DNA of 64,000 nt from positions 1 to 64,000 of the forward strand of contig CACDDC010000004.1 in assembly GCA_902551455.1 (NCBI GenBank), read 5' to 3'. Shown here one piece after another: positions 1 to 64,000 of the stretch. Below the pieces are notes generated by a model. It was not told where the DNA came from and searched no databases. It was given only the letters and a program-made list of their open reading frames with translations. The position numbers were made by a program, and so were the translations under genes. Each line of letters opens with the position of its first letter. Position 1 is the first letter of the stretch. The stretch comes from an uncultured Pelagibacteraceae bacterium. GTDB lineage: Bacteria > Pseudomonadota > Alphaproteobacteria > Pelagibacterales > Pelagibacteraceae.

Positions 1-17
1 AACTGAGCTAATCGCCC
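1..17 (-). tRNA. 5' end of a tRNA truncated by the window edge (identity not determinable)
   Basis: Reverse complement reads GGGCGATTAGCTCAGTT, a typical tRNA acceptor stem plus start of the D-arm; the rest lies outside the window. Confidence 0.7.
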
Positions 18-76
18 AAAGACATTTTTTAAATATATCATTTTTAAGCAGTTATCAATTGAAGAAAAATATTGAT

Positions 77-152
77 TGGTGGGCCGTGTTGGTTACGCTC
101 CAACTACCCCTGCAATGTCAATGCAGTACTCTAACTATTGAGCTAACGGCCC
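77..152 (-). tRNA. tRNA-Val (anticodon GAC), atypical D-loop/T-loop
   Basis: Reverse complement: GGGCCGT TA GCTC AATAGTTA GAGT A CTGCA TTGACAT TGCAG GGGTA GTTGG AGCGTAA CCAAC ACGGCCC A CCA. All four stems pair, CCA is encoded, anticodon loop TTGACAT. Confidence 0.88.
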
Positions 153-154
153 AA

Positions 155-1990
155 TTAACTTTCTAAGAAACTTTTTAATTGTTTTGACCTACTTGGGTGT
201 TTCAATTTTCTAAGCGCTTTAGCTTCAATTTGTCTAATTCTTTCTCTGGTAACTGAAAATTGCAATCCCACTTCTTCTAAAGTGTGATCTGTATTCATTC
301 CAACCCCAAATCTCATTCTTAATACTCTTTCCTCTCTTGGGGTTAAAGTTGATAAAATTTTAGTAGTAGCTTCACTTAAATTAGATTTAATTGCCTGCTC
401 TAGTGGCGCTAAAGCTTTGGTATCTTCAATAAAGTCGCCTAGGCTACTATCTTCCTCATCTCCCACTGGTTTTTCTAAAGAGACTGGCTCTTTTGAAATT
501 TTTAAAACTTTTCTAACTTTTTCTAAAGGCATTCTAAGTTTTTTAGCTAACTCTTCAGGAGTTGCTTCCCTGCCAAATTCGCTTAGAATTAATCTTTGAG
601 TTCTTACGATTTTATTTATTGTTTCAATCATATGCACAGGTATCCTTATAGTTCTTGCTTGGTCAGCTATTGACCTTGTAATAGCTTGTCTTATCCACCA
701 AGTAGCATAAGTTGAAAACTTGTAACCTCTTCTATATTCAAATTTATCAACAGCTTTCATTAACCCTATATTGCCCTCTTGTATCAAATCTAAAAACTGG
801 AGACCTCTATTAGTATATTTTTTTGCTATTGAGATAACTAATCTTAAATTAGCTTCCACCATTTCTTTTTTTGCAATACGAGACTCCTTTTCTCCTTTTT
901 GAATTCTACTTACTAACTTTTTAAAATCAGTTACTGATATTCCAAGTTTATTACTAATTTCTACTAGTCTTTCTCTAATATTTTTGAATTGATCTTTATT
1001 TTTTTGAAAGAACTTTTTCCATGTTTCGTTTGTATCTAAGAAAGATTTTAGATTTGGGTTTATTTCATTTCCAATATAAAATTTAATAAATTCTTCTCTA
1101 CTAATATTATTATCTATAGCCAATCTTAATAAATTTCCCTCAAATGAGATAATTTTTTTATTTTCTATATAATGTCTTTGAACCAGTACTTCGAGTACAG
1201 ATGGAGACAATTGTAAAGATTTTATATTTTCGAGAATATTTTCTACTATTTTTTTATAATTTTTTTCTTTGGAATTTGAGAAATTACTTGATTTCAATAC
1301 ACAATCTAATTTTTCCTTTTGGTATTTTATCAACTTATTATATTCTTTTGTAAGTTTATTTACAGTTTCTAATATTTTTGGTTTTATTTCAGTTTCCATT
1401 GCTGCTAGCGTTGGATTAAATTCATCATCTGAATTATCTTCTGTATTACTATTTTCTTGCTGATTTGAATCCGATTCGGATTTTTTTTGTTTAGAATTTG
1501 CTGATGTATCCTCATCTTCCATATAATTTGTATCTATATCTATTATTTCTCTAACAAGTATTTCATCATTCTGTAATTTTTGATTCCACTCAAAAAATTG
1601 TTGTGCTGTTATTGGGCTTTGTGAAAGAGCATTTAACATAACGTCTTTACCTGCTTCAATTCTTTTAGCGATCGCAATTTCACCCTCTCTCGAAAGAAGT
1701 TCTACTCCACCCATTTCTCTCAAATACATTCTTATTGGATCATCACTTTTTTCAACACTTTTACCTTCTTCTTTAGATGATGATTCTTTCTTTCTTAAAA
1801 CTTTAAAGTCAGATTTTTTTTCGACTAATGTGATTTTACCATCCAGTATGTGAATAAAAGCTTGTTCTAAGTTACTAGGAGACAAGTTTCTTTTGCCTAA
1901 GGATTTATTTAGTTCTTCATAGGTTATAAATCCCCTATGTAGCCCTCGACCCATTAGTCTAGCAAATGATTTAGTAATTATTCGTTCCAC
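155..1990 (-). CDS. rpoD: RNA polymerase primary sigma factor (sigma-70)
   Basis: Region 2/3/4 motifs: [59 protein letters not shown] and C-terminal [20 protein letters not shown]. Confidence 0.97.
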
Positions 1991-2056
1991 AATTTAAAAG
2001 TTAGGAAGTCTTATATAATGACAATTTTAAAAAAATCCATTCAAAAAAAGTACCAA

Positions 2057-3835
2057 TTAATTGATTTTTTGTAACTTTTTTAATTCTTTTATTTTATTAA
2101 ATGTATTTTCACTCAAATCTTCTGAGAATTTCGATTCTAATTCCTCAATTCTTCTTTCTAATTCATAATTTTTAAGATCTCTTATAATCTCGTCTAATAA
2201 ATCCATTATTTTACTTTTATCGTTTTTTGAATTCTTCAATATGTATTTAATAGACGCAAATTTATTTATCCTTTCCAACACAGTTGGGTCTATATTTATT
2301 CGTGAATTTTCATTAATTTGAATTTCATTTAATTCTTTTAGAATTTGGTCAAATACTATTTGGTTTTCTTTTGTAAAAAGTTTTACTTTTTGGATTTGCT
2401 CTATATTCAATTTTGCCAATTCAAGATTATTCAATATTAAATATAGAAACGAAAATTCTTTTAATTCAACTAAAGTTAATGACTTGGTTTCATCAAAATA
2501 TTTTTTTGTTACATTTAATGTTTTATATATTTTATTTTTTAAATTTTTTTTAGAAAAATTTCTTAAGTTTGGAGTTAAACTATTTAATTTTTCAAGGAAA
2601 AATTCCATAGTATATTTTTTAATAAATTCATCTTTGATGGAATTGGCCAAAGATCTAAGTTTTTTTTCAAATTTTGCATAGGATGACGGTGATCCATCAG
2701 TTTCATTATTATAATGCTGGAATAAGAAGCTATAAATTGAATTTAAGTTTTCCTCAGTATATTTTAAAAAACTTTCTTTTCCATTTTTATTAATAAATGT
2801 ATCTGGATCTTCTTTTTCAGGTAAAAATAAAAAAGATATATTTTTATCAGGTTGCAACTCTTGTATTAAGTTTTCAGCAGCTCTTAAAGCAGCTTTATAT
2901 CCGCTACTATCTCCATCAAAGCATATTATGGTATGATTAAAAAATTGATACAAAACTTGGGCTTGTTTATTTGTTAAAGCTGTTCCTAGATTTGCTACAA
3001 CATTTTCAACTTTATGTTTGTTTAATGCAATTACATCCATGTAGCCTTCTACAACATAAACATTTTCCATTATGTTAGAAAATTTTCTAGCTAAATCAAG
3101 GTTATATAAATTTGAACCTTTCTTATAAAATAATGTTTCAGGCGAATTAATATATTTTGCAATATATTTTGTTTGATTTAAGGTTCTGCCTCCTATTGCT
3201 ATACATTTGCCAGATATATTATTTATTGGAAATATCATTCTATCTCTAAATCTTTCAATATTTATTTTTTTGTTTTCATCAAAGTAAAATAAACCAGATT
3301 CTTTTAAATCTTCTTCGCTATAATCTTTTTTTAAGGCTTCATAAAAAATTGGGTTTTTATTTACAAATCCAATTTTAAACTTATTGACTTCATCAATACC
3401 CAAATTTCTACTTTTGATATATTCACGAATACTTTTGCAGTTTTCATTTTCAATTAATTGATTGTGATAATAATTTATATATTTTGAATATATAGAGGTA
3501 TAAGTTTGAAATTTCTTTTCTCTTATTTCGTCAGATTTTGAAAAAGTATATGGTCTCATGCCTGCTAAATTTGCAAGAGTCTTTACTGCTTCTCCAAATT
3601 TTAAATTTTGAGTTTTCATAAGAAAATCAAAAATGTTGCCATGTTCTCCGCTACTAAAGCAATGAAAAAAACCTTTTTCGTCATTAACTGTAAAGGAAGG
3701 AGTTTTTTCAGTTTTAAAAGGTGACAACCCAACAAATTCTTTTCCTCTTTTTTTTAAATTTACACTTTTAGAAACTACATTCGAAACTTTTAATCTACTT
3801 CTGATTTCATCAATATATTCTTTGGGATATTTCAT
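2057..3835 (-). CDS. dnaG: DNA primase
   Basis: N-terminal EKTPSFTV and TOPRIM motifs (VYVVEGYMDVIAL, ICFDGDSSGYKAA). Confidence 0.95.
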   Translation of the reverse strand: MKYPKEYIDEIRSRLKVSNVVSKSVNLKKRGKEFVGLSPFKTEKTPSFTVNDEKGFFHCFSSGEHGNIFDFLMKTQNLKFGEAVKTLANLAGMRPYTFSKSDEIREKKFQTYTSIYSKYINYYHNQLIENENCKSIREYIKSRNLGIDEVNKFKIGFVNKNPIFYEALKKDYSEEDLKESGLFYFDENKKINIERFRDRMIFPINNISGKCIAIGGRTLNQTKYIAKYINSPETLFYKKGSNLYNLDLARKFSNIMENVYVVEGYMDVIALNKHKVENVVANLGTALTNKQAQVLYQFFNHTIICFDGDSSGYKAALRAAENLIQELQPDKNISFLFLPEKEDPDTFINKNGKESFLKYTEENLNSIYSFLFQHYNNETDGSPSSYAKFEKKLRSLANSIKDEFIKKYTMEFFLEKLNSLTPNLRNFSKKNLKNKIYKTLNVTKKYFDETKSLTLVELKEFSFLYLILNNLELAKLNIEQIQKVKLFTKENQIVFDQILKELNEIQINENSRINIDPTVLERINKFASIKYILKNSKNDKSKIMDLLDEIIRDLKNYELERRIEELESKFSEDLSENTFNKIKELKKLQKIN

Positions 3836-4296
3836 TTTTTATTAAAATACTCTTTTATAATACTGCCAGCTTTTGAAAAATCTATAGTATCAGAATAATC
3901 TTTTTTGAGTTCTCCCATTACTTTTCCCATATCCTTTATACTTGTGGCACCAATCTTTTCAATTATTTCATGGCATATTTTTTTTGTTTCTTCCTCTGAT
4001 ATTTGTTTTGGCAAATAATAAGATAAAATGCTTAATTCATGCTTTTCGGCTTCAAGTAAATCAGATCTATTACTTTTTTTGTAAAGTTCTATCGATTCGG
4101 ATCTTTGTTTTATCATTTTTTTTAAGAGTTTTTTTATATCATTATCATCGGTTTGTTTTTTGCTAGATCCAGATCTATTTAATATATCCAAATCTTTTAT
4201 AGCTGACAGAATTAGCCTATAAGTTGTTATTTTGCCTTTATCTTTAGATTTTAAAGAGTTTTTATAATCTGTTTCAATTTTATCTCTTAGGGACAT
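3832..4296 (-). CDS. yqeY: GatB/YqeY domain-containing protein
   Basis: YqeY-like sequence (LRDKIETDYKNSLKSKDKGKITTYRLILSAIKDLDI); 4-nt overlap with dnaG start. Confidence 0.85.
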   Translation of the reverse strand: MSLRDKIETDYKNSLKSKDKGKITTYRLILSAIKDLDILNRSGSSKKQTDDNDIKKLLKKMIKQRSESIELYKKSNRSDLLEAEKHELSILSYYLPKQISEEETKKICHEIIEKIGATSIKDMGKVMGELKKDYSDTIDFSKAGSIIKEYFNKK

Positions 4297-4417
4297 ATTT
4301 TTTAACTTTACTCTATAGACAATTTAAAAAAAAAAAATTTTTTTTTTAAAAATATACATTAGATCTGTTGCGGAATTTTAGGTTTTATTGTATTAACCTT
4401 TAACTCATGAGTTGTAA

Positions 4418-5611
4418 TTGAACAAAAAGCAAAAAGAAAACTCAAAAAATTACTCACATTTCTCATCGGGCGTTTTAGTTCTTGAAAATAAAACAATATT
4501 TAAAGGTATTGGTATTGGATATAAAGGAACTGCGACAGGAGAAGTTTGCTTCAACACTTCTTTAACAGGTTATCAAGAAATTATATCCGACCCATCTTAT
4601 GCTGGACAAATTATCAATTTTACTTTTCCACATATTGGAAATGTTGGCACTAATAAAGAAGATCATGAATCTGACAAGATTTGGACTAAAGGAGTTATTT
4701 TTAATACTGAAATAACCAATCCATCAAATTATAGATCTTTAAAAAAACTGGATGCTTGGCTCAAAAAAAATAAAATTGTAGGAATAACAGGATTAGATAC
4801 TAGAAGTTTAACCAATTTTATAAGGGATAATGGGGCACCCAAAGGTACCATTTCTAATAATAATAAAGGCATTTTTAATTTAAAAAAATTAACTAATAGC
4901 TCTATTAAATGGCCTGGATTAAATGGTCTTGATTTAGCAAAAATTGTTACAACCAAAAAAAGTTACATATGGAAAGGTTTCAAGACTTGGAAAAAAGAAA
5001 AAGGTTTTGAAAAAAATAAAAAGAAAAAATACAAAATTATTGCAATTGATTATGGAATTAAAAAAAATATTTTAAGATATTTTTCTAATTTTAATTGCCA
5101 AGTAATTGTTGTTCCATGTAACCTTGGGGCTAAAGAGATCATTAAATTAAAACCTGATGGTGTTTTTTTATCAAATGGACCTGGAGATCCCGCTGCAACA
5201 GGAAAATATGCAATCGATATAATTCAAAAATTAATTAAAACAAGTATTCCGATATTTGGAATATGTCTTGGACATCAATTGTTAGCTTTGGCACTTAAGG
5301 CAAAAACAAAAAAAATGAAATTGGGTCATAGAGGTGCAAATCATCCAGTAAAAAATCTAATTAATAGTAAAGTTGAGATAACAAGTCAAAATCATGGATT
5401 TGAAGTAATTAAAGAAAGTTTACCAAAAAATGTTGAAATGACCCATAAATCTTTATTTGATAATTCTGTAGAAGGAATAAAATTAAAAAATAAACCTGTT
5501 TTTTCTGTTCAATATCATCCAGAATCAAATCCCGGCCCTCAGGATAGTCATTATTTGTTTAATCAATTTATTAACGAAGTAAAAAAAAATGCCAAAAAGA
5601 AAAGATATTAA
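4418..5611 (+). CDS. carA: Carbamoyl-phosphate synthase small subunit
   Basis: Glutamine amidotransferase motifs ([36 protein letters not shown]); TTG start proposed by ORF track. Confidence 0.95.
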
Positions 5612-8600
5612 AAAAATTTTAGTAGTAGGAGCTGGTCCGATAATTATTGGTCAAGCATGTGAATTTGATTACTCTGGCACACAAGCTTGCAAAGCATTAA
5701 AAGATGAAGGTTATAAAGTAATATTAATAAATTCAAATCCTGCAACAATTATGACTGACCCTGGTGTTGCAGATAAAACTTATGTTGAGCCAATAACAAT
5801 AGATATTTTAGAAAAAATTATAGTAAAAGAAAAACCTGATGCAATTTTGCCAACTATGGGCGGACAAACTGCACTAAATTTAGCAATAAAAGCAGAAAAA
5901 ATTGGTTTGCTTAAAAAATATAAAATTGAACTAATTGGAGCAAATTCAAAAGCTATTTCTAATGCTGAGGATAGAAAAAAATTTAGAAAAAATATGAGCG
6001 ATATTGGATTAAATCTTCCAAAATCAGAAATAGTTAACAATATTAAACAAATTAAGAAATCTTTAAGTAAAGTTGGATTGCCAGCAATAATCAGGCCCGC
6101 ATTTACTCTTGGTGGACTTGGAAGTGGTATAGCCAAAACTAAAAAAGATTTTTTTAAACGTGTTGAGGAAGGTCTTGATGCATCTCCAGTAAATCAAGTT
6201 CTGGTGGAAGAATGTTTGGAAGGTTGGAAAGAATTTGAAATGGAAGTTGTTAGAGACAGAAAAGATAACTGCATCATAATATGCTCTATAGAAAATTTGG
6301 ACCCAATGGGAATTCATACTGGAGATTCTATTACAATAGCGCCTGCTTTAACTCTTACAGATAAAGAATATCAAGTCATGCGAAATGCTTCCATTGCATG
6401 CTTAAGAAAAATTGGAGTAGAAACCGGAGGTTCAAACGTTCAGTTTGCCATTAATCCAAAAAATGGACGAATGGTAATTATAGAAATGAATCCTAGAGTT
6501 TCTAGATCTTCAGCACTTGCATCAAAAGCAACTGGTTTTCCGATAGCAAAAGTAGCAGCAAAACTAGCCATTGGTTACACTCTTGATGAATTAAAAAATG
6601 AGATTACTAAAGTTACTCCAGCATCTTTTGAACCAACTATAGATTATGTGGTTACAAAAATTCCTAGATTTACTTTTGAAAAGTTTTCTAGTTCACCTGC
6701 AATATTAGGAACTTCAATGAAATCAGTCGGTGAGGCAATGGCAATTGGAAGAAACTTTAAGGAATCTCTTCAAAAAGCATTAATATCTTTGGAAATTGGT
6801 TTTTCAGGTTTAGATAGAATTTTTGATTTAAATAAGAGTGATATTGAAAAGAAACTTAAGGTAAATATCCCAAATAAAATTTTATTAATAGCAGAAGCAA
6901 TACGTAAAAAAATTAATTTAAAAAAAATATACAAATTATCAAAAGTAGATCCTTGGTTCTTAGAGCAAATTAAAGGGATTGTAGATGAAGAAAATAAAAT
7001 ATCTAAAAAAGGCCTACCTAAAAACTTTAATGAATTCAATAGAATTAAATCAATAGGATTTTCCGATAAGAAATTATCTCAACTAACTAATTTAAATGAG
7101 AAAATTGTTAGAAAAAAAAGAATTGCTTTAAAAGTTTTACCTGTATTTAAAAAGGTTGATACTTGTGCTGCCGAATTTAAATCTTTCACACCTTATATGT
7201 ACTCAACATATCAAAGAAATTTTTCAATAAGTACAGAATGTGAGGCCAATCCTTCTACAAAAAATAAAATTATTATTCTAGGAGGTGGGCCAAATAGAAT
7301 AGGCCAAGGAATTGAGTTTGATTATTGTTGTTGTCAGGCAAGTTACTCTTTAAAAGAAGCTGGATTTGAAACAATAATGATTAACTGTAATCCAGAAACT
7401 GTTTCGACTGATTATGATACAAGTGATAGATTATATTTTGAACCTTTAATCGAAGAGTATGTTCACAACATAATTTTAAAAGAAAAATCAAAAGGAAGTT
7501 TAGTAGGTATAATTGCACAATTTGGAGGACAAACTCCTATTAAATTAGCAAAATTTCTTCATGATAATTCTTTGCCAATTATTGGTACTCAATATTCATC
7601 GATTGATTTAGCTGAGGATAGAGACAGATTTAGAAAACTTTTAATTAAATTAAAATTAAAACAAGCAGATAGTGGAATTGCAAAAACATATGACGAAGCC
7701 ATAAAAATAGCATCTGAAATTGGCTTACCACTTGTTGTGCGGCCTTCATATGTATTGGGGGGTAGAGCCATGGAAATAGTTCATGAAAAAAACCAACTAA
7801 AAGATTTTGTTCAAGAAGCATTTAAAGCTGCAGAAAATAATCCAATTTTGATTGATAGGTTTATTAATAATGCAATGGAAGTAGATGTTGATGCGATATC
7901 TGACGGTAAGGATGTTTTTGTTGCTGGAGTTATGCAGCATATCGAAGAAGCTGGAATTCATTCTGGAGACTCAGCATGTTGTATGCCTCCTGTAGCTATT
8001 AAAAAAGAATTAATTGATGAAATTAATAATCAAACTAAAAAATTGGCATTAGCATTAAATGTTAAAGGTTTTATGAACGTCCAGTTTGCAATTAAAAATG
8101 ATGAAATTTACATTATTGAAGTTAATCCAAGAGCCAGCAGAACTGTACCTTTTGTTTCTAAAGCTAAAGGAATTCCTTTAGCCAAAATTGCTTCAAGAAT
8201 AATGGCAGGAGAAAAATTAAAAAAATTTGATTTAAAAGATAAAAATAAAAAAATTTTTGCTGTTAAAGAAGCTGTTTTCCCATTCAATAAATTTCCAAAT
8301 GTTGATGTTTTGTTGGGTCCAGAAATGAAATCAACAGGAGAAGTAATGGGAATAGATAAAGATTTTGGTCTAGCGTATGCCAAAAGTCAAATGGCTTCAC
8401 AAAATTCTCTACCAACTAAAGGACTGGCATTTATATCTCTTAAAGATAGACACAAAAATGAAGGAGTGGACTTGGCAAAACAATTAATAAAATTAGGCTT
8501 TACATTATGTGGTACGGAAGGAACCGCAAATAGAATTATCAAAAATGGCATGGAGTGTAAAATAATAAATAAAGTTAGCGGAGGTTCTCCTCACATAATT

Positions 8601-8813
8601 GATGTATTAAATTCAAAAAAAATTGCATTAGTAATTAATACTGGGGGTGGAAAACGTGCATACCGTATTCAAGATTCTACATCTTTAAGAAGGTCAACTT
8701 TAATAAATAAAGTTCCTTATTGTACAAATATGTCAACTGCGTATGCTTTTCTGGAGGCGATTAAATCTTTGAAAACAAAAAAAATAGAAGTCAAAACTTT
8801 ACAAGAAATTTAG
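5589..8813 (+). CDS. carB: Carbamoyl-phosphate synthase large subunit
   Basis: 1074 aa with two duplicated ATP-grasp halves; overlaps end of carA. Confidence 0.97.
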
Positions 8814-9475
8814 TCTTCAACTTTCCAATCAGTTTTAAAAGTAACATAATTTACTTGAAGACACCGTCTTTCCTTAACAATTTCTTTTTTTTCCATTCCA
8901 TGCCAAGTATTCGGACCACTAGAAAAAAAATATCCATAATTATCTAAATATGGAAGAGTTTTTACCTTTTTTAATTCAGAATTATAAAAATCTGTACCAA
9001 GTTCCTTGCTTTCATTATGTTTGTTTACAAACAGCAAGCACGATATAAGCTTTTCTTTAATATCACAATGCGGCTTTAACCAAAATCCTTTTCTATCACA
9101 GATTACTTCTACTCTAACAAATGAATTGGAAAGGTCTTTGCCTACTAATTCTGATATTTTAGAGTAAGTTTTTTTATTTTGAAGTTCATTAATAAACTTG
9201 GTTAATCCAGGAAATTGATTTGAGTTTTCTTTTGTTACAAAGCACCTAAATTTTAAAGCTTTACCTCCATCAGAAATTCCTTCACGGAACTTTCCTTCTC
9301 CTCCATCTATTGCTCTCGTTCCATCATAATTCAAATTATGCTCAGTTGGGTTAGCTATATCTGCATTAATTATTTCATTTATTTGTTCATCAGTTAGAGG
9401 CTTGTTTAGCTCCCAATGAATAAATGGATCATCGTATTTCTTTGAATTATTTGTTATTGAATCTAAAAAAGACAT
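8810..9475 (-). CDS. Putative 2-oxoglutarate/Fe(II)-dependent oxygenase-like protein
   Basis: [20 protein letters not shown] (HxD-type) and a distal [23 protein letters not shown] (H...R), consistent with the double-stranded beta-helix fold. Confidence 0.6.
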
Positions 9476-10414
9476 TTATTTTAATTGTTCTTTTATTTTT
9501 AAAGCTACTCTGTTAGTTTCATCTAAGCTTTTATAGCTCCAAGAAGTTAGATCATTTCCTAGTTCTTTTATAATGTTTAATTCCTCAAATAAACTTCTAA
9601 ATTTCTTAAATCTTTTATCATTTCTTTTTGGTGGTATCATTGCGACATAAACAGGTTTTCCAGTTAACGCCGCTTCTGAAATCATTGAGCTAGAGTCGCA
9701 TGTTACAACTATATATTTTGATAAGGCTAAGGACGATAAATAGGCTTTTTTGTCTACAGTTTCTACTATTAAACGATTTTTATTAAAATATTCTTTTGCA
9801 AAAGTAATAATTTCTTTGGGTGTTCTGTTAGATGGAACAAAAATTAGTTGTAAATTATTTTCAATTAAATGTTTACTTATTTTTGAAAATATTTTTATGA
9901 TATTTTCATTATTATAATCATAATACTTTGTTGGACCACCTAAAATGAAAGTGATTATATCTTTATCTTTTTCTAATTTATTTTCTAAATAATGTTTTTC
10001 ATTGTTTATTTCTTTTAAAGTTAAATAATGAATCGCACCCTTAGAATTTATTACATTTTTTCCATTAAGACCATCATGCTCTGGGGACACTATATAATCA
10101 AAGTTTTCTAGAGATACTTGAGGGTTTTGAATATGAATATTTATTATTTTTTTATTAGAATTTTTTTTAAGATATATTGACGGAACTACGCTCTTTCTGC
10201 CACATGAAATAATTATATCAAATTCTCTATTTATTTTATTTTTGAAAATAAATTTACTTACAGGTGTGAGATTTGGTGGAACCAAATTCCAAAAACTATT
10301 CAATTCAACTTTTTCGTGAAAAAAATCTAATTCTAAAGCTTTAGCCAGTCCTTCAACTTGGCTAATCATGCCGTGTAATCCTTCAGTTAATAATAACCCT
10401 TTTAATTTGTTCAT
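9476..10414 (-). CDS. ELM1/DUF1022-family (GT-B-like) protein
   Basis: Motif pattern LLLTEGLHGMISQVEGLAKAL, IIISCGRKSVVPSIYLKK, IHIQNPQVSLENFDYIVSPEHDGL recalls the mitochondrial-fission ELM1/DUF1022 family. Confidence 0.7.
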   Translation of the reverse strand: MNKLKGLLLTEGLHGMISQVEGLAKALELDFFHEKVELNSFWNLVPPNLTPVSKFIFKNKINREFDIIISCGRKSVVPSIYLKKNSNKKIINIHIQNPQVSLENFDYIVSPEHDGLNGKNVINSKGAIHYLTLKEINNEKHYLENKLEKDKDIITFILGGPTKYYDYNNENIIKIFSKISKHLIENNLQLIFVPSNRTPKEIITFAKEYFNKNRLIVETVDKKAYLSSLALSKYIVVTCDSSSMISEAALTGKPVYVAMIPPKRNDKRFKKFRSLFEELNIIKELGNDLTSWSYKSLDETNRVALKIKEQLK

Positions 10415-10435
10415 TAATTACTATATAGCTTTGAT

Positions 10436-11380
10436 ATGAATCAAAATCCAACTAAACACACAAAAGTGTTAATAATTGGATCTGGACCTGCCGGATATAC
10501 TGCGGCGGTTTACGCTGCAAGAGCGATGCTTAAACCTATTATGGTTTCTGGAATGGAACCAGGTGGACAATTAACAACAACAACTGATGTAGAAAATTAT
10601 CCAGGATTTGCAAAGGTAATTCAGGGACCCTGGCTTATGGAAGAAATGCGGGACCAAGCAAAAGCTGTTGGTACCGAAATTATAGATGATCATATTTCAT
10701 CAGTAAATTTAAAATCAAAACCTTTTGAAGCTATTGGAGATGGTGGTCAAAAATATACCGCTGACTCAATTATAATTTCTACTGGAGCTCAAGCAAGATG
10801 GTTAAATATTGAGTCTGAACAAAAATTTAGAGGATTTGGTGTATCTGCTTGTGCAACATGTGATGGATTTTTCTTTAAAGATAAAACTGTTGCAGTTGTT
10901 GGGGGAGGAAATGCTGCAGTTGAAGAGGCTATGTTTCTAACTAAATTTGCATCTAAAGTAAAATTAATTCATAGAAGAAATGCATTAAGAGCTGAAAAAT
11001 TACTTCAAAGTAAATTAATAGCTAACAAAAAAATTGAAATTATTTGGGATAGTATTGTTGAAGAAGTTATTGGAGATAATGAGCCTAAAAATGTTAAAGG
11101 ATTAAAAATTAAGAATGTAAAAACAAATAAAATTGAAGAATTAAAAGTAGATGGATTATTTGTTGCCATAGGTCATGATCCTGCAACTCAACTATTTAAA
11201 GATCAATTAGATATGGATAAAGAGGGTTATCTAACAACAAAACCAGATTCAACAGAAACAAATGTGCCAGGTGTTTTTGCTGCAGGAGATGTAAAAGACA
11301 AAATTTTTAGACAAGCTGTAACTGCTGCAGGAATGGGGTGTATGGCTGCACTTGAAGCTGAAAAATTTTTATCACATTAG
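10436..11380 (+). CDS. trxB: Thioredoxin-disulfide reductase
   Basis: FAD GSGPAGYTAAVYAAR, redox CATCD, NAD(P) VGGGNAAVEEA. Confidence 0.96.
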   Translation: MNQNPTKHTKVLIIGSGPAGYTAAVYAARAMLKPIMVSGMEPGGQLTTTTDVENYPGFAKVIQGPWLMEEMRDQAKAVGTEIIDDHISSVNLKSKPFEAIGDGGQKYTADSIIISTGAQARWLNIESEQKFRGFGVSACATCDGFFFKDKTVAVVGGGNAAVEEAMFLTKFASKVKLIHRRNALRAEKLLQSKLIANKKIEIIWDSIVEEVIGDNEPKNVKGLKIKNVKTNKIEELKVDGLFVAIGHDPATQLFKDQLDMDKEGYLTTKPDSTETNVPGVFAAGDVKDKIFRQAVTAAGMGCMAALEAEKFLSH

Positions 11381-11397
11381 AAAACAATTAAATTATA

Positions 11398-12585
11398 CTA
11401 TTCTAAACTTTCACAAAAAGTTTCTATTCTTATCATTGCTATTTTTAATTTTCGCATAGACGTTGCATAAGAAATTCTAAAATGGCCAGGTAAACCAAAA
11501 GCAGATCCTTGAACAACAGCTACATTTGCTTTTTCTAACAGCTTTTCAACAAATTCACTGTCGTTCTTTAGTTTTGTTTTTTTACCTAGTAATTTTTTGC
11601 AACTTGGAAAAACATAAAAAGCACCATTGGGTGTTAAGCAATTAATTCCTCTAATTTTATTTAGGCTACTGACTACAAAATCTCTTCTTTTTTTAAATTC
11701 TTTTGATCTTATTTTTATAAAATTTTGAGTGCCGTTTAAAGCTTCAACAGCCGCTGCCTGGCTTATTGACGAAGGGTTTGAAGTTGATTGAGATTGAACT
11801 TTACGAATAGATTTAATAATTTCTTTTGGACCTCCTGCATAACCAATTCTCCAACCTGTCATGGCATAGGACTTACTTACTCCGTTCATAGTAAGAGTTC
11901 TATTTTTTAAACTAGATATTTGAGCAATAGTAAAAAACTTGGCTTTATTATATGTGATATGTTCGTAGATATCATCACTTAAAATGTGAACTTTTTTGTG
12001 TTTGATTAATACTTGAGATAATTTTTTTATCTCTGCTTTTGTATAACTTGCTCCTGTAGGATTAGATGGTGAATTTAATATTAACCATTTTGTTTTTTTA
12101 GAAATAACTTTTCTTAATTTTTCTGGAGTTAATTTAAAATTATCCTTTTCATTGCATTTAACAATTTTTGGTTTACCACCTGCTAATAGAACCATATCAG
12201 GATAAGAAACCCAAAAAGGTGCGGGAATAATTACTTCATCTCCTCTATTTAAGGTTGCCATAAATGTATTGTAAAGAACTTGTTTGCCACCTGTTCCTAC
12301 AGTTATTTCTTCATTTGAATACTTTAAATTATTTTCTTTTTTAAACTTTTTAATTATTGCTTTTTTTAAAGCTGTAGTTCCGTCTACCGCTGTATATTTG
12401 GTATCACCATTCCTAATTGCTTTTATAGCTGCATTCTTAATATTGTTTGGTGTATCAAAATCTGGCTCGCCCGCTCCTAGCCCTATTACATCTTTACCGG
12501 CCGCTCTTAATTCCCTAGCTTTTTGAGTAACAGCTATAGTAGGCGATGGTTTAATCTTTTTTAAACTATCTGATATTATGCTCAT
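11398..12585 (-). CDS. aspC: Class I aspartate-type aminotransferase
   Basis: PLP motif NGVSKSYAMTGWRIGYAGGP; SNPTGASY. Confidence 0.92.
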   Translation of the reverse strand: MSIISDSLKKIKPSPTIAVTQKARELRAAGKDVIGLGAGEPDFDTPNNIKNAAIKAIRNGDTKYTAVDGTTALKKAIIKKFKKENNLKYSNEEITVGTGGKQVLYNTFMATLNRGDEVIIPAPFWVSYPDMVLLAGGKPKIVKCNEKDNFKLTPEKLRKVISKKTKWLILNSPSNPTGASYTKAEIKKLSQVLIKHKKVHILSDDIYEHITYNKAKFFTIAQISSLKNRTLTMNGVSKSYAMTGWRIGYAGGPKEIIKSIRKVQSQSTSNPSSISQAAAVEALNGTQNFIKIRSKEFKKRRDFVVSSLNKIRGINCLTPNGAFYVFPSCKKLLGKKTKLKNDSEFVEKLLEKANVAVVQGSAFGLPGHFRISYATSMRKLKIAMIRIETFCESLE

Positions 12586-12621
12586 TGAAATATAAAATTA
12601 TTCTAATACGTTGTTTAATAT

Positions 12622-14793
12622 ATGGGAAATACTTATCAAGATTTAATTGCTGATATTCAGAGTAAAAATCCAAAAATTAGTGGAAAACTTGAGGGTGGTA
12701 AAAAATTTAAAATAAAATCTGATTTTAAACCTGCCGGAGATCAACCGGAAGCTATAAAAAAATTGGTCCAAAGCGCCAATAAAGGAGAATTCAATCAAGT
12801 TCTTCTTGGAGTAACAGGATCAGGAAAAACTTTTACTATGGCCAAAGTGATTGAAGCAACTAACAGACCGGCTTTAATTTTAGCTCCAAATAAAACACTT
12901 GCAGCTCAGCTTTACGGTGAAATGAGAGGTTTTTTTCCTGATAATGCTGTTGAATATTTTGTCTCTTATTACGATTATTATACGCCTGAAGCATATGTGC
13001 CAAGATCGGACACTTATATCGAAAAAGAAGCTTCAATTAATGAGCAAATAGATAGAATGAGACATTCGGCTACAAGATCTCTTTTGGAAAGAGATGATGT
13101 TTTAATTGTTGCTAGTGTATCTTGTATTTACGGTCTTGGATCGGTTGAAGCATATAGCAAGATGACTTTAACGTTACAAAAAAACTATGATTATAACAGA
13201 GAACAAATAATTAAATCTTTAGTTGCTCTTCAATATAAAAGAAATGATCAAAATTTTTATAGAGGTACCTTTAGAGCTAGAGGGGAATATCTTGAAATTT
13301 TTCCTTCGCACCTTGAAGACAGAGCATGGAGATTAAGTTTATTTGGAGATAAGCTTGAAAAAATTGAAGAGTTTGATCCATTGACTGGAGATCAAGTCAG
13401 AGAATTAAACTTAATAAAAATTTATGCAAATAGCCATTACATAACTCCTAAACCAACTGTAGAACAGGCAATTATAAATATTAAGAAAGAATTAGAAGTA
13501 ACTTTAAAAAAACATAAGGCTGAAAATAAATTGCTTGAAGCACAAAGATTAGAAGAAAGAACTAGATTTGATTTAGAAATGATTGAGGCTACTGGTTCCT
13601 GTGCTGGAATCGAAAATTACTCAAGATTTTTATCAGGAAGAAAACCTGGTGAACCGCCGCCTACTCTTTTTGAATATTTTCCAGATAATACACTAATATT
13701 TGTAGATGAATCTCATGTAACCGTTCCTCAATTAAATGGGATGTTTAAAGGTGATAGATCAAGAAAAAGTACATTAGCTGAATATGGATTTAGACTTCCG
13801 TCTTGTATGGATAATAGACCACTTAAATTTGAAGAATGGGATATGATGAGAACTCAAACTGTATTTGTTTCTGCTACTCCTGGACCATGGGAGCTTGAAC
13901 AAACAAAAGGAAAATTTATTGATCAAGTAATAAGACCAACTGGTTTGATAGACCCAGATGTAGAAATTAGACCTGCAAAAAACCAAGTTGATGACTTAAT
14001 GCATGAATGTAAAAAAGTTATTGAAAAAAATTATCGAGTATTAGTCACAACCTTAACAAAAAGAATGGCTGAGGATTTAACAGAATATCTTCATGAAAAT
14101 GGAATTAAAGTTAGATACTTACATTCTGATATTGACACACTTGAAAGAATAGAAATTATGAGAGACTTAAGATTAGGAGTTTTTGATGTTTTGGTTGGAA
14201 TTAACTTATTGAGAGAAGGTCTTGATATACCAGAATGTGCTTTGGTTGGAATACTGGATGCTGATAAAGAAGGTTTTTTAAGATCTGAAACATCACTAAT
14301 ACAAACTATTGGAAGAGCTGCAAGAAACTTGGACGGTAAAGTGATCTTGTATGCTGATAAAGAAACAAAAAGCATCAAAAAAGCGATCAAAGAAACTGAA
14401 AGAAGGAGAAATATTCAACTAGAATACAACAAAAAAAATAAAATTAATGCTACTACAATTAAAAAAGAAATAAGTGATATTCTAGAGAGCGTTTATGAAA
14501 AAGATTATGTTCAAGTTGGAACTGGAGAGAATATTGGAGGAAATCTAAAAAAGCATCTTAAAGCTTTAAGTAAACAAATGAAAGAGTCTGCAAGTAACTT
14601 GGAATTTGAGGAAGCAGCAAAAATTAGAGATGAAATTAGAAAACTTGAAAGTTCTGAACTAGAGATTACACTTAATCCTAAAGTAAAAAAATATAGCAAA
14701 AATAACAAAATGTACCCTAAAGGAAGATCCTCTATGGGTATGCCTGGAACAAGAGCTCAAAAAGGAAAAAAGAAATGGAAGCAAATAAAATAA
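12622..14793 (+). CDS. uvrB: Excinuclease ABC subunit B
   Basis: [15 protein letters not shown], beta-hairpin [30 protein letters not shown]-terminal UVR motif. Confidence 0.97.
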
Positions 14794-15530
14794 TTATTAC
14801 AGGGGGAGCTACAAGAATTGGTGCTGAAGTTGCAGAAAAATTATCAGGCCCAGGAAAAGAAATTGTAATTCATTTTAATAAATCTAAATTAAAAGCTGAA
14901 AAAATAAAAAAAAAATTATCTAAAAATAAAACAAAAGTTTATTTAGTAAAAGGTGATTTAAGCAAAGAGAAAGATATAAACAAAATAGTAAAATTTGCTA
15001 AATCTAAATTAAAATACTTTGATTGCTTAATTAATAATGCTTCATTATTTGAAAACGATAAACTTAAAAATTTTACTACTCTTAGTTGGGAGCATCATTT
15101 AAGAGTTAATTTAAGGGCACCTGCGATTTTATCTAGAGAATTTTCTAAAAATACTAGAGGGAAAAATAACAATATAATTAATATAATTGACCAAAGAGTT
15201 TTTAAACTAACTCCATATTTTTTTTCATATACAATAAGCAAAGCTGGACTTTATACTCTTACTAAAACAAGTGCTATGAGCCTTGCACCAAATATAAGAG
15301 TAAATGGAATAGCTCCCGGTCCTACTTTAAAAAATAAAAGACAATCTGAAAAACACTTCAAAAAGCAATACATGGCAACCCCTCTTAAAAGACAAGTAGA
15401 TGTTGAACAAATCTGTAATGCCGTTGATTTTTTTATTAAAAATAGATCTATTACAGGACAGGTAATTTCAATTGATAGTGGTCAAAGTTTAAACTGGCAA
15501 ACACCCGATATTATGGGAAGTAAAGAATGA
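14775..15530 (+). CDS. SDR-family oxidoreductase (possibly pteridine reductase/FolM-like)
   Basis: Rossmann [20 protein letters not shown] motif, [12 protein letters not shown] active site; located near folB. Confidence 0.75.
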
Positions 15531-16645
15531 AAAAAATATTTTTATTAACATTTTGTTTATTAATAATTCCAAAGTTTGCTTTTGCATACGATTGCAGTGC
15601 AGTTGGTGGTAAAAGAATAAAAAGCAGTGGTTTTGTCTACTTTGATGGTCAAAAAGGAAAGTTTACTAAAGGTTTCGAAATTGAAGATCCTGCAAATAAA
15701 ATAATTATGATTTTTAATTTTGGCGGATGGGGTGCTAAAAAAAAGGACAAAGGATTTTGTCTTCATAAAGAAGGAGTAGAAGGTGTCTTAGGACAATTAT
15801 CTGGAAGAAAAATTAAAGGAAAAGAAATTGTTGTTTGGGCAAACCAAGAACTTTGGAAAGCGGGAAATACAATGGGTATTACCACTAAGTGTGCAATGAA
15901 ACATAAGTATAAAGGTAAAATGTTAGGCTATACTCCGCCATGGTATGAGTGTCTTTGGGGACCTCCAACTTATTTAAAAAAAGTAAAAACTTCAAAAAAA
16001 GATATTTTGCAAATACCACCTTATGTAAGTAATTTTGCTTACAAGAATAGGGCAGCTTTAAATACTGCCATAGCAGATATTTTTGTTCAAAAGGGAACTC
16101 CGAGAAATCAACTTTTCATTTCAGGTCACTCATGTGGTGGAATGGGAAGTTTAAGAATGGAATCACTATATCCTGATGTATTTAATTCAGCTATAGCTTT
16201 GATGCCAAACTGCTGGGACAAATCTGAACATTCTCAACTTAGAAAATGGGAATTAGATGAAATTAGAAGTGCAAAAAAAATTGATGCCTTAATTTTTCAT
16301 TCCGAAACTGATGGAGAAATAGATTATCAAAGTGACTCTAGATATTTAAAATGGATGGCAGATATTCCTGGAGCAAAATGGATTGAATTACCAAATCATA
16401 ATAGTGAAGATGGTAAAGAAATCATTATTGACGGAAAACAATGCAAAATTAAGAAGAGAATGAGAGGTGGCTGGAAAATAAAACATAATCAAGATCTTGG
16501 GCATAAAAAGAAAGCCTGGACAATTGTTGATCCTAATGAAAAAAAGGAAATGATGAAAAAAGCAAGCGGACATTATATTCCCTATCGAAGTTGTTTTACC
16601 CCTTATCTTGATGATATAGAAAAATTTATTGAATCAAAAATTTAG
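15527..16645 (+). CDS. Secreted alpha/beta-hydrolase-fold protein
   Basis: Signal peptide [20 protein letters not shown], nucleophile elbow ISGHSCGGMGS. Confidence 0.65.
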   Translation: MKKIFLLTFCLLIIPKFAFAYDCSAVGGKRIKSSGFVYFDGQKGKFTKGFEIEDPANKIIMIFNFGGWGAKKKDKGFCLHKEGVEGVLGQLSGRKIKGKEIVVWANQELWKAGNTMGITTKCAMKHKYKGKMLGYTPPWYECLWGPPTYLKKVKTSKKDILQIPPYVSNFAYKNRAALNTAIADIFVQKGTPRNQLFISGHSCGGMGSLRMESLYPDVFNSAIALMPNCWDKSEHSQLRKWELDEIRSAKKIDALIFHSETDGEIDYQSDSRYLKWMADIPGAKWIELPNHNSEDGKEIIIDGKQCKIKKRMRGGWKIKHNQDLGHKKKAWTIVDPNEKKEMMKKASGHYIPYRSCFTPYLDDIEKFIESKI

Positions 16646-16646
16646 T

Positions 16647-17072
16647 ATGAAAAAAAATAACCTTAAAATAGTTAAGATAGACAAAAATAAGAGTTTATTT
16701 AATTACGAAAAAAAAGTTTTAATTAAAGATTTATTATTAGATCTTAAACTTGGATATTATGACTTTGAAAAAGAAAATCCTCAAAAAGTTAAATTTTCGC
16801 TGGAAATAGATTATGTAGACAAAAAACCTTCTAACGATAAAGATCTCAAATCAATAGTAAATTACTCAAGAATAGTAAAACTAATTAAAAAATTAGTGAA
16901 AAATAAGCACTATAATTTTCTAGAAACATTAGCTGAAGATGTTTTTGATGAGCTATTTAAAGACAAGAGAATTGATAAAATAAGTCTTCAAATTGAAAAG
17001 CTAGAGATTATGAAAGACTGTTCATCAGTAGGTATTCAAATTTCTAAAAGAAGAAGTCATGATAACGTCTGA
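16647..17072 (+). CDS. folB: Dihydroneopterin aldolase-like protein
   Basis: [33 protein letters not shown]...[18 protein letters not shown] at 16647 follows the preceding stop and is preferred over the TTG in the ORF track. Confidence 0.78.
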
Positions 17073-18894
17073 GCAAGGAAAAGAAGTAATAAAAAAAGAA
17101 CTTCCTTTAATGCCAAAACTTCCGGGTGTCTATAGGATGTTAAATGCAAATAATGAAATATTATATGTTGGAAAAGCAAAAAATCTTCCAAATAGATTAA
17201 AAAGTTATGTAATAGAAAAAAATCACATTATAAGAACTGAAAGAATGTTGTCTCAAACAAAAAAAATAGAGATAACAACAACATCTAATGAAAGTGAAGC
17301 TCTTCTTTTAGAAGCAAACTTAATTAAAAAATATAAACCTAAATTTAATATTTTACTTAGAGATGACAAATCTTTCCCATTCATTTTTATAGGCAACAAA
17401 GACAAATGGCCACAAATAAAAAAACATAGAGGCAAAAAAGATAGGGAGGGCTTTTTCTTTGGCCCTTTTGCATCTGCCGGATCTGCAAATTGGACTATTA
17501 AGATGATACAAAAAATATTTCATCTTAGAGTATGTGACGATACTGTTTTCAAAAAAAGAGAAAGGCCCTGTATTTTATACCAGATAAAAAGGTGCTCTGG
17601 TCCATGTGTGGGTTTCATTAAAGAAGCCGAATATAAAAAAACAGTAAATGATGCTATAGAATTTGTATCAGGAAAATCTAGAAAAATTCAGACAAACCTT
17701 TCTAATCAAATGGAAAAAGCAAGTGAAGATTTAGATTTTGAAAAAGCTGCAATCTTAAGAGACAGAATTAAATCTTTAAATATCATTCAATCTTCTCAAA
17801 GAATAAATGAAGCTAATTTAATTGAAGCAGATGTAATTGCCGGATTTAAAGAGTCTGGTAAAACTTGTATTCAAGTTTTTTTTTATAGATCTAAACAAAA
17901 TTGGGGAAATCAAGCTTTTTTTCCTAAACATGATCCTGATGAAAATTTAAATGAGGTTCTAAACTCTTTTGTCTCTCAATTTTATGAAAATAAAAGTGTT
18001 CCAAAATTAATTATATTGAGTGATCAAATTAAAGAAAAAAATTTAATTGAAAAAACTTTATCTAAAAAAGAAAATAAAGAAGTTGAAATTTCAATTGCAA
18101 AAAAAGGTTCAAAATTAAAAGTGGTTAATTTGGCAATAAAAAATGCAAAAGATAGTTTGAATCGTAAATTATATGAAAGTCAGAATAATAAAGAATTATT
18201 TGAACAAGTTTCAAAAAAATTTAATTTAGACTCCAATATAAATCTAATAGAAGTATACGATAATAGTCATATTCAAGGAACAAGTAGTGTTGGAGCATTG
18301 ATTGCATTCGGCGAGGAAGGATTTATTAAAAAAAGATATAGAAAATTTAATATGAAAATCAAAAAGAATGAAAATGATGATTATGGAATGATGAAAGAAG
18401 TTTTATACAGAAGATTCAAAAGAGCTATACAGGAAAAAGACAATTTTCTGTCTTTTCCAGATCTAGTACTAATAGATGGTGGTAAAGGACAATATTCAGT
18501 TGCAAGAGAAACAATGAATGAGTTGGGACTTCATGATATTCCAATAGTAGCAATAGCTAAAGGTAAATACAGAAATAGTGGAAATGAAACATTCTTTCAC
18601 AATGGCAAAGAATTTAAATTTCAAAAAAATGATCCTACTCTATTTTTTCTTCAAAGAATAAGAGACGAGTCTCATCGCTTTGCAATTAGTGCTCATAGAG
18701 CGAAGAGAAAAAGAGGGATGACAAAATCACTACTAGATCAGATTGAGGGAATAGGATCTATGAGAAAAAGAGCATTATTAAACCATTTTGGATCAGCAAG
18801 AGCAGTTGAATCAGCTAGCCTTGATGAGATACAATCGGTAGAAGGAGTTGAAGAAAAAGTTGCAAAAAAAATATATAATTTTTTCCACGAATGA
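17059..18894 (+). CDS. uvrC: Excinuclease ABC subunit C
   Basis: GIY-YIG-like N-terminus ([30 protein letters not shown]), C-terminal HhH ([25 protein letters not shown]). Confidence 0.97.
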
Positions 18895-19475
18895 AAATTA
18901 AAATTCCAAATTATTTAACAATAGGAAGAATAATAATTGTACCTATTTTTGTTGTGACTTTTTATCTACCAGGATTTTATGGGGATATTATTCCATTTAC
19001 ATTATTTATAATTGCATCATTTACAGATTTCTTAGATGGCTTATTAGCGCGAATGTATAAAGAAGAATCAAAACTTGGAGAACTTTTAGACCCAATTGCA
19101 GATAAAATTATCGTTGCAACAGCTCTTATTCTTTTAGTTATGGATGGAACAATAAAAAACTACGAGGTCATTGCAGCAATAATAATTTTAACAAGAGAAA
19201 TATTAGTTTCTGGATTAAGGGAATTTCTTGCTGAGGGAAAAATAAAACTTCAAGTTTCAAACTTAGCAAAAGCTAAAACTTTTTTACAAATGTTTTCTAT
19301 ATCAATTTTATTAACTGGCGAAACCGGAAACAAAATCATAAATTTTCAAGATTATAACGCCCAGACAATTGGAATTATATTGTTATGGTTATCTTCTTTT
19401 TTAACTCTGTATACTGGGTACGATTATTTGAGAAAAGGTATTGATCATGCAATTTCTGAAGACCAAAAAGATTAG
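18891..19475 (+). CDS. pgsA: CDP-diacylglycerol--glycerol-3-phosphate 3-phosphatidyltransferase
   Basis: CDP-alcohol phosphotransferase motif [27 protein letters not shown]. Confidence 0.93.
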
Positions 19476-20353
19476 GCCGCTCTCTTTTTTCTTACTAACT
19501 TGTCATAGCTAGTAGATAAATCCAAAATAAGTTCGCATACTTTATAAGTTTGGTCAGCAATTTTCGATACTGGTGTTATTTCTGCTGCAGTTCCAGTTAA
19601 GAAACATCCTTCAAAATTGGATAATTCTTTAGGTGATATTTTTCTCTCATTAATTTTAATATTCTTAGATTTTGCAATTTCTATTACTGTTCTTCTTGTA
19701 ATACCATCCAAGAAAGAGTCTGGAGTTGGAGTATGCAATTCTCCATCCTTATCTTTAAAAAATATATTTGCTCCAGTTGCCTCAGCAACATTACCTTCAT
19801 GGTCTAACATCAGTGAGTCAGTATAACCTTGTTTTTCTGCTTCATGTTTTGATAATGTACAGATCATGTATAAGCCAGAAGCCTTAGTGTCCCAAGGTAT
19901 TGTGTCAGGTGCGGGCCTTCTCCACCTTGAAATATTTAATTTAATGCCCTCTGTTTTTAATTTTGAATCAAAATAAGTTCCCCATTCCCAAGTTGCTATT
20001 GCAGTATGTATTTTTGTATTTTGAGCAGACACCGCCATCATCTCACTTCCTCTCCATACAAAAGGTCTTACATATCCATTTTTAACATTTTGAACTGAAA
20101 CTATCTTTTTTGTAGCATTATTTATTTCATCCTTTGAGTATGGAATTTTTATATCCATTCTTTTGGCAGAGTGATAAAGTCTATCTGTGTGTTCTTCTAG
20201 TTTAAAAATTTCACCATCATAAACTCTTAAACCTTCAAAGACACAACTTGCATAGTGCAAACCATGACTTAAAACATGAAATTTGACACTCTCCCAATCA
20301 ACTAGGTTATTATTATACCAAATTTTGCCCGATCTTTTATCAAAAGGAACCAT
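19472..20353 (-). CDS. ilvE: Branched-chain amino acid aminotransferase
   Basis: VLSHGLHYASCVFEGLRVYDG, EATGANIFF. Internal ATG at 20353 preferred over the longer ORF start. Confidence 0.92.
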   Translation of the reverse strand: MVPFDKRSGKIWYNNNLVDWESVKFHVLSHGLHYASCVFEGLRVYDGEIFKLEEHTDRLYHSAKRMDIKIPYSKDEINNATKKIVSVQNVKNGYVRPFVWRGSEMMAVSAQNTKIHTAIATWEWGTYFDSKLKTEGIKLNISRWRRPAPDTIPWDTKASGLYMICTLSKHEAEKQGYTDSLMLDHEGNVAEATGANIFFKDKDGELHTPTPDSFLDGITRRTVIEIAKSKNIKINERKISPKELSNFEGCFLTGTAAEITPVSKIADQTYKVCELILDLSTSYDKLVRKKRAA

Positions 20354-20412
20354 AATTTTTTTTATGAAAAAATATCTTTGTATATATAATATGTCAATAT
20401 AACTTACCAATT

Positions 20413-20850
20413 ATGAAAGAACATTTGTATTTAAAAGATCAACAACTAAAAGAATTTGTAGAAAAAATTTTTACTACTTACCGTAAGACCTTTTCAGATG
20501 CTAAAAATATACTAGACAAATATTCTATTGGCATAGCACATCATAAAGTTATGCATTTAGTTTCATTGTACGAAGGTATAACAATTTCAGATTTATTAAA
20601 AAAACTTAAAGTTACAAAACAGAGTTTAAATAGAGTGTTGAAGGATTTAATTGATTTAGATGCGATAACCTTTAAAAAGGATAAAAAAGATACAAGAATT
20701 AAACATATATACTTAAGCGAAAAAGGTTCAAAACTTTATAATGAAATTTTTTCAGTCCAAAAAAAAAGAATATATAAAGCTCTTCTCAATTCTAATTCTA
20801 AGGAAGTTTTATATTTTAAAAGCATATTAAATAAAATTATAAATGAATAA
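20413..20850 (+). CDS. MarR-family transcriptional regulator
   Basis: Winged HTH pattern ITISDLLKKLKVTKQSLNRVLKDLIDLDAI...KDKKDTRIKHIYLSEKG. Confidence 0.82.
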   Translation: MKEHLYLKDQQLKEFVEKIFTTYRKTFSDAKNILDKYSIGIAHHKVMHLVSLYEGITISDLLKKLKVTKQSLNRVLKDLIDLDAITFKKDKKDTRIKHIYLSEKGSKLYNEIFSVQKKRIYKALLNSNSKEVLYFKSILNKIINE

Positions 20851-21520
20851 TTTTGAAGGACATATTTTAGTAGTAGACGATGATGAAGGAATAAGAAATT
20901 TAGTCAAACAGTATCTTAACGAAAATAATTTTTTAGTTACAACTGCAAATAATGCTGAGGACGCAGTTCTTAAAGTTAAAGTAATAAAATTTGATTTAAT
21001 TGTACTTGATATTATGATGCCAGGTAAAACTGGTCTAGAATTTACACAAGAAAATAAAAATAAAATAAATACACCAATAATATTACTAACAGCCAAAGGA
21101 GAATCTTCTGAGAGAGTAACTGGATTAGAAACTGGTGCAGATGATTATTTGCCTAAACCTTTCGAGCCAAAAGAATTAATTTTAAGAATAAAAAATATCT
21201 TGAACAAAACTCAAAGTAAAAACATTAAAAGAGTTATAGTATTTGATAATATAACTATAGATCTAAATAAAAATATAATTTCTAATAAAAATAAAGAATT
21301 TAAAATAAATAATACTGAAAAAGTTATACTTGAAAGAATGATTAGTTCACCAGGAAAAACTTTCTCGAGAGATGAGATTGGAGAAGTAATAAACTTAGAT
21401 AAAGAGAGATCAATAGACGTAATTATAACGAGGCTAAGAAAAAAAATTGAGTTAGACCCTAAAAATCCCAAGTATCTTCAAACTATAAGAGGAGAAGGAT
21501 ATGTTCTTTGGATTGAATAG
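20843..21520 (+). CDS. OmpR/PhoB-family response regulator
   Basis: Receiver domain (VVDDDEGI, LDIMMPGKTG, LTAKGE, YLPKPF) plus C-terminal winged helix. Confidence 0.93.
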   Translation: MNNFEGHILVVDDDEGIRNLVKQYLNENNFLVTTANNAEDAVLKVKVIKFDLIVLDIMMPGKTGLEFTQENKNKINTPIILLTAKGESSERVTGLETGADDYLPKPFEPKELILRIKNILNKTQSKNIKRVIVFDNITIDLNKNIISNKNKEFKINNTEKVILERMISSPGKTFSRDEIGEVINLDKERSIDVIITRLRKKIELDPKNPKYLQTIRGEGYVLWIE

Positions 21521-22814
21521 ATTTATAAAAAATTTATTACCAAAGCAATTATTTTACAGAGGATTGTTAATTGTTGCTACTCCAATAATTATTATACAAA
21601 TTACTATATCAATAGTCTTTCTAGATAGTTTATGGATTAAGACGACTAAGGGAATGACAAGGGCTTTGGTAGCAGAGATCAAAACATTTATTGATGCTTA
21701 CGAAAATGATGAAACTAACAAAGAGTTTGTAATTGTACTTTTCAAAGAACATTTGAGATTTAATATAAAATATGTTGAAAATAAAAAATTACCAGAGAAA
21801 TTGGAAGAAAGATGGTATAGTCCTATAGATAGATCATTAAGACGCGAATTGAAATCAAAAGGTTTGGTATACTGGTATGACTCAACTTCATACAAATATC
21901 TTGTCGACCTTAAAATAGAATATCAAAAAGGATATTTTCAATTTTTTATTCCTAGAGATAGGCTGACAAGTACATCAGCAAGAATTTTTGCACTTTGGAT
22001 TACATTGCCAGCTTTTTTAATGATTGCAATTGCACTAATTTTTTTAAAAAACCAAACAAGACCTATAATTAAGCTTGCTAAAGCATCAGAAAAATTTGGG
22101 CGAGGTGAAGATATTGGAGAATTTGTGCCTTCGGGTGCAATTGAAATTCGAAAGGCCGGATTTGAATTCGATAGAATGAGAAAAAGGATCATTAGACACT
22201 TAAATCAAAGATCTGAAATGCTTTCAGGAATAAGTCATGACTTAAGGACTCCACTTACAAGAATAAAATTGCAGTTAGCTTTAATTGGAGACAAAGAAAT
22301 TTCAAAAAAACTTTCAGAAGATATTGATGAAATGGAAAAAATGCTAAATGAGTATTTACAATTTTCAAGTTCATCTTCAACTGAAAAAAATGAATTATTT
22401 GATTTATCAAACTTAATTATTAAAATTGTATCCAAATATGAAAACTCAAATATCAAAATTGAACAAAACGAAAAAATTTTTTTCAATGGCAGAAAAAACT
22501 TAATTCAAAGGTGTTTAGATAATCTAATAAGTAATGCAATTAAATATGCGGAAATTATTAATATTAAGCAAGAAAAGCTTAAAAAATATATTTTTATTAC
22601 TATTGATGATAATGGTCCCGGTATTCCAGAAAAAGAGTATGAAAATGTTTTTAAACCATTTTATAAAATAGATAAAAGCAGAAGCGAAACAAAATCAAGC
22701 GTAGGTTTAGGTTTATCAATTTCTTCAGATATAGTTAGGTCTCACGGTGGAAATATAGAACTTGGAAAATCTAAGCTGGGTGGATTAAGAATTAAGATTT
22801 CTTTCCCAATTTAG
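21501..22814 (+). CDS. EnvZ-like sensor histidine kinase
   Basis: H-box MLSGISHDLRTPLTRIKLQ, HAMP region, GVGLGLSIS-like ATPase motif (SSVGLGLSISSDIVRSHGG). Confidence 0.93.
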   Translation: MFFGLNRFIKNLLPKQLFYRGLLIVATPIIIIQITISIVFLDSLWIKTTKGMTRALVAEIKTFIDAYENDETNKEFVIVLFKEHLRFNIKYVENKKLPEKLEERWYSPIDRSLRRELKSKGLVYWYDSTSYKYLVDLKIEYQKGYFQFFIPRDRLTSTSARIFALWITLPAFLMIAIALIFLKNQTRPIIKLAKASEKFGRGEDIGEFVPSGAIEIRKAGFEFDRMRKRIIRHLNQRSEMLSGISHDLRTPLTRIKLQLALIGDKEISKKLSEDIDEMEKMLNEYLQFSSSSSTEKNELFDLSNLIIKIVSKYENSNIKIEQNEKIFFNGRKNLIQRCLDNLISNAIKYAEIINIKQEKLKKYIFITIDDNGPGIPEKEYENVFKPFYKIDKSRSETKSSVGLGLSISSDIVRSHGGNIELGKSKLGGLRIKISFPI

Positions 22815-23046
22815 TTTTTTTTAATTTTTTATTTTTTTCAAGTTTTTGGATTTTTTTTTCAAGTATCTCTACTCTCTTTATTAAAATATCTGTTTCTTCC
22901 TTACCAGTTAATTTCATTTTAAATATTATTTCATCTCTCTTTGAACGTAGGATGTTTAAAATTTCATTGCTAAGATCATTATAAGATATCAAACCTTGTT
23001 CAAATAATTTAGCCAATTTATCAAATATAAACTTTGATTTTCTCAT
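22792..23046 (-). CDS. UbiK/BMFP-like coiled-coil accessory protein
   Basis: 84 aa, amphipathic N-terminus and C-terminal coiled coil (RVEILEKKIQKLEK) typical of YqiC/UbiK. Confidence 0.6.
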   Translation of the reverse strand: MRKSKFIFDKLAKLFEQGLISYNDLSNEILNILRSKRDEIIFKMKLTGKEETDILIKRVEILEKKIQKLEKNKKLKKTKLGKKS

Positions 23047-23098
23047 ATATTTAATTTTTAAAATAATATATTTTACGAATATATTATATTTTTTTAAG

Positions 23099-23878
23099 AT
23101 GTTTATTAATAATTTTGACCCAACAGCATTTCAACTATTTTCTTTGGAAATCAGATGGTATTCATTGGCTTATATATTTGGAATTATTTTTGGGTGGCTA
23201 TATTGCAAAAAAATTTTAATAAATGATAAAAAACTATCTTTATTATTTGATGATTTAATCTCTTATATAATTATAGGCATTATAGTAGGTGGGAGAATAG
23301 GATACGTATTTTTTTATAATTTTAATTATTATTTAGAAAATATATTTGAGATTATAATGATTTGGAAAGGTGGTATGTCTTTTCATGGTGGTGTTATAGG
23401 TGTAATTATTGCCACATATTATTTTAGTTTAAAAAATAAAATTAATATTTTTATATTTTTAGATTTAATTTCTTTATCGGCACCTATAGGAATTTTTTTA
23501 GGCAGAATAAGTAACTTTATAAATTCAGAACTTTATGGGAGAGAAACTAACATTTTTTGGGGAGTTATTTTTGAAAAAAAAGATAATTTGTTAAGACATC
23601 CTTCCCAAATATATGAAGCAGTTTTTGAGGGAGTTATTTTATTTATATTGCTGAATTTATTATATAAAAAATATAAAAATCTTAATGCAGGAATCATATC
23701 TTCTTTATTTTTAATATTTTATTCTTTTTTCAGATTTTTGATTGAATTCACAAGAGAACCAGATGATCAAATAGGTTTCGTTTTTAACAGTTTAACTATG
23801 GGTCAGATGATTAGTGTGATTTTTTTTGTATTTGGAACTATCTTATTTTTTTTTAAAAAAAATGAAATTAATAAATAG
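23099..23878 (+). CDS. lgt: Prolipoprotein diacylglyceryl transferase
   Basis: GRIGYVFFYN, MSFHGGVIG, GRISNFINSELYGRET, RHPSQIYEA. Confidence 0.95.
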   Translation: MFINNFDPTAFQLFSLEIRWYSLAYIFGIIFGWLYCKKILINDKKLSLLFDDLISYIIIGIIVGGRIGYVFFYNFNYYLENIFEIIMIWKGGMSFHGGVIGVIIATYYFSLKNKINIFIFLDLISLSAPIGIFLGRISNFINSELYGRETNIFWGVIFEKKDNLLRHPSQIYEAVFEGVILFILLNLLYKKYKNLNAGIISSLFLIFYSFFRFLIEFTREPDDQIGFVFNSLTMGQMISVIFFVFGTILFFFKKNEINK

Positions 23879-24908
23879 AAATTATATATCACTTGATAAA
23901 TTTATTAATAAAGCACTCTATCAAGAGGATTTTGGTTTATACATGAAAAAAAATCCAATAGGAAAGTATGGTGATTTTATAACAGCACCAAATATTTCAA
24001 TACTTTTTTCAGAGATGATAGCTATTTGGATAATTTCATTTTGGGAAAAATTAAATTTTCCAAAAAAAATTAATATAATTGAATTAGGGGCAGGTAATGG
24101 AGAAATGATTTATCAAATGGCTTCGTCATTTAAAAATTTTAACAAATTTGATAAATCCTACAATTTATTTATATTTGAAAAAAGTCCATTATTAAAAAAA
24201 ATACAAAAAAACAAACTTAAAGATCTTAATATAAGATGGATAGATAGTTTAGATTATAAGTTTGAAGGTCCAAAAATTTTTTTAGCAAATGAGTTTTTCG
24301 ACTCTTTACCTATCAAACAATATTTAAAAAAAAATGGAGTATGGTTTGAACGATATGTTGATATATCAAAAAAAAATGAGTTAAAATTTAAAGAAATCAA
24401 ATTAAATATGAAAAAAATGGAAAAAAAAATTGGATTTAGAATTGCAAAAAATCAAAATTTTATTGAGTATTCCCCTTTAAGTTTTGCATATCTAAAAAAG
24501 ATTTCAAAACAAATTAAAAATGAAAACGGAGGTTTGTTAATTATAGATTATGGTTATTTAAATTATAAAATGATTGATACTTTGCAATGTATAAAAAAAC
24601 ATAAGGAAATTAATATTTTTAAAGATTTTGGTGAGGCAGATATTACTTACAATATAAACTTTAGGCTTATAGAAAAAATGATAAATAAACTCAAATTAAA
24701 ATCTCAGGGTATAACTACGCAAAGTGAATTCTTGACTAAACTTGGAATAAAAGAAAGAGCTGAAATAATATGTAAAAATTTGTCTTTCTCAAGAAAAACT
24801 GATGTCTATTATAGATTAAAAAGATTAATAGATAAAAAAGAAATGGGAGATTTATTCAAGGTTATGTTAATAACAAATAAGAAAATAAATTTTAGAATAG
24901 GTTTTTAA
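23862..24908 (+). CDS. SAM-dependent methyltransferase, MidA/NDUFAF7-like (DUF185)
   Basis: YGDFITAPNISILFSEMIAIW, ELGAGNGEMIYQM, LANEFFDSLPIKQY. ATG at 23862 preferred over TTG at 23826. Confidence 0.82.
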   Translation: MKLINRNYISLDKFINKALYQEDFGLYMKKNPIGKYGDFITAPNISILFSEMIAIWIISFWEKLNFPKKINIIELGAGNGEMIYQMASSFKNFNKFDKSYNLFIFEKSPLLKKIQKNKLKDLNIRWIDSLDYKFEGPKIFLANEFFDSLPIKQYLKKNGVWFERYVDISKKNELKFKEIKLNMKKMEKKIGFRIAKNQNFIEYSPLSFAYLKKISKQIKNENGGLLIIDYGYLNYKMIDTLQCIKKHKEINIFKDFGEADITYNINFRLIEKMINKLKLKSQGITTQSEFLTKLGIKERAEIICKNLSFSRKTDVYYRLKRLIDKKEMGDLFKVMLITNKKINFRIGF

Positions 24909-24909
24909 T

Positions 24910-25662
24910 CTGATCAAATCAAAACTATTAAACAAGTATAAGAATATAAAAATTGTTTTTTTTAATAGGATGGGTGGAAAATCCTCAGGAATCTATAAAA
25001 GCTTAAATTGTGGTCTGGGATCTTTAGATAATAAAAAAAATGTTAGTGAAAATTTGAATATTGTATCAAGAAGAATTGGCTGTAAACAAAATAGCTTAAT
25101 TCTATTAAATCAAATTCATAGTAATAAAGTTTTCTTTATTAACAAAAAAAGGAAAAAAAAAATTGTAGGAGATGGAGTAGTTACTGCTAAAAAGGGACTT
25201 GGTTTAGCTATATTGTCTGCAGATTGCGCTCCGGTTATGTTTTATGATCCTAAAAATGAATTAATTGGAGCTGCACATATTGGCTGGAAAGGTGCATATA
25301 AACGAATTGTCAAAAAAATGACAAAATATTTTGTTAAAAATGGTTCATACATAAAAAATCTAAAAGTAGTAATTGGGCCAAGTATTTCAAAATCAAATTA
25401 TGAAGTAAAAATGGATTTTAAAAAAAAATTTCTTAAAAGGAGTCGAAAAAATAAAATTTATTTTTTAAACAAAAAAGACAAAATATTCTTTAGTTTAAAG
25501 GATTTTATTAAAGGTGAATTAATTAATCTTGGTATTAAAAATATAGAGATTATTAATAAAGATACCTATAATCCACATAATAATTTTTTTAGTGCAAGAA
25601 GATCTTTAAAAAAAAATTATATGGATTATGGTAGAAATATATCAGTAATTATGATTAAATAG
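24910..25662 (+). CDS. pgeF: YfiH/PgeF-family (multicopper polyphenol oxidase-like / purine nucleoside phosphorylase) protein
   Basis: NQIHSNKVFFI, SADCAPVMFYD, AAHIGWKGA. Conserved FFNRMGGKSSGIYKSLNCGLG extends upstream of the ATG at 24970; nearest plausible start is CTG at 24910. Confidence 0.82.
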   Translation: MIKSKLLNKYKNIKIVFFNRMGGKSSGIYKSLNCGLGSLDNKKNVSENLNIVSRRIGCKQNSLILLNQIHSNKVFFINKKRKKKIVGDGVVTAKKGLGLAILSADCAPVMFYDPKNELIGAAHIGWKGAYKRIVKKMTKYFVKNGSYIKNLKVVIGPSISKSNYEVKMDFKKKFLKRSRKNKIYFLNKKDKIFFSLKDFIKGELINLGIKNIEIINKDTYNPHNNFFSARRSLKKNYMDYGRNISVIMIK

Positions 25663-25675
25663 GATTTCATCTAAA

Positions 25676-26608
25676 ATGAAACTTCTTACAGGAAACAGCA
25701 ATAAAAATCTTAGTCAAAAAATATCTAAATATTTGAAAACAAAGCTAGTTCACTCTAGTATTAAAAAATTTGCAGATGGGGAAATTTATATTGAAATAAA
25801 TGAAAATATAAGAGGAAATAGCATATTTCTAATTCAATCAGTTAGCTCTCCTGCCAACGATAATCTTATGGAACTATTGCTTTGCATTGATGCTCTAAAA
25901 AGATCTTCAGCAAAAAATATTACTGCTGTAATACCCTATTTCGGATATGCAAGACAAGACAGAAAAGTTGCTCCAAGAACATCAATATCTGCAAAACTTG
26001 TTTCAAATCTAATAACAAAAGCTGGAGCAGATAGAATAGTAACGGTTGATTTGCATGCGGGCCAAATTCAAGGTTTTTTTGATATTCCAGTTGATAATCT
26101 TTTTGCAACTCCAATTTTTGCAAGACATATAAAAAAAAAATTAAATAAAAATAATTTAATTTGTGTAGCTCCAGATGTTGGGGGAGTTGAAAGAACAAGA
26201 GCACTCGCAAGAAAACTAGATATTGGAATATCTATAATTGATAAAAGAAGACCTGCTCCAGGAAAATCACAAGTAATGAATGTTATCGGAAATGTTAAAA
26301 ATAAAACATGTATTATAGTTGATGATATAATTGATTCTGGTGGAACAATTGTAAATGCTGCAGATGCTTTAATAAACAGAGGAGCTAAAGAAGTACATGT
26401 ATATATTACACATGGCGTTTTAAGTGGAGGGGCTGTAGAAAAAATAAGGAAATCTAAAATTAAAAATATGGTAGTTACAGATACAATCAATAATTCAGAA
26501 AAGGTAAAAAAGACTAAAAATATAGAGGTATTATCAATATCCAACTTACTTGGTGAAGCAATAAAAAGGATTTCAAATTCTACTTCAGTATCTGATCTTT
26601 TTAAATAG
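25676..26608 (+). CDS. prs: Ribose-phosphate pyrophosphokinase
   Basis: FADGEIYIEINENIRG, YFGYARQDRKVAPR, PRPP loop VDDIIDSGGTIVNAA. Confidence 0.96.
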   Translation: MKLLTGNSNKNLSQKISKYLKTKLVHSSIKKFADGEIYIEINENIRGNSIFLIQSVSSPANDNLMELLLCIDALKRSSAKNITAVIPYFGYARQDRKVAPRTSISAKLVSNLITKAGADRIVTVDLHAGQIQGFFDIPVDNLFATPIFARHIKKKLNKNNLICVAPDVGGVERTRALARKLDIGISIIDKRRPAPGKSQVMNVIGNVKNKTCIIVDDIIDSGGTIVNAADALINRGAKEVHVYITHGVLSGGAVEKIRKSKIKNMVVTDTINNSEKVKKTKNIEVLSISNLLGEAIKRISNSTSVSDLFK

Positions 26609-26650
26609 TACTTGTAAAATTTAGATTCATAAGCTAAAACCCCATGCTTT

Positions 26651-27406
26651 ATGAACTCAATTCAAGCAACAATAAGAAAAATAGATACAAAGAAACAACT
26701 TAACTATTTAAGACAAAATGGCGGCGTACCTGCCGTAATATATGGGGGAAAAGAGCAAAATCAAAATATATCTATTTCTAAAAAAGAAGTAAAGATGTTA
26801 ATTGAAAAAGAAAATTTTTTATCAAATGTTATTTCTTTAAATATTGACGGAAAAGATCACAATGTTTTACCAAGAGATATTTCTTATGATGTTGTAACCG
26901 ATGAACCAATTCATTTAGATTTTTTAAGAATAGTTAAAGGTTCAAAATTAATACTAAATATACCAGTCAAATTTATAAATAGTGATAAATCTCCAGGATT
27001 AAAAAGAGGTGGAGTTCTTAATATTGTAAGAAGAACTGTAGAATTAAGATGTCCAACTGAAAATATTCCAAATGAATTAGTAGTTGATTTAGAAAATTTA
27101 GATATTGGCTCAAGTATTAAAATTTCATCTATAAAGTTGCCAGAAAATGCGAATCCCACAATTCAAGGTAGAGATTTTGTTATTGCAACAGTTGCAGCTC
27201 CTACAATTATTAAAGAACCTGAAAAACCAGCAGAGGAAACTACTGAAGCTGGAGCTGAAGGAGCAGAAGGGACTGCAGATACTCAAGCAGCAACGGAAGG
27301 TACCCCTGAAAAATCTCCAGATGAGAGTAAAGCCAAAGAAGGAGATAAAAAAGCAAAAGAAGGTGATAAAAAAGATTCAGACAAAACACCTGCTCAGAAG
27401 AAATAA
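26651..27406 (+). CDS. rplY: 50S ribosomal protein L25/Ctc
   Basis: RQNGGVPAVIYGG, HLDFLRI, VKFINSDKSPGLKRGGVLNIVRRTVELRCPTENIP, with low-complexity C-terminal tail. Confidence 0.92.
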   Translation: MNSIQATIRKIDTKKQLNYLRQNGGVPAVIYGGKEQNQNISISKKEVKMLIEKENFLSNVISLNIDGKDHNVLPRDISYDVVTDEPIHLDFLRIVKGSKLILNIPVKFINSDKSPGLKRGGVLNIVRRTVELRCPTENIPNELVVDLENLDIGSSIKISSIKLPENANPTIQGRDFVIATVAAPTIIKEPEKPAEETTEAGAEGAEGTADTQAATEGTPEKSPDESKAKEGDKKAKEGDKKDSDKTPAQKK

Positions 27407-27443
27407 ATTAATAAGTGAAAATTTTCATATTTAAAAGTATTTT

Positions 27444-28004
27444 ATGATCCTATTAGTAGGCCTAGGCAACCCAACACCAGATAGCAAAGATAATAGACAT
27501 AATATAGGATTTAAGATTATCGATGCTATAAATCAAAAATTTTCACTTTCAAAACAAAAACCTAAGTTTAAAGGTTTGCTAACAACAGGCAATATATTAA
27601 ATAAAAAAGTTTATGCAATTAAACCTCTAACTTTTATGAATAATTCAGGGATATGCATTAGAGAACTTATTGAGTATTTTAAAATAGGTGTTGAAGATAT
27701 TATTGTATTTCACGATGACCTAGACATAGATTTTGGGAAAATTAAAGCAAAGTTTGGAGGATCAAGCGCTGGCCACAATGGAATTGCATCAATTGATAAG
27801 TTTGTTGGAAAAGACTATTCAAGAGTTAGAATAGGTATAGGAAAACCAGATTCAAAAATTTCTGCTTCTGATTATGTACTAAATAATTTTAGCGAAGAAG
27901 AAAAACAACAATTGGATAAAATTACTGATAATATTATTAGTTCAATATCTATTCTAATTGATAAAAAACTAGAATTATTTTCAAGCACTGTAAATAATAA
28001 GTAA
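27444..28004 (+). CDS. pth: Peptidyl-tRNA hydrolase
   Basis: VGLGNPTPDSKDNRHNIGF, FMNNSG, FHDDLDIDFGKIKAKFGGSSAGHNGI. Confidence 0.96.
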   Translation: MILLVGLGNPTPDSKDNRHNIGFKIIDAINQKFSLSKQKPKFKGLLTTGNILNKKVYAIKPLTFMNNSGICIRELIEYFKIGVEDIIVFHDDLDIDFGKIKAKFGGSSAGHNGIASIDKFVGKDYSRVRIGIGKPDSKISASDYVLNNFSEEEKQQLDKITDNIISSISILIDKKLELFSSTVNNK

Positions 28005-29078
28005 ATGGGTTTTAAATGTGGTATAGTTGGTTTGCCTAATGTTGGCAAATCAACACTATTCAATGCATTGACTAACTCCAATAAAGCACAAGCAGAAAAT
28101 TTTCCTTTTTGTACTATAGACCCAAACTTAGGAGTTGTTCCAGTTCCAGATATAAGATTGGATAATCTTGCTAAAATTTCAGAATCAAAAAAGAAAATTA
28201 ATACTACAATGTCTTTTGTTGATATTGCAGGTTTGGTTAAAGGGGCTTCAAAAGGAGAAGGTCTGGGTAATAAATTTTTATCACATATAAGAGAGGTGGA
28301 TGCAATAGTTCATATGATAAGATGTTTTGACTCTCAAGATATTCAAAATGTAAACACAAATGTTGATCCTATTAGAGATTTAGAAATTATTGAGACTGAA
28401 ATGAAGTTGTCTGATTTAGAATCTATTGAAAAGAGACTTGATAAAAAAAATAAAAAAAAAATTGAAGAAGAGCAAATAAAAATTTTAGAAATGGCTTCAA
28501 ATTATATAAATAAAGATACAAATCTAGAAAAATTAAAGGAAAATTTCGAAATGAAAGATCTTAATCAATCAGGACTTCTTTCGATAAAACCAAAACTTTA
28601 TGTATGTAATATAGATGAAAAAAGTATTGGAAATGGCAATAAATATTCAGATTCATTTATAAAAATTTATGGAGAAAGTAATACAATTATTATTTCTGCA
28701 GACACTGAAAATCAAATTAATCAACTTGATTTAGAAGAAAAAAAAAAATACATGAAAATGATAGGTTTGGAAGATACAGGTTTAAATACCCTTATAAAAA
28801 AAGGGTACGAGCTATTAAATCTAGAAACTTTTTTTACATCTGGTCCAGAAGAAACAAGAGCATGGACAATTACAAAAAACTGTCCCGCACCTAAAGCTGC
28901 AGGGATAATTCACACAGATTTCGAAAAAGGTTTCATTAGAGCTGAAACTGTAAGCTACGATGATTTTGTTAAAAATAATGGATGGATAAATTCAAAAGCT
29001 ACAGGTAAAATGAGATTGGAAGGAAAAGAATATTTAGTCAAAGATGGAGATATATTAAACTTCCGTTTCAATACGTGA
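28005..29078 (+). CDS. ychF: Redox-regulated ATPase/GTPase YchF (OLA1)
   Basis: GIVGLPNVGKSTLFNALTNS, PFCTIDPNLGVVPVPD, C-terminal TGS domain. Confidence 0.97.
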   Translation: MGFKCGIVGLPNVGKSTLFNALTNSNKAQAENFPFCTIDPNLGVVPVPDIRLDNLAKISESKKKINTTMSFVDIAGLVKGASKGEGLGNKFLSHIREVDAIVHMIRCFDSQDIQNVNTNVDPIRDLEIIETEMKLSDLESIEKRLDKKNKKKIEEEQIKILEMASNYINKDTNLEKLKENFEMKDLNQSGLLSIKPKLYVCNIDEKSIGNGNKYSDSFIKIYGESNTIIISADTENQINQLDLEEKKKYMKMIGLEDTGLNTLIKKGYELLNLETFFTSGPEETRAWTITKNCPAPKAAGIIHTDFEKGFIRAETVSYDDFVKNNGWINSKATGKMRLEGKEYLVKDGDILNFRFNT

Positions 29079-29831
29079 CCATAATTTTTTCATGCTAAAA
29101 TAAACCAATAAAGTAATGATTATTAAATAAACTATTGCCCTAAAACCCATTTTATGTCTTGCTTCTAAATGAGGTTCGGCAGCCCATGCAAGAAATGTTA
29201 CAACATCTTTTGCCATTTGATCTTCTGTTGCAGATGTGCCATCAGAATACTCAACTAAATCGTCCATAAGCGGTTTGGACATTTTTATTTTATTTCCAGG
29301 CATGTATGTATTATAATAAACTCCATCGTCTAGTTCATACCCCGAAGGTGCTTCATCATAACCCATAAGCACTGAATAAATATAATCTGCACCACCTTTT
29401 CTAGCTTTAACCAATACAGACATATCAGGAGGATATGCTCCACCATTTGCAGCTGTAGCGGCTTGTTTATTGGGATAAGGACTTACAAATTTATCAGAAG
29501 GTCTAGCTGGTCTTTCAAACATCTCTCCATCGTTATTTGGTCCATCTAAAAGAATAAATTGTGATGCCATTATCTTTACCTGTTCTTCGGAAAATTCAGG
29601 TCCACCTTTTTCAGATAAGTTTCTATATGATAAATAAGTTAATGAATGACACGCGGCACATACTTCTGTATAAACTTGATATCCTCTTTGCAAAGAAGAT
29701 CTATCAAATTTTCCAAAAAATCCTTTAAAACTCCAACCTGGTTTTAAAAGATCTTTAGTTTGCTCAGCAGAATATAAGTTAGTATTGAAAAATAAAAATA
29801 ATATACTGGAAATTTTTAGTAGTTTTTTCAT
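29055..29831 (-). CDS. petC: Cytochrome bc1 complex cytochrome c1
   Basis: Heme motif CAACH, C-terminal TM anchor; downstream of cytochrome b. Confidence 0.93.
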
Positions 29832-31087
29832 ATTTTATCTTGGTATTTTTTTGTCATAGCGGGATTGGAGGATCCTGCAAAAATAGGATCTGTAATACTA
29901 ATTGGAACTTCGAGCGTTTTCTCCTTTTTGCCTAAAATTGGAAGTATGATCAAGAAATGTATAAAATAATACGCTGTAGCTACTCTAGCAATTAATAAGT
30001 ATGTTCCTTCAGCAGGCATCGCGCCTACATAACCAAGAACAAGCACATCCAAAATTAAAAACCAATAAAATTGTTTATATAAAGGTCTAAAAACAGCTGA
30101 CCTCACTTTCGATGTATCTAGCCAAGGAAGTATAATTAGGACAAATATGGCAGCAAACATTGCTATAACTCCTAGCAATTTATCTGGTATAGATCTTAAA
30201 ATTGCATAAAAGGGTAATAAATACCATTCAGGGACTATATGAGCTGGTGTTACCATGGGATTTGCTTCAATATAATTATCTGCATGTCCTAAAATATTTG
30301 GTGAATAAAAAACAAAGAAAGCAAAAATAATTAAAAAAATTAGTAGAGCAAATAAATCTTTAATTACAATGTAAGGATGAAATGGAACTGTATCTTTAGA
30401 CGGTTTCTTAAGATCTATTCCAATAGGATTATTATTTCCTGGAACATGAAGCGCCCAAATATGTAAAATTACTAGTCCTAGAATTAAGAAAGGTATTAAG
30501 TAATGTAAACTAAAAAACCTGGTTAAAGTGGGATTATCTACTGCATATCCACCCCATAACCAAGTTGTTATGCTGTCTCCCACTAAAGGTATTGCGCTAA
30601 ATAAATTAGTTATAACAGTTGCTCCCCAAAAACTCATTTGACCCCAAGGTAAAACATAACCCATAAAAGCTGCAGCCATCATTAAAATATAAATTATCAT
30701 TCCGATAATCCATATGACTTCTCTAGGATTTTTGTAAGATCCATAATACAAAGATCTAAAAATATGAATATATACAGCTAAAAAAAACATAGAAGCACCA
30801 TTTGCATGAACATATCTTATCAACCAACCGTAATTAACATTTCGCATTATGTGTTCCACACTACTAAATGCTAAGTCTGCATGAGCAACATAGTGCATGG
30901 CAAGTATTAGTCCTGTTACTATTTGAGTTATTAAACAAAAAGTTAAAATTCCACCAAATGTCCACCAATAGTTTAAATTTTTTGGCGTTGGGTAATCAGT
31001 CAGATGTTTTGAAAGAGTTAGTAGTGGTAATCGATCATTAAACCATTTGCCTAATTTTGAGTCGGGAGTATAGTTATGATCATTCAT
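29828..31087 (-). CDS. petB: Cytochrome bc1 complex cytochrome b
   Basis: Multi-[44 protein letters not shown]. Confidence 0.96.
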
Positions 31088-31092
31088 TTTAA

Positions 31093-31605
31093 TTAACCAA
31101 TTTTAATTATGTTAGTGTTTACAAATTCGTATTTTGGTATTTCCAAATTTGTTGGTGCAGGACCTTTCCTTATTCTTCCGGAAGTGTCATAGTGAGATCC
31201 ATGACAAGGGCAAAACCATCCACCATATTCTCCCTTATCAGCTAAAGGAACGCATCCTAAGTGTGTACACATGCCTAGCATAACAAGCCATTCTGGATTT
31301 TTGGCTCTATCTTCATCTTTTTCTGGATCGGGCAATTCTTTAAAATCGACTTTTCTTGCCTCTAATATTTCCTCTTCAGTTCTTCTTTTAATAAAAACTG
31401 GTTTTCCTCTCCAAAGAACTGTAATTGATTGGCCGGGTTGCAATGAACTTATATCAACTTCGGTACTAGCTAATGCTTTAACAGATGCATCTGGGTTCAT
31501 CTGGTCTATAAGAGGCCAAACTGCTGCACCCACTCCGACTGCTCCTAAAGTATAGGATGCAGTAAATATAAAATCACGTCTTTTAGTTTTTTTTTCTTCC
31601 GCCAT
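31093..31605 (-). CDS. petA: Ubiquinol-cytochrome c reductase Rieske iron-sulfur subunit
   Basis: CTHLGC and CPCHGSHYD cluster motifs. ATG at 31605 ([14 protein letters not shown], Tat-like) preferred over longer ORF. Confidence 0.94.
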
Positions 31606-31668
31606 GAAATTAATCTTTTTTTTATCTCTAAATATATGATTTAATATTAGTAAAAAAGTTCTTTTTCT

Positions 31669-32151
31669 ATGACAAGAATGACACACGAAAGTCGCAATAT
31701 TGGCCCTAAAATTGCATTATACGAGCCAGATATACCTCAAAATACTGCCTCAATTATTAGAACTTGCTCTTGTTTAGGTGCTAAATTAGAGATTATTGAA
31801 CCTTGCGGATTCTTATTTTCTGATAAAAGGTTTAAAAGAGTTGTTATGGACTATATGGATGAAAAAAATATAAAATTTTTTAAGAATTCTAATGAATTTT
31901 TTAATAAAAAAAAAAATGAAAGAATAATTTTAATTACTACAAAAGCAAAAAAAAAATATACTACATTCAAATTTAAATCTAATGACACAATATTGTTTGG
32001 TAGAGAAAGTGCGGGCGTCCCAGAAATAATACATCAAAAAGTAAATCATAGGTTAAAAATACCAATGGTAATGAACAAAAGATCTCTTAATCTTGCTAAT
32101 TCTGTAGCAATAGTATTAAGCGAACAAATAAGACAAAATAAATTAATTTAA
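31669..32151 (+). CDS. trmL: tRNA (cytidine(34)-2'-O)-methyltransferase
   Basis: SPOUT motifs: [52 protein letters not shown]. Confidence 0.88.
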
Positions 32152-32979
32152 ATGAACAAAGAAATTAAAAAAAAATTAGTAAAAAATTGGTTTAGTGATT
32201 TACAAGATTTGATTTGTTATGAAGTTGAAGAAATTGAAAATAAATCAGCTAGCTTTAAAATAAATCAATGGGTAAAAAATAAAAAAAAAGATGAAGGTGG
32301 AGGTGAGTTTAGAATACTAGAAAATGGAAAGGTTTTTGATAAAGTTGGCGTAAATTTCTCAGAAGTATATGGAAGTTTTTCAAAAGAATTAAGAAAAAAT
32401 ATTCCAGGCACAAAAAATAATCCAAAATTTTGGGCCACTGGAATATCTGTTGTTATGCATATGAAAAATCCACATATTCCTGCTATGCACTTTAATACTC
32501 GATATATATCAACTTCCCATGAATGGTTTGGTGGTGGTATGGATGTAACTCCTTGCTTAAAAGACAATAGATTGAAATCATGGTTTCATATCGAACTAAA
32601 AAACTGTTGTGACAGACACAATAAAAAATATTATAAAAAATATAAAAAATGGTGTGATAATTATTTTTATCTAGCACACAGAAAAGAACCTAGAGGGATA
32701 GGAGGCATTTTTTTTGATTATAAAAAAGATAATTGGGAAAAAGATTTTACTTTTGTTAGAGATGTAGGTTTAACTTTTAAAAAAATTTTTAGCTTAATAA
32801 TTAAAAAAAAAATTGGTAGAAAATGGTCAAGTGCTGAAAAAGATTTACAATATATTAAAAGGGGAAGGTATGTTGAGTTTAACTTAATCTATGACAGAGG
32901 AACTAAATTTGGTTTAAAAACTGGAGGAAATGTAGATGCAATCTTTATGTCTCTACCACCTATTGCAAAGTGGAAGTAA
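32152..32979 (+). CDS. hemF: Oxygen-dependent coproporphyrinogen III oxidase
   Basis: WFGGGMDVTPC, HRKEPRGIGGIFFDY, ERGRYVEFNL-type IKRGRYVEFNLIYDRGTKFGL. Confidence 0.95.
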   Translation: MNKEIKKKLVKNWFSDLQDLICYEVEEIENKSASFKINQWVKNKKKDEGGGEFRILENGKVFDKVGVNFSEVYGSFSKELRKNIPGTKNNPKFWATGISVVMHMKNPHIPAMHFNTRYISTSHEWFGGGMDVTPCLKDNRLKSWFHIELKNCCDRHNKKYYKKYKKWCDNYFYLAHRKEPRGIGGIFFDYKKDNWEKDFTFVRDVGLTFKKIFSLIIKKKIGRKWSSAEKDLQYIKRGRYVEFNLIYDRGTKFGLKTGGNVDAIFMSLPPIAKWK

Positions 32980-32982
32980 TTT

Positions 32983-33459
32983 ATGGAAAAGGAACCTATA
33001 ACAATAAAAGGATTACAAGATTTAAAAACAGAGTTAGTTTTTTTAAAAGAAAAAAAAAGACCTCAAATAGTTGAGGCTATCTCTGAAGCAAGATCTCATG
33101 GTGACCTTAAAGAAAATGCTGAATATCATGCTGCTAAAGAACAGCAATCTCATAACGAAGGAAGAATACAGGAAATAGAAGATTTAATTGCAAGAGCAAA
33201 TGTAATTGATGTAACAAAAATAAATTATGATGGGAAAGTAATTTTTGGATCAACAGTTTTTCTTCAAGATTTAGATACAAGTGAAAAATTAAATTATAAA
33301 ATAGTTGGAAAAGATGAAGCAAATATAAAAGAAAAATTAATTTATTTTAAATCTCCTATTGGAAAAGGTTTGATTGGAAAAAATAAGAATGATTTAGTTG
33401 AAATTTCAACACCCTCTGGAGTAAAAAATTTTGAAATAATTGATGTAAAGTATATTTAA
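32983..33459 (+). CDS. greA: Transcription elongation factor GreA
   Basis: ARSHGDLKENAEYHAAKEQQSHNEGRIQEIEDLI. Confidence 0.96.
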   Translation: MEKEPITIKGLQDLKTELVFLKEKKRPQIVEAISEARSHGDLKENAEYHAAKEQQSHNEGRIQEIEDLIARANVIDVTKINYDGKVIFGSTVFLQDLDTSEKLNYKIVGKDEANIKEKLIYFKSPIGKGLIGKNKNDLVEISTPSGVKNFEIIDVKYI

Positions 33460-34730
33460 TTTTTAACTATTTCTTCAATTTCTTTATCTGATATTTTAAA
33501 ACTGTTATTAACCCAGATATTTTCAATTCTTTTTAATTTTTCACCTAAATTTTTATTTTCTTTAAGATTGTATTTCTCCATAAGTTTTTTTGCTCTAACA
33601 GGAAATACTGGTTGTTGTTGTGCACTAAAAGTCTCCAAGAGGTTAATTAGCTTTGTATCAATTTTTTTTGATCTAAAAATTTGAAAATTAACCATATCCT
33701 CTAGATTTTTTTTTCCATGAAAATAATAAATTTTCCAAAGATTTTTTTCACTAAAAGTATTTGATAAAATAGGTTTAGAAAAAATATTTTTTAAAAATTT
33801 TATAGTATTTTTTGCTTCATTGGATAAATTAAATTTGTATAAAAAATAATCACAGTTGTCTGTTTCATCAATTATCATTAAAGATAATAAAAAAATAAAG
33901 TCTTTTGAAAAATAATTATTTATTACAAACTTATTTGGATATTTGAAAATTCCAATATTCTTTAGTTGAGGGAAAATAAGCAAGATTATCTCAAGACAAA
34001 ATTCATCTTTATTTAATTTAAAAAATCCTCTTGATAAAACTATTTTTTTTAATTCGTCTATTAAGCGCTCACTGGATAAATTTATAACTCCATTAATATT
34101 CTGTCTAATTGTTTTTTTTATACTAGCCTCATGATCTTGTTTGCTATAGTTTAAAAAGAATCTAATATATCTCAATATTCTTAGATAATCTTCCTTAATT
34201 CTTTTTTCAGCATCTCCAATAAATATTACTTTGCCATTTTTCAGGTCATCTTTCCCATTGAAGGGATCAAATAAGTTTCCATGTATATCAGAATAAATTG
34301 CATTAATTGTAAAATCTCTTCTTGAAGAGTCTAGAAGCCAATTATTTGAATATTTTACTTTTGCATGTCTGCCATCTGTAGATATATCTTTTCTTAATGA
34401 AGTAATTTCAAACTTTTTTTTATTAATTACAGCAGTTATTGTTCCATGATTTATACCTGTTTCATAAAATTTAATTTTATTATTATTTAAACATTCAATT
34501 ACTTGGTCTGGTTTCAAATTAGTTGCTAAATCAATATCATCAACTGTTTCTCTATTTATTATTTTTCTTACACATCCTCCAACATACCTTATTTCGCTTG
34601 TGTCTGAATATTTTAAAATTGAATTAAATAATTCATCTATTTCAAAATTTTCTCTAATTCTTTTAAAAGATAGATATTTCTGATCTTGATTATTTTTATT
34701 TCTAAGTAATTTCTTTATTATATTTATCAT
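33456..34730 (-). CDS. CCA tRNA nucleotidyltransferase / poly(A) polymerase family
   Basis: VGGCVRKIINRETVDDIDLATN, RRDFTINAIYSDIHGNLFDPFNGKDDL. Confidence 0.9.
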   Translation of the reverse strand: MINIIKKLLRNKNNQDQKYLSFKRIRENFEIDELFNSILKYSDTSEIRYVGGCVRKIINRETVDDIDLATNLKPDQVIECLNNNKIKFYETGINHGTITAVINKKKFEITSLRKDISTDGRHAKVKYSNNWLLDSSRRDFTINAIYSDIHGNLFDPFNGKDDLKNGKVIFIGDAEKRIKEDYLRILRYIRFFLNYSKQDHEASIKKTIRQNINGVINLSSERLIDELKKIVLSRGFFKLNKDEFCLEIILLIFPQLKNIGIFKYPNKFVINNYFSKDFIFLLSLMIIDETDNCDYFLYKFNLSNEAKNTIKFLKNIFSKPILSNTFSEKNLWKIYYFHGKKNLEDMVNFQIFRSKKIDTKLINLLETFSAQQQPVFPVRAKKLMEKYNLKENKNLGEKLKRIENIWVNNSFKISDKEIEEIVKN

Positions 34731-34733
34731 ACA

Positions 34734-34808
34734 TGGCTGGGGCGCTAGGATTCGAACCTAGGAATGGCGGTACCAAAAACCGCTGCCTTACCACTTGGCT
34801 ACGCCCCA
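34734..34808 (-). tRNA. tRNA-Gln (anticodon TTG)
   Basis: Reverse complement TGGGGCGTAGCCAAGTGGTAAGGCAGCGGTTTTTGGTACCGCCATTCCTAGGTTCGAATCCTAGCGCCCCAGCCA; canonical arms, TTCGAAT T-loop, encoded CCA. Confidence 0.95.
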
Positions 34809-34839
34809 AGATAATTTCGTATAACACAAAAAAAAAACT

Positions 34840-35688
34840 TTATATAGTTTTAGATAAAATACACCAATAGTTTCTATATTTTTTTTTTAATATTTTAGCC
34901 GCATTAATAGAGGCTTTTTTTGATTTAAAATAACCAATTATACTTGATCCAGATCCTGTCATCCTTACAAATAAAACTTTAGGTAAGCCTAACATGCTTT
35001 TTTTTATTTCAGATAATTTTGGATATTTGATAAAAGCAGATTTCTCTAGGTCATTTTTTAAATTAATTAGGTTCTTAATATAGAATGTTCTTTTGTTATT
35101 ATTGAATAGAGTGGGTTTTGAAAATGTTTTAATACCATCATAAATCTCACTTGTGGAACAACCAAAATTTGGTTTTATTATTAATATATGAAGATTTAAT
35201 TTAATTTTTGAGCTTAATAGTTTTCCATTACCTTTTAAGATTAAATTTTTTTTACCCATTCCAAAAATTGCATCAGATCCAATTTTTTTTAAAATTGTAT
35301 TAATTTGTGACTTTTTTAATTTAACTATTTTTGACACTATAAAATAATTTAATATTGAAGCAGCATTCATCGAACCTCCACCCATTCCTGATTTTACTGG
35401 TATTTTTTTTTTAATTTTAATTAAATATTTTTTATTTTTGAGTAATTTTTTCTTATCTAAAATCTTGAGCAATAAAGTTATAGTATTTGTTTTTGTAATA
35501 CCTTTGGAAAATTTTCCGTAAAATAATACCTTATGATTGTTTTTTGGTATTTGTTTAATTTTTATGTCGTCATTTAAATCTATAAATGAAATAAGACTTT
35601 CTATCCTGTGTAGTTTAGATTTTAATTTTCCTAATACCCCCAGAGATATATTAATTTTTGCATTTGATTTAATTTTTATTAATGACAT
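34840..35688 (-). CDS. ispE: 4-diphosphocytidyl-2-C-methyl-D-erythritol kinase
   Basis: GHMP motif KKIPVKSGMGGGSMNAAS, VRMTGSGSSIIGYF. Confidence 0.9.
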   Translation of the reverse strand: MSLIKIKSNAKINISLGVLGKLKSKLHRIESLISFIDLNDDIKIKQIPKNNHKVLFYGKFSKGITKTNTITLLLKILDKKKLLKNKKYLIKIKKKIPVKSGMGGGSMNAASILNYFIVSKIVKLKKSQINTILKKIGSDAIFGMGKKNLILKGNGKLLSSKIKLNLHILIIKPNFGCSTSEIYDGIKTFSKPTLFNNNKRTFYIKNLINLKNDLEKSAFIKYPKLSEIKKSMLGLPKVLFVRMTGSGSSIIGYFKSKKASINAAKILKKKYRNYWCILSKTI

Positions 35689-35690
35689 TT

Positions 35691-37379
35691 TTAAGTTTCA
35701 TCAAGTCCTTTTATTAATTTTTCAACTATATTTTTTTTCATTTCTTCTTCTGCATCTTCCATTTCTAAAACATTTTCCCAAAAATATTTTGCCTGTAATT
35801 TTCTATTTAGTTTCCAAAGAATATCTGCATAATGATCGTTTACAATGGGATCATCAGGCATTAACTGAACAGCTTTAACTAAATATTTTTCTGCTCTAAT
35901 ATAATCTCCAATTAAGTAATAACCCCATCCAACCGAGTCTATAATGTAGGGATCGTTCTTTTTTAGTTTGTATGCTCTTTGCAGCATTTCAATTGCTTCA
36001 TTAATCTTGTATTTTCTTTCCAGCCAACTATAGGCAAGATAATTTAATACATATGGTTCTTCTGGACTTATTTCTAAAGACTTTAATAAATCTTTATCTG
36101 CCATATCATATATTCCCATTCTTTCGTAACTTCCTCCCCTTCTGTATATCGTGTCAGCAAAAGACTCTGAGTTTTTTTCAATCTTTGATAACACTTCAGT
36201 ATAATACTTAATAGCTTTTTTAAATTTTTTATTATTTTTATAAATTGTAGCCATATCAAATAATATTTTTGGATTAGGATTGTTAATTTTCTTAAATTTA
36301 TTTTCTATATATAATAAAAATTTCTCCGTTCCTTTTTGTTCTTTAACAATCTGAGCTATTCTTTTTATTTTATACCATTCATATACTTCATGTTTATTAT
36401 CAAATTTATTTAGTATTTTTCTAGTTAAATTATAATTTTCATTTAAATAATAATTTTCAGCTAATAGTGTTAGATTAAAATAAAATTTTGGATTTAAATA
36501 ATTTGAAATGTTTAAATAAAAATTTGAACTTAAAAATTCATCTTGAGAAGAATATAAGTTAGCAATTAAAAAAAAGAATTCTGCTAAAATATCATTTTCC
36601 GATTTACAAGAGAAAAACTGATTAAAATTTTCAAATTTAGACTCAGTTACCCAGTTTTTTGCTTGAGAAATTATCAGACTGCTACCTATAGGGTCTACAT
36701 TTTCAACTAATTGTTTTGCTTCATTATAATTTTTTTTTTCAATAAGATTTGCAAGGTAAAAAAATAAATACCTTGAATATTCTCCTTTAGGTGAATTTAT
36801 TAAATTTATAAAATAACTATCAGTTAGATTACTATTTAAATAGCAAGTCTGAAAAGCTCTTGTAATTAAACTTAATTTTCCAAATTTTTCATCGTTTTCA
36901 TCAGATATTTCTTTATTTATAAATAATTTTGCATAACTTTCTAACGTTTCAAAAATAATATATTCATAAGTTCCGTCATCTTGAAAATTTTTCATTAAAG
37001 ATACATATTCTAAAGAATTTAAATAATTTCCTTTTTTTAAGCTATCTACAGCCATCAATAAATTAGCTTCAAAAAAATTAGAATTTTTTAAATTTTTTGA
37101 AAGTTTAATTTGTTTAATAGCTTTTGATACTTGTCCATCCTCAACTAACGAAAAAACATACTCTTCTAAAAATTTTTCATGTTCATTTAGTAGTTGCTTT
37201 GAAAAATTAAAATATTTTAGAGCATCTTTGTTTCTATTATTATCGTAGGATATAAGAGCTGAAAAATAATTTGACAAATACCTGTGGTTGAAATTTTTTT
37301 CATCTGTTGTTTTGGAATAAATTTCAGAATGGTATAAAGTAAAAAAAATTAAAAAAAATTTAAAAATTATAATTTTCAT
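35691..37379 (-). CDS. Tetratricopeptide-repeat protein
   Basis: Repeats such as EEPYVLNYLAYSWLERKYKINEAIEMLQRAYKLKKNDPYIIDSVGWGYYLIGDYIRAEKYLVKAVQLMPDDP; signal-like N-terminus MKIIIFKFFLIFFTLYHSEIYS. Confidence 0.85.
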   Translation of the reverse strand: MKIIIFKFFLIFFTLYHSEIYSKTTDEKNFNHRYLSNYFSALISYDNNRNKDALKYFNFSKQLLNEHEKFLEEYVFSLVEDGQVSKAIKQIKLSKNLKNSNFFEANLLMAVDSLKKGNYLNSLEYVSLMKNFQDDGTYEYIIFETLESYAKLFINKEISDENDEKFGKLSLITRAFQTCYLNSNLTDSYFINLINSPKGEYSRYLFFYLANLIEKKNYNEAKQLVENVDPIGSSLIISQAKNWVTESKFENFNQFFSCKSENDILAEFFFLIANLYSSQDEFLSSNFYLNISNYLNPKFYFNLTLLAENYYLNENYNLTRKILNKFDNKHEVYEWYKIKRIAQIVKEQKGTEKFLLYIENKFKKINNPNPKILFDMATIYKNNKKFKKAIKYYTEVLSKIEKNSESFADTIYRRGGSYERMGIYDMADKDLLKSLEISPEEPYVLNYLAYSWLERKYKINEAIEMLQRAYKLKKNDPYIIDSVGWGYYLIGDYIRAEKYLVKAVQLMPDDPIVNDHYADILWKLNRKLQAKYFWENVLEMEDAEEEMKKNIVEKLIKGLDET

Positions 37380-37391
37380 ATTTTTAATATT

Positions 37392-38096
37392 ATGTTTTAT
37401 AAAAATAAAAAACAAAATGACATAATAAACTTAGAATTGCTCAAATCATATGAAATTGGATATACTTTTAGCAATAAACCGATAAAAAGGATTGAAATTA
37501 AACCAGAAGTAGAGAGTAAAACTGAATTACTGAAGAATTTATCTTATAAAATATCTAAAATAGAAAACTGTGAACTTAAATCAAGTGCTTCAAAATTAGT
37601 TTTTAGTGATGGAGATCCAACTAGTCCCTTAATGATTGTAGGTGAAGGGCCAGGACAAAAAGAAGATGAAATTGGCAAACCCTTCGTAGGAGAGGCGGGA
37701 CTTCTTCTAAATAAAATGTTCAAAGCGATAAATATTGGGAGAGAGAAAATTTATATAACCAATGTTGTAAATTATAGACCTCCAAATAACAGAAAGCCTG
37801 AACCTTCTGAGATAACAAAATATGCATTTTTTTTAAGAGAACATATTTCAATTATAGACCCTAAGATACTGATTTTGATGGGCAGCACAGCTATGGAGTC
37901 ATTGTTTGGAACTAAAATAAAAATTTCAAAAGAAAGAGGCATCTGGAAAGAATTAATCGTAAATAATAAAACTTATCTCACAATGATTACATTTCACCCC
38001 GCATATCTATTAAGACAACCAGATCAAAAAAAATATTCTTGGGCTGATTTAAAAGAAACAAGAAGAAAAATAAATGAATTAAATTTAAAAATTTAG
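37392..38096 (+). CDS. Uracil-DNA glycosylase family protein (family 4/5-like)
   Basis: LMIVGEGPGQKEDEIGKPFVGEAGLLLNKM, YITNVVNYRPPNNRKP, FHPAYLLR. Confidence 0.88.
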   Translation: MFYKNKKQNDIINLELLKSYEIGYTFSNKPIKRIEIKPEVESKTELLKNLSYKISKIENCELKSSASKLVFSDGDPTSPLMIVGEGPGQKEDEIGKPFVGEAGLLLNKMFKAINIGREKIYITNVVNYRPPNNRKPEPSEITKYAFFLREHISIIDPKILILMGSTAMESLFGTKIKISKERGIWKELIVNNKTYLTMITFHPAYLLRQPDQKKYSWADLKETRRKINELNLKI

Positions 38097-38097
38097 T

Positions 38098-38670
38098 ATG
38101 AAAAATATTGTTGCAGGAGTCGATGAGGTGGGCAGAGGAAGTCTTGTAGGGCCAGTTTTTGCTGCGGCTGTTATTTTAAAAAATAATTTAGATAAAAAAA
38201 AATTAAAAGACTCCAAAAAACTCTCAAAAAAGAATCGTGAAATATTAGAAAAGTATATAAAAAAAAATTCAATTTGGTCGATTGGTTCAGCTTCATTAAA
38301 GGAAATAGAAAAGCTAAATATTTTAAATGCAAGCATGCTTGCAATGAAGAGAGCAATAAAAAGATTAAAAAAAAAACCTGAATTAGTATTGGTGGATGGA
38401 AATAGAATTCCTATAATTAAAAATTATAACTTAAAATATGTAATTAAAGGTGATCAAAAAGTACCTGAAATATCTGCAGCTTCAATCATAGCTAAAGTTT
38501 CAAGGGACCGATTAATTACAAAAATGTCAAAAAAGTTTATTAGTTATTATTGGGATAAAAATGCAGGCTACGGAACAAAAGACCACCTGTCAGCTATGAA
38601 AAAGTTTGGTATTACTAAATATCACAGAAAAAAATTTCAGCCAGTACACAACATATTGAGTCTTAAATAA
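38098..38670 (+). CDS. rnhB: Ribonuclease HII
   Basis: VAGVDEVGRGSLVGPVFAAAVIL, VDGN, AASIIAKVSRDRLI, GYGTKDH. Confidence 0.96.
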   Translation: MKNIVAGVDEVGRGSLVGPVFAAAVILKNNLDKKKLKDSKKLSKKNREILEKYIKKNSIWSIGSASLKEIEKLNILNASMLAMKRAIKRLKKKPELVLVDGNRIPIIKNYNLKYVIKGDQKVPEISAASIIAKVSRDRLITKMSKKFISYYWDKNAGYGTKDHLSAMKKFGITKYHRKKFQPVHNILSLK

Positions 38671-38678
38671 AATAGATC

Positions 38679-38741
38679 ACAATTAGACACAAAATATTTC
38701 AATCGTGGGTTGACGAGGACTCTTGCCTAGAGTCTAATTGT
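38679..38741. repeat. 10-bp perfect inverted repeat flanking the ccrM promoter region
   Basis: ACAATTAGAC (38679-38688) and GTCTAATTGT (38732-38741), followed by T-run. Confidence 0.7.
38710..38738 (+). promoter_or_regulatory. Predicted sigma-70 promoter of ccrM containing two GANTC sites
   Basis: TTGACG (38710-38715), 17-nt spacer, TCTAAT (38733-38738). GACTC at 38718-38722 and GAGTC at 38730-38734, the latter overlapping the -10. Confidence 0.6.
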
Positions 38742-38751
38742 TTTTTATAAA

Positions 38752-39825
38752 ATGATTAATTTAACTTTAAAAAATAAAATTGTTTTAGGCGATAGTCTCA
38801 AAGAATTAAAGAAAATTCCTAGTGAAACATTTGATCTGATTTTTGCAGATCCACCTTACAATTTACAGTTAAAAAATCAGTTAATTAGACCAGACAGATC
38901 AAAGGTAAACGCTGTAAATGACAATTGGGATAAATTTGAAAATTTTAAAAGCTATGATGATTTTACTGAAATTTGGTTGAAAGAATGCAGAAGAATTTTA
39001 AAAAAAAACGGAAGTATTTGGGTAATAGGTAGCTATCACAACATTTTTAGAGTAGGAAAAAAAATTCAAGATTTAGGTTTTTGGATATTGAATGATGTAA
39101 TATGGAACAAAAATAATCCAATGCCAAATTTTAAGGGAACGAGATTTACAAATGCTCACGAAACTTTAATTTGGGCATCTAAAAGTAAAAAATCTAAATA
39201 TACATTCAATTACCAGTCTTTAAAATGTTTGAACGATGATCTTCAAATGAGATCAACTTGGAATATTCCTATTTGCAATGGAAATGAAAGGTTAAAAGAA
39301 AAAGGAAAAAAAGTTCACTCTACTCAAAAACCTGAAGCTTTGATCCATAGAATTTTACTAGCTTCTACTAATAAAAATGATTTTATTTTTGATCCTTTTT
39401 TAGGATCTGGAACAAGCGCTGTTGTTGCAAAAAAACTTGGAAGAATTTTCTATGGTATAGAAAAAGAAAAATTATATTTTGATGCTGCTAAAACAAGAAT
39501 AAAAAAAACTAAAGTTATAGAAAATGAATATTTGGATATAATTCAAAATAACAAGTCAAAACCAAGAATTCCATTTGGATCATTAGTTGAGCTTGGTGTT
39601 ATTAAACCAGGAACAGAGATTTATGATCAAAAGAAAAAGATTAATGCAACAATAATGATTGATGGAAGTATTCGATATCAACAATCAGAAGGCTCTATAC
39701 ATAAAGTTGCCGCAAAAATACTTGGCGCTGAAAGCTGCAATGGATGGACTTACTGGCATTATCAATCAGGCAATAGTCTTAAACCTATAGATGAATTAAG
39801 ACAAAGATTAAGACCAAATTATTAA
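38752..39825 (+). CDS. ccrM: Adenine-specific DNA methyltransferase, CcrM (GANTC) family
   Basis: DPPYNLQLK motif, FDPFLGSGTSAVVAKKLGRIFYGIE FxGxG motif, C-terminal extension ASIRYQQSEGSIHKVAAKILG-like (GSIRYQQSEGSIHKVAAKILGAESCNGWTYWHY) characteristic of CcrM. Confidence 0.93.
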   Translation: MINLTLKNKIVLGDSLKELKKIPSETFDLIFADPPYNLQLKNQLIRPDRSKVNAVNDNWDKFENFKSYDDFTEIWLKECRRILKKNGSIWVIGSYHNIFRVGKKIQDLGFWILNDVIWNKNNPMPNFKGTRFTNAHETLIWASKSKKSKYTFNYQSLKCLNDDLQMRSTWNIPICNGNERLKEKGKKVHSTQKPEALIHRILLASTNKNDFIFDPFLGSGTSAVVAKKLGRIFYGIEKEKLYFDAAKTRIKKTKVIENEYLDIIQNNKSKPRIPFGSLVELGVIKPGTEIYDQKKKINATIMIDGSIRYQQSEGSIHKVAAKILGAESCNGWTYWHYQSGNSLKPIDELRQRLRPNY

Positions 39826-40955
39826 TTTTTATAAATTTTTCCTAAATAATTATCTAAAAATCTCTTATTTTTTGTCAAAAATTTAAGAAGAAAATTCCTA
39901 ATAAAAACTATTAGTCGATTTGATAAATGAAAAGCAAAATGATTAAAAATTGATCTTAAATTAACTGACTTTATCTTCTCATATCTTTTTTTATAATAAG
40001 TATTAGTATTATTTTCAATTTCTTCATACACTTCTTTGGAAGACTCTATCGATTGAGAAGCTCCTTGGGCAAATGACGGAGGAATTGCATAAAGTGCATC
40101 TCCTACAAAAAATATATTATTTATTTTAGGTTGATCAAATTTTTTGCTAATAAAAATTGGAAAAGATTTTAAATTTTTAATTTTATTTTTAAAATTAAAA
40201 GATGTTTTTGAAGATATTTCATTTAATGTAGATTGTAAAAAATCATCATTTTCAAAATATTTTTTATCTTTTGTTTCTTCTTCTTTTAGACGTTTTTTAA
40301 TTACTGAAATAAAGTTATATTCTTTATTTTGATTTACTGGATATATTACAAAATGAAAATTAGAGCCTAGATAAATAGAAATATCATTACTTTCAATGTT
40401 CTTGATATTGCCTCTTAAAGCAATTGAATTAAAATATTTTGGAATAATTTTTTTCTGAAATATCATTGATTTACTTTTTGAAAAAACACCATCAGATATT
40501 ATTAGATAATCAAATTGATCTTTATATTTATTTGAAAATGTTAAACTTAATTTATCTTTATATTCTATATTTTTTAATTCACAGTTATGAAAAATATTAT
40601 CTCTAGGAATATTTTTTAATAAAAATTTTAGTAATGTTGATCTTTTTAAAGTTGTATATTTATTATGTTCATAATTAAATTTTGATATTTCAATATCACA
40701 AATTTTTTTAGATGATTTTGCATCATAAAAAATTACTTTTTTAGGAAAAGATACTTCTTGCTCATCAATGTTTTTAAAACCTATTTCATTTAATAATTGA
40801 ACGCTATTTACAGAAAGCTGTATTCCATATCCATTAACTAATTCAAAATTTTTTTTTTTTTCAAAAATTTGATAATTATATTTCAGGTTTTTTTGGAGAA
40901 GGTTCGCAAAATATAAACCAGAAATTCCTGCTCCAATAATTGCAATTTTTTTCAT
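39822..40955 (-). CDS. FAD-dependent monooxygenase-like protein
   Basis: IAIIGAGISGLYFANLLQKN and FFVGDALYAIPPSFAQGASQSIES. Confidence 0.85.
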   Translation of the reverse strand: MKKIAIIGAGISGLYFANLLQKNLKYNYQIFEKKKNFELVNGYGIQLSVNSVQLLNEIGFKNIDEQEVSFPKKVIFYDAKSSKKICDIEISKFNYEHNKYTTLKRSTLLKFLLKNIPRDNIFHNCELKNIEYKDKLSLTFSNKYKDQFDYLIISDGVFSKSKSMIFQKKIIPKYFNSIALRGNIKNIESNDISIYLGSNFHFVIYPVNQNKEYNFISVIKKRLKEEETKDKKYFENDDFLQSTLNEISSKTSFNFKNKIKNLKSFPIFISKKFDQPKINNIFFVGDALYAIPPSFAQGASQSIESSKEVYEEIENNTNTYYKKRYEKIKSVNLRSIFNHFAFHLSNRLIVFIRNFLLKFLTKNKRFLDNYLGKIYKN

Positions 40956-41944
40956 TAATAATTTATTACTGATTTAAAAATTTTTTTAGTAAAAGATGGC
41001 AATATATATTTTGTAATTTCATTTCTATCTAAAAAAAAACCATTTTTTAAATTAGTTCTTTTATTTGTTTTATTTATTATTATCTTCATATCCATATTTG
41101 ACATTTTAATATTAATTCTTTTATTTATGGAAGATTTAAATTTTTGTTTATTAATTTCTTTCATAGGAAAAATTAATAAATTTTTTAAAAAATTAAATTT
41201 ATTATTTTTGACTAATATATATCTGTTTTTGTTTACAAATATATTTGCCTCAAAATATTTAATTTTATTAAATTTATCATTAGATTTAATTTCAAAATCA
41301 TTTTTTTTGAATGAAATACAACTTTTTTTTATTGGGCATTTAAAACATAAAGGGTTTGTTGGTTTGCAAATTAATGCACCTATTTCCATAATAGCTTGCG
41401 CATAGTCGCTAGATCTATTTGATTTACCAAAAAAAAATTTTTTTTTATTTAAATATTCTTTATTAATTTGCTTATATTTTAGTAAATAAAATACTCTTTT
41501 CAAAATCCTTTCAACATTTCCATCAAGAGGAATGAAGGGTTTGTTGAAAGCAATAGCCATTATTGCTGCTGAAGTATAGTCCCCAATTCCTGGTAATTTT
41601 TTTAGTTCATCAATACTTTGTGGTAAGTTTCCGTTGTAATCTTTTATTATTTTTTTTGCAGTTTTCTTCAAGTTTAATGCTCTAGAATAATATCCTAGAC
41701 CTTCCCAACACTTCATAATTTTTTGATCACTCACTTTAGCTAATGTTTGTATGTCTGGAATTTTTTTTATAAAGTTTTCAAAATATGGAATTACAGTTTT
41801 AACCTGTGTTTGTTGTAACATTATTTCACTAACTAATGTAAAATATTGTCTTTGCTTTTGAGAAACATAATTTCTCCATGGTAATTTTCTTTTATTATTA
41901 TCGTACCAATAAAGAATTTTTTTTGATATGTTTTGGCTCTTCAT
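40955..41944 (-). CDS. mutY: A/G-specific adenine glycosylase
   Basis: LPWRNYVSQKQRQYFTLVSEIMLQQTQVKTVIPYF, HhH LPGIGDYTSAAIMAIAF, Fe-S ligands CKPTNPLCFKCPIKKSC. Confidence 0.94.
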   Translation of the reverse strand: MKSQNISKKILYWYDNNKRKLPWRNYVSQKQRQYFTLVSEIMLQQTQVKTVIPYFENFIKKIPDIQTLAKVSDQKIMKCWEGLGYYSRALNLKKTAKKIIKDYNGNLPQSIDELKKLPGIGDYTSAAIMAIAFNKPFIPLDGNVERILKRVFYLLKYKQINKEYLNKKKFFFGKSNRSSDYAQAIMEIGALICKPTNPLCFKCPIKKSCISFKKNDFEIKSNDKFNKIKYFEANIFVNKNRYILVKNNKFNFLKNLLIFPMKEINKQKFKSSINKRINIKMSNMDMKIIINKTNKRTNLKNGFFLDRNEITKYILPSFTKKIFKSVINY

Positions 41945-42289
41945 ATGAAATATAAAAGCAATACTAGGCAGAGAAAGAAATCAATTCAAGGATTAAGATC
42001 ATTTAAAGACACTTTGCCAAAGAAAATTAGAGAAAACTTTTTAAAAAAAGGTAATTTATATTCAAAAATTACTAAAAATTGGAAAATAATTGTTGGCAAT
42101 GACCTTAATAACGCATGTTCTCCAAAGTCATTTAAAAATATAAAAAATTCTGGCATAAAGAGGTTGAATATTATGGTCAAAAGAGGTTATGAAACAGAAG
42201 TTGAGTATTCTAGAGAAATAATAATTAAAAAAATTAATAATTTCCTTGGATACGAATTTGTTAATAAAATTAAATTATTAAGAAATTAA
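41945..42289 (+). CDS. DUF721 (DciA-like) protein
   Basis: Small basic protein with SKITKNWKIIVGNDLNNACSPKSFKN...LNIMVKRGYETEVEYSREIIIKKINNFLGYEFVNKIKLL; ATG at 41945. Confidence 0.65.
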   Translation: MKYKSNTRQRKKSIQGLRSFKDTLPKKIRENFLKKGNLYSKITKNWKIIVGNDLNNACSPKSFKNIKNSGIKRLNIMVKRGYETEVEYSREIIIKKINNFLGYEFVNKIKLLRN

Positions 42290-42292
42290 AAA

Positions 42293-42874
42293 ATGAAAAA
42301 AATATTCTACGTATTTTTATTTTTAATAATTGGTATCACTCCACTAAATTCTGCTTCAAAGGTAAATACAATAATTGAGGGGAATATAGATGCAAAAATT
42401 ACAATGCTAGTTTATGAGTCTTTAACATGTAGTCATTGTGCTAGTTTTCATGAAAATATTTATCCTAAATTAAAAAAAGATTTTATAGATCAAGGTCTAG
42501 TTAAAATTGAATATAAAAATTTTCCATTAGATTTGGCTGCATTCAATGCTTCTAAAATTGCTCATTGCAGAAATGATGGAAAATCAGATATTCTACATTT
42601 TTTGTTTGAAAATCAAAAAAAGTGGGCAAATGTGGAAACCGTCGAAGAAGCTAATGCCAATTTAATTAAAATTTTAAAAGATGATTATTCTGATATTAAC
42701 TTTGAAAAATGTGTTAATAATCAGTCAATTGAAGATCATGTACTAGAAGATCGAATCGATGGAGTTAAAAAATTTAAAATAAATGCTACTCCTACTCTAA
42801 TTATAAATGATAAAAAGTTTGATAATCCGCTAGACTATGAAAAATTAAAGAAAACTCTTAAAAAAATGATATAA
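42293..42874 (+). CDS. DsbA-family thiol:disulfide interchange protein
   Basis: Signal peptide and thioredoxin-fold MLVYESLTCSHCASFHENIYPKLKKDFIDQGLV. Confidence 0.9.
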   Translation: MKKIFYVFLFLIIGITPLNSASKVNTIIEGNIDAKITMLVYESLTCSHCASFHENIYPKLKKDFIDQGLVKIEYKNFPLDLAAFNASKIAHCRNDGKSDILHFLFENQKKWANVETVEEANANLIKILKDDYSDINFEKCVNNQSIEDHVLEDRIDGVKKFKINATPTLIINDKKFDNPLDYEKLKKTLKKMI

Positions 42875-42882
42875 CTATAATA

Positions 42883-45279
42883 ATGGAGTTTAAAAAAATT
42901 CAATTAAATGGATTTAAATCATTTGCGGAAAAAACAAATTTTCTTATTGAAGAAGGTTTGACTGGAATTGTTGGACCCAATGGTTGTGGAAAATCAAATA
43001 TAGTAGAATCTCTTAGGTGGTGTATGGGGGAGACTTCAGCAAAAAGTATGCGTGGGTCTGGTATGGAAGATGTTATATTTTCAGGAACTTCTAACAAACC
43101 ATCAAAAAATATTGCGGAAGTTTCTATAAAATTATCAAATCAGAACAAAGATGGACCAATTCAATATAAGGAATTAGACGATATAGAGATACGAAGAAAA
43201 ATTGAAAAAGATAAAGGTTCAAAATTTTATATTAATGACAAAGAAGTAAGGGCAAAAGATGCTCAAATGTTTTTTGCTGATTTATCAACTGGCGCTCATT
43301 CCCCTTCCATAATCAGTCAAGGTAGAATTGGTTCATTGGTTACTGCAAAACCAGTAGATAGAAGGGCAATTTTAGAAGAAGCTGCAGGTATAGCTGGTCT
43401 ACATGCAAGAAGACATGAAGCAGAGCTTAGATTAAGTGCTGCTGAAAATAACTTAAAACGAGCAGATGAATTAAGAAAACAGCAAGAGAAGCAATTAATA
43501 AATCTTCTAAAACAAGCGGAAGAAGCAACAAAATATAAAAATATTTCTGAAGAAATAAAGAAAATTGAGGCAGGACTTTATTATTTAAGACTAAAAGATA
43601 TTGAACAAGAAATTCGAATTGAGAATGAAATTAATTCTGAAGCAGAAAATGAAGTAAAAGTTTTTAATGAAAAAATGGAAATTATTGAAAAAAAAATAAA
43701 AGAAGAAAATGAAAAAGTTGATCCTATAAGAAACAAAAATATTGAAAATTTATCTAAAATTCAAAGACTTAATTTAGAGTTAAAAAGTCTGGATGAAGCA
43801 AGCGATAGAATAAAAAATGAAATTGAAAATATTAAAAATTCACTGAAAACAATTGATGATGATGTGGATAGAGAAAAAAGTATAGTGATAGATGCAAATT
43901 CAAATGAAAAAAGACTAAAAGAAGAAAAACTTGAGTTAATTGAAATCGACTCGAAATATTATGAGACTGAAAAAAAATCTAATCAAGATTTAGAATCCAC
44001 AAAAAATAGATTAAAGCTAGAGATAGATAAGGTTAAAGAATTGATAATTTCAAAAAACAATGATGAAGCAATTACTATTCTAGATAATTGTAAAATAATT
44101 ATTGAAGAATATGCAGATAGCTACAGCAAAAATCAAGGTATAAAAAAAGAGTCTGTTAAAAGAAATGAGAGAATAAAAACTATAGAAAAAGAAATCGAAA
44201 GTTGGAAAAATCTTTTAATTAATTCAGAAAAAATGATTAATGAACTAAACGATAGAAAGAAAAAACAAATAAATAAACTTAAAGAATTAGAGAATGAACC
44301 TCAAACTCAAGCGGAAAAAAAGGGCCAGATTTCTGAAAGTTTAAGAATTTCAGAAGAAGAAAAAAATGAAAATGAAAATATAATAGAAGAAATTGATAAC
44401 AAAATTAATCAACTAAGGGAAGAATTAGACAATACAAAGGAAAACTCAATAGAAATCAGAGAAAGAAAAGCAAGCTCAGGAGCAACTGTTGAAGGATTAA
44501 ATAAAAGAAAAAATGATTTACTTGAAAGAGTTCAAACAGAATTGGACCTCGATGAAAGTAATATTCTAGAATTTTCAAATTTGGAAAAAAATGAAGAATT
44601 TCCAGATGCTGTAACTCAAGAAGAGCTTTTAGATGCAAAAAAAAGGGATAGAGATAAACTTGGTTCTGTAAATCTAAGAGCTGATGAAGAAACAACAAAA
44701 TATGAAACTGAAATAAAAAAAATGGAACAAGATAGGCAAGACCTAGTCAGTGCAATTATAAAACTTAAAGAAAGTATTAACGAATTAAATCAAAAAGGTA
44801 GAGAAAGACTTTTGGAAGCTTTTGAAAAAGTAAATAGAAAATTTAATGAGGTATATACAAAACTTTTTAATGGAGGTAATGCGAAATTAGAATTAGTTGA
44901 CTCTGACGATCCACTAGATGCAGGTCTTGAAATGTTAGTGAGCCCACCAGGTAAAAGGCTGCAGTCAATAACACTTTTATCAGGTGGTGAACAGGCGCTT
45001 ACTGCGTTATCACTTATTTTTGCAGTTTTTCTAACTAATCCATCTCCTATATGTGTTCTTGATGAAGTAGACGCTCCATTAGATGATGCTAATGTAACTA
45101 GATTTTGTAATTTGCTCGAAGAATTAAACAAAATTACAACAACAAGATTTATAATTGTAACTCACCATGCACTTACAATGTCAAAAATGGATAGATTGTA
45201 TGGTGTAACAATGCCAGAAAAAGGCATTAGTCAATTAGTGGCGGTTGATTTACAAAAAGCTGAAAGCATGGTTGCTTAA
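42883..45279 (+). CDS. smc: Chromosome segregation SMC-family ATPase, short form
   Basis: Walker A GIVGPNGCGKSNIVESLRW, signature LLSGGEQALTALSLIFA, Walker B PICVLDEVDAPLDD, coiled coils; 798 aa. Confidence 0.93.
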   Translation: MEFKKIQLNGFKSFAEKTNFLIEEGLTGIVGPNGCGKSNIVESLRWCMGETSAKSMRGSGMEDVIFSGTSNKPSKNIAEVSIKLSNQNKDGPIQYKELDDIEIRRKIEKDKGSKFYINDKEVRAKDAQMFFADLSTGAHSPSIISQGRIGSLVTAKPVDRRAILEEAAGIAGLHARRHEAELRLSAAENNLKRADELRKQQEKQLINLLKQAEEATKYKNISEEIKKIEAGLYYLRLKDIEQEIRIENEINSEAENEVKVFNEKMEIIEKKIKEENEKVDPIRNKNIENLSKIQRLNLELKSLDEASDRIKNEIENIKNSLKTIDDDVDREKSIVIDANSNEKRLKEEKLELIEIDSKYYETEKKSNQDLESTKNRLKLEIDKVKELIISKNNDEAITILDNCKIIIEEYADSYSKNQGIKKESVKRNERIKTIEKEIESWKNLLINSEKMINELNDRKKKQINKLKELENEPQTQAEKKGQISESLRISEEEKNENENIIEEIDNKINQLREELDNTKENSIEIRERKASSGATVEGLNKRKNDLLERVQTELDLDESNILEFSNLEKNEEFPDAVTQEELLDAKKRDRDKLGSVNLRADEETTKYETEIKKMEQDRQDLVSAIIKLKESINELNQKGRERLLEAFEKVNRKFNEVYTKLFNGGNAKLELVDSDDPLDAGLEMLVSPPGKRLQSITLLSGGEQALTALSLIFAVFLTNPSPICVLDEVDAPLDDANVTRFCNLLEELNKITTTRFIIVTHHALTMSKMDRLYGVTMPEKGISQLVAVDLQKAESMVA

Positions 45280-45284
45280 ATTGA

Positions 45285-45560
45285 ATGCCAAATGACCAAT
45301 TTAAAACTCGCCTTAAAATTGCAAAAGACAAGTTAAAAACAGTTAAATTTAATAAAAAAGCAGAACCTAAGTCAAATATTGGCCATGCTTTTAAAATGAG
45401 CACTGAATTGGTATCTGCTGTTGCAGTTGGGACAATTATTGGGTTTATTTTAGACAATTGGTTTGGTACTAAACCTTGGTTAATTTTAATATTTTTTTTT
45501 GTGGGCGTAATCACTGGAATTTTGAATGTGATAAAGTCTGCAAAAAAAATGCAAAAATAG
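45285..45560 (+). CDS. atpI: ATP synthase protein I
   Basis: Small two-TM protein VGTIIGFILDNWFGTKPWLILIFFFVGVITGILNVI upstream of atpB. Confidence 0.88.
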   Translation: MPNDQFKTRLKIAKDKLKTVKFNKKAEPKSNIGHAFKMSTELVSAVAVGTIIGFILDNWFGTKPWLILIFFFVGVITGILNVIKSAKKMQK

Positions 45561-45570
45561 AATATAAAAA

Positions 45571-46305
45571 ATGGCAGCAAATCCAATGCACCAATTCAAC
45601 GTTTATCGAATTGGTCCAGAAATAAAACTAGGTGAGATAGACATATCATTTACTAATGCAAGTTTATTTATGGTGATAAGTTCTATTGCCATATTAGTAA
45701 TATTTAATCTTGGATCAAAGAAAAATACTTTAATACCAAATAAAATACAGTTGTTAGCAGAATTAAGTTATTCATTTATAGCAAAAATGATAAACGATAC
45801 TGCGGGCTCCAAAGCTAAACCCTACTTTTCATTTATATTTTCACTATTTATGTTTGTATTATTTTGCAACATGTTTGGAATGATCCCATATTCTTTTACA
45901 GTTACGAGTCATATAATTGTAACTTTTATGCTGGCAGCATTCATATTTATTGGTGTTACCGTTATTGGTTTTATAAAGCATGGATTAGGTTATCTAAAGT
46001 TATTTGTTCCTAGTGGCGTACCAATGGTATTATTGCCTTTAATTGTTGTGATTGAAATAATATCATACCTAAGTAGACCGGTAAGTTTATCGGTAAGATT
46101 ATTTGCAAATATGATGGCTGGACATACAATGATGAAGGTGTTTGGGGGATTTGTGGTAAGTCTAGGAATAATTGGTGGATGGCTTCCACTAAGTTTTTCG
46201 GTTGCTTTAACAGGTTTGGAAATACTGGTTGCTTTTCTTCAAGCTTATGTTTTTGCAATTTTAACATGCATTTATTTAAATGATGCATTAAATTTACACC
46301 ATTAA
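45571..46305 (+). CDS. atpB: ATP synthase Fo subunit a
   Basis: SRPVSLSVRLFANMMAGHTMMKVF, GLEILVAFLQAYVFAILTCIYLNDAL. Confidence 0.96.
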   Translation: MAANPMHQFNVYRIGPEIKLGEIDISFTNASLFMVISSIAILVIFNLGSKKNTLIPNKIQLLAELSYSFIAKMINDTAGSKAKPYFSFIFSLFMFVLFCNMFGMIPYSFTVTSHIIVTFMLAAFIFIGVTVIGFIKHGLGYLKLFVPSGVPMVLLPLIVVIEIISYLSRPVSLSVRLFANMMAGHTMMKVFGGFVVSLGIIGGWLPLSFSVALTGLEILVAFLQAYVFAILTCIYLNDALNLHH

Positions 46306-46310
46306 AAAGA

Positions 46311-46316
46311 AGGAGG
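46311..46316 (+). promoter_or_regulatory. Strong Shine-Dalgarno for atpE
   Basis: AGGAGG (in GAAGGAGGATATAATG) 5 nt before the ATG at 46322. Confidence 0.85.
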
Positions 46317-46321
46317 ATATA

Positions 46322-46549
46322 ATGGAACTAGAAGCAGCAAAAATGATAGGAGCAGGTTTAGCGGCAATTGCTCTAGCTGGTGCAGGTGTTGGAATAGGTA
46401 TTATTTTTGGTAATTACCTTTCTGGTGCTATGAGAAATCCGTCTGCAGCACAAAAACAATTTCCTAATTTACTTTTAGGATTTGCTTTGGCTGAAGCAAC
46501 TGGATTATTTGGACTGGTTGTGGCTTTAATTATTTTATTTGCATTTTAA
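46322..46549 (+). CDS. atpE: ATP synthase Fo subunit c
   Basis: 75 aa, GAGLAAIALAGAGVGIGIIFGNYLSGAMRNPSA...FALAEATGLFGLVVALIILF. Confidence 0.97.
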   Translation: MELEAAKMIGAGLAAIALAGAGVGIGIIFGNYLSGAMRNPSAAQKQFPNLLLGFALAEATGLFGLVVALIILFAF

Positions 46550-46552
46550 TTA

Positions 46553-47143
46553 ATGAATAAAAGAATATTTTTTCAAAGTTTATTTGTAATCTTTGTGTCA
46601 AACTCTATGGCACAAAGTGCAGAAACTGGAGGAATGCCACAATTAAATCCTGAATATTGGATATCGCAAATATTTTGGTTAGTTATTTCTTTTGGAGGAA
46701 TGTTTGTAATATTGTCTAAAATAGTATTGCCTAAAATTAGTGGAAATCTTGAAGCAAGAAAATCTCAGATATTAGAAAATATAGAAATTGCAGAAAAACA
46801 AAGAGAAGAAAGTGAAACTAAGGTTAGAGAATACGAAAAAATTATTTTAGATAGTAAAAATGAAGCAAAAAACTATTTTAATGATGCTCGTAAAAAAGTT
46901 ATAGAAAATATAAATCTTAAAAAAGAATCTTTAGAAAATGAAATTAACGAAGAAATTAAATCTGCAGAAAAAGAAATAAATGATCTTAAAAATAGTTCTC
47001 AGGAAAAAATTCGTAAAATAGCAATAGAGACTTCTTCAGATATAGTAAAACAACTAATTAATGTAGACGTAAACAGTAGTAGTATATCTGCGATAGTGGA
47101 AGATCTTTCAAAAAAAAATAAGGACAAATATCATGGCATTTGA
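46553..47143 (+). CDS. atpG: ATP synthase Fo subunit b'
   Basis: TM anchor plus long charged helix; first of two tandem b-type subunits after atpE. Confidence 0.85.
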   Translation: MNKRIFFQSLFVIFVSNSMAQSAETGGMPQLNPEYWISQIFWLVISFGGMFVILSKIVLPKISGNLEARKSQILENIEIAEKQREESETKVREYEKIILDSKNEAKNYFNDARKKVIENINLKKESLENEINEEIKSAEKEINDLKNSSQEKIRKIAIETSSDIVKQLINVDVNSSSISAIVEDLSKKNKDKYHGI

Positions 47144-47630
47144 CGCAACATTTTGGGTAGCTGTATCATTTATTATTTTCTTTGGTGCTTTAGTTTATAT
47201 GAAAATACCTCAAAAAATAATTGAACTTTTAGATAAAATGATTGGTGACATTAAAAAAGAAATTGCTGAAAGTGAAAAATTAAGATCGGAGTCAAAAACT
47301 TTATTAGACAATGCTCAAAATAAAATAGACTCTGCTAAAGATGAAAGTAAAAAAATTCTTGATCAAGCTAAAAAAGATAGCGAAAGATTGGTTATAGAAA
47401 TGAATGATAAATTTTATAAAACTTCTGAAATTAAAAAAAATTTAGCTACTACAAAAATTTCTCAAATGAAAGATTCTACAATCAAAGAAATAAAGAATAC
47501 ATCTATAAAACTAGCAGTGGACTCAGTGAAAAAAATTATTTCAACATCAGTAGATAAATCAAAACTAGACAACTTATTTGAAAAAAATCTTGAAGAAACA
47601 AAAACTGAATTAAAAAAGATAAATTCTTAG
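47133..47630 (+). CDS. atpF: ATP synthase Fo subunit b
   Basis: FWVAVSFIIFFGALVYMKIPQKIIELLDKM then long helix; overlaps preceding gene. Confidence 0.9.
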   Translation: MAFDATFWVAVSFIIFFGALVYMKIPQKIIELLDKMIGDIKKEIAESEKLRSESKTLLDNAQNKIDSAKDESKKILDQAKKDSERLVIEMNDKFYKTSEIKKNLATTKISQMKDSTIKEIKNTSIKLAVDSVKKIISTSVDKSKLDNLFEKNLEETKTELKKINS

Positions 47631-47681
47631 TATAATATATATTTCAGTTACTTTTTAAAAAAATAAGATAAATTAACTTTT

Positions 47682-49139
47682 ATGAATTCTTTAGTTATAG
47701 GATCTGGTTTTGGTGGTATAGCAGCAGCACTTAGACTTAGAGCTAAGAAACATAAAGTTACTTTAATAGAAAAACACTCTGATCTTGGCGGAAGAGCAAG
47801 GGTATTTAAGAAAAATGGTTTTATTTTTGATGGTGGACCTACTGTAATTACAGCACCGTACTTGATTTATGAACTCTTTGAACTTTTTAATAAAAAACCT
47901 CAAGATTATATAGAGATTAAACCTATTGATACTTGGTACAGATTTGTTTTTGAAGACGGAAAAGAATTTGATTATTCGGGAAATGAAGAATTAATGAAAA
48001 TTCAAATTAAAAAAATAAGTGAAAAAGATATTAAAGGTTATGAAAATTTAGTTAGTTTTACTAAAAAAATTTTTGATAAAGGTTTTACTGAACTATCAGA
48101 TGTTCCATTTGATAAATCTTTTTTTATGTTAAAACAGATTCCTGCTTTATTAAAATTAAAAAGCTATAAATCAGTTTATTCTTTAGTTTCATCTTTTATC
48201 AAAAACGAAAAATTAAGAAGAATATTAAGTATGCATCCTTTATTAGTTGGTGGTAATCCTTTTACAACAACTTCAATATATGGATTAATATTATATTTGG
48301 AAAAAAAATGGGGTGTTCATTATTCTATGGGTGGAACTGGCAATATCATTAAAGGCCTAGAAAAATTAATGATAGAAGAAAATATAGAAATAATAAAAGG
48401 TTCTGAAGTTATAAATATAAATTCCCAAGGAGGAAAAATTAAGAGTGTAAAATTGCAAAATCAGTTAGAAATAATGGCTGATAATGTTATTTGTAATGCA
48501 GATCCACCTTCGGTTTATGATAAATTAATAAATAATAAAAAAACAAATGCCTTTTTTAATTGGAAAAAAAAACGAATGGAATATTCCATGGGTTTATTTG
48601 TTTATTATTTTGGAACAAAAAAAGTTTACGAAAAAGTAGCTCACCATACAATAAAGTTTGGAGACAAATATAAAGAACATTTAGATGATATTTTTAAAAA
48701 TAAAAAAATAAATGATGATATAAGTTATTATTTACACAGACCATCTGCAACGGATAAATCAATGGCTCCTGAAGGACATGATTGTTTTTATGTTTTGGTT
48801 CCTGTTCCAAATAACCAATCTGGAATTAACTGGTCTATCGAAGGAGATAAACTTAAAAATTTAGTTATAAGCAAGATGGAAAAAAGTTTATTACCCAATT
48901 TAAAAAATAATATAGTTGAAGATTTTTATTTAACTCCTGATTATTTTGAAAATGAATTAAATACAAAATATGGTTCTGGTTTTTCAGTACAACCAAAATT
49001 AACGCAGTCTGCTTACTTTAGATTTCATAATAAATCTGAAATTTTAGATGGTCTTTATTTTGTTGGAGCAGGTACTCATCCAGGAGCTGGCATACCCGGA
49101 GTTCTTTCGTCTGCTAAAGTATTGGATAAAATAATTTAA
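47682..49139 (+). CDS. crtI: Phytoene desaturase
   Basis: VIGSGFGGIAAALRLRAKKHKVTLIEKHSDLGGRARVFKKNGFIFDGGPTVI; C-terminal YFVGAGTHPGAGIPGVLSSAKV. Confidence 0.95.
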   Translation: MNSLVIGSGFGGIAAALRLRAKKHKVTLIEKHSDLGGRARVFKKNGFIFDGGPTVITAPYLIYELFELFNKKPQDYIEIKPIDTWYRFVFEDGKEFDYSGNEELMKIQIKKISEKDIKGYENLVSFTKKIFDKGFTELSDVPFDKSFFMLKQIPALLKLKSYKSVYSLVSSFIKNEKLRRILSMHPLLVGGNPFTTTSIYGLILYLEKKWGVHYSMGGTGNIIKGLEKLMIEENIEIIKGSEVININSQGGKIKSVKLQNQLEIMADNVICNADPPSVYDKLINNKKTNAFFNWKKKRMEYSMGLFVYYFGTKKVYEKVAHHTIKFGDKYKEHLDDIFKNKKINDDISYYLHRPSATDKSMAPEGHDCFYVLVPVPNNQSGINWSIEGDKLKNLVISKMEKSLLPNLKNNIVEDFYLTPDYFENELNTKYGSGFSVQPKLTQSAYFRFHNKSEILDGLYFVGAGTHPGAGIPGVLSSAKVLDKII

Positions 49140-50029
49140 TGACAAAAAAAAACTATCTAGCTACATTTGCTAAATCGTTTCATTGGGCTGGATTTTTTTT
49201 ACCTAAAAATGTTTACGATGATTGCTCTAAGCTATATGCATTTTGTAGAGTGCTGGATGATTTGGTGGATGAAAAAACTAACTTAAAATTAAGAGTAAAA
49301 AAATTTAATGAAGTTAAAAATATTTTTAATAAAACTTATGAACTAGACAATAATGATAAAAAGGTAATGGATCAAAATGAGCATAAAATAATTGTATATG
49401 ATATGATTATCCTTGCAAATAAAAATAATATAAAAAGAATTATTTTAGATGATTTAATCGAAGGTGTTAGTTCAGATTTAAAAAAAAAAGTTTATTTAAA
49501 ATCAGTAAAAGATTTATTAATTTATTCATATAGAGTTGCTGGAACAGTTGGGTTAATGATGGCTAGAATACTAAATGTAAACGATACAAGATCTTTAAAG
49601 GGAGCAATAGATTTAGGCATTGCAATGCAACTTACAAATATAGCAAGAGATGTGATTGAAGATCAAAAAATGAATAGACAATATATTAAACCAGATTTTA
49701 AAAATATTGAAGCAACGTTAAAACTGGCAGATATGTTTTATGAAAGTTCATTTAGTTCAATAAAGAAAATTCCATTTAAATATAGATTTGCGATAATTGT
49801 AGCCAGAAGAGTTTACAGACAAATTGGAAGAAAAATTATACAAAAAAAAAGTATGGAGAGTTATGAAAAATCGGGAAAAATTTATGTTAATAATTTTGGA
49901 AAAATATATCAAACTATTCTATCTTTATTTGATTTAATGTTGCTTTTTTTAAAAGATGTAGAGTCTCATCAAAGAAATAAGGAATATAAAATTATAAGTG
50001 AGGAAGTAAATCTAGATGAAAGAATTTGA
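49139..50029 (+). CDS. crtB: Phytoene synthase
   Basis: LYAFCRVLDDLVDE, GIAMQLTNIARDVIEDQ. Confidence 0.94.
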   Translation: MTKKNYLATFAKSFHWAGFFLPKNVYDDCSKLYAFCRVLDDLVDEKTNLKLRVKKFNEVKNIFNKTYELDNNDKKVMDQNEHKIIVYDMIILANKNNIKRIILDDLIEGVSSDLKKKVYLKSVKDLLIYSYRVAGTVGLMMARILNVNDTRSLKGAIDLGIAMQLTNIARDVIEDQKMNRQYIKPDFKNIEATLKLADMFYESSFSSIKKIPFKYRFAIIVARRVYRQIGRKIIQKKSMESYEKSGKIYVNNFGKIYQTILSLFDLMLLFLKDVESHQRNKEYKIISEEVNLDERI

Positions 50030-51080
50030 TTATATCATTTTAGGTGGTGGATGTGCTGGTTTATCATTAGCTTACCAGCTAGATATAAAAAAAAAATTAA
50101 AAGATAAAACTTTAGCTATTGTTGAAACTAGAGATGAATATAAAAGAGATAAAACTTGGTCATTTTGGAAAGTTACAGATCATAGTTTTGATGACTGTGT
50201 TATCAAAAGTTGGAATAATTTTTCTGTAAATTCTCAATTAGGATCGCATGAAGTTGTAAATAAAGACTATCCTTACCAAACTATAGATAGTGGTTTATTT
50301 TATATAAAAGTCTTAAACCAATTAAAAAAAAATAAAAATATTCAATTTTTTAAAAATACAGACCAAATTAGTTTAGATAATTCATTTATATTTAATAGCA
50401 TTCCATCAGAAGAAAATTATCAAACAAATCTTTGGCAACATTTTAAAGGTATAGAAATTGAAACTTTTAAAGACACTTTTGACGATGAAATTTTTAACTT
50501 AATGGATTTTGATTGTGATCAAAGAAATAATGTTCACTTTTTTTACACCTTACCTTTCAAAAAGAATAAGGCTTTAATTGAAACAACTTGGCTATCAAAA
50601 ATGGATGATAAATCATTAAATGATTATGATATACAATTAGAAAAATATATCAAAGAAACTCTTAAAATAAAAAATTATAAAATAAATTATCAAGAAGAAG
50701 GAGCTATACCTTTATTCTATCCATTTAATAAAGTGGATAAAAATAAAATTAACATTGGATCTGCTGGAGGGATGACTCGTTTAAGCACCGGATATACTTT
50801 TCTTAATATCCAAGACCATAGCAAATATATAACTAATAATATTGACAAAATTAAAAAAACAAAAGCTTACCACATTGGAAAAAAATATGAGTTTCTTGAC
50901 AATATATTTTTAAATGTTTTAAAAAATAATCCAGAAAAAATGCCAAAAATATTTTTAAATATGTTTAAAGCACCTTCCAAAACAGTTATAAAATTTTTAT
51001 CAAATAAAAGTAACATTTTTGAGGATCTGGTAATAATTTTAAAAATGCCTAAATGGATATTTATTAAAAATATTTTTTAA
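50016..51080 (+). CDS. crtY: Lycopene beta-cyclase (CrtY type)
   Basis: DYIILGGGCAGLSLAYQL, KTWSFW, IGSAGGMTRLSTGYTFLNIQ. Confidence 0.92.
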   Translation: MKEFDYIILGGGCAGLSLAYQLDIKKKLKDKTLAIVETRDEYKRDKTWSFWKVTDHSFDDCVIKSWNNFSVNSQLGSHEVVNKDYPYQTIDSGLFYIKVLNQLKKNKNIQFFKNTDQISLDNSFIFNSIPSEENYQTNLWQHFKGIEIETFKDTFDDEIFNLMDFDCDQRNNVHFFYTLPFKKNKALIETTWLSKMDDKSLNDYDIQLEKYIKETLKIKNYKINYQEEGAIPLFYPFNKVDKNKINIGSAGGMTRLSTGYTFLNIQDHSKYITNNIDKIKKTKAYHIGKKYEFLDNIFLNVLKNNPEKMPKIFLNMFKAPSKTVIKFLSNKSNIFEDLVIILKMPKWIFIKNIF

Positions 51081-51084
51081 TTAG

Positions 51085-51990
51085 ATGAATAAAATAAATT
51101 ATTATCATTCATTAATTTTTTTTAATTTATGTATAATATTATCAGCCTTTGAATTTTTAAGAAATAATAGTCTAATTATTTTATGTTTATTTCTTATATT
51201 AAGTTTAGGAATATCTCATGGAGCGCTGGATCATATAAAAGGAAAAAAATTATTAAAACTGCTTAATTATAAATCGACTTCAATATTTTATATTTCATAT
51301 ATTCTTATTGGAATAATTATAATTCTATTATGGATATTATTTTCTAAAATTTTATTATTAATTTTTTTAATAGTTGCATCATATCATTTTGGGAAAGAAG
51401 ACTCTGAGTTTATAAACAGTAAATCTAATCTTGATTTAATTTACTTTTTTAAAGGATCTCTTGTGATAACAGCTCCATTGTTATTGCATAAGAATGAAAC
51501 ACTGAATATTTTTAATAATTTAAATTTTGATATTTCACAAAATTTATTTATATCGAATGAATTTCTATATATATTTATAGCAATAAGTTTATTTGCAAAT
51601 ATTATTATTTCATTAAATAAAAAAATTTATATTAAATCACTACTATTGATGGATTTTATATCCATCCTACTACTTAACTATTTCTTGAGTCCAATTTTGG
51701 CATTTACAATTTATTTTTGTTTTTTGCATTCTATTAGACATTCATTTAAATTGTCTAATGAGCTCAATAAAAAAAATTTTATTAAAGGATTTAAAGAATT
51801 TTTAATAAAAGCAATGCCATTAACTATTTTAACTGCTGTTTTATTCTTAATTTCTCTATTTTTTTTAAATAATTATTACTTTTTAGATAATGCTATATCA
51901 AAAGTAATATTTATTGGTTTGGCGTCTTTAACCTTTCCACATATATTGCTGGAATATTTAATTGAAAAAAATGAAAAGCAAAGAAATTAA
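51085..51990 (+). CDS. blh: Brp/Blh-type beta-carotene 15,15'-dioxygenase
   Basis: Multi-TM with SLGISHGALDHIKGKKLL, SYHFGKEDSEF, FLHSIRHSFKLSNE, FPHILLEYLIE. Confidence 0.9.
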   Translation: MNKINYYHSLIFFNLCIILSAFEFLRNNSLIILCLFLILSLGISHGALDHIKGKKLLKLLNYKSTSIFYISYILIGIIIILLWILFSKILLLIFLIVASYHFGKEDSEFINSKSNLDLIYFFKGSLVITAPLLLHKNETLNIFNNLNFDISQNLFISNEFLYIFIAISLFANIIISLNKKIYIKSLLLMDFISILLLNYFLSPILAFTIYFCFLHSIRHSFKLSNELNKKNFIKGFKEFLIKAMPLTILTAVLFLISLFFLNNYYFLDNAISKVIFIGLASLTFPHILLEYLIEKNEKQRN

Positions 51991-52915
51991 AATTTTACTT
52001 GCAGCCCCACGTGGGTTTTGTGCAGGCGTAGAGCGTGCCATAGAAATTGTAAAAAAAAGTATCAATAAATACGGAGCGCCGGTCTATGTCAGGCACGAAA
52101 TTGTTCACAATAAGCATGTGGTTGATGGTCTAAAAAAAATTGGTGCTATTTTTGTTGAAGAACTAGATGAAATAAAAGATAAAACTAGACCAGTAATTTT
52201 TTCTGCTCATGGAGTGCCAAAAAAAGTTCCTATTGAGGCTGAAAATTTTAAAATGGAATATGTGGATGCAACATGTCCACTTGTATCAAAAGTTCATAGG
52301 GAAGCTGAAAATTTAAATAAAAATGGATTACAAATTTTATTAATTGGCCACAAAAATCATCCTGAAGTTATAGGAACCATGGGTCAAATTCCTGAAGGTG
52401 AAATTGATCTTATTGAAAGTATTGATGATGTTAATAATTACCAAAATAAATCTAAAAAAAAATTAGCTTTTGTTACTCAAACAACTCTTTCAGTTGATGA
52501 TACAAAAGAAATCATATCAGCTTTAAAGAAAAAATTTCCAGAGATTAAAGAACCAAAAAAAGAAGATATTTGTTACGCAACAACAAATAGACAGTCTGCA
52601 GTAAAAAAAATTGCAAAAGAATGTGATATGTTTTTTGTAATTGGAAGCAGAAATTCATCAAACTCTTTAAGATTGGTAGAAGTTGCAAAAAATTCTGGAT
52701 GTTCGAATTCAAGATTAATTCATTCTGAAAGCCCGGTGCCCTTAGACGAAATTGAAAAATATAAAACCATAGGTATTTCATCGGGAGCATCTGCACCTGA
52801 AATATTGGTTGATAATTTTATAAATAATTTAAAAAAAAAATTTACAGTAGCAATAGAAGAAATAGAAATAGTTAAGGAAAATATAACATTTAAGATCCCA
52901 GGAAAATTAAACTAG
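51971..52915 (+). CDS. ispH: 4-hydroxy-3-methylbut-2-enyl diphosphate reductase
   Basis: APRGFCAGVERAIEIV, VRHEIVHNKHVV, DATCPLVSKVH, GSRNSSNSLRL. ATG at 51971 preferred over TTG at 51962. Confidence 0.96.
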   Translation: MKSKEIKILLAAPRGFCAGVERAIEIVKKSINKYGAPVYVRHEIVHNKHVVDGLKKIGAIFVEELDEIKDKTRPVIFSAHGVPKKVPIEAENFKMEYVDATCPLVSKVHREAENLNKNGLQILLIGHKNHPEVIGTMGQIPEGEIDLIESIDDVNNYQNKSKKKLAFVTQTTLSVDDTKEIISALKKKFPEIKEPKKEDICYATTNRQSAVKKIAKECDMFFVIGSRNSSNSLRLVEVAKNSGCSNSRLIHSESPVPLDEIEKYKTIGISSGASAPEILVDNFINNLKKKFTVAIEEIEIVKENITFKIPGKLN

Positions 52916-53884
52916 ATGGCAATTTATACAAAAATTTCTTCAAAGGATATTTTATTAATTGAGAAAAAGTACAATTTAGGAAAAATAATTTACTTTAAAG
53001 GTATTAAAAAAGGAATAGAAAATACTAATTATCTTTTGAAAACACAAAACAAAAAATTCATACTGACTCTTTTTGAAAAAAGAGTTAAAAAAAAAGATTT
53101 ACCTTACTTTATGAATTTAATGGACAGGTTAAGTGAATATAAAATTAACTGTCCAAAGCCTCAAAGAAATAAAAAAGGAAGTTTTTTGATAAAAGTTAAA
53201 AATAAAACTGCGTCCATTGTTTCTTTTGTTGAAGGAAAAGATAAGTTAAAATTAAACCCAAAGAACTGTTACGAAATTGGCAAAAATATAGCTAAATTTC
53301 ACATGGCATCAAAAAAAATAAAACTTTATAGAAAAAATTCTTTATCATTAAAGGAATGGCCAAAACTGTTAAATAAAATTGGAAATAAATCTAAAATTAT
53401 AAACCCAAATTTAAATGGTTTAATGAAAAATATTTTCTTAAAAATAAAAAATAGATGGCCAAAAAATTTACCTTATGGAATTATTCATGCCGATTTGTTT
53501 ATCGATAATATTTTTTTTAAGAAAAATAAATTTCATGGATATATAGATTTCTATTTTGCGTGTAATGATTTTTTAATGTATGAAATTGCTATTTGTATAA
53601 ACGCATTATGTTTTGACAAAAAAAATAATAAATTTATATTTAATAAGAAAAAATCATCAAATCTTATTAAGGGTTATTCAAAAATAAGAAAATTCTCTGA
53701 TAAAGAAAAAAAATCTTTAAATATCTTGTGTGAAGGTGCGGCTCTTAGATATTTATTGACTAGAACCTATGATTACTTAAATACTCCAAAAAATGCTGTT
53801 ATTAAAATAAAGAATCCGAGAGAATACATTCAAAAACTTAAAGTACATAATAACTTTAGCAATTTTAAAAATTATTATAATTAA
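52916..53884 (+). CDS. thrB: Homoserine kinase (ThrB, APH-type)
   Basis: GIENTNYLLKTQNKKFILTLFEKR, GIIHADLFIDNIFFKKNKFHGYIDFYFACNDFLMYEIAICINALCF. Confidence 0.9.
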   Translation: MAIYTKISSKDILLIEKKYNLGKIIYFKGIKKGIENTNYLLKTQNKKFILTLFEKRVKKKDLPYFMNLMDRLSEYKINCPKPQRNKKGSFLIKVKNKTASIVSFVEGKDKLKLNPKNCYEIGKNIAKFHMASKKIKLYRKNSLSLKEWPKLLNKIGNKSKIINPNLNGLMKNIFLKIKNRWPKNLPYGIIHADLFIDNIFFKKNKFHGYIDFYFACNDFLMYEIAICINALCFDKKNNKFIFNKKKSSNLIKGYSKIRKFSDKEKKSLNILCEGAALRYLLTRTYDYLNTPKNAVIKIKNPREYIQKLKVHNNFSNFKNYYN

Positions 53885-54307
53885 ATGATTAAGATTTATA
53901 CTGATGGTTCTTGTTTAGAAAATCCAGGAAATGGTGGATGGGCAGCAATAATTATTGATGATGGAAAAAAGATTCAAATAAAAGGAAGTAAAAAAAATAC
54001 TACAAATAATCAAATGGAGTTACTTGCTCCAATTGAAGCTTTAAAGAAAATTCCTAAAGGTAGTGTAGTTCAAATTTTCACAGACTCTAAATATGTAAAA
54101 TCAGGAATAACAGAGTGGATATATAATTGGAAAAAAAATGGATGGAAAACTGCAGACAAGCAACCAGTTAAAAATAAAGAACTTTGGGAAGAGTTAGATC
54201 TTTTGGCTAATGAATTTGAAATAAGTTGGAATTGGGTAAAAGCACATTCAACAGATGAATTAAATAATGAAGTCGATTTAATTGCTAGAGAAGCTGCAAA
54301 TTTATAA
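53885..54307 (+). CDS. rnhA: Ribonuclease HI
   Basis: IYTDGSCLENPGNGGWAAI, TTNNQMELLAPIEAL, IFTDSKYVKSGI, VKAHSTDELNNEVDLIAREA. Confidence 0.96.
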   Translation: MIKIYTDGSCLENPGNGGWAAIIIDDGKKIQIKGSKKNTTNNQMELLAPIEALKKIPKGSVVQIFTDSKYVKSGITEWIYNWKKNGWKTADKQPVKNKELWEELDLLANEFEISWNWVKAHSTDELNNEVDLIAREAANL

Positions 54308-54309
54308 TT

Positions 54310-54564
54310 ATGAATAAAGAAGATGTTGAAGAAAATGAAAAAAAAGAAGTAGACCCAAAAATCCAAGAAGAAATAATTCAAGGATTAAAACGCTCTATAA
54401 AAAAACATGAAAAGGAAGAAAAAATAGTTTTTGGAATTGCAGCATTTATTGTTTTAATTCCATTAGCTATTATATTTTTAGCAATTATATTGGCATTATT
54501 TTTTTATCCTGAAATAGTTTGGATGTTTATACGGATAGCTTTTACCAAAATATTCGGTAATTAA
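54310..54564 (+). CDS. Small membrane protein, unknown function
   Basis: 84 aa with acidic/coiled N-terminus and hydrophobic C-terminal half (IVFGIAAFIVLIPLAIIFLAIILALFFYPEI); directly after rnhA. Confidence 0.6.
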   Translation: MNKEDVEENEKKEVDPKIQEEIIQGLKRSIKKHEKEEKIVFGIAAFIVLIPLAIIFLAIILALFFYPEIVWMFIRIAFTKIFGN

Positions 54565-55181
54565 TTTTTCCTATTGTTTGATTTTTTTTGGTATTCATCA
54601 AATGCTTTGAACAATAAATCGAGATTATCAGATTCGGTTTTAATCCAATCATTATCTACAATTTTTTTAAATTCTTTTTTACGCTCCACTTCATCTTTTG
54701 AACCATTTATTACATAAAAGCCTAAAGTATTATATTTAAGTATTTTTAGAGCTTCTTTATTTATTTTATCATCGCGCTCTTCCAGTACATCATAGTCATT
54801 TCCAAACCAGAATTTATTAAAATCATCAAGCAAAGCAGGATCATAACAATCTAGATAAGTCATATAATACGTTAGTAAATAATAAATTCGATCTGATTCT
54901 ATAAGATTAAAATCTAAATTTTTTTCAAAATTCCAAGGATGAACTTTTTTTTCTATGCTTTCTTTAAAATGATTAAATAGTTGGTTTCCATCTTCTTCAG
55001 AAATATCTTCATCAAAACATTCGGGCAAAAAATGTTTTTCTATCGAAGAAAAATAATCATCTTTAGACATCTCTTGCTTATTTTTGGTATTATCAACCAC
55101 TAAGGTTGGCTCTTGTTTGTTGATTTCTTTACTCTTGATATCAAATAACCTGTTAATTAAATCTTTTAGAATACGTAGCAC
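54561..55181 (-). CDS. Conserved hypothetical acidic protein
   Basis: 206-aa ORF without recognised motifs; preceded by a promoter-like TTGACA element. Confidence 0.6.
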   Translation of the reverse strand: MLRILKDLINRLFDIKSKEINKQEPTLVVDNTKNKQEMSKDDYFSSIEKHFLPECFDEDISEEDGNQLFNHFKESIEKKVHPWNFEKNLDFNLIESDRIYYLLTYYMTYLDCYDPALLDDFNKFWFGNDYDVLEERDDKINKEALKILKYNTLGFYVINGSKDEVERKKEFKKIVDNDWIKTESDNLDLLFKAFDEYQKKSNNRKN

Positions 55182-55252
55182 TTTATTTTATTTTTGGAGA
55201 ATCCTTTATACATCATTTAACTTGATCAAAACAGTTTTAAATTTTTTTTTGG

Positions 55253-55280
55253 GTTAGATGGTGTTAATTAGAAATGTCAA
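55253..55280 (-). promoter_or_regulatory. Possible sigma-70 promoter for the 206-aa gene
   Basis: On the minus strand TTGACA (55280-55275), 16-nt spacer, TCTAAC (55258-55253) in an unusually long intergenic gap. Confidence 0.35.
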
Positions 55281-55314
55281 ATAGTTTTTAATATTTTTTC
55301 AAAAATTTATTTTT

Positions 55315-56685
55315 TTACTTGACATTGCTTTTAACAAAGTTTTTTACATCCTCTGTGCTGTTTTTTAATACTTGAAAGTTTTCTTTTTTATTAAGTACAT
55401 GCTGAAGTTCTTTTGGTAATTTTTCATGCTTATTTATTGCATTTTTTGTAGCATCTGGGAATTTGCATGGATGTGCAGTTGATAAAACTACACAATCATT
55501 AAAAGATAGTTTTTTTGCAGCCCCTACTCCAACCGCTGTATGTGGATCTAATATAATATTATTTTCTTCATAATTTTTTTTAATAATGTCCAAAGTTTCT
55601 TGTTCATTACAACTTTCAGATAAAAAATCCTTTTGAATTATATCTAAATTGTTCTTTTCAATTTGATAAGAATTTTGCTTAACTTTTTTCATAATTTCTG
55701 CTGTTTTTTCAGAGTCAGAATTATTTACATAATAAATTAATCTTTCAAAATTACTTGCTAATTGAATATCCATACTAGGTGACAATGTTTCTTTAACTAC
55801 TTTTGAAACATAATCTCCTTTTGAAATTGCTCTATGCAAAATATCATTTTCGTTTGTTGCTACAATTAATTTATTAATTGGTAATCCCATTTTCTTTGCA
55901 ATATAACCTGCAAAAACATCACCGAAGTTACCTGTTGGAACTGAAAAAGAAATATTTTCTTTGCCTAGTTTAAAATATGAGTAAAAATAATACACTGCTT
56001 GAGCAATAATTCTTGCCCAATTTATTGAGTTTACTCCTGACATATTTATAGATTTAGAAAACTCTAGATCAGAAAACATTTGTTTTACAATATTTTGACA
56101 ATCATCAAAATTTCCATCTATAGCAATATTGAAAACATTTTTTTCTTCAACGGTAGTCATAATTTTTCTTTGTACAGGAGAAATTTTATTATTTGGGTGT
56201 AAGACAAATATATTTAAATTAGATTTTCCTTTAATCGCATTAATAGCTGCTCCGCCAGTATCTCCGGAAGTTGCAACAACTATATTTATTTTTTTGTCAT
56301 TTTTGCTTAGATAATATTCATACAAATTTCCAATGAATTGCATTGCAATATCTTTAAAAGCTAATGTCGGACCGTGAAATAGTTCTAACAATTTTATTTC
56401 TCCAATTTTCGAAATTTTAACTACTTCTTTTTCTCTAAATGTTGAGTATGATTTTTTCATTAATGATGAAAGTTCTTCTTTTTTTATAAAATCTGAAGAA
56501 AATAGATTTATTATTTCAGTAGATAAATCGTTATAATTTAAATTTTTAAGCTCTGATAACTCTTCGGAGTTATACTTTTTTAATGATTTTGGAACATAAA
56601 GACCCCCATCATCAGCCAGGCCTTTTATAAAAACGTCTTCAAAATTTAATTCTTTGCTATTATTTCTAGTACTTATGTATTTCAT
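55315..56685 (-). CDS. thrC: Threonine synthase
   Basis: ELFHGPTLAFKDIAMQF, VVATSGDTGGAAINAIKG, VPTGNFGDVFAGYIAKKMGLP. Internal ATG (MKYISTRNN) preferred start. Confidence 0.95.
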   Translation of the reverse strand: MKYISTRNNSKELNFEDVFIKGLADDGGLYVPKSLKKYNSEELSELKNLNYNDLSTEIINLFSSDFIKKEELSSLMKKSYSTFREKEVVKISKIGEIKLLELFHGPTLAFKDIAMQFIGNLYEYYLSKNDKKINIVVATSGDTGGAAINAIKGKSNLNIFVLHPNNKISPVQRKIMTTVEEKNVFNIAIDGNFDDCQNIVKQMFSDLEFSKSINMSGVNSINWARIIAQAVYYFYSYFKLGKENISFSVPTGNFGDVFAGYIAKKMGLPINKLIVATNENDILHRAISKGDYVSKVVKETLSPSMDIQLASNFERLIYYVNNSDSEKTAEIMKKVKQNSYQIEKNNLDIIQKDFLSESCNEQETLDIIKKNYEENNIILDPHTAVGVGAAKKLSFNDCVVLSTAHPCKFPDATKNAINKHEKLPKELQHVLNKKENFQVLKNSTEDVKNFVKSNVK

Positions 56686-56724
56686 TAAATTTACTGATAC
56701 TCCCAATTGAATTGGGTAGCAATA

Positions 56725-57636
56725 TTAAAATGAATGATCTATTAAGAATAATAAAAATATCAAAAAAAGATAGAAAATTGAATATCCAAATACTTTTTTT
56801 GCTATTTTTGAGTCAAATTTATTTTTTTTAAACTTATATAAATCATAACAAATAAAATTATAATAAATAGTAAGAATCATTGCAGGTATTAAATATATTA
56901 ATCCACTAAATTTAAAAAAATAAGGTAAATAAATTAGAGGCAACATAATTAAAGAATACAAAAGAATATGAATTTTAGTTTTTTCAATTCCTGAATAAAT
57001 TGGCATCATAGGAACATTTGCTTTTTTATAGTCGTCTGCTTTATATAAGCTTAAAGCCCAGAAATGAGATGGAGTCCAAAAAAATATGATTAAAAATAAT
57101 AAAATTGGTTCTAGGGATACAGAATTTGTCGATATAGTCCATCCTATAATTGGAGGTAAAGCTCCAGCTGCTCCTCCTATAACAATATTTTGAGGTGTTT
57201 TTCTTTTTAACCAAATTGTATACACAAAAAGATAGAACAAAATGGTAGATAGTAGCAAAATTGCAGACAAAGTATTTGAAAAATAATTTAATCCAATCAC
57301 AGAAATAATTGTAAGAAATATTCCATAAGCAAGTGCATTATTTTTGCTAATTTTTCCTGTTGGTATTGGTCTTAAACATGTTCTTGTCATTAATGCATCT
57401 ATATCGGAATCATACCACATATTTAAACATGCTGATGCTCCTGCTCCTATTGCTACTAAAAAAATACTAGCAATCGCATTAAAGGTTTCCAAACTTGGAT
57501 TTGATATTAAGTAACCAACACCACAAGTAAAGATAACTAAAGACATTACCCTTGGTTTCATTAATGTTAAGAAAGATTTTATATACGATTGAATATTTAT
57601 CTTGCTTGATCTAGATTTTAAAATATTTGTAGACAC
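56725..57636 (-). CDS. ctaB: Protoheme IX farnesyltransferase
   Basis: LMKPRVMSLVIFTCGVGYL, NMWYDSDIDALMTRTCLRPIPTGKIS. Confidence 0.95.
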   Translation of the reverse strand: MSTNILKSRSSKINIQSYIKSFLTLMKPRVMSLVIFTCGVGYLISNPSLETFNAIASIFLVAIGAGASACLNMWYDSDIDALMTRTCLRPIPTGKISKNNALAYGIFLTIISVIGLNYFSNTLSAILLLSTILFYLFVYTIWLKRKTPQNIVIGGAAGALPPIIGWTISTNSVSLEPILLFLIIFFWTPSHFWALSLYKADDYKKANVPMMPIYSGIEKTKIHILLYSLIMLPLIYLPYFFKFSGLIYLIPAMILTIYYNFICYDLYKFKKNKFDSKIAKKVFGYSIFYLFLIFLLFLIDHSF

Positions 57637-57638
57637 TA

Positions 57639-57902
57639 TTAATCGACATTCATTGATACAAAAACTACAAGAATAATAATTCCAATTATAAGAATGTGAT
57701 TACCAAGATCAAAAATACCAACTTTACTATTTTTTTTATCTATTAACTTTCTTGACAAAGGAAGATTATCATAAGGATTTATTTTAATTTTTGGTCCGCT
57801 TTCTTTTTCGTTTTGAATTTTTATAGAAAATCCAAACCATGTTACATAAATAAAAAAAAGGAAGAAAATTAAAAATCCAGCTAATATATCATATCCGTCC
57901 AT
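57639..57902 (-). CDS. Small two-TM protein in cox operon, unknown function
   Basis: 87 aa, two hydrophobic segments; between ctaB and the subunit IV-like gene. Confidence 0.65.
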   Translation of the reverse strand: MDGYDILAGFLIFFLFFIYVTWFGFSIKIQNEKESGPKIKINPYDNLPLSRKLIDKKNSKVGIFDLGNHILIIGIIILVVFVSMNVD

Positions 57903-57905
57903 AAT

Positions 57906-58241
57906 TTATCCTCCAACAAAAAAATAAAATAGTCTAGAGAAAAGAGTATACTTTCCTTCGGCTACCATTAGAGCCACAAAGCATGCGATGGCTGTCATCG
58001 GCCATAGCAATACATTTACTAAAGCATATCTTTCCCAGAACAAATGCATAAAAAATGCCATAATTAATCCAGCTTTTAAAAACATAAAGAATAGTATTAA
58101 AGACCATCTAAGCAATCCTTGAAATTGATACCAGTCAACCATGTATGAAAAAAAACTAAGAACAAATAACAATCCCCAAATCCATAGATAAATACCTATC
58201 TTATGTGTTGATGTCTGTTCCTTTTTTTTTGTATCTTCCAT
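57906..58241 (-). CDS. Cytochrome c oxidase subunit IV-like protein
   Basis: Three hydrophobic segments with RWSLILFFMFLKAGLIMAFFMHL, typical of prokaryotic COX IV/CyoD-like proteins. Confidence 0.75.
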   Translation of the reverse strand: MEDTKKKEQTSTHKIGIYLWIWGLLFVLSFFSYMVDWYQFQGLLRWSLILFFMFLKAGLIMAFFMHLFWERYALVNVLLWPMTAIACFVALMVAEGKYTLFSRLFYFFVGG

Positions 58242-58251
58242 AGTCTTTAAA

Positions 58252-58962
58252 TTACCATAAATAAAAAAATGCGAAAATGAATACCCACACTAAATCAACA
58301 AAGTGCCAATATAAGCCTAATATTTCAATTTCTACATAGTCACCTTTCATTGTAGTAAACCATCCTCTTTTTTGTTCGTCATAGTGACCCGCGAAAACTT
58401 TATAAGCATAAATAAATAAGAAAATTACTCCTATAGATACATGCGTTCCATGAAAACCTGTTATCATAAAAAAGAAAGATCCAAATTGTGGAGCTCCAAA
58501 TGGATTTTCCCAAGGCCTAACTCCTTCGTGAATTAACTTAGACCATTCGAAAGCTTGCATACCTACAAAAGTTAATCCACCTATTGCTGTAGCCAATACA
58601 AGCCAACCACACATTTTTCTATTTCTTTCATAGCCATACTTAACTGCTAGCGCCATAGTTCCACTACTTGTAATTAAAACAAAAGTCATAATTGCAATTA
58701 ACAATAAAGGAACTGGAACACCAAATGCATCTAAAGCAAATACCTCGCTTGGGTTAGGCCATTCAACTGGAGTTGATGCTCTACCCTTCATATATGAAAT
58801 TAAAAAGCAGCTAAATACAAATGTGTCACTTAACAAAAAAATCCACATCATTGCTTTTCCCCAATGTACACCTTTAAACATTGTCTGGTCTGACCCAGTA
58901 TCTTTGGCCATCCCTTTAAACCCTGGTTTAAATTCGTAATCTACTATTTTTTGTTCAGACAT
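58252..58962 (-). CDS. Cytochrome c oxidase subunit III
   Basis: Multi-TM with MITGFHGTHVSIGVIFLFIYAY and ILGLYWHFVDLVWVFIFAFFYLW. Confidence 0.93.
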   Translation of the reverse strand: MSEQKIVDYEFKPGFKGMAKDTGSDQTMFKGVHWGKAMMWIFLLSDTFVFSCFLISYMKGRASTPVEWPNPSEVFALDAFGVPVPLLLIAIMTFVLITSSGTMALAVKYGYERNRKMCGWLVLATAIGGLTFVGMQAFEWSKLIHEGVRPWENPFGAPQFGSFFFMITGFHGTHVSIGVIFLFIYAYKVFAGHYDEQKRGWFTTMKGDYVEIEILGLYWHFVDLVWVFIFAFFYLW

Positions 58963-58970
58963 TATTAAAT

Positions 58971-60809
58971 TTATGTTTTTTCAACCTCTGTATCTACGAC
59001 TGCACTTGGTGGTGTAGTTTGAGGCATAAAATCTTCTTTTGATCCTGGTACACTATAATCATAAGGCCACCTGTGTACTACAGGAAGTCTATCACCAAAA
59101 TTACCGTGCTCAGGAGGAACGGTTGATGTAAACCATTCTAACGAATTCGCTTTCCAAGGATTTTTCCCTGCTCGCTCTCCCTCTTTCAAACTTTTTATAA
59201 TATTATAAATCAATATAAACTGTGCAGCTCCTACTATAAAAGCTGCTAGACTTATAAATTCGTTCATACCCACTGCTGAAGTCATGTAAGGGCTATCGTA
59301 CATTTCAAAATATCTTCTAGGAACTCCAATAAAGCCTAGATAGTGCATTGGAAAATAAATTGAATAAGCGCCCAAGAAAGTTAACCAAAAGTGCCATTTT
59401 CCTAAACCTTCATCTAACATTCTGCCTGCAACTAATGGAAACCAGTGATAAACTGCTCCCATTATTACCATAAGTGGAGCAATACCCATCACCATATGAA
59501 AGTGAGCAATTACGAAATATGTGTCTGACAATGGAACATCTACTGTTACATTGCCTAAAAAAATTCCTGTTATACCACCATTTACAAATGTTACAATAAA
59601 ACCTAGACACCATAGCATAACAGTGTTCAGCCTAATATTTCCTCTCCAAAGAGTTAGTATCCAATTATAAACTTTCATAGCAGTTGGGACAGCTATGATT
59701 AGAGTTGTAGTAGCAAAGAAAAACCCAAACCATGGATTCATTCCGCTAACATACATGTGGTGAGCCCAAACAAAAAAACTAAGAGCTCCAATACCTACAA
59801 TGGCCCAAACCATCATTCTATAACCAAATATATTTTTTCTAGAGTGAACAGATATTAAATCAGATACAATTCCAAAAGCTGGTAATGCAACTATATAAAC
59901 TTCAGGGTGACCAAAAAACCAGAATAAATGTTGGAAAAGAATAGGACTTCCTCCTCCGTATTCTAATACTTCGCCTGCTTTTAATATTGTGGGCATAAAG
60001 AAACTTGTTCCTAAAACCTTGTCTAATGTCATCATTATTGAGCTTACTAAAAGTGCAGGAAAAGCTAACATTGCTAATACTGTTGCTGTAAAAATACCCC
60101 AAACGGTTAATGGCATTCTCATCAACGTCATTCCTCTTGTACGAGCTTGCAAAACAGTAATTAAATAATTTAAACCACCCATTGTAAATCCAATTACAAA
60201 TAGAGATAAAGAAATTAACATTAAGAGTATTCCCATACCTGATCCTGGAGTTCCTTCTAAAATAGCTTGTGGAGGATAAAGTGTCCATCCCGAACCTGTT
60301 GGTCCACCTGGAACAAAAAAACTAGCCATTAAAACTCCGACTGCAACAAAAAACATCCAGTAACTAACCATATTAACATATGGAAAAACCATATCTCTTG
60401 CTCCAACCATTAATGGAATAAGATAATTACCAAAACCTCCAAGAAAAAGTGCTGTTAAAAAATAAACAACCATTATCATTCCGTGCATAGTAACGAATTG
60501 GTAGTAGTGTTCGGCTGTCATAAAGCCTGCTAATCCTGGAAAACCTAATTGTAAACGCATCAACCAAGAAAGAATAAGACCAATTATACCTGTAAATACT
60601 GCCGTAAGAAAATATTGTACTCCAATAACTTTAGCATCCTGACAAAAAACCCATTTAGTAATAAAACTATGTCCATGGTATAAATCTTGATCAGGTATCT
60701 CTGCAGGTCTTACGTAATCCATATCAGGTGTTACGCCTGCACCTCCACCAGAAATAGTTTCTGAGGACTGAGCCTGTATTGTTTTATTATTGTTAAAATC
60801 TTCTGACAT
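58971..60809 (-). CDS. Cytochrome c oxidase subunit I
   Basis: HGMIMVVYFLTALFLGGFGNYLIPLMVGARDM, FWFFGHPEVYIVALPAFGIVSDLI, DTYFVIAHFHMVMG. Confidence 0.97.
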   Translation of the reverse strand: MSEDFNNNKTIQAQSSETISGGGAGVTPDMDYVRPAEIPDQDLYHGHSFITKWVFCQDAKVIGVQYFLTAVFTGIIGLILSWLMRLQLGFPGLAGFMTAEHYYQFVTMHGMIMVVYFLTALFLGGFGNYLIPLMVGARDMVFPYVNMVSYWMFFVAVGVLMASFFVPGGPTGSGWTLYPPQAILEGTPGSGMGILLMLISLSLFVIGFTMGGLNYLITVLQARTRGMTLMRMPLTVWGIFTATVLAMLAFPALLVSSIMMTLDKVLGTSFFMPTILKAGEVLEYGGGSPILFQHLFWFFGHPEVYIVALPAFGIVSDLISVHSRKNIFGYRMMVWAIVGIGALSFFVWAHHMYVSGMNPWFGFFFATTTLIIAVPTAMKVYNWILTLWRGNIRLNTVMLWCLGFIVTFVNGGITGIFLGNVTVDVPLSDTYFVIAHFHMVMGIAPLMVIMGAVYHWFPLVAGRMLDEGLGKWHFWLTFLGAYSIYFPMHYLGFIGVPRRYFEMYDSPYMTSAVGMNEFISLAAFIVGAAQFILIYNIIKSLKEGERAGKNPWKANSLEWFTSTVPPEHGNFGDRLPVVHRWPYDYSVPGSKEDFMPQTTPPSAVVDTEVEKT

Positions 60810-60848
60810 TAATTCACTACTTTATATATATATTTTTAACCATTTAAA

Positions 60849-61685
60849 TTACTTTTTTACCAGTCTTTTTTCTTTAAATTCAATTACTTTTTGCTTTGCT
60901 ATCAATTCTGAGAAAGTTTCCTGTTCACCCAACCATTGATTATACTCCTGTTCATCTTGAACGATAACTCCACCTCTCATAGCATAATGCCCTACGCCAC
61001 AATACTCAGCGCATAAAACTTCATACTCTCCAATCTTATTAGGTTCAAACCAATAGTAAGTTACAACTCCTGGAACAGCATCCATTTTCGCTCTAAATTG
61101 AGGAACATACCAGTTGTGAAGAACATCTACGGATCTTAATAAAATTTTTACAGGTCTATTATTTTTTAAATTTATAACATCTGATTGTATTAAAACATCA
61201 TCTTTTCCATAAGGGTCGTCTAAATTTATTCCAAAAGGATTATTATCATTTATATTTTGAACTTGTGTTGTTCCTAATTTTTTATCTTCACCCGGCAATC
61301 TGTATTGCCATCCCCATTGCCATGCCATAACATCTATTTCAATCGCATTTTTTGGAACATTAACATATTGATTCCATACAATTAATCCTGGGGCCAAAAG
61401 TGCGGCAACTCCTAAAGTTGTGGCCCAAGTAAGTATTCTTTCTAATTTTTTATCTTCTGGCTTGTATTCTGCTTTACGATCTTCTTTGTAAGAAAATTTA
61501 AAAACACAATAAACCATAAACAAACACACAGCTACAAATACACCACCTCCAACCCAAAATGTCAGGGTAATTGTATCATCCATTGATTTCCAATTTGAAG
61601 CTATATCGGTCCAATACCATGGTGTGAAAATATGGAATAATACAGAACCAAGGATAACTAAAAAAAATATAATTCCTGCGTGCAT
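60849..61685 (-). CDS. Cytochrome c oxidase subunit II
   Basis: Two N-terminal TMs, WQWGWQYRLP, CuA motif CAEYCGVGHYAM. Confidence 0.95.
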   Translation of the reverse strand: MHAGIIFFLVILGSVLFHIFTPWYWTDIASNWKSMDDTITLTFWVGGGVFVAVCLFMVYCVFKFSYKEDRKAEYKPEDKKLERILTWATTLGVAALLAPGLIVWNQYVNVPKNAIEIDVMAWQWGWQYRLPGEDKKLGTTQVQNINDNNPFGINLDDPYGKDDVLIQSDVINLKNNRPVKILLRSVDVLHNWYVPQFRAKMDAVPGVVTYYWFEPNKIGEYEVLCAEYCGVGHYAMRGGVIVQDEQEYNQWLGEQETFSELIAKQKVIEFKEKRLVKK

Positions 61686-61772
61686 AGAGCTTATATAGAA
61701 TAATAATACTATAAATACCTATGACAAAATGTCATAAATTAATCTTAAATAAACCAATATATTCAACATATT

Positions 61773-61964
61773 ATGCTTAGTAAATTTGGAATTTTAATTG
61801 CAATACTCGTTTTAGTTTTACTATTTTTTATTGTGATATCTTTTGGGGCTGGAGCATTTTCAAAAAAAGAAACAAAACCTGAAACTAAAAAATATTTAAA
61901 ATCTGTAAATATATTATTAATTTTAATAGCGGTTGTAGGTACTATTTTAGTATTATTTCTTTAA
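61773..61964 (+). CDS. Small two-TM membrane protein
   Basis: 63 aa, hydrophobic-charged-hydrophobic; divergent from cox2, ends in a stop overlap with the next gene. Confidence 0.55.
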   Translation: MLSKFGILIAILVLVLLFFIVISFGAGAFSKKETKPETKKYLKSVNILLILIAVVGTILVLFL

Positions 61965-62638
61965 ATTAAAGATTTGCACCACTCAATAAATGTATCATTA
62001 AATACATAAATCATAATAAAAAACATTAGCCAAACAATTAATAAAAAAGTCCAGTACCAAGACAATGCTGATATATTATTTTCTTCATGAATAATTTTAT
62101 TTTGTTCTAATTTTAAAACTCTAGATGAAACTTTACCCCAAAAAAATAACCCACCTAAAAGATGTAGACCGTGAAGCGCAGTAAAAATGTAAAAAGATGA
62201 AAAATAAGAATTAGTAGAAACATAATTTCCACTTTTCATTAATTGAACCCAAAAAATTAGTTGTCCAAATAAAAATAAATAGCTCAAACCTCCAACAATA
62301 ATTAAATTTTTTTTAATTTTTGTAGTCAATTTATTTTTTAAATCTTTAGTTATTTTGTTAAAATAGTATGAAACAAAAAATAGAATTAATGTATTAATCC
62401 ATAAAAGATTTGGTTTTAACAAATATTTTGTATCCTGTTCAGGTGGTAAAGAGTAAATATAGCCTGTGAAGATTAAACTAAATAATACTGTTGCAATTCC
62501 AAAAATAATAATAACTGCAGATTTTTGAACTGAAATATCAAATGTTTTTCCTTTATGAAAATTATCTAATATAGCCTGTTCTTTTTCCCAAGGTTTTTCA
62601 ACTAGTGTGCCAAAAATTTTCTTTATTATGTTGCTCAT
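61961..62638 (-). CDS. Second heme-copper oxidase subunit III-family protein
   Basis: Seven hydrophobic segments with SSFYIFTALHGLHLLGGLFFWGKV and SALSWYWTFLLIVWLMFFIMIYVF. Confidence 0.82.
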   Translation of the reverse strand: MSNIIKKIFGTLVEKPWEKEQAILDNFHKGKTFDISVQKSAVIIIFGIATVLFSLIFTGYIYSLPPEQDTKYLLKPNLLWINTLILFFVSYYFNKITKDLKNKLTTKIKKNLIIVGGLSYLFLFGQLIFWVQLMKSGNYVSTNSYFSSFYIFTALHGLHLLGGLFFWGKVSSRVLKLEQNKIIHEENNISALSWYWTFLLIVWLMFFIMIYVFNDTFIEWCKSLI

Positions 62639-62674
62639 AAATTTTATATAATAATTTAAATTACTTTATCAATA

Positions 62675-63262
62675 ATGAAATTAAAAACATCAATAACAAT
62701 TATTACAGGTTGTTTGGTTATTTTCTTATTTATAATGCTACCAATTTTCCTATCTGTTCAAAATAAAAAAGATGAATATGTCGCATCTTTTAAAGGATCT
62801 AATTTTTCTCTAAAAGATATGAACAACAACGAGATTACAGAAAAATCTTTTGATGGACCACTTACAGTTATCTTTTTTGGATTTACTCATTGTCCTGATA
62901 TTTGTCCTATGACTTTAAATAAACTAGATTTAGTTTTAGATAGAATTGATAAAAAAAATAAAAAAAAAATAAAAGTTTTTTTTATTAGTGTTGATCCTGA
63001 AAGAGATAGTCCAGAAGTTGTGAAAGATTATTTAAGTTCTTTTGAAAATGAATTTTTAGGTATAACTGGAGATCCTGAAAAAATATTTTTACTATCTAGG
63101 TCTTGGGGAATTTTAAGCCAAAAAATTTTTTTAGAAGATGGTCAATATAATATAGATCATAGTTCTCCAATTATTCTATTAAAAAATGGAAAATTTATTG
63201 CTAAGCTAAGTCACCGAGATGATATTAAGCAATGTATTAAAGTAATTAGTAAATACTTATAA
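62675..63262 (+). CDS. SCO1/SenC-family copper chaperone
   Basis: VIFFGFTHCPDICPMTLNKLDLVLD, SVDPERDSPEVVKDYL. Confidence 0.95.
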   Translation: MKLKTSITIITGCLVIFLFIMLPIFLSVQNKKDEYVASFKGSNFSLKDMNNNEITEKSFDGPLTVIFFGFTHCPDICPMTLNKLDLVLDRIDKKNKKKIKVFFISVDPERDSPEVVKDYLSSFENEFLGITGDPEKIFLLSRSWGILSQKIFLEDGQYNIDHSSPIILLKNGKFIAKLSHRDDIKQCIKVISKYL

Positions 63263-63967
63263 TTCTAGAAAATAATTCACTATTGATAATGCAGAAATGG
63301 CTGCAGTTTCTGATCTTAAGATATTTTTATTTATTCTTAAATATTGAATGTTTTTTGATTTATAGATTTTTTCTCTTTCCAGTTCAGTAAAATCCCCTTC
63401 AGGACCAATTAGAATACATATCGGTTTTTTTACATTAATTTTTTTTAGGTTTAATTTTTTCTCTTTAGAATTTAAATCTCCTAAAATAATATTAACTTCC
63501 TGATTATTATTTATAAATTTATTTAAAGAAATAGTTTTTTCTAAATTTGGAACAACTATTCTGTTACTTTGTTCACAAGCTTCAATTATAATTTTTTTAA
63601 TTCTTTCACTATTTACTTTTCTCACTATAGTTCTATCTGTAATTATAGGTATAAATTTTGTAACACCTAATTCAGTAGATTTTTGTATCATAAAATTAAA
63701 ATAATTGGACTTGATGGGAGAAAACGCAAGCCATATATTTGGTGTGTTTTCCTTCTGTTTAATTTTTTCTACAATTGTAAACTCTACAATACCTTTTGAA
63801 ATTTGATTAATTTTAGCAGTCCATTCTCCACTATTATTAAATAAAGAAAAATTATTGCCAATTCTAACTCTCATGACTTTTATTAAGTAATGAGATTGGG
63901 ATTTGTCCAGTTTAGACTCAAAATTAATTGATAAACTTTCTGGATAAAATAATCTAATATTGTTCAT
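63257..63967 (-). CDS. rsmE: 16S rRNA (uracil(1498)-N3)-methyltransferase
   Basis: SPIKSNYFNFMIQKSTELGVTKFIPIITDRTIV, ICILIGPEGDFTELE, ILRSETAAISALSIV. Confidence 0.94.
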   Translation of the reverse strand: MNNIRLFYPESLSINFESKLDKSQSHYLIKVMRVRIGNNFSLFNNSGEWTAKINQISKGIVEFTIVEKIKQKENTPNIWLAFSPIKSNYFNFMIQKSTELGVTKFIPIITDRTIVRKVNSERIKKIIIEACEQSNRIVVPNLEKTISLNKFINNNQEVNIILGDLNSKEKKLNLKKINVKKPICILIGPEGDFTELEREKIYKSKNIQYLRINKNILRSETAAISALSIVNYFLEL

Positions 63968-64000
63968 TATAATTAAAATAGTTTATGAAAAATATTAAAG

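Follow-up and report, generated by a model that had tools for sequence, protein, structure and literature searches.

The window (64,000 nucleotides of contig CACDDC010000004.1, from an uncultured Pelagibacteraceae bacterium) encodes an SMC protein of 798 aa, and profile searches together with a predicted structure confirm that it has an intact ATPase head, has lost the hinge and carries no hook. In nearly every known SMC the two halves are joined by the hinge, which is held to be essential as the domain that dimerises the protomers and closes the ring. SAR11 bacteria (Pelagibacterales), which are among the most numerous cells on Earth, and the unrelated marine SAR86 bacteria apparently organise their chromosomes with a hinge-less SMC.

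The smc gene and its neighbourhood

The predicted product of the gene (Table 1) exhibits SMC-type sequence throughout and matches TIGR02168 (SMC_prok_B, the bacterial SMC equivalog) at 655.8 bits, above the cut-off of 567.35. The first-pass annotation had called the protein a true SMC with a complete head from the presence of GPNGCGKSN, LSGGEQALTALSLIFA and VLDEVDAPLDD. All three are found in the 798-aa ORF and the assignment holds, with Walker A, the signature and Walker B intact and invariant across the aligned relatives. A genome-wide SMC_N search returned no second SMC, the remaining matches being weak, ABC-ATPase-like frames, and a single smc locus is present in each relative as well as in the closed genomes G158, G267, G350, G351 and G448. 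The RecN family is absent from the 25 best NCBIfam matches, the RecN structure 4ABY is a weak match (E 0.00099), and the protein has neither RecN-type sequence nor the RecN length of about 550 aa. The zinc-hook CxxC expected at the apex of Rad50/SbcC proteins is also missing.

The gene order mutY-dciA-dsbA-smc-atpI-atpB is common, whole or in large part, to hinge-bearing alphaproteobacteria (e.g. Magnetovibrio L246, L262 and L266), and is also found in the short-armed hinge-bearing L239 and L255 and in MarineAlpha6-type bins. The gene is regarded as a genuine smc because it is the sole SMC in its genome, scores above the SMC_prok_B cut-off and lies in a neighbourhood common to hinge-bearing alphaproteobacteria. 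Sequence and synteny identify the 798-aa protein as the chromosomal SMC orthologue of a SAR11 bacterium. The head tree and the neighbourhood identify it as alphaproteobacterial and place it outside the actinobacterial hinge-less clade. Further along the window, apparent phytoene desaturase and phytoene synthase genes (47682-50029; crtI- and crtB-like by eye) are located just downstream of the ATP synthase genes that come after smc.

Table 1. Features of the smc locus in the window
Feature	Position	Strand	Basis
mutY-like glycosylase, conserved neighbour of alphaproteobacterial smc	40955..41944	-	neighbourhood comparison
dciA (DUF721), conserved neighbour	41933..42289	+	neighbourhood comparison
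DsbA-like thioredoxin, conserved, directly upstream of smc	42293..42874	+	neighbourhood comparison
smc, hinge-less SMC, 798 aa, ATG start	42883..45279	+	ORF; TIGR02168 match
Walker A, GPNGCGKS, residues 31-38	42973..42996	+	sequence; invariant in 35 aligned relatives
N-terminal arm, predicted as one continuous helix, residues 173-389	43399..44049	+	AlphaFold2
Predicted apex hairpin in place of hinge, residues 377-411	44011..44115	+	AlphaFold2, hinge profile, conservation
Predicted three-residue turn at hairpin tip, residues 390-392	44050-44058	+	AlphaFold2; pLDDT of surrounding blocks 82-86
Predicted C-terminal arm helices, residues 393-554	44059..44544	+	AlphaFold2
Predicted SMC joint-like region, C-terminal strand to short helices, about residues 555-605	44545..44697	+	AlphaFold2
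ABC signature LSGGE, residues 699-703	44977..44991	+	sequence; relatives' alignment
Walker B and D-loop ICVLDEVDAPLDD, residues 723-735	45049..45087	+	sequence; relatives' alignment
atpI, conserved, directly downstream of smc	45285..45560	+	neighbourhood comparison

Absence of the hinge

A Pfam search identified no SMC_hinge match in the window SMC, in agreement with the first-pass annotation, and zero candidates in its genome. The missing match was rejected as proof of loss, since the Pfam profile (PF06470) is too weak for this class: it matched in just 91 of 289 genomes and missed the hinge-bearing alphaproteobacterial SMC L239. A class-specific hinge profile was therefore built from 43 full-length alphaproteobacterial SMCs and used with controls. 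This profile scores 73.9-159.9 bits in the 43 full-length hinge-bearing proteins and 73.6-146.9 bits in short-armed hinge-bearing SMCs of 860-987 aa that were held out of its building, and all Pelagibacterales SMCs either reach at most 3.9 bits or are unmatched. The Pelagibacterales SMCs lack the WRWDG block that all the aligned hinges have in common, and the central 150 residues of the window SMC contain only two Gly or Pro. A second hinge profile was run over whole genomes, where it matched 15 of 15 hinge-bearing positive controls and identified no detached hinge gene in 61 genomes of the order, eight further Pelagibacterales or three MarineAlpha6-type genomes. CxxC occurs in no complete hinge-less SMC. 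The earlier claims that both the hinge and a Rad50-type hook are absent are thus borne out: neither the profiles nor the predicted structure revealed a hinge, and the genome search found no other full-length SMC.

Truncation or assembly error is ruled out as the source of the short protein. The length of 798 aa recurs exactly in 48 sequences and that of 857 aa in 34, and such exact recurrence in dozens of genomes argues that the gene is no assembly artefact.

Predicted structure of the arms and apex

The AlphaFold2 model of the window SMC (35 natural homologues, mean pLDDT 77, pTM 0.48) places a hairpin where the hinge would be (Table 1). The short helical link that the first-pass annotation had pointed out (residues 385-422) corresponds to the tip of this hairpin. 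The sequence comparisons and the model indicate that the protein has lost its entire hinge together with the distal portion of both arms, and that each protomer terminates in a simple antiparallel helical hairpin. With B. subtilis Smc as the yardstick (1186 aa, arms of 344 residues; PMC5344682) and an assumed hinge of 175 residues, the arms are estimated at about 236 residues in the 798-aa type and 265 in the 857-aa type. The 857-aa type, which belongs to the same genus, is also modelled, at lower confidence, as hairpin-ended with arms about 29-30 residues longer per side. The earlier account was incomplete in this respect, as the arms are shortened along with the loss of the hinge; it also did not extend to the distribution of the trait, which is order-wide and recurs in SAR86.

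Among PDB folds, 5XEI, an SMC head with coiled coil and joint, matches the model best. In the published SMC joint, a C-terminal strand split into several helices faces one continuous N-terminal helix (PMC5526789). The predicted break-up at about residues 555-600 resembles this arrangement, and in the model the joint is retained.

Distribution and independent losses

Every SMC recovered from Pelagibacterales is hinge-less, with lengths of 798-891 aa: 798 or 857 aa in the genus of the window, 809-891 aa in other genera of the family and 863-868 aa in the second family. Most other Alphaproteobacteria listed have intact SMCs of about 1150-1170 aa. Hinge-less SMCs are also found in a family of another order (linked to MarineAlpha6_Bin4 and SP38 by a scan of named genomes, 817 aa) and in Gammaproteobacteria, namely in SAR86 MED-G166 (736 aa, L272:4001-6208) and a second marine member of the class, SP335 (906 aa, L244:4001-6718). 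From the reading of their ORFs, both gammaproteobacterial genes lie in an apparent smc-zipA-ligA arrangement, and scpA and scpB adjoin the smc locus of SP335. A gammaproteobacterial hinge profile scores 0.7 and -1.3 bits for the MED-G166 and SP335 pair, against 99.9-177.4 bits for its 30 source SMCs. When the SAR86 SMC was used as a query over a phylum sample, the matches listed were, besides this one, only full-size SMCs.

On the head tree the Pelagibacterales form one group (SH-aLRT 99), separate from the gammaproteobacterial pair, and by sequence the hinge loss in SAR86 is independent of that in SAR11. A loss shared by Pelagibacterales and the MarineAlpha6-type bins is not rejected (AU p 0.18), and therefore either one or two losses took place within Alphaproteobacteria.

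Arm shortening also occurs with the hinge in place. The SMCs of L189 and L239 (860-869 aa), L255 (881 aa) and L191 (936 aa) are short-armed and score 73-147 bits with the hinge profile, so that shortening of the arms is an event distinct from loss of the hinge; hinge loss as a by-product of arm shortening is rejected on the example of L189, L239 and L255. Together with L180 and L182, these alphaproteobacterial proteins span 860-987 aa and have shortened arms alone, and their arm lengths could extend the published arm-length surveys. In L193 (G279:C11, an alphaproteobacterial genome otherwise 99% complete) the SMC is divided over frames of 299 and 918 aa, for which a frameshift or a sequencing error are candidate causes.

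Sequence constraint at the apex

The head and arms of the hinge-less SMC are under strong purifying selection, with dN/dS of about 0.02-0.06 (0.02 in the head), and the apex reaches 0.22 in the 798-aa type and 0.12 in the 857-aa type, all figures being only rough because dS is near saturation. By both entropy and dN/dS, no other part of the protein evolves as fast as the apex, and no residue between positions 339 and 440 is invariant among 35 relatives. Hinge-bearing SMCs exhibit the reverse, with a dozen or more invariant positions in the hinge region, where most of their invariant residues outside the head lie. The apex sequence differs between the Pelagibacterales families, while total length is strictly constant within a type. 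At the tip, the hydrophobic heptad positions L377, I388, A396, L400 and I407 are kept in at least 44 of 48 sequences of the 798-aa type, and the other positions are largely variable with the exceptions of K385 and L387.

Every sequence of the 857-aa type has the apex cysteine. In the 798-aa type, C403 is a cysteine in 32 of 48 sequences and F, L, I or S in the other 16, and a single apex cysteine or hook is accordingly rejected as the join. The variable apex and replaceable cysteine speak against a hook, a disulphide bond or an apical interface of high specificity. The first-pass annotation had proposed a different mode of dimerisation and an altered chromosome organisation. As a true SMC with neither hinge nor hook, the protein must indeed differ in dimerisation and ring closure, but the single cysteine that was among the suggested joins does not survive this comparison.

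On the head tree, SMCs of the 798-aa type are intermixed with those of the 857-aa type, and a single 798-aa clade is rejected (AU p 1e-7); on a tree of the apex flanks the mixing is not clear (p 0.09). Recombination may have spread the apex allele (window 44011-44115 and the homologous segments of the two types), or matched trimming of the two arms may have happened on more than one occasion. Family f2, the second one in Pelagibacterales (L164:73-2664, residues about 395-445), has a strongly conserved apex. Its motif is KRDxWQ ... LKEVEGYDDPxxWTxxFxxKFY, and it looks similar to the junction between N-terminal coil and hinge in other alphaproteobacteria. This apex may be the scar of a hinge deletion, or else a small, novel tip domain; the comparison by hhalign (E 0.01, probability 4%) is suggestive only.

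Partners and proposed mechanism

ScpA is found in 44 and ScpB in 46 of the 61 genomes of the order, including six genomes of the 798-aa type (G008, G015, G021, G029, G035 and G036). The expected partners, which the first-pass annotation had proposed looking for, are thus present in most relatives, and neither was found in the window's own genome, a draft that is 79% complete, for which reason their absence there is no evidence of loss. A parS-like site is present in every genome of the order tested. The number of parS sites was considered as a correlate, with fewer SMC collisions in the absence of a hinge; SAR11 genomes mostly have one good site, and hinge-bearing controls have 1-4, so the number is uninformative and the correlate was rejected.

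We favour, at a probability of roughly 60%, a reading in which the protomers are joined by a kleisin bridge, head engagement and arm contacts, and the protein still acts as the SMC-ScpAB chromosome organiser. An asymmetric ScpA kleisin bridge with ScpB would join the two protomers at the bottom, ATP-driven head engagement would also hold them together, and side-by-side contacts of the arms and joints would assist with no dedicated dimerisation domain at the top. Such a complex would have the shape of a V or rod open at the top, and its sole closed compartment would be formed by the heads and kleisin. The heads would clamp the DNA, with neither an SMC-kleisin ring closed by a hinge nor a gate in the hinge. 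In the account given in PMC5526789, which cites Minnen 2016, a hinge-less Smc in B. subtilis is said to still dimerise via arm contacts. In B. subtilis, segregation does not depend on which fold the dimerisation domain has (PMC5344682), but the hinge there was swapped for another dimeriser, and such a swap does not demonstrate that the protein can do without one.

Alternative explanations

The main rival to the kleisin-joined, open-topped complex is a weak tip-to-tip contact, in which two hairpins would form a small four-helix bundle that serves as a minimal hinge and closes the ring on top. The conserved hairpin core (I388, A396 and L400) is what such a contact would also need and counts against the kleisin-joined reading; the full set of five heptad positions, the strictly constant total length and the conserved apex motif of family f2 in the same order point the same way. 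The conserved positions are, however, those expected for packing within a single hairpin, with the others largely variable, and the tip evolves faster than any other part of the protein and is unlike between families. We consider dimerisation through the tips unlikely, though worth keeping in view. The variable tip also bears on the suggestion that another protein binds the tips and supplies or functionally replaces the hinge, as it leaves little for a dedicated partner to recognise. Such a partner would be invisible from sequence, and the idea is compatible with every test, but no hinge-like sequence was found in the 61 genomes of the order and 11 further hinge-less genomes with a profile that recovered all 15 controls, and the smc locus has no unusual neighbour, which makes this explanation improbable.

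The two remaining explanations deny the loss itself. A hinge that has diverged past recognition draws on the fact that some real alphaproteobacterial hinges escape Pfam, but the class profile finds at most 3.9 bits and there is no room for a domain in a predicted tip made of a three-residue turn, with so few Gly or Pro around it; we give this very little credence. It is equally hard to credit that the gene is a paralogue in decay or put to another use, and that the true SMC is encoded elsewhere. The draft genome could hide a second gene, being 79% complete, but dN/dS of 0.02-0.06 in the head and arms is not that of a decaying gene, the gene is a syntenic orthologue, and it is single-copy here, with one locus in each relative and likewise in the five closed genomes.

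Implications and comparison with known systems

A gating role, in the passing of obstacles, has been suggested for the hinge (PMC12647877). We suggest tentatively that the hinge was lost independently in several lineages that rank among the most abundant free-living ones in the ocean (Pelagibacterales, SAR86 and, from the literature, marine Actinobacteria), and that SMC-ScpAB in these bacteria might be an open-topped clamp with no closed SMC-kleisin ring. If true, the hinge, hinge gating and topological ring closure would all be non-essential to SMC-type chromosome organisation. A natural, strongly conserved, single-copy hinge-less SMC provides a test, already at hand, of what the motor cannot do without, and with SAR11 strains in culture the question can be addressed through Hi-C and purified protein.

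A marine actinobacterial clade with hinge-less SMCs has been known since 2025 from metagenomic ORFs (Sussfeld et al., PMC12153180). Those proteins resemble the window SMC in having a head and antiparallel coiled coil with no hinge or CxxC, in being abundant in the ocean and in resting on computational evidence only. They belong to a different phylum and come from metagenomic ORFs of uncertain host, whereas the present proteins are from named genomes, have an orthologous neighbourhood, occur with ScpAB in relatives, extend over an order and recur in SAR86. The terms 'SAR11' and 'Pelagibacter' are absent from the text of PMC12153180, and no report of a hinge-less SMC in SAR11 or SAR86 was found in the open-access literature. 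The hinge-less SMC itself was thus already known; what is new is its order-wide, syntenic presence in SAR11, with ScpAB in relatives, and its convergent appearance in SAR86.

The window SMC shares with canonical SMC-ScpAB (B. subtilis Smc, TIGR02168) the head motifs, the joint, the orthologous locus and the presence of ScpA and ScpB in relatives, and differs from B. subtilis Smc in the missing hinge, in arms of about 236 rather than 344 residues and in a length of 798 rather than 1186 aa. The short-armed alphaproteobacterial SMCs have similarly shortened arms, and L239 and L255 the same gene neighbourhood, but these proteins keep the full hinge. Rad50/SbcC proteins likewise combine a head and coiled coil with no SMC hinge; the window SMC differs in its SMC-type sequence and in the lack of a zinc-hook CxxC, the dimeriser being missing rather than replaced. 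Engineered B. subtilis Smc proteins (a Rad50 zinc hook in place of the hinge, and mini-Smc; PMC5344682) are similar in that the hinge fold is dispensable and short arms can be functional. These constructs retain some dimerisation domain, whereas in the SMC described here, with no visible replacement, the loss is a natural one.
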